A stretch of 9,979 nt of DNA from Candidatus Latescibacterota bacterium (lineage in GTDB: Bacteria > JAAXHH01 > JABIQT01), in the NCBI GenBank assembly GCA_018667995.1, contig JABIQT010000568.1, positions 1 through 9,979 of the forward strand. The letters are read 5' to 3'. Both the position numbers and the translations under genes were made by a program. The notes beneath the pieces were generated by a model. It had not been told where the DNA came from. It searched no databases and was given only the letters and a program-made list of their open reading frames with translations. Shown here one piece after another: positions 1 to 9,979 of the stretch (its first letter is position 1; each line of letters starts with the position of its first letter).

Positions 1-56
1 CTTGTGCCCGGTGCGTTTGGTGGCGCATGGATTCCTGGCCCTGTGCGTCTACCCCC

Positions 57-280
57 TTGTAAAGACTGCTACTTTCTTTAGAAGAAAGTACCACAAAGAA
101 TCGCACAGGTTACAAAGCGTTGATACTCTAGTTACTGGCAGATCCAGCCGACTGACACTTCCCCAGTACCCTAGCCCTCGCTGCGCGACCAGACATTTCC
201 GCTGCCCGAAAACGCCAATCGGCCACCCCACAGAGTCACCGGAAGATTGGCGAGTGGTCTACCGCTGAGTAATCTGTGCA
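57..280 (+). repeat. Structured dispersed repeat, copy A
   Basis: First of three copies of a roughly 220-bp element (others at 7541-7765 and, inverted, 9706-9925). In order it holds: an A+T-rich edge (TTGTAAAGACTGC, 57-69); a hairpin with 9-bp arms around a TAG loop (70-90); a linker containing CAAAGAATC; a long closing stem whose arms are 103-119 and 263-279 (GCACAGGTTAC with GTAATCTGTGC, one G-U pair, then a 3x3 internal loop and GCG/CGC); an inner stem TACTGG (133-138)/CCAGTA (163-168); a small hairpin TCGC-TGC-GCGA (178-188); and GGCCAC (221-226)/GTGGTC (254-259). The hairpin seen in the other copies between the last two stems is poorly formed here (about 191-217), so this copy may be partly decayed. 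It lies downstream of the HNH gene, antisense to it. It could be a non-coding RNA, a MITE-like mobile element, or both. No target-site duplication was seen. Confidence 0.8.
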
Positions 281-521
281 GGATAAGACACCGATCATCG
301 TAACTTGAATTGACATGATTTGGGACAAGCACGAGCAATTTCGTGTTGAACGATCGGCTCATACCACCTTGGGGACTGGTTCTAAAACAGCGCGAATTTG
401 TCTATTTCTCACAATCGTACTGGGATTCAACTGCGGACTAAATGACATTTGGGACCTTCCATTCTTAACTTCGAATCTACCAGCGACGATGCGGAATAAA
501 GAAACCGATTTAGTCGTTCAT
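281..521. other. Intergenic stretch with no recognised feature
   Basis: About 240 bp between repeat copy A and the stop codon of the HNH endonuclease. I see no ORF with a ribosome-binding site, no terminator hairpin with a T-run and no RNA gene. A plus-strand open frame begins at 315 but has no Shine-Dalgarno site, an unprotein-like composition, and runs into the antisense of the HNH gene. Confidence 0.6.
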
Positions 522-1439
522 TTAAAACTCCACCCTTGGCGGATCTCGAAAGACCTGACTGCGATGCCACCCGATAAACTTTATCGCCGGTACCAGAGCG
601 GGATTCTGCGGCGCCCGAAGGGGCTCTCCACAAAATCTTGTCATGGTATTATGTACCTGCGCACCGCCGTGAAGATCTTGAGACACGATAATCGTACGCG
701 CTTCAGTTAGCCCTATGGCCCCACGGTCTAGGGCTTTGTGATGGAGCGCGCACAATAGGATTCCATTTTCTGGATCATCTGGACCGCCGTGCGAATGCCA
801 GTGGATATGGGCCGCTTCCAAGGCTAAGTCATTCAATCCGAGCCGGCCGTCAAATCCACACACGGCACATCGGTGCTCATACAATCGAATGAGGTCCTCT
901 CGAAACTGGAGCGTCCGGGGTCTCCTGGCCATGACAAGCGGCTGCCACATCATACCTACCGCGTCCAGTAGGTCGTCATGGACCGATGTAGGAAAATGCT
1001 CCGCCAATATCTCTGAGATTATCTTGGAAGCAAACTCGGATTTGGCTCCTATCAATTCGAACACAGACTGTGAGAAACCGCCTCTTGCATTGACTTTTCT
1101 TAGAGCGCCGGCCGGGATGTTCCCGGACTTCGAAAAGTTAGGTGATTCGGCGATAGCCTGATCACTTTCTGGAATATCCCAGAAAGCACCATCAGACCTG
1201 AGACGCCAGAAAGGGTACTCGGGATGACCTACCTTCCGTTTGGGACCAAAATCAGATAGTAAAAGTTTTAACTCCCCCTCAATATCGTCATATCGGCGCA
1301 ACCGGGGTTCGCCACGCTGGACAGCGGCTATGGCCATCAACAACAGCAGTGGTTTATGGGGCGCACGCTGGCCACCGCGCTTCCAAACTGAAACGCTTTT
1401 TAGGACATTGAATAGACTGGATTGCTGCGATTTTGTCAT
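522..1439 (-). CDS. SBD-HNH restriction endonuclease (phosphorothioate-dependent, ScoMcrA-like)
   Basis: A 305-residue protein matching the architecture I know for phosphorothioated-DNA-binding restriction enzymes: an N-terminal sulfur-binding domain followed by an HNH nuclease. Family hallmarks of the first domain are APHKPLLLLMAI (26-37), HPEYPFWRLRSDG (72-84) and HFPTSVHDDLLDAVG (148-162). The nuclease begins with RFRE-like LQFREDLIRLYEHR, then CAVCG (C191, C194), AAHIHW (H211, likely general base), N225, and LCALHH (C230, H233, H234). The C-terminus, WHRSQVFRDPPR (291-302), is typical, so the gene is full length. Such type IV enzymes cut DNA carrying backbone sulfur made by Dnd systems in invading DNA; no dnd gene is present here. 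I chose the ATG at 1439, preceded by GGTGG. An in-frame start at 1511 would add 24 unsupported residues. It is read away from the leader/hairpin unit at 1652. A general HNH/McrA enzyme without sulfur specificity is the alternative. Confidence 0.85.
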   Translation of the reverse strand: MTKSQQSSLFNVLKSVSVWKRGGQRAPHKPLLLLMAIAAVQRGEPRLRRYDDIEGELKLLLSDFGPKRKVGHPEYPFWRLRSDGAFWDIPESDQAIAESPNFSKSGNIPAGALRKVNARGGFSQSVFELIGAKSEFASKIISEILAEHFPTSVHDDLLDAVGMMWQPLVMARRPRTLQFREDLIRLYEHRCAVCGFDGRLGLNDLALEAAHIHWHSHGGPDDPENGILLCALHHKALDRGAIGLTEARTIIVSQDLHGGAQVHNTMTRFCGEPLRAPQNPALVPAIKFIGWHRSQVFRDPPRVEF

Positions 1440-1651
1440 TATCCACCGGGTATTCAACATGGGTGCCGGTATGTGGTGATAGGCCCAATTAAGCACGAAT
1501 TGAGGCCACACGGATTTTCACTGGGAATCAAAGTCACGACTGTTATACCGTCTCAGAATCGCCGCCGTTTTTCCGATACGTCAAAACATGGCCGTCTCGC
1601 ACTGAGTCGGTCTCAAGTCAGACTATTTTAGACCAATGGTGTTTGATAAAC
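1440..1651. promoter_or_regulatory. Intergenic region between diverging units
   Basis: About 210 bp between the HNH start codon (minus strand) and the Shine-Dalgarno site of the leader ORF (plus strand). By position it should hold promoters for both directions. I could not pick a convincing pair of -35 and -10 boxes. The best plus-strand candidate, CTGAGT (1602-1607) with TATTTT (1624-1629) at 16-bp spacing, is weak. Confidence 0.35.
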
Positions 1652-1667
1652 AAGGAGTTCTGTATCT

Positions 1668-1730
1668 ATGAGAGATGGGCGACAACAAAGTTCGTCCCAG
1701 CTCCAGCCCTGCATCCACCCCATAGTCTAA
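1668..1730 (+). CDS. Putative 20-residue leader peptide
   Basis: A short ORF of 20 codons plus TAA, beginning ATG AGA GAT and rich in Gln and Ser (QQSSSQLQ), ending in CIHPIV. It has a good Shine-Dalgarno site, AAGGAG (1652-1657), 10 nt before the ATG. Its stop codon (1728-1730) lies inside the left arm of the hairpin at 1721-1749, which holds the ribosome-binding site and start codon of the following gene. That placement is the main reason to believe it is translated: a ribosome reaching the stop would open the hairpin and could re-initiate 16 nt further on. There are no runs of a single regulatory amino acid, so classical amino-acid attenuation is not indicated. It could be a chance ORF. 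No homology can be claimed at this length. Confidence 0.5.
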   Translation: MRDGRQQSSSQLQPCIHPIV

Positions 1731-1749
1731 TGGGAGGAATTAGACTATG
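1721..1749 (+). promoter_or_regulatory. Hairpin with RBS in the loop and AUG in the stem
   Basis: A perfect 11-bp inverted repeat, CATAGTCTAAT (1721-1731) and ATTAGACTATG (1739-1749), separated by a 7-nt loop, GGGAGGA (1732-1738). The loop is the Shine-Dalgarno site of the next gene, and the last three bases of the right arm are its ATG start codon. In mRNA this would pair the AUG while leaving the Shine-Dalgarno site in a tight loop. The left arm contains the stop codon of the leader ORF, a layout that fits translational coupling or attenuation. As duplex DNA the same palindrome could be an operator for a dimeric repressor. The sequence shows the symmetry directly; the mechanism is inference. 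Confidence 0.7.
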
Positions 1750-2220
1750 TCAATTGAGTGTTGGGGTTTCGTGTCGAGTCATGTTATATCCGGTTTGGGT
1801 AGCATCGAGCCGCTGCGAAATCGTGTTGCCGACTACCGCACACCGTCGGAGACGGAAGAGTTTGACATGCATTGCATGCGCTTTTGGTACTGGGAAGACG
1901 AGACGATGATAGTCGTGCTTCTCGATGTATTACCGTTCTATGATTTACAGGAGTTGGTCTTCACGCGAGAGGGCAGTCTCAACGGCCTCCCGAGAATAGT
2001 GCAGGAATGGGACGAAGACATGGGCTGGAGATCCGAAGATGATATATATCTGGACCTGGACGAGCTTTCTGCTGCCCTTATATTGTTTCTGCAGATGGAG
2101 CTGTCAGAGGATACCTGCTATGGGATTCAGCACTTGCAGCAGGCTATAACGTTCTGCAAGGATACTGGTGTAAAATTAATGGTACTTCATGAATATGATA
2201 TGGGGTCTGATGTAGATTGA
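1747..2220 (+). CDS. Acidic protein of unknown function
   Basis: A 157-residue protein I do not recognise. It is markedly acidic, with clusters such as EWDEDMGWRSEDD and DLDELS in the second half, several Trp and Tyr residues, and hydrophobic strands (MIVVLLDVLPFYDL, LSAALILFLQM) that suggest a small globular alpha/beta fold. There is no signal peptide or clear membrane helix. The start at 1747 is set by GGGAGGA eight nucleotides upstream, inside the loop of the hairpin at 1721-1749. It is therefore probably under translational control through the 20-codon leader ORF. The next gene on the same strand starts 103 bp later and may share the transcript. Acidic small proteins are common among immunity and inhibitor proteins, but nothing here proves that role. 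Reality of the gene is well supported; function is unknown. Confidence 0.7.
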   Translation: MSIECWGFVSSHVISGLGSIEPLRNRVADYRTPSETEEFDMHCMRFWYWEDETMIVVLLDVLPFYDLQELVFTREGSLNGLPRIVQEWDEDMGWRSEDDIYLDLDELSAALILFLQMELSEDTCYGIQHLQQAITFCKDTGVKLMVLHEYDMGSDVD

Positions 2221-2323
2221 TCAAACATACCACCAGCTGCTGGCGCAAGTCTCCTTGGAGCGTAAGGCCCAAGGGCTACCGGTCAGCATAATACCTATGG
2301 CTTGTACGGCCGGAGGAGGCAAC

Positions 2324-2866
2324 ATGAAATATAAAGATGACCAGGAGATCATTGCCGCACTCATTTCCCACCTGGGGCTGGTCAAGTACAAAAGCAGGAC
2401 CCCACCACCCATTGCCAGAGCCATTGGTGTCGGCGAGGAAGACGTAACGAGGGTACTGCATGGCTACCCCGGGATCTTCAGAAAGTCAAATCGGAAAAAA
2501 GCGGATACCGAGGAACACTATTATACACTTCAGATTCGCTATGCCATACGAGCGGACCAATACAAGAAGAACTATACCTCGGCCGAAGGCACGCCCCTCG
2601 ACGTGGATCACGTCATGCGGCTGCTGGAGTACGTAAGCCACCATGCATCCCGGGAGCAGGAGCTGCATCTCACGCAGAACCAGCTGCAACAGGAAAGGGA
2701 ATTGACGCACCGTGACCGGGAACTCACCAGGGAAATGATGAAGCAGGACCTTGATATTGCCAAAGCCTCGGTTGAAAGCGCAAACAAGGCCTCTTCGAAG
2801 GCATACAAAGCCGCGTTCCTGGCGGCGGTGGCAGCGGTGGCGACCGCAATTCTCGAAGTATGGTAA
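2324..2866 (+). CDS. Winged-helix, coiled-coil, tail-anchored membrane protein
   Basis: A 180-residue protein with three visible parts. Residues about 5-75 resemble a winged helix: DQEIIAALISHLG, then PPIARAIGVGEEDVTRVL, then GYPGIFRKS leading to the strand pair HYYTLQIRYA. Residues about 105-160 are very rich in Glu, Gln, Arg and Lys in heptad-like order (EQELHLTQNQLQQEREL), predicting a coiled coil and so oligomerisation. Residues about 162-180 form a hydrophobic C-terminal segment (AAFLAAVAAVATAIL) ending EVW, a likely tail anchor in the inner membrane. The start at 2324 is fixed by GGAGGAGG four nucleotides upstream; an upstream in-frame TTG (2255) and ATG (2297) lack such a site. It follows the acidic protein by 103 bp. 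DNA binding, membrane signalling or a defence effector are all possible; I know no named family. Confidence 0.75.
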   Translation: MKYKDDQEIIAALISHLGLVKYKSRTPPPIARAIGVGEEDVTRVLHGYPGIFRKSNRKKADTEEHYYTLQIRYAIRADQYKKNYTSAEGTPLDVDHVMRLLEYVSHHASREQELHLTQNQLQQERELTHRDRELTREMMKQDLDIAKASVESANKASSKAYKAAFLAAVAAVATAILEVW

Positions 2867-2892
2867 TGTGTGATCTCAATGGGGCACACATT
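2865..2892. other. Inverted repeat between converging genes
   Basis: A perfect 8-bp inverted repeat, AATGTGTG (2865-2872) and CACACATT (2885-2892), with a 12-nt loop. It overlaps the TAA stop of the membrane-protein gene and lies 49 bp before the stop of the opposing rhamnonate-dehydratase-like gene. Its position between converging genes suggests a transcription end, but neither strand has a T-run after it and the stem is A+T-rich. Intrinsic termination is therefore unproven. Confidence 0.35.
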
Positions 2893-2940
2893 CTGCCATT
2901 ATCCAGATGTTCGTTCCAATGTCTTCATCCATGGACTCGT

Positions 2941-4101
2941 TTAACTACTGACACACCGCTCCTGCAACCATTCCCTGGTCACCTCGATTCCAAATCCAGG
3001 CGCGTCACTCGGCGTCAAATATCCGTCGTCTATCACGGCAGTCCCAGGCAGATACACCATTTCTTCGAGAGGTACACCCGGTGGCGACACGCCCTGGGAT
3101 CGTTCCCCCCAGCATGCGGAAGACATCGCATATACGAGATGCTGGCCGTAGGGATTGTTCATAGACGCATGGGGAATAACCGAAAGTCCAGCAGCCTCCG
3201 CCATCTGGCAGATCTTTACCCCTGCAGTTATACCGCCAGCCCAAAGCACGTCCGGCTGCAGAATGTCTACGTAGTTCTCGGTGATAGCATGATTAAACGT
3301 CGTCGGTAAATACCAGTGCTCGCCAGAAGCCAACGTCTGCCAGGGCAGACGCCTTCGAATGGCGCCGTAGCAAGGATAATTTTCCGGTGTCACATAGTCT
3401 TCCAGCCATTTGAGCCGGTATGGTCGCAGCGTTTCAGCGAGCCTCACAGTATACTCCTCATCCATGGATAGCCAGCAGTCCAGCATGAGTTCAGCGCTGT
3501 CACCTACCAATTCTCGGGTGTTACTGACCAGTTCTTCGTTCTTACGCAGTCCCTCAGCCCCGTCCTCAGGTCCCCAGGGCGTGAATATCTTGGTGGCGTT
3601 GAAGCCCAGTTCCAGGTACCACTCCGTGTCATATCCCGTGGCATAGCAGAAAATGCGGTCCTTCTGCGGGCCCCCCAACAGTTCATATACAGGTTTCTCC
3701 AGGATCTTGCCCTTGAGATCCCACAGTGCTGTATCCACGGCGCTGATGGCATAGCTGGCCAGGCCTGTTCCACCGTATGGCGCAGTCAGGCGAACCATCA
3801 TGTCCCAGGCGCGACCGGTAGCCATGGCGGACTCGCCCACCAGATTGGGCGCGAAGTGATCGTTTATGACGGCCACCACAGGAGATCCATAGATAGTGAT
3901 TCCAAGTCCCCAGGTCCCGTCCTCCGCTGTTGCCACACACGCCACGCCCTGCCACGGTGGCTGTCCGGCCGACCTCAATCGCTGGTACCGATCTTTGGGC
4001 TTTCTCATGGTAACAGCCTGACTGATACTGGGACGGCGAGGTTTCGTCTTCGGATGTGGCGTGAAGTCCACCTCGAATGCCTCGATCGATGTAATCTTCA
4101 T
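2941..4101 (-). CDS. Rhamnonate-dehydratase-like enolase-superfamily enzyme
   Basis: A 386-residue mandelate-racemase/muconate-lactonizing family protein, full length for the family. It is closest, from memory of E. coli L-rhamnonate dehydratase (RhmD), to that subgroup: shared signatures are YATG (153-156), the TPWGPEDG segment (174-181), LMLDCWLSMDEEY (205-217), LKWLED (230-235), SGEH (259-262), LQPDVLWAGG (281-290), IPHAS (309-313) and APGFGIEV (367-374). Expected metal ligands are D208, E234 and E261; the likely catalytic dyad is H311 with D284. The reaction would be Mg-dependent dehydration of a sugar acid to a 2-keto-3-deoxy acid in the cytoplasm. The N-terminal capping region, which sets substrate choice, differs from E. 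coli RhmD, so another deoxy or acid sugar is possible. The start at 4101 has GAGG nine nucleotides upstream. It stands alone on the minus strand; a mutarotase and SDR lie about 4-5 kb away. Confidence 0.85.
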   Translation of the reverse strand: MKITSIEAFEVDFTPHPKTKPRRPSISQAVTMRKPKDRYQRLRSAGQPPWQGVACVATAEDGTWGLGITIYGSPVVAVINDHFAPNLVGESAMATGRAWDMMVRLTAPYGGTGLASYAISAVDTALWDLKGKILEKPVYELLGGPQKDRIFCYATGYDTEWYLELGFNATKIFTPWGPEDGAEGLRKNEELVSNTRELVGDSAELMLDCWLSMDEEYTVRLAETLRPYRLKWLEDYVTPENYPCYGAIRRRLPWQTLASGEHWYLPTTFNHAITENYVDILQPDVLWAGGITAGVKICQMAEAAGLSVIPHASMNNPYGQHLVYAMSSACWGERSQGVSPPGVPLEEMVYLPGTAVIDDGYLTPSDAPGFGIEVTREWLQERCVSS

Positions 4102-4841
4102 AGTTTTGCCTCACAAATTCCCCGGTTCTTGCCTCAGCGAAATCGCATGTCTAGAACGTATGTTCGCCAAGCAGGTGCGTCTATGAAAACGAAGAAATTG
4201 CACTCCATGAATATAGCTCCCAGATTGTGGTAGGCCGTGCATTGGGTGAGAGACCAACGTGATTATCGGTCGACCGCAACCTTCCAACAAATACCGACTC
4301 TCTTCGCATTAAACTCCAAATAGACTGCGGCATGAGGGCAGGAATCCAGCGATTGACCTCCCCGCGATAGGTGCATCGCGTGTTACCGCATAGTAAAACA
4401 TGCCCGCAAAATACGGCGATTCTCCTATTCCTTTCGTGCCGTACTGCCTCCTGTTTGGGTAAATTTCATCCTTCCGACCCGCATTTATCAACACATTCTC
4501 TCCCTACAATATTCAGCTTCGACTCCCCATATCCGTCACCCCGATTGTGGTCCGCGGAACAGCTCAGGTGTCGAATTACCCGGTTCGTCCGTGGCAATAA
4601 CAATAATAGTGGCTATTCTACAAACGCCGTTTCCTCCAATACACGGGTGCTCACAATGTACCACCTTAGTTTCAGCTCTGGTCAGCGTACTTCTCGCAGT
4701 CCACCATGCCCTTGCAATACAAACCTGTTGACTTACCTTACCGCCGGCATAACTTGCGCTGTCTTCCAGCTATATTCGGGCACTGTCGCAGGAGGCCCCT
4801 CTTGACTAATAACCACACCTTCGCGAAATGGTGGCATACAG
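4102..4841. other. Long gene-free region between diverging genes
   Basis: About 740 bp between the starts of the dehydratase-like gene (minus) and the first PhyH gene (plus). The plus strand is pyrimidine-rich between about 4420 and 4550. A 144-codon plus-strand frame (4371-4805) begins with GTG, lacks a Shine-Dalgarno site, is full of Ser, Thr and Cys, and resembles no protein. I saw no copy of the dispersed repeat, no tRNA and no strong hairpin. TTGACT occurs at 4728-4733 and 4802-4807 without a convincing -10 box at proper spacing. Both flanking genes should be promoted from here. A decayed gene is possible but not demonstrable by eye. Confidence 0.5.
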
Positions 4842-5678
4842 ATGAAACATAATTTAGACGCGCAACAGTTGAGCTTCTTCGAAACTTTCGGATACCTGGG
4901 CTTCCCCGGACTAATGGCAGATCGTGTGCAGGAGATCATCAGTGATTTCGAGGAAGTCTGGGCAAGGCACGGCGGTGGGCACAACGGTCAGGCGCATGAC
5001 GGCACGGCTCGGTCTTGCATCGCACAATTCATAGATCTGCACGAACGGCTGTCCACACTGCTTGACGATGAAAGAATCAGGGGCATCGCAACGAGCCTCG
5101 TCGGTGACGATTTCAATTACATGGGCAGCGACGGCAATTACTATGCGGGGGACACCGGATGGCACTCTGACGGTTGGCACCCGGAACAACGACATATCAA
5201 AATCGCTTTCTACCTGGATACCTTGACCCGGGAGACGGGCTGTCTGCGGGTGATACCCGGAAGTCACCAGATCAACGATACGTTTGGAAAGACCTTACAG
5301 GAACACATCCGCGGAAGCGATTCTGCCTGGGGAATCTCGGGCGAGGATGTGCCGGCGGTGGCACTGGAGACGGCCCCGGGCGACATTGTCTGTTTCAATC
5401 ACAATACCAAGCACGCGGCTTTTGGCGGTAGTGAGCGGCGACGCATGTTTACCATGAATCTCTGTCAACGCTATCCGGAAGATCGCCTCAGCGACCTGCG
5501 CGAGTACATCGGTGGTGGCGCCCGATTCTGGGTTGAGGAGGGATATGGCCAGGCCATGATCCGTACCGCGTCTCAAAAACGCCTCAGGCACTTGGAACAA
5601 GTGATGGAAAATGACGATCACCTGCCGGAACTGACGCGAAAGGCCAAACTAAAGATGACGGAGCCATCCCGGGGATAA
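4842..5678 (+). CDS. PhyH-family Fe(II)/2-oxoglutarate dioxygenase 1
   Basis: A 278-residue phytanoyl-CoA-dioxygenase-like protein. The N-terminus (QQLSFFETFGYLGFPGL) is the usual PhyH opening. The metal triad is visible: H108 and D110 in GWHSDGWH, with H191 (or H187) in FNHNTKHAAFGG as the distal ligand. R200 or R201 just after is the expected 2-oxoglutarate carboxylate contact. RVIPGSH (136-142) is the standard turn between strands. These enzymes use O2 and 2-oxoglutarate to hydroxylate small substrates; ectoine, phytanoyl-CoA and natural-product intermediates are known examples, so the substrate cannot be told here. The start at 4842 has only GGTGG upstream. It is followed after 87 bp by a second PhyH gene on the same strand, plausibly one operon. 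Its ETGCLRVIPGSH motif differs from the LGPTE-type motif of the two neighbours, so it belongs to a different subgroup rather than being a recent duplicate. Confidence 0.85.
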   Translation: MKHNLDAQQLSFFETFGYLGFPGLMADRVQEIISDFEEVWARHGGGHNGQAHDGTARSCIAQFIDLHERLSTLLDDERIRGIATSLVGDDFNYMGSDGNYYAGDTGWHSDGWHPEQRHIKIAFYLDTLTRETGCLRVIPGSHQINDTFGKTLQEHIRGSDSAWGISGEDVPAVALETAPGDIVCFNHNTKHAAFGGSERRRMFTMNLCQRYPEDRLSDLREYIGGGARFWVEEGYGQAMIRTASQKRLRHLEQVMENDDHLPELTRKAKLKMTEPSRG

Positions 5679-5765
5679 CTACTCACCACTGGGTGTGCTG
5701 CAACGCTTCATCGAGAAACCAATGGATATGTCGTAAACTCCACCAACGGTTTCAGGAGGATGTTA

Positions 5766-6548
5766 ATGAACACGCAGGAAGAACAGCTCACGCAATTTCA
5801 CAAGGACGGATATTTGATCCTGCCAGAAGCATTATCCGAGACGTTCGTATCGGAGCTGCGGCGTGGTGTTGAGGCATCATTCTCAACGCCAGACGAAGAA
5901 TCCGAGATGTATGGTATGCAGGAGCTCTGGCGACCGAAGATGTTCGAACACGGCGAGGAATTCGAGGCATTGGTGGATCATGGCGACACCGTAGACCTGG
6001 TCGAGGCCATTTTGGGAGATGACTGCCACCTGATTGCCATGAGTGCTTTGCGAACTGGAACAGGCACAGAGATATCAACCTGGCACGCCGATGAGACGGT
6101 CCGCTTTCCGCGACCACTGGGCGTTCCACTCGATCCCCGTATCGAGGTGCCCTGTTTCATCGTTAACCTGAACTACTATCTCTGCGATGTGGATCAAGAG
6201 CTGGGGCCCACCGAATTCGTTCCGGGCAGTCACAGGAGCGGGCGCCAACCACAGGAAAGCGATAATGATGGAAACGGAAATCCAGCCTACGAGGGGCGCC
6301 AGGCGGTAAGTGCAGTAGGCAAAGCGGGCACCGCAGTAATGTGGCATGACCAGACGTGGCATAGAGGTGGCATTAACCGGTCAAATGGCCGCTATCGATG
6401 GGTTCAGCAGGCCCCTTACGGTCGGCGATACATTGCCCAACGGTTTTACCCGTTCGTGAACTATCACATGCCGGAGGATATCCTGGCCCGGGCCAATCCA
6501 CGCCGAAAACGACTTCTCGGAGTCCATGGACCAGGGGCGTACGGTTGA
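5766..6548 (+). CDS. PhyH-family Fe(II)/2-oxoglutarate dioxygenase 2
   Basis: A 260-residue PhyH-like oxygenase. It opens with LTQFHKDGYLILPEAL and carries H107 and D109 in TWHADE, LGPTEFVPGSH (147-157), and the distal H199 in QTWHRGG. An Arg about ten residues later (R205, R209 or R211) is the candidate 2-oxoglutarate contact. A Gly/Asn/Asp-rich insert, SDNDGNGNPAYEG, sits between the PGSH turn and the distal strand and may form part of a substrate lid. The start at 5766 is chosen because AGGAGG (5754-5759) lies six nucleotides upstream; an ATG at 5760 would abut that site and is unlikely. The C-terminus is rich in Arg and Gly. It is probably co-transcribed with the first PhyH gene. Its TGA stop touches the stop of the opposing third PhyH gene. 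Substrate unknown. Confidence 0.85.
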   Translation: MNTQEEQLTQFHKDGYLILPEALSETFVSELRRGVEASFSTPDEESEMYGMQELWRPKMFEHGEEFEALVDHGDTVDLVEAILGDDCHLIAMSALRTGTGTEISTWHADETVRFPRPLGVPLDPRIEVPCFIVNLNYYLCDVDQELGPTEFVPGSHRSGRQPQESDNDGNGNPAYEGRQAVSAVGKAGTAVMWHDQTWHRGGINRSNGRYRWVQQAPYGRRYIAQRFYPFVNYHMPEDILARANPRRKRLLGVHGPGAYG

Positions 6549-6557
6549 TCATGCCCC
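6534..6557. terminator. Hairpin at abutting stop codons, possible bidirectional terminator
   Basis: The stop codons of the two converging PhyH genes are adjacent and form the palindrome TGATCA (6546-6551). They sit in the loop and 3' arm of an inverted repeat with arms GGGGCGT (6534-6540) and ATGCCCC (6551-6557), seven pairs including one G-T, and a 10-nt loop. A bidirectional transcription end here would make sense, since neither gene has room for its own terminator. There is no T-run on either side, so an intrinsic terminator is not proven. Confidence 0.35.
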
Positions 6558-7379
6558 ACCGAATCTACGAAAACCTTCAGGTTTCCACAGGATGGGATGG
6601 CCCGGAGGCCACTCCCGTCCATCGTTGATCGCATCGAAATCCGAAGTCTTGTCACAGAGCCAATAAAACATACGAGCGGCATCGTACCATTCCCGGAATT
6701 GCACGCGGAATGTGGGACCGTCCATGGCATAGTGTGGACTATGATCGTGCCCAAAATCAAAATTGGGATCTGCGATCCAGTCTCGTGACGGCGGTGACAT
6801 ACGCCAGTAGCAGTATTTGAGCATATTTCGAAGGCCCGTCGCCGTGGAGCGACCCCGTCGATGCCAGACGTTGTATGCCGTAATGAAAATCGAGCCGGCA
6901 GGCGCACTTGTCTGTACCGCACCACGCACTCGGTCGTAATGTGCCATGTAGTGCTGCAGGGCAAATATGAAATGGGATCCCGGTAGTACCTCCGTGGGCC
7001 CCAGTTCAAGTGGCGTGTCCTGAGGATAGTAGAACACCTGTAGATGATTGACTTCATATCCCATGCGCGACCCGCCGTCCCGGTGCCAACTTTGAGCGTC
7101 CGCCGGGCATTCGACTCGATGATTGGCCATGCCTGTGGGTAGCGCGAAGTTGGCGCCAAGCAGGGCCCGCACGGCATCTGCTGCTTGCGGATTGAGCAGG
7201 ACGTGCTCGATGAAGCGATCTTCCTGGAGCAGATCGGTGGGTTCATGGGTTTCGAGGAATTGGGTTACCCACTGGTTGATCTCGTCCGGTACGACGGATT
7301 GATACATCAGGTAGCCGTTTTTGCAGAAGGACAGGACATCTTCGTCGTTCATGGTGTTGACTACTTGGGATGAGTCCAT
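6549..7379 (-). CDS. PhyH-family Fe(II)/2-oxoglutarate dioxygenase 3
   Basis: A 276-residue PhyH-like oxygenase on the minus strand. It shows the family opening (VLSFCKNGYLMYQSVVP), H99 and D101 in SWHRDGG, LELGPTEVLPGSH (124-136), and the distal ligand H173 in VWHRRGRS, with R184 as the likely 2-oxoglutarate contact. The last third contains many aromatic residues (REWYDAARMFYWLCD), which could line a substrate pocket. The LGPTE-PGSH motif is shared with the second PhyH gene, though the rest differs strongly, so they are relatives rather than recent copies. The ATG at 7379 was chosen; GAGAG upstream is a weak ribosome-binding site. The in-frame ATG at 7352 has none. A TATAAT lies 47 bp upstream of the start. 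The gene converges on the second PhyH gene with no intervening base. Substrate unknown. Confidence 0.85.
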   Translation of the reverse strand: MDSSQVVNTMNDEDVLSFCKNGYLMYQSVVPDEINQWVTQFLETHEPTDLLQEDRFIEHVLLNPQAADAVRALLGANFALPTGMANHRVECPADAQSWHRDGGSRMGYEVNHLQVFYYPQDTPLELGPTEVLPGSHFIFALQHYMAHYDRVRGAVQTSAPAGSIFITAYNVWHRRGRSTATGLRNMLKYCYWRMSPPSRDWIADPNFDFGHDHSPHYAMDGPTFRVQFREWYDAARMFYWLCDKTSDFDAINDGREWPPGHPILWKPEGFRRFGGA

Positions 7380-7425
7380 TGGCGTCTCTCGCTTTAATTT
7401 TTCGGACCGTTGAGTATTGTTTTAT

Positions 7426-7431
7426 ATTATA
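7426..7431 (-). promoter_or_regulatory. Candidate -10 box for PhyH 3
   Basis: On the minus strand this reads TATAAT, an exact -10 consensus, in an A+T-rich tract 47 bp before the ATG at 7379. No good -35 hexamer stands at 16-18 bp; the nearest candidate, TTCGAC (7452-7457), is 20 bp away. The call rests on the -10 match and position only. Confidence 0.4.
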
Positions 7432-7496
7432 GAAGATATGTGATTACATTGGTCGAAATCAGACTGATCTGCTGGTGTGTATCGCTGTGCGACGTG

Positions 7497-7525
7497 TTGA
7501 TACTATGTTGTATGGGTTGTATCTT
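7497..7525 (+). promoter_or_regulatory. Candidate sigma-70-type promoter reading into repeat copy B
   Basis: TTGATA (7497-7502), a 17-bp spacer, and TATCTT (7520-7525): five of six and four of six consensus matches. Transcription would begin near 7532, just before repeat copy B, and run through it towards the small gene at 7912. If real, copy B is transcribed in the orientation in which its wobble pairs form. Hexamer matches of this quality are not rare in A+T-rich DNA. Confidence 0.35.
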
Positions 7526-7540
7526 CTGATATATAGAGTC

Positions 7541-7765
7541 GTTTAGAGATTGCCACTTTCTTTAGAAGAAAGTGGCGCAAAGAATCGCACGGATTACAAG
7601 GCGTTGGTGGAGTGACGTCTGGTAGTATGAGACGACTTAGGATCACCTCCACTCCCCGCTCCTCGCTGCGCGACCGGAGGACTTCGCTTTGCGATGTCCT
7701 CAAATGGCCACCCCGCATGGCCTCCTGATAGTGCGGCAATGGTTTATCGCTGAGTAATCTGTGCA
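7541..7765 (+). repeat. Structured dispersed repeat, copy B
   Basis: The best-folded copy of the three-copy element. The edge hairpin has 11-bp arms, GCCACTTTCTT (7552-7562) and AAGAAAGTGGC (7566-7576), around a TAG loop. The closing stem pairs 7587-7597 with 7754-7764 (one G-U), then GCG (7601-7603) with CGC (7748-7750). Inside are: GTGGAG-TGA (7607-7615) with TCA-C-CTCCAC (7643-7652), extended by CGTCT (7616-7620)/AGACG (7630-7634); TCGC-TGC-GCGA (7663-7673); GAGGAC-T-TCGC-TTT-GCGA-T-GTCCTC (7677-7701), with a central T-T mismatch; and GGCCA (7706-7710)/TGGTT (7740-7744), enclosing CCGCA (7713-7717)/TGCGG (7732-7736). It lies 147 bp upstream of the gene at 7912 in the same orientation. It could be a cis-acting leader, a free RNA or a non-autonomous mobile element. 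Confidence 0.85.
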
Positions 7766-7911
7766 TCAAGGAGTGAGGTACTGAATCGCAGCGGTATGTA
7801 CCAGATGTTATTATCACCTTCGGAATCGAACACATTGCCTAACACGGGACCGTAAACCAACTACTTTCCGCTGACAGAGCAGCACGACATTTTCGTATTG
7901 GAGACCATAGT

Positions 7912-8280
7912 ATGCAACAACGACTTATATCTGAGAGTGAACAATGTATCGCTTACCATAGTGCGGGGGAGCTGACGGAGGAACATCTGCGTGAACTTCT
8001 CAGCAGTGTGAAATCAGGCGGCCCCATGCGGGACCTTTTGTATCTTCAGGCCAGCGGCTCCTCGGTGACCAGCCAGGTGGTCGGCGTCTCTCTTGTACAG
8101 AATGGAGAGGTCGTATCCGACCTCCCAGAGCCAGAGGGATGGCCTTACGGCACGGTTCTCGAAGCGATTCGGGATGGTTGGCGCGTGATCTCGTTTCCAA
8201 ACCAGGCCCTGATGCTTGACGAATCCCGAGCGCTGGGATTGGGGTGCGAGTTTGTCCTGGAAAAATGGTCGTCCGCATAG
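7912..8280 (+). CDS. Small protein of unknown function
   Basis: A 122-residue soluble protein I cannot assign. The C-terminal half looks like a conserved small domain: EGWPYGTVLEAIRDGWRVISFPN, then ALMLDESRALGLGCEFVLEKW. There are no membrane segments, no cysteine pairs suggesting metal binding, and no known catalytic motif. The start is set by TTGGAG, with the last G eight nucleotides before the ATG. It is the only plus-strand gene between repeat copies B and C, lies 147 bp after copy B in the same orientation, and converges on the SDR gene with a 49-bp gap. Good ribosome-binding site, normal composition and the ordered C-terminal motif make it a real gene; a link to the neighbouring sugar genes is only positional. 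Confidence 0.7.
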   Translation: MQQRLISESEQCIAYHSAGELTEEHLRELLSSVKSGGPMRDLLYLQASGSSVTSQVVGVSLVQNGEVVSDLPEPEGWPYGTVLEAIRDGWRVISFPNQALMLDESRALGLGCEFVLEKWSSA

Positions 8281-8329
8281 CGTATTTCACCAACCCCCTG
8301 TTTTCATCCCAGGGCAGGGCATCGGACGG

Positions 8330-9127
8330 TTATTCCCAACTGGCGATGGGTGCCTGGATGCCCTCTTCAATCCACAGGAACCTACCGGTCACACCGGCGC
8401 TCTCCTCGCCCACCAGTCGCAGAACTAGATCTGCCGCTTTGCCCGGCGGATCCCCGCCGGTTTCGCCTACCCACTTTACCCATGCCCGATAGCCGTCCCC
8501 TTCCGCTCCCAACTTATCAGCTTCGTCACGAATAGCGGCCCACATGTCAGTCTTTACCTCTCCGGGATGAATTACGTTAGCAGTCACCCCACTATCCTGA
8601 AGCTCCGCCGCCAGATGCCTGGTGAACTGGTTTAAAGCCACCTTACTGGTTCCATAGGCGCTGTTCAATGGTCCTGGCGGATGCAGCGCGGCCGCAGAGG
8701 AAACGTTTACGATCCTTCCGAAACCGGCATCAACCATGTCCCCCATAAACGCCCGACACATCAAATAGGGAGCGATCGTATTGATGGTGATGGTCTCTAT
8801 CCACCGATCCGGATCACTGTCCCCTATCAACTGAATGGGCCCGAAGACCCCGGCCGCGTTTATGAGTATATCGATGCGACCGATCTGGTCTGACACAGTT
8901 TCCTTGACAAGGGCAACGCCGGATTGCGTACTCAAATCTGCTGGGATCGCGCAGGCACTCCCCCCGGCCTCAACGATGAGTCGCTCAGTTTCTGCCAGTT
9001 GATCAGCAGTCCTGGCAATGAGAGCGACCTTCACGCCGTGTGACGCGAGACGGCATGCGACCTCGCGACCCACACCTCGCCCGGCCCCCGTCACCACAGC
9101 CGCTTTTCCTTTTAGTGTCGACGACAT
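8330..9127 (-). CDS. Short-chain dehydrogenase/reductase (classical SDR)
   Basis: A 265-residue classical SDR with all hallmarks: cofactor loop TGAGRGVG (13-20), D64 in PADLS, NAAG (90-93), N116, catalytic S144 in NVSS, and Y158/K162 in YGTSK; HPGEVKTDM (187-195) is the usual segment after the active site. R39 in LIART at the end of the second strand suggests NADP(H), though not firmly. It would oxidise an alcohol or reduce a ketone in the cytoplasm. It lies three nucleotides after the mutarotase stop on the same strand, with its Shine-Dalgarno site (GGAAGGAAGG) inside the end of that gene, so the two form a tight operon. By context it may be an L-rhamnose (or related sugar) 1-dehydrogenase. 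A role on another substrate, as with many FabG-like SDRs, is equally possible. Confidence 0.85.
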   Translation of the reverse strand: MSSTLKGKAAVVTGAGRGVGREVACRLASHGVKVALIARTADQLAETERLIVEAGGSACAIPADLSTQSGVALVKETVSDQIGRIDILINAAGVFGPIQLIGDSDPDRWIETITINTIAPYLMCRAFMGDMVDAGFGRIVNVSSAAALHPPGPLNSAYGTSKVALNQFTRHLAAELQDSGVTANVIHPGEVKTDMWAAIRDEADKLGAEGDGYRAWVKWVGETGGDPPGKAADLVLRLVGEESAGVTGRFLWIEEGIQAPIASWE

Positions 9128-9130
9128 ACG

Positions 9131-9460
9131 CTATCCTTCCTTCCCGGCCCGCGTCTCGCAGCGGAATATCTCACGAAGATCTCCAGAATCCACGATGCCA
9201 TCGTCCCGAAACTCCATATAAGGCCCCATCACCTCTGCCCACTTGTCGTGGATCTCCGAATGCCATAGCCGGTCCCAGGCCTCTTCGTCGACAATCTCCG
9301 AAAACAGGAATAGCACCGGATCCTGTTCGAAAGTAGTGATGGTCGCAATGCCACACTTCTCGATCTCCGCCACCAGCTCCGGCCAGATCTCACTATGATG
9401 CCGCGTATATTCTGCCAAAGCACCGGGCTTGAGTCGCATGGTGAAAGCTTTTCGCAACAT
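9131..9460 (-). CDS. rhaM: L-rhamnose mutarotase
   Basis: A 109-residue protein closely following E. coli RhaM: MLRKAFTMRLKPGA at the start, EYTRHHSEIWPEL (17-29) with H22 and Y18 in the expected active-site positions, and a C-terminal EIFRCE near the family's end. It interconverts alpha and beta L-rhamnose, easing use by a following enzyme. The E. coli WW pair before YM is here a single Trp (KWAEVM), a variation that might alter sugar preference. The ATG at 9460 is preferred: it matches the family start and has AAAGG six nucleotides upstream. The open frame reaches 9607 but the extra 49 residues are not family-like. It is the first gene of an operon with the SDR. Upstream lie a strong hairpin (9638-9658) and repeat copy C. 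Confidence 0.9.
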   Translation of the reverse strand: MLRKAFTMRLKPGALAEYTRHHSEIWPELVAEIEKCGIATITTFEQDPVLFLFSEIVDEEAWDRLWHSEIHDKWAEVMGPYMEFRDDGIVDSGDLREIFRCETRAGKEG

Positions 9461-9630
9461 GAGTAGCCTTTCATATTTGAGATGAATTTGCCGTAAAGCG
9501 CAACGATCCACAGATACCGGATGTTTCTGTAGACGGATGGCTCCAGGAAACACATGAGAGAAACAGACCCGATCTATCAATATTTGTCCCGGCACCACAA
9601 ATGCCAAGTTCCGCAGCGCCGCCCAACCCT

Positions 9631-9669
9631 GACGGAGGTACCGGGCGCCGCCCGGTACGACGCACCGTC
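9631..9669. other. Strong G+C-rich hairpin upstream of rhaM
   Basis: A perfect 9-bp inverted repeat, GTACCGGGC (9638-9646) and GCCCGGTAC (9650-9658), around a 3-nt loop. It is enclosed by a second stem, GACGG (9631-9635) with CCGTC (9665-9669). It lies about 180 bp upstream of rhaM, between that gene and repeat copy C. There is no T-run on either strand, so a simple intrinsic terminator is not shown. It could be a leader structure, the end of a transcript that starts at copy C, or a protein-binding palindrome. Confidence 0.55.
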
Positions 9670-9705
9670 TTAAGCCACTATCAATCCAACATCAGTAGTT
9701 CCCAC

Positions 9706-9925
9706 TGCACAGTTTACTCAGCGATAGACCGCCGAAAACTTACCGCCGCCAACCCGGGGTGGCCGTTTGGCGATTGCGAAGCAAACGCCCTGTCGCGAAG
9801 CGAGGGGACTGGCCGGGCGGCGTTCATAAGTCACTTCAATTCCCCAGCCGAACATCCAGTCACGCATTGTAAACTGTGCGATTCTTTGCGCTACTTTCTT
9901 CTAAAGAAAGGAGCATTCCTTATAG
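9706..9925 (-). repeat. Structured dispersed repeat, copy C (inverted)
   Basis: Third copy, on the minus strand. Edge: CTATAAGGAATGC (9925-9913), then a hairpin with 7-bp arms CTTTCTT/AAGAAAG (9894-9910). Closing stem: 9863-9879 with 9707-9723, fully Watson-Crick. Its seventh base is changed in both arms relative to the other copies, so pairing is kept. Inner stems: GACTGG (9807-9812)/CCAGTC (9856-9861); TCGC-TTC-GCGA (9793-9803); GGCG-T-TTGC-TTC-GCAA-T-CGCC (9769-9789), repeating the T-T mismatch of copy B with different stem sequence; and GGCC (9761-9764)/GGTC (9727-9730). It lies about 245 bp upstream of rhaM and in the same orientation, so it could be part of the leader of that operon. 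Confidence 0.85.
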
Positions 9926-9979
9926 ATGCTCAACACACAATCATAATCCGCCGCAGCCAGCACCACTCAGGGATCTACC

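Follow-up and report, generated by a model that had tools for sequence, protein, structure and literature searches.

The window analysed here, a stretch of 9,979 nucleotides from a Candidatus Latescibacterota genome, carries three copies of a repeat that are probably non-autonomous MITE-like elements, that is, dispersed intergenic units of about 220 bp that have no coding capacity and would be moved in trans as a folded single strand. The initial annotation had proposed a structured RNA family, with a MITE-like element copied through its fold as the main alternative; we rate this alternative as a better explanation than a functional RNA. The three-copy repeat itself, with the third copy inverted, was borne out: A and C each share 70-71% identity with B. 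The copies and their parts are listed below (CM, covariance model).

57-281 (+): copy A; model-matched core 66-281; CM R1 score 194 bits; body stem P7 lost
67-93 (+): copy A, 5' hairpin P1, core CTTTCTTT-AG-AAGAAAG
94-102 (+): copy A, unpaired linker CAAAGAATC, invariant in copies A-E and CAAAGAA(G/T)C in genome G001
103-113 (+): copy A, 5' strand of closing stem P2, GCACAGGTTAC; pairs with 269-279; covarying
269-279 (+): copy A, 3' strand of closing stem P2, GTAATCTGTGC; the element ends at A280
7541-7766 (+): copy B; core 7550-7766; CM R1 score 220 bits; fold z-score -4.58
7552-7576 (+): copy B, hairpin P1, GCCACTTTCTT-TAG-AAGAAAGTGGC
7578-7586 (+): copy B, linker CAAAGAATC
7587-7597 (+): copy B, 5' strand of closing stem P2; pairs with 7754-7764
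7663-7673 (+): copy B, small hairpin P6, TCGC-TGC-GCGA, of which only the loop varies in copies A-F
7677-7701 (+): copy B, hairpin P7 with a T-T mismatch; no other body stem covaries as strongly
7706-7714 (+): copy B, conserved motif GGCCACCCC, with the form GCCC(A/G)CCCC in G001
7754-7764 (+): copy B, 3' strand of closing stem P2; the element ends at A7765
9705-9925 (-): copy C, inverted; core 9705-9916; CM R1 score 204 bits
9890-9914 (-): copy C, hairpin P1
9869-9879 (-): copy C, 5' strand of closing stem P2, GCACAGTTTAC; pairs with 9707-9717
9769-9789 (-): copy C, P7, GGCG-T-TTGC/GCAA-T-CGCC
9707-9717 (-): copy C, 3' strand of closing stem P2, GTAAACTGTGC

A covariance-model search of the host genome and its relatives, as the initial annotation had suggested, found full-length copies with E-values of 1e-13 to 1e-64: eight in the own genome (a 6.06 Mb draft), comprising A-C and five more, and five in G001, a genome of the same order. 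All 13 copies carry a polypyrimidine/polypurine hairpin of about 25 nt followed by the linker CAAAGAA(T/G)C, then a multi-branched body enclosed by a closing stem of about 11 bp, and they stop sharply at the 3' end (GC|A); in one of them, hairpin and linker are decayed. Decay is seen in copy H, whose hairpin is ruined, and in copy A, which has lost P7. The distribution is patchy: among 16 genomes of the phylum examined, the element was found only in G000 and G001, with traces in G013, and it is missing from most sister genomes and from most genomes of the order. The nine hairpin cores in the assembly are all accounted for, namely by the three mapped window copies, three full copies outside the window, one duplicate from a contig overlap, one solo hairpin and the decayed H; no gene-carrying version lies beside any of them in this 85% complete assembly. 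C926:1-83 was rejected as a further copy, since it repeats copy A through a contig overlap. Viral contigs, plasmids and phages yielded no copy of the window body, and the loose linker-pattern matches (30 viral ones and most of the 115 genome matches listed) lack the hairpin and are due to chance. A pattern survey of 335 genomes used CAAARGAA, a form not covering plain CAAAGAA; its matches with a true hairpin were in G159, G219, G037, G310, G070 and the own contig C979, the remainder being chance. The sequences of the element appear in none of the papers searched.

The fold of these copies is kept by matched changes. In the closing stem GCACNGNTTAC/GTAANCTGTGC, the G-T pair lies at position 7 in A and at position 5 in B, and C carries a matched T-A change, in line with the first description; the account of P7 was also right, B reading GGAC-T-TCGC/GCGA-T-GTCC and C retaining the same T-T mismatch. 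In other copies, the T-T mismatch occurs in E and F and a G-T in D, 6 bp from the loop instead of 4. Another inner stem had been aligned as TACTGG/CCAGTA in A, GTGGAG in B and GACTGG in C. The pairing in A is present, but its 5' strand lies about 10 columns downstream of the other two, and the three are therefore not one stem in register. Measured against shuffles and slid controls, which are not phylogeny-aware, the number of cells changed on both sides was 26 for seven copies (8.8 ± 2.1 in shuffled and 1-6 in slid controls) and 82 for 14 rows (24.5 ± 4.3 and 6-21, respectively), with 93% of the cells paired. In the closing stem, whose arms are about 165 bases apart, nine of the 11 pairs have changed on both sides and 97.8% of the cells are paired. 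Single-sequence folding z-scores were uneven (B, -4.6; A, -2.3; C, -0.9). The outcomes named at the outset as counting against the proposal, no covariation or stems broken in most other copies, were looked for and did not appear. These data give good support to selection acting on a multi-branched fold of about 215 nt, or at the least to its maintenance.

By comparison, the reading of the folded molecule as a functional RNA is unproven. The argument that tolerated G-T pairs mark the RNA strand draws weak support from a mild excess of G-U over A-C cells (16 versus 6, p about 0.03, the cells not being independent; 11:2 in the closing stem), and a G-T-tolerant fold of single-stranded DNA would give the same signal. 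The Rfam comparison proposed in the initial annotation was run with the covariance models of Rfam 15; it gave no match at E <= 1 in the window and likewise none for the copies at 11 other loci, so no family matches the element.

The boundaries and settings of the copies are those of a dispersed unit. Similarity begins about 10 nt before the hairpin and ends at the closing stem, and the flanks are unrelated, identity dropping to a background of 0.24-0.36 beyond 10 nt upstream and, on the other side, already in the first base block past the 3' end. Since the shared sequence reaches only about 10 nt upstream of the hairpin, no upstream promoter travels with the unit, and the flank comparison found no promoter-sized upstream block common to the copies. 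Placement is exclusively intergenic, in divergent, convergent and tandem gaps and on either strand; for example, copy B sits where a PhyH gene (-) and an ORF of unknown function (+) diverge, A, D and E are flanked by convergent gene ends, and G lies directly downstream of smpB. A rho-independent terminator was rejected because neither strand has a T-run after the hairpin. The window family thus combines dispersal, lack of coding capacity, sharp ends and unrelated flanks, by which a MITE is recognised. At the window copies, no recognisable terminal inverted repeats and no consistent target-site duplication were found, and no transposition event or empty site was seen for this family.

The same head also opens elements of other phyla. 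In Ilyobacter pILYOP01, it (GTTACTTTCTTTGCTTGCCCAAAGAAAGTAACCAAAGAA) begins elements bounded by terminal inverted repeats, of which 11 pairs span 375-531 bp, too short for a transposase gene. In Caballeronia NK8, palindromes of about 560 bp carry it at each end in seven places, and one of them is missing at the matching C. insecticola locus and present in C. zhejiangensis; orthologous Caballeronia elements differ by the swapping of whole internal blocks. The tie to Ilyobacter and Caballeronia is through the head module alone, their bodies not being alignable with the window family. Altogether, the head was seen in Latescibacterota, Patescibacteria (Buchananbacteria), Fusobacteriota, Pseudomonadota and several unnamed families. 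We tentatively raise the possibility, for which the odds are clearly against, of a widespread unnamed superfamily of mobile elements that would share one head (ACTTTCTTT...AAAGAAAGT, unpaired CAAAGAA and closing stem), be moved, in the form of a folded single strand, by an enzyme class other than RAYT and the known IS transposases, and have bodies freely replaced while the fold is kept.

A partner enzyme was looked for without success. The own genome has one match to Y1 transposase (PF01797), with no copy in the flanks examined, and none was found in G001 or on pILYOP01 and two Caballeronia replicons, the parts of those strains that the search covered; the Y1 transposase was rejected as partner for want of association with the copies. 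Pfam found no reverse transcriptase among the window ORFs examined. For IS200/IS605-derived non-autonomous elements, too, the moving form would be a folded single strand, specific to one strand and with a hairpin close to one end, but the window copies have no second subterminal hairpin and showed no association with a Y1 transposase. HEARO/omega RNA, IS110 bridge RNA and retron RNA are likewise multi-branched, about 200 nt long and found in mobile DNA. HEARO and retron families are in Rfam, whereas the window copies match nothing there, and no gene for a nuclease, recombinase or reverse transcriptase adjoins them in the window.

Other dispersed repeats are closer in habit. ERIC, YPAL, Correia/NEMIS, RU and stem-loop families (PMC2267715) are likewise short, non-coding, intergenic, dispersed and folding, and have no mobilising enzyme of their own; unlike them, the window copies lack clear terminal inverted repeats and have a multi-branched fold, a conserved hairpin-linker head and a covarying long-range closing stem. 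REP/REPIN elements with RAYT (TnpA-REP) (PMC3116915, PMC3733652) are also hairpin-based and non-autonomous, have many intergenic copies and are sometimes paired in inverted orientation, as are the Caballeronia and Ilyobacter elements. However, the window family is far longer and has no adjoining Y1 gene. A REP is defined as a palindrome of 20-40 bp that ends on one side in a conserved GTAG or CGTC (PMC3733652), and membership was rejected: the window family has no such tag by its hairpin, whose 3' foot reads GTAC, GTGG, GTAG, GTTG and GGAG in A-E, and nothing is conserved 5' of it. The Bordetella BRE repeat (PMC3110155), about 90 bp and occurring in tandem, is not obviously related and was set apart by its description.

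The pairing evidence could also be read as that of a multi-copy functional RNA, whose intact copies would be transcribed and whose fold would do a job in host cells, for instance that of an sRNA or a binding platform. Strong covariation on the fold of one strand, conserved unpaired motifs (CAAAGAA and GGCCACCCC), the mild G-U excess and the exclusively intergenic placement agree with this reading. We nevertheless consider it unlikely, given that no promoter-sized block is common to the copies, which lie in mixed gap types on either strand, that copies decay and most genomes of the order lack the element, that its head recurs in plainly MITE-like elements, and that single-stranded DNA folds are expected to leave the same G-T signal. 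A role as a host-exapted DNA or mRNA element, such as a hairpin for 3' processing or stability that has spread to gene ends, has been proposed for ERIC and REP repeats. The positions of A, D, E and G relative to gene ends would suit it, but the divergent gap of B, the mixed orientation and the missing T-run make it very improbable here.

Matched changes can also arise by template switching at hairpins, a known route of mutation in bacteria, and such quasi-palindrome correction acts mainly on short hairpins. Together with exchange between copies, it could account for the pairing in a dispersed repeat whose fold is under no present selection. The C493 solo hairpin, which has turned into a perfect palindrome beside a duplicated flank, is what switching would give, and the block swaps in Caballeronia point the same way. 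Against this stand the distant, doubly changed arms of the closing stem, as well as the G-U pairs and the T-T mismatch, which correction would remove, persisting in stems that have otherwise changed; we thus hold this explanation to be quite unlikely.

For the preferred MITE-like reading, we infer the following route. The single strand, which may be DNA, either displaced or of the lagging strand, or else a copy in RNA, would fold into the 5' hairpin (CTTTCTTT-AG-AAGAAAG), unpaired CAAAGAA(T/G)C, the closing stem of about 11 bp and the multi-branched body. An enzyme supplied in trans would recognise the hairpin-linker head and the closed fold on this strand and insert new copies elsewhere. Selection on the copies still spreading would keep the pairing while the body sequence drifts, and copies no longer spreading would decay.

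Dispersed structured repeats are common in bacteria and are mostly short single hairpins. Here, a multi-branched fold of about 215 nt is kept by matched changes, and one head recurs across phyla on unrelated bodies. The hairpin and CAAAGAA offer a concrete handle for finding the enzyme that moves or uses the element. Should it prove mobile, the element would be parasitic on an unknown machine; should it prove to be an RNA, it would be a sizeable uncatalogued structured one.

The window is the entire contig C976 (9979 bases) of a draft genome of 6.06 Mb that is 85% complete, and the three copies A, B and C reported in the initial annotation were confirmed at their positions. BLAST and a hairpin pattern applied to the host genome gave copies D, E and F and a solo hairpin, a survey of hairpin variants gave G, and a covariance model trained on A-G gave H. 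Neighbouring genes were named from Pfam matches for some window genes and otherwise by reading the translations.

Copies of the repeat in the host genome and their surroundings
Window 57-281, + strand: copy A, convergent gap between a sigma-factor-like gene and an HNH gene
Window 7541-7766, + strand: copy B, divergent gap
Window 9705-9925, - strand: copy C
Contig C439: copies D and E, 340 bp between them, convergent gap between a peptidase-like gene and a cobalamin adenosyltransferase-like gene
Contig C493: copy F
Contig C493 (locus L019), 4610-4640: solo hairpin, palindrome GAATGCTCCTTTCTTTAGAAGAAAGGAGCATTC
Locus L019, 4610-4640 and 4740-5030: solo hairpin, with the ~70 bp adjoining it recurring beyond copy F at the contig end
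Contig C979: copy G, flanked by smpB and a PhyH gene; hairpin ACTTTTCTTTAAAAGAAAAGT, linker CAAAAGAAGC, closing stem GTACTTTCCC/GGGAAAGTAC
Contig C944: copy H, decayed

The copies are located between genes. Another candidate, C926:1-83, was rejected as a neighbouring contig's overlap with copy A. When flanks were aligned at the model-match ends, identity among copies was 0.6 over the 10 nt immediately preceding the hairpin, 0.24-0.36 further upstream and 0.32 or lower immediately past the 3' end; the unit is therefore ~225 bp long, with sharp ends and no common upstream promoter. Elsewhere in the window, three consecutive PhyH dioxygenase genes (4842-7379) lie near a mandelate racemase-like gene, a short-chain dehydrogenase and rhaM, likely forming a catabolic cluster. 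Two ORFs had no Pfam match: 1747-2220 (157 aa) and 2255-2866 (203 aa), the latter apparently coiled-coil with a hydrophobic C-terminus.

Intact copies share the 5' hairpin P1, the linker CAAAGAA(T/G)C, the closing stem P2, a short P3 (GCG/CGC), a variable hairpin P7, the motif GGCCACCCC (GCCC(A/G)CCCC in G001, a genome of the same order) and the 3' end GC|A, while hairpin P6 is invariant in A-F. The scattered G-T pairs and matched double change first described for P2 were correct, as was the P7 stem with its T-T mismatch in B and C; P7 is missing from A. The inner stem said to covary in A, B and C does occur in every copy, but it is weaker evidence than was claimed because its 5' strand in A lies ~10 alignment columns off that in B and C. 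On A-G, whose alignment was not fitted to the structure, 94.6% of the core structure's cells were paired (85.2% in shuffles) and 26 changed on both sides, against 8.8 +- 2.1 in shuffles and 1-6 in slid controls. In a 14-row alignment, which was fitted to the structure and is biased towards it, the values were 93.4% paired and 82 both-sided changes (24.5 +- 4.3 in shuffles, 6-21 in slid controls); in P2, both sides had changed in 9 of 11 pairs, with 97.8% of cells paired. Template switching as the source of these matched changes deserves weight, since on C493 the solo hairpin forms a perfect palindrome with duplicated sequence on its flanks; however, the long-range matched changes and the mismatches retained in stems argue against it as the full answer. 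G-U cells outnumbered A-C cells (16 versus 6 overall; 11 versus 2 in P2), a modest hint that one particular strand folds, which fits RNA and single-stranded DNA alike and separates neither.

The covariance model recovered five G001 copies across its full length (E 1e-13 to 4e-18); in G013 and in G335, a genome from Lake Baikal, it matched head-sized stretches only, the head being P1 plus linker. Four of the 115 related and distant genomes searched gave a match. A pattern scan of named genomes found the true hairpin and linker at about a dozen loci in Baikal-deep-G205 Latescibacterota, in NC_groundwater_1462 and on one Buchananbacteria contig, where CAAAGAAGC leads directly into the closing stem GCAAGCTTTACAAAATC/GATTTTGTAGGCTTGC. 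The Baikal-deep-G205 heads (L180 ~7085-7400; L082, L124, L131, L083) precede two differing body types, some as facing inverted pairs, and the L180 contig terminates in a further head, CCTACTTTTCTTGCTCGTGCAAGAAAAGTAGG-CAAAAGAAGCAC. A repeat-like palindrome of another kind, TGCGCTTCTTTG...CAAAGAAGCGCA, whose stem is made by the linker itself, occurs at L094 3527 (Sedimentisphaerales) and L164 4921.

A generalised hairpin query, designed from the shared features and run against plasmids, gave many matches in Caballeronia, Paraburkholderia and Ilyobacter replicons. In Ilyobacter polytropus pILYOP01 (NC_014633), the head CTTTCTTTGCTTGCCCAAAGAAAGTAACCAAAGAA precedes CCCCTAAAAAATACC...GGTATTTTTTAAAGGGG; the elements are bounded by terminal inverted repeats AAATTACTGAATTTATCC (11 pairs, 375-531 bp apart), leave no room for coding, and swap at least four kinds of end module among themselves. 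Caballeronia NK8 carries seven inverted head pairs spaced 461-463 bp apart, and one such element, a palindrome of ~560 bp, is present in C. zhejiangensis and missing at the matching C. insecticola locus. This palindrome (L318, L330, L331) occurs in two species, internal blocks being swapped whole between orthologous copies. In these hosts, at any rate, the head is part of MITE-like elements. The window family may be homologous to them or may share only a recognition module, as the bodies are unalignable.

Rfam held no match to the element, identity with GTAG/CGTC REPs was rejected, and its sequences were not found printed in the literature searched. As that coverage is incomplete and the repeats may have been noticed before in single genomes, we class them under a known kind, the structured, non-autonomous intergenic repeats. 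Y1/RAYT, the obvious candidate class of mobilising enzyme, was unsupported by the neighbourhood test. Genome G066 carries heads CCCACTTTCTTTTCGC(C/G)AAAAGAAAGTGGGGCAAAGAAAAGGC on strongly folding bodies (L332, L333); none of its five Y1 transposase genes adjoins a head in the flanks examined. In the host genome, a Y1 transposase domain (PF01797, E 1e-27) ends an 813-aa open frame (L254, contig C899, ~1-1893) whose start reads like a replication-initiator-type protein, possibly a fusion of the two.

Given their dispersal, conserved fold, decay, patchy distribution and a head common to MITE-like elements, we lean towards regarding the window repeats as a mobile element that is non-autonomous and is moved in the form of a folded single strand. 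An enzyme acting in trans would recognise the hairpin and linker and move the element through a single-stranded intermediate.

Follow-up and report, generated by a model that had tools for sequence, protein, structure and literature searches.

Attenuators of the cat-86/cmlA type keep the Shine-Dalgarno sequence (SD) of the controlled gene paired, and their leader is a stalling peptide that is much shorter than the 20-codon frame discussed here. Our locus resembles these attenuators in having one hairpin directly ahead of the gene, with a leader frame that extends into its left arm, but differs in that its SD lies in the loop and its leader is unlike theirs. The leaders of erm genes work with an inhibitory stem-loop which conceals the SD until a drug-stalled ribosome exposes it (PMC5118997). 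A further group of systems relies on translational coupling, either by RNA unfolding or by termination-reinitiation (reviewed in PMC12548453; PMC6728339), and the RNA-unfolding model has been established for other gene pairs (PMC12548453).

The DNA analysed here, referred to as the window, is a whole contig of 9,979 bases from a genome assembly of 6.06 Mb in 1,165 contigs (85% complete). Similar to ermC and ermB, it has a short SD-led ORF upstream and a hairpin across the next initiation region, yet it shows one hairpin instead of a set of alternative stems, the SD is free in the loop rather than sequestered, and neither a stall motif nor a resistance gene is recognised. The resemblance to translational coupling is closer in that the upstream frame ends shortly before the start codon, the SD lies in between and a predicted inhibitory structure is placed where a ribosome would open it; in contrast, known pairs mostly consist of two genuine genes lying side by side, whereas here a 20-codon ORF devoid of a coding signal takes the upstream place. 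Our preferred reading, to which we assign a probability of roughly 0.4, is that the inverted repeat forms a cis-acting mRNA hairpin which lowers initiation at position 1747 and is possibly relieved by ordinary translational coupling.

The inverted repeat and its predicted fold

The elements lie in a divergent intergenic region between a minus-strand gene for a phosphorothioated-DNA-binding HNH restriction endonuclease (522-1439; NF045808 in NCBIfam, E 4.4e-90) and two plus-strand ORFs of 157 aa (1747-2220) and 180 aa (2324-2866). On the plus strand, direct reading reveals a putative SD with a 6-nt match, AAGGAG (1652-1657), 10 nt 5' of the ATG at 1668 that opens a putative leader ORF of 20 codons (1668-1730; MRDGRQQSSSQLQPCIHPIV, followed by the stop). 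The stop codon TAA (1728-1730) falls within the left arm (CATAGTCTAAT, 1721-1731) of an 11-bp perfect inverted repeat, which was identified by inverted-repeat search and folding, and is separated from the ATG of the 157-aa ORF by 16 nt, a stop near a start as in coupled pairs. The 7-nt loop GGGAGGA (1732-1738) is the SD of this ORF, and the last bases of the right arm (ATTAGACTATG, 1739-1749) are its ATG (1747-1749), with Watson-Crick pairs at 11 of 11 positions. An earlier sequence-only reading had described exactly this arrangement, and all its coordinates hold on re-reading, including the identity of loop and SD, the closing of the right arm with the ATG and the position of the leader stop inside the left arm.

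When the window was shuffled 40 times with its dinucleotide content preserved, inverted repeats of at least 11 bp with a loop of 3-12 nt did not occur (<0.03 per window), those of 10 bp appeared 0.075 times per shuffle, and apart from one within a dispersed repeat, the repeat at 1721-1749 is the longest short-loop inverted repeat of the window. For the genomic background we sampled 100 contigs (505 kb) of the source genome together with 294 automatically chosen gene starts. This real sequence contains 14 inverted repeats of at least 11 bp, hence the inverted repeat by itself is unexceptional. Unlike the repeat alone, its position at a start codon is exceptional, as arms of at least 10 bp were found between -60 and +20 at none of the 294 sampled starts. 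Arms of 8 bp or more (8-9 bp) are present at four of them, which is about chance level by our own arithmetic; start-codon hairpins are no habit of this genome, and this speaks against reading the repeat as an mRNA hairpin. One look-alike in the sample, with 8-bp arms, the SD in the loop and the ATG in the arm, is located within a long ORF and presumably arose by chance. The sample counts suggest that roughly 0.1-0.7 start-codon hairpins would arise per genome of this size even if translation control were not under selection. Such a configuration should thus be met with when many genomes are scanned, and does not by itself prove function. The assertion that the alignment is unlikely to be coincidental is favoured by the lack of a comparable stem among the 294 starts, but softened by this expectation.

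By prediction, the hairpin cages the start codon in its stem. All transcript lengths folded without constraints contain it in their minimum-energy structure, and it is the dominant feature of the predicted fold; in transcripts of 143 and 151 nt, the predicted unpaired probability is ~1.0 for the SD in the loop and 0.00-0.02 for the AUG, while in a shorter transcript from 1712 the second and third bases of the AUG are partly released (0.23-0.38). Folded alone, the 29-nt hairpin reaches -12.1 kcal/mol (z = -6.0), and the fold of the whole 161-nt region is of ordinary stability (z -0.35), a point against the hairpin reading. If pairing is forbidden in 1711-1741, which models a ribosome of generally accepted footprint size with the leader TAA in its A site, accessibility of the AUG rises to 0.91-0.95; the same modelled footprint extends to ~1740 and overlies the SD at 1732-1738. 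Among other RNA elements, we rejected an intrinsic terminator since no T-run or terminator-like site follows the stem, and judged an RNA thermometer unlikely from the stability of the stem at 37 °C. No Rfam family matched in the window up to E = 1.

The ORFs and their genomic neighbourhood

The 157-aa ORF is coding by its codon usage: it scores 0.238 bits/codon compared to a 5th percentile of 0.10 and a median of 0.19 in the sampled genes, and the other two forward frames score negative. Together with an in-frame TAG at 1741-1743 just before the start and a GGAGG ~9 nt 5' of the ATG, this gene-like usage makes the start at 1747 credible. The ORF has no match in Pfam, NCBIfam, PADLOC or the PDB and a single sub-threshold PHROG match (E 0.037), and a structure prediction made from the single sequence gave an unusable model (pLDDT 36). 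We found no homologue in 59 related or diverse genomes, in 16 species genomes of the phylum, among phages or plasmids, or in IMG/VR and the genome-contig scan, where the genome- and viral-contig scans reach close relatives only. The locus DNA (1440-2330) likewise has no match in relatives of the order, and neither the leader nor the hairpin has a homologue in any collection searched. With no family or homologue for the 157-aa ORF, nothing marks this downstream gene as a resistance gene.

In the 180-aa ORF, residues 1-113 are 34-39% identical to small proteins encoded on plasmids of Vibrio, Klebsiella and Enterobacter, and the C-terminal part is predicted to form a long helix. The plasmid relatives are encoded directly 5' of an AAA-family ATPase gene, which does not follow the 180-aa ORF on the same strand here, and they have no annotated neighbour upstream that resembles the 157-aa ORF, so that synteny is of no help for the latter.

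The leader is less gene-like than the 157-aa ORF. Its codon usage (-0.095 bits/codon) is the same as the average for equally long out-of-frame windows (-0.095), corresponding to their 50th percentile, and a score this low is reached by only 3.8% of in-frame windows; given the small number of 20 codons, this result is compatible with translation, yet lends no support to it. When the leader region is shuffled, an ORF as strong as the leader, with an ATG, a 6-nt SD match and a stop between -25 and 0, appears in 0.2% of cases, or in 2.6% if the definition is slightly loosened, with both figures being post hoc. Across the 294 starts, SD-led short ORFs ending at most 25 nt before the gene are not enriched (7 versus 6.4 in shuffles). 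No plus-strand promoter-like site was seen in 1400-1740, a weak argument in that the promoters of this phylum may deviate from the consensus. The search for a paralogous leader returned nothing but chance matches of 19 and 24 bases, and reading of the peptide disclosed no stall motif and indicated no ligand. As a real gene, the leader is thus unsupported by anything independent of its position, and a translational switch controlled by it is possible but unproven.

Several further observations concern the surroundings of the locus. A partial dndC lies on another contig (C1138) of the genome that also carries the HNH gene. Phosphorothioate-dependent HNH restriction enzymes cut phosphorothioated DNA, so the co-occurrence is odd if both genes come from one strain. 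The window also harbours three copies of a dispersed, apparently non-coding repeat of ~220 nt that begins with an 11-bp hairpin (60-280 and 7540-7770 on the plus strand, 9706-9918 on the minus strand), and contigs C493 and C926 also carry it, as does C439 with two copies spaced 340 nt apart. In a genome of the same order and another family, seven places match a core of ~43 nt around CACTTTCTTTAGAAGAAAGTGGCGCAAAGAATCGCAC with 91-100% identity, and this core was not found in 13 other relatives searched. Finally, three genes of the phytanoyl-CoA dioxygenase family are clustered in 4842-7379, near a mandelate racemase-family gene (2941-4101), an SDR gene (8330-9127) and an L-rhamnose mutarotase-like gene (~9131-9463).

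Alternative explanations and the proposed mechanism

The sequence would look no different if it were a DNA palindrome or a coincidence rather than an mRNA hairpin. The repeat could serve as the DNA operator at which a dimeric repressor controls the 157-aa ORF, the divergent restriction gene or both, with the SD in the spacer by chance; the perfect symmetry of the 29-bp dyad, its location between divergent genes and an overlapping minus-strand promoter-like pair (TTGACA-18-TAGACT, 1753-1724) would suit this idea. However, finding 3 promoter-like pairs in this region is compatible with the chance expectation of 1.3, and a search allowing up to 3 mismatches yielded no further copy of the hairpin in the genome or in 14 relatives of the order. 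Additional half-site-like matches at 1618-1636 looked promising by eye and were rejected as chance, as the best of them is reached by 25% of shuffles. Altogether, we regard an operator as an unlikely explanation. A neutral or coincidental repeat, with translation of the ORF unaffected by the stem, is in our view rather improbable: this genome contains one repeat of 11 bp or more per ~36 kb and the look-alike within a long ORF illustrates how the pattern can arise, but the exact register, which places the SD in the loop and the AUG where the stem ends, and the missing counterpart among the sampled starts argue against it.

Another proposal is that the leader encodes a dedicated regulatory peptide, and that translating it, or stalling on it, governs the opening of the stem as in translational attenuation. 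Its ATG with a 6-nt SD, the stop within the arm, the rarity of equally good ORFs in shuffles and a geometry recalling cat-type leaders, where the reading frame enters the hairpin, fit this proposal, which we nevertheless consider doubtful, because the codon usage is that of off-frame sequence, comparable short ORFs are unenriched at gene starts, no known stall motif is present, and the SD is exposed beforehand and overlain by the terminating ribosome. Still less probable, and in our opinion quite improbable, is a leader switch of new geometry, in which an always exposed SD in the loop and a caged AUG, released when a ribosome terminates within the arm, would control an orphan gene beside a phosphorothioate-DNA restriction gene.

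Under the preferred reading of a start-codon hairpin, the mRNA of the 157-aa ORF would present its SD openly in the loop while the AUG is tied up in the closing pairs, and independent initiation at 1747 would be weakened by this pairing. The stem would open while the left arm is covered by a ribosome or just after the ribosome has moved off it; alternatively, a 30S subunit captured by the loop may melt it. Provided that one RNA spans the region and the leader is translated, the two frames would behave as a normal coupled pair, with the stop 16 nt 5' of the start and the SD in between. The idea that a ribosome finishing the leader melts the hairpin and frees the start is mechanically possible with regard to the modelled AUG accessibility, but it is limited by the footprint covering the SD and by the weak standing of the leader itself. 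Since the terminating ribosome would cover the SD, a second ribosome would not be offered this site, and relief would have to follow termination, either through reinitiation by the same ribosome or through loading of another one before the stem refolds. Relief only after termination is the logic of ordinary translational coupling (PMC12548453) and not that of erm leaders, and the comparison with erm genes drawn from the sequence at the outset is not borne out, as the SD is unpaired in the loop and would be covered rather than freed by a ribosome at the leader stop.

If real, the hairpin represents a single instance, at one unreplicated locus, of an already known kind of control. If it is functional, it would be a compact form of start-codon caging with an exposed SD, which could separate SD capture from entry of the AUG in bacterial initiation.
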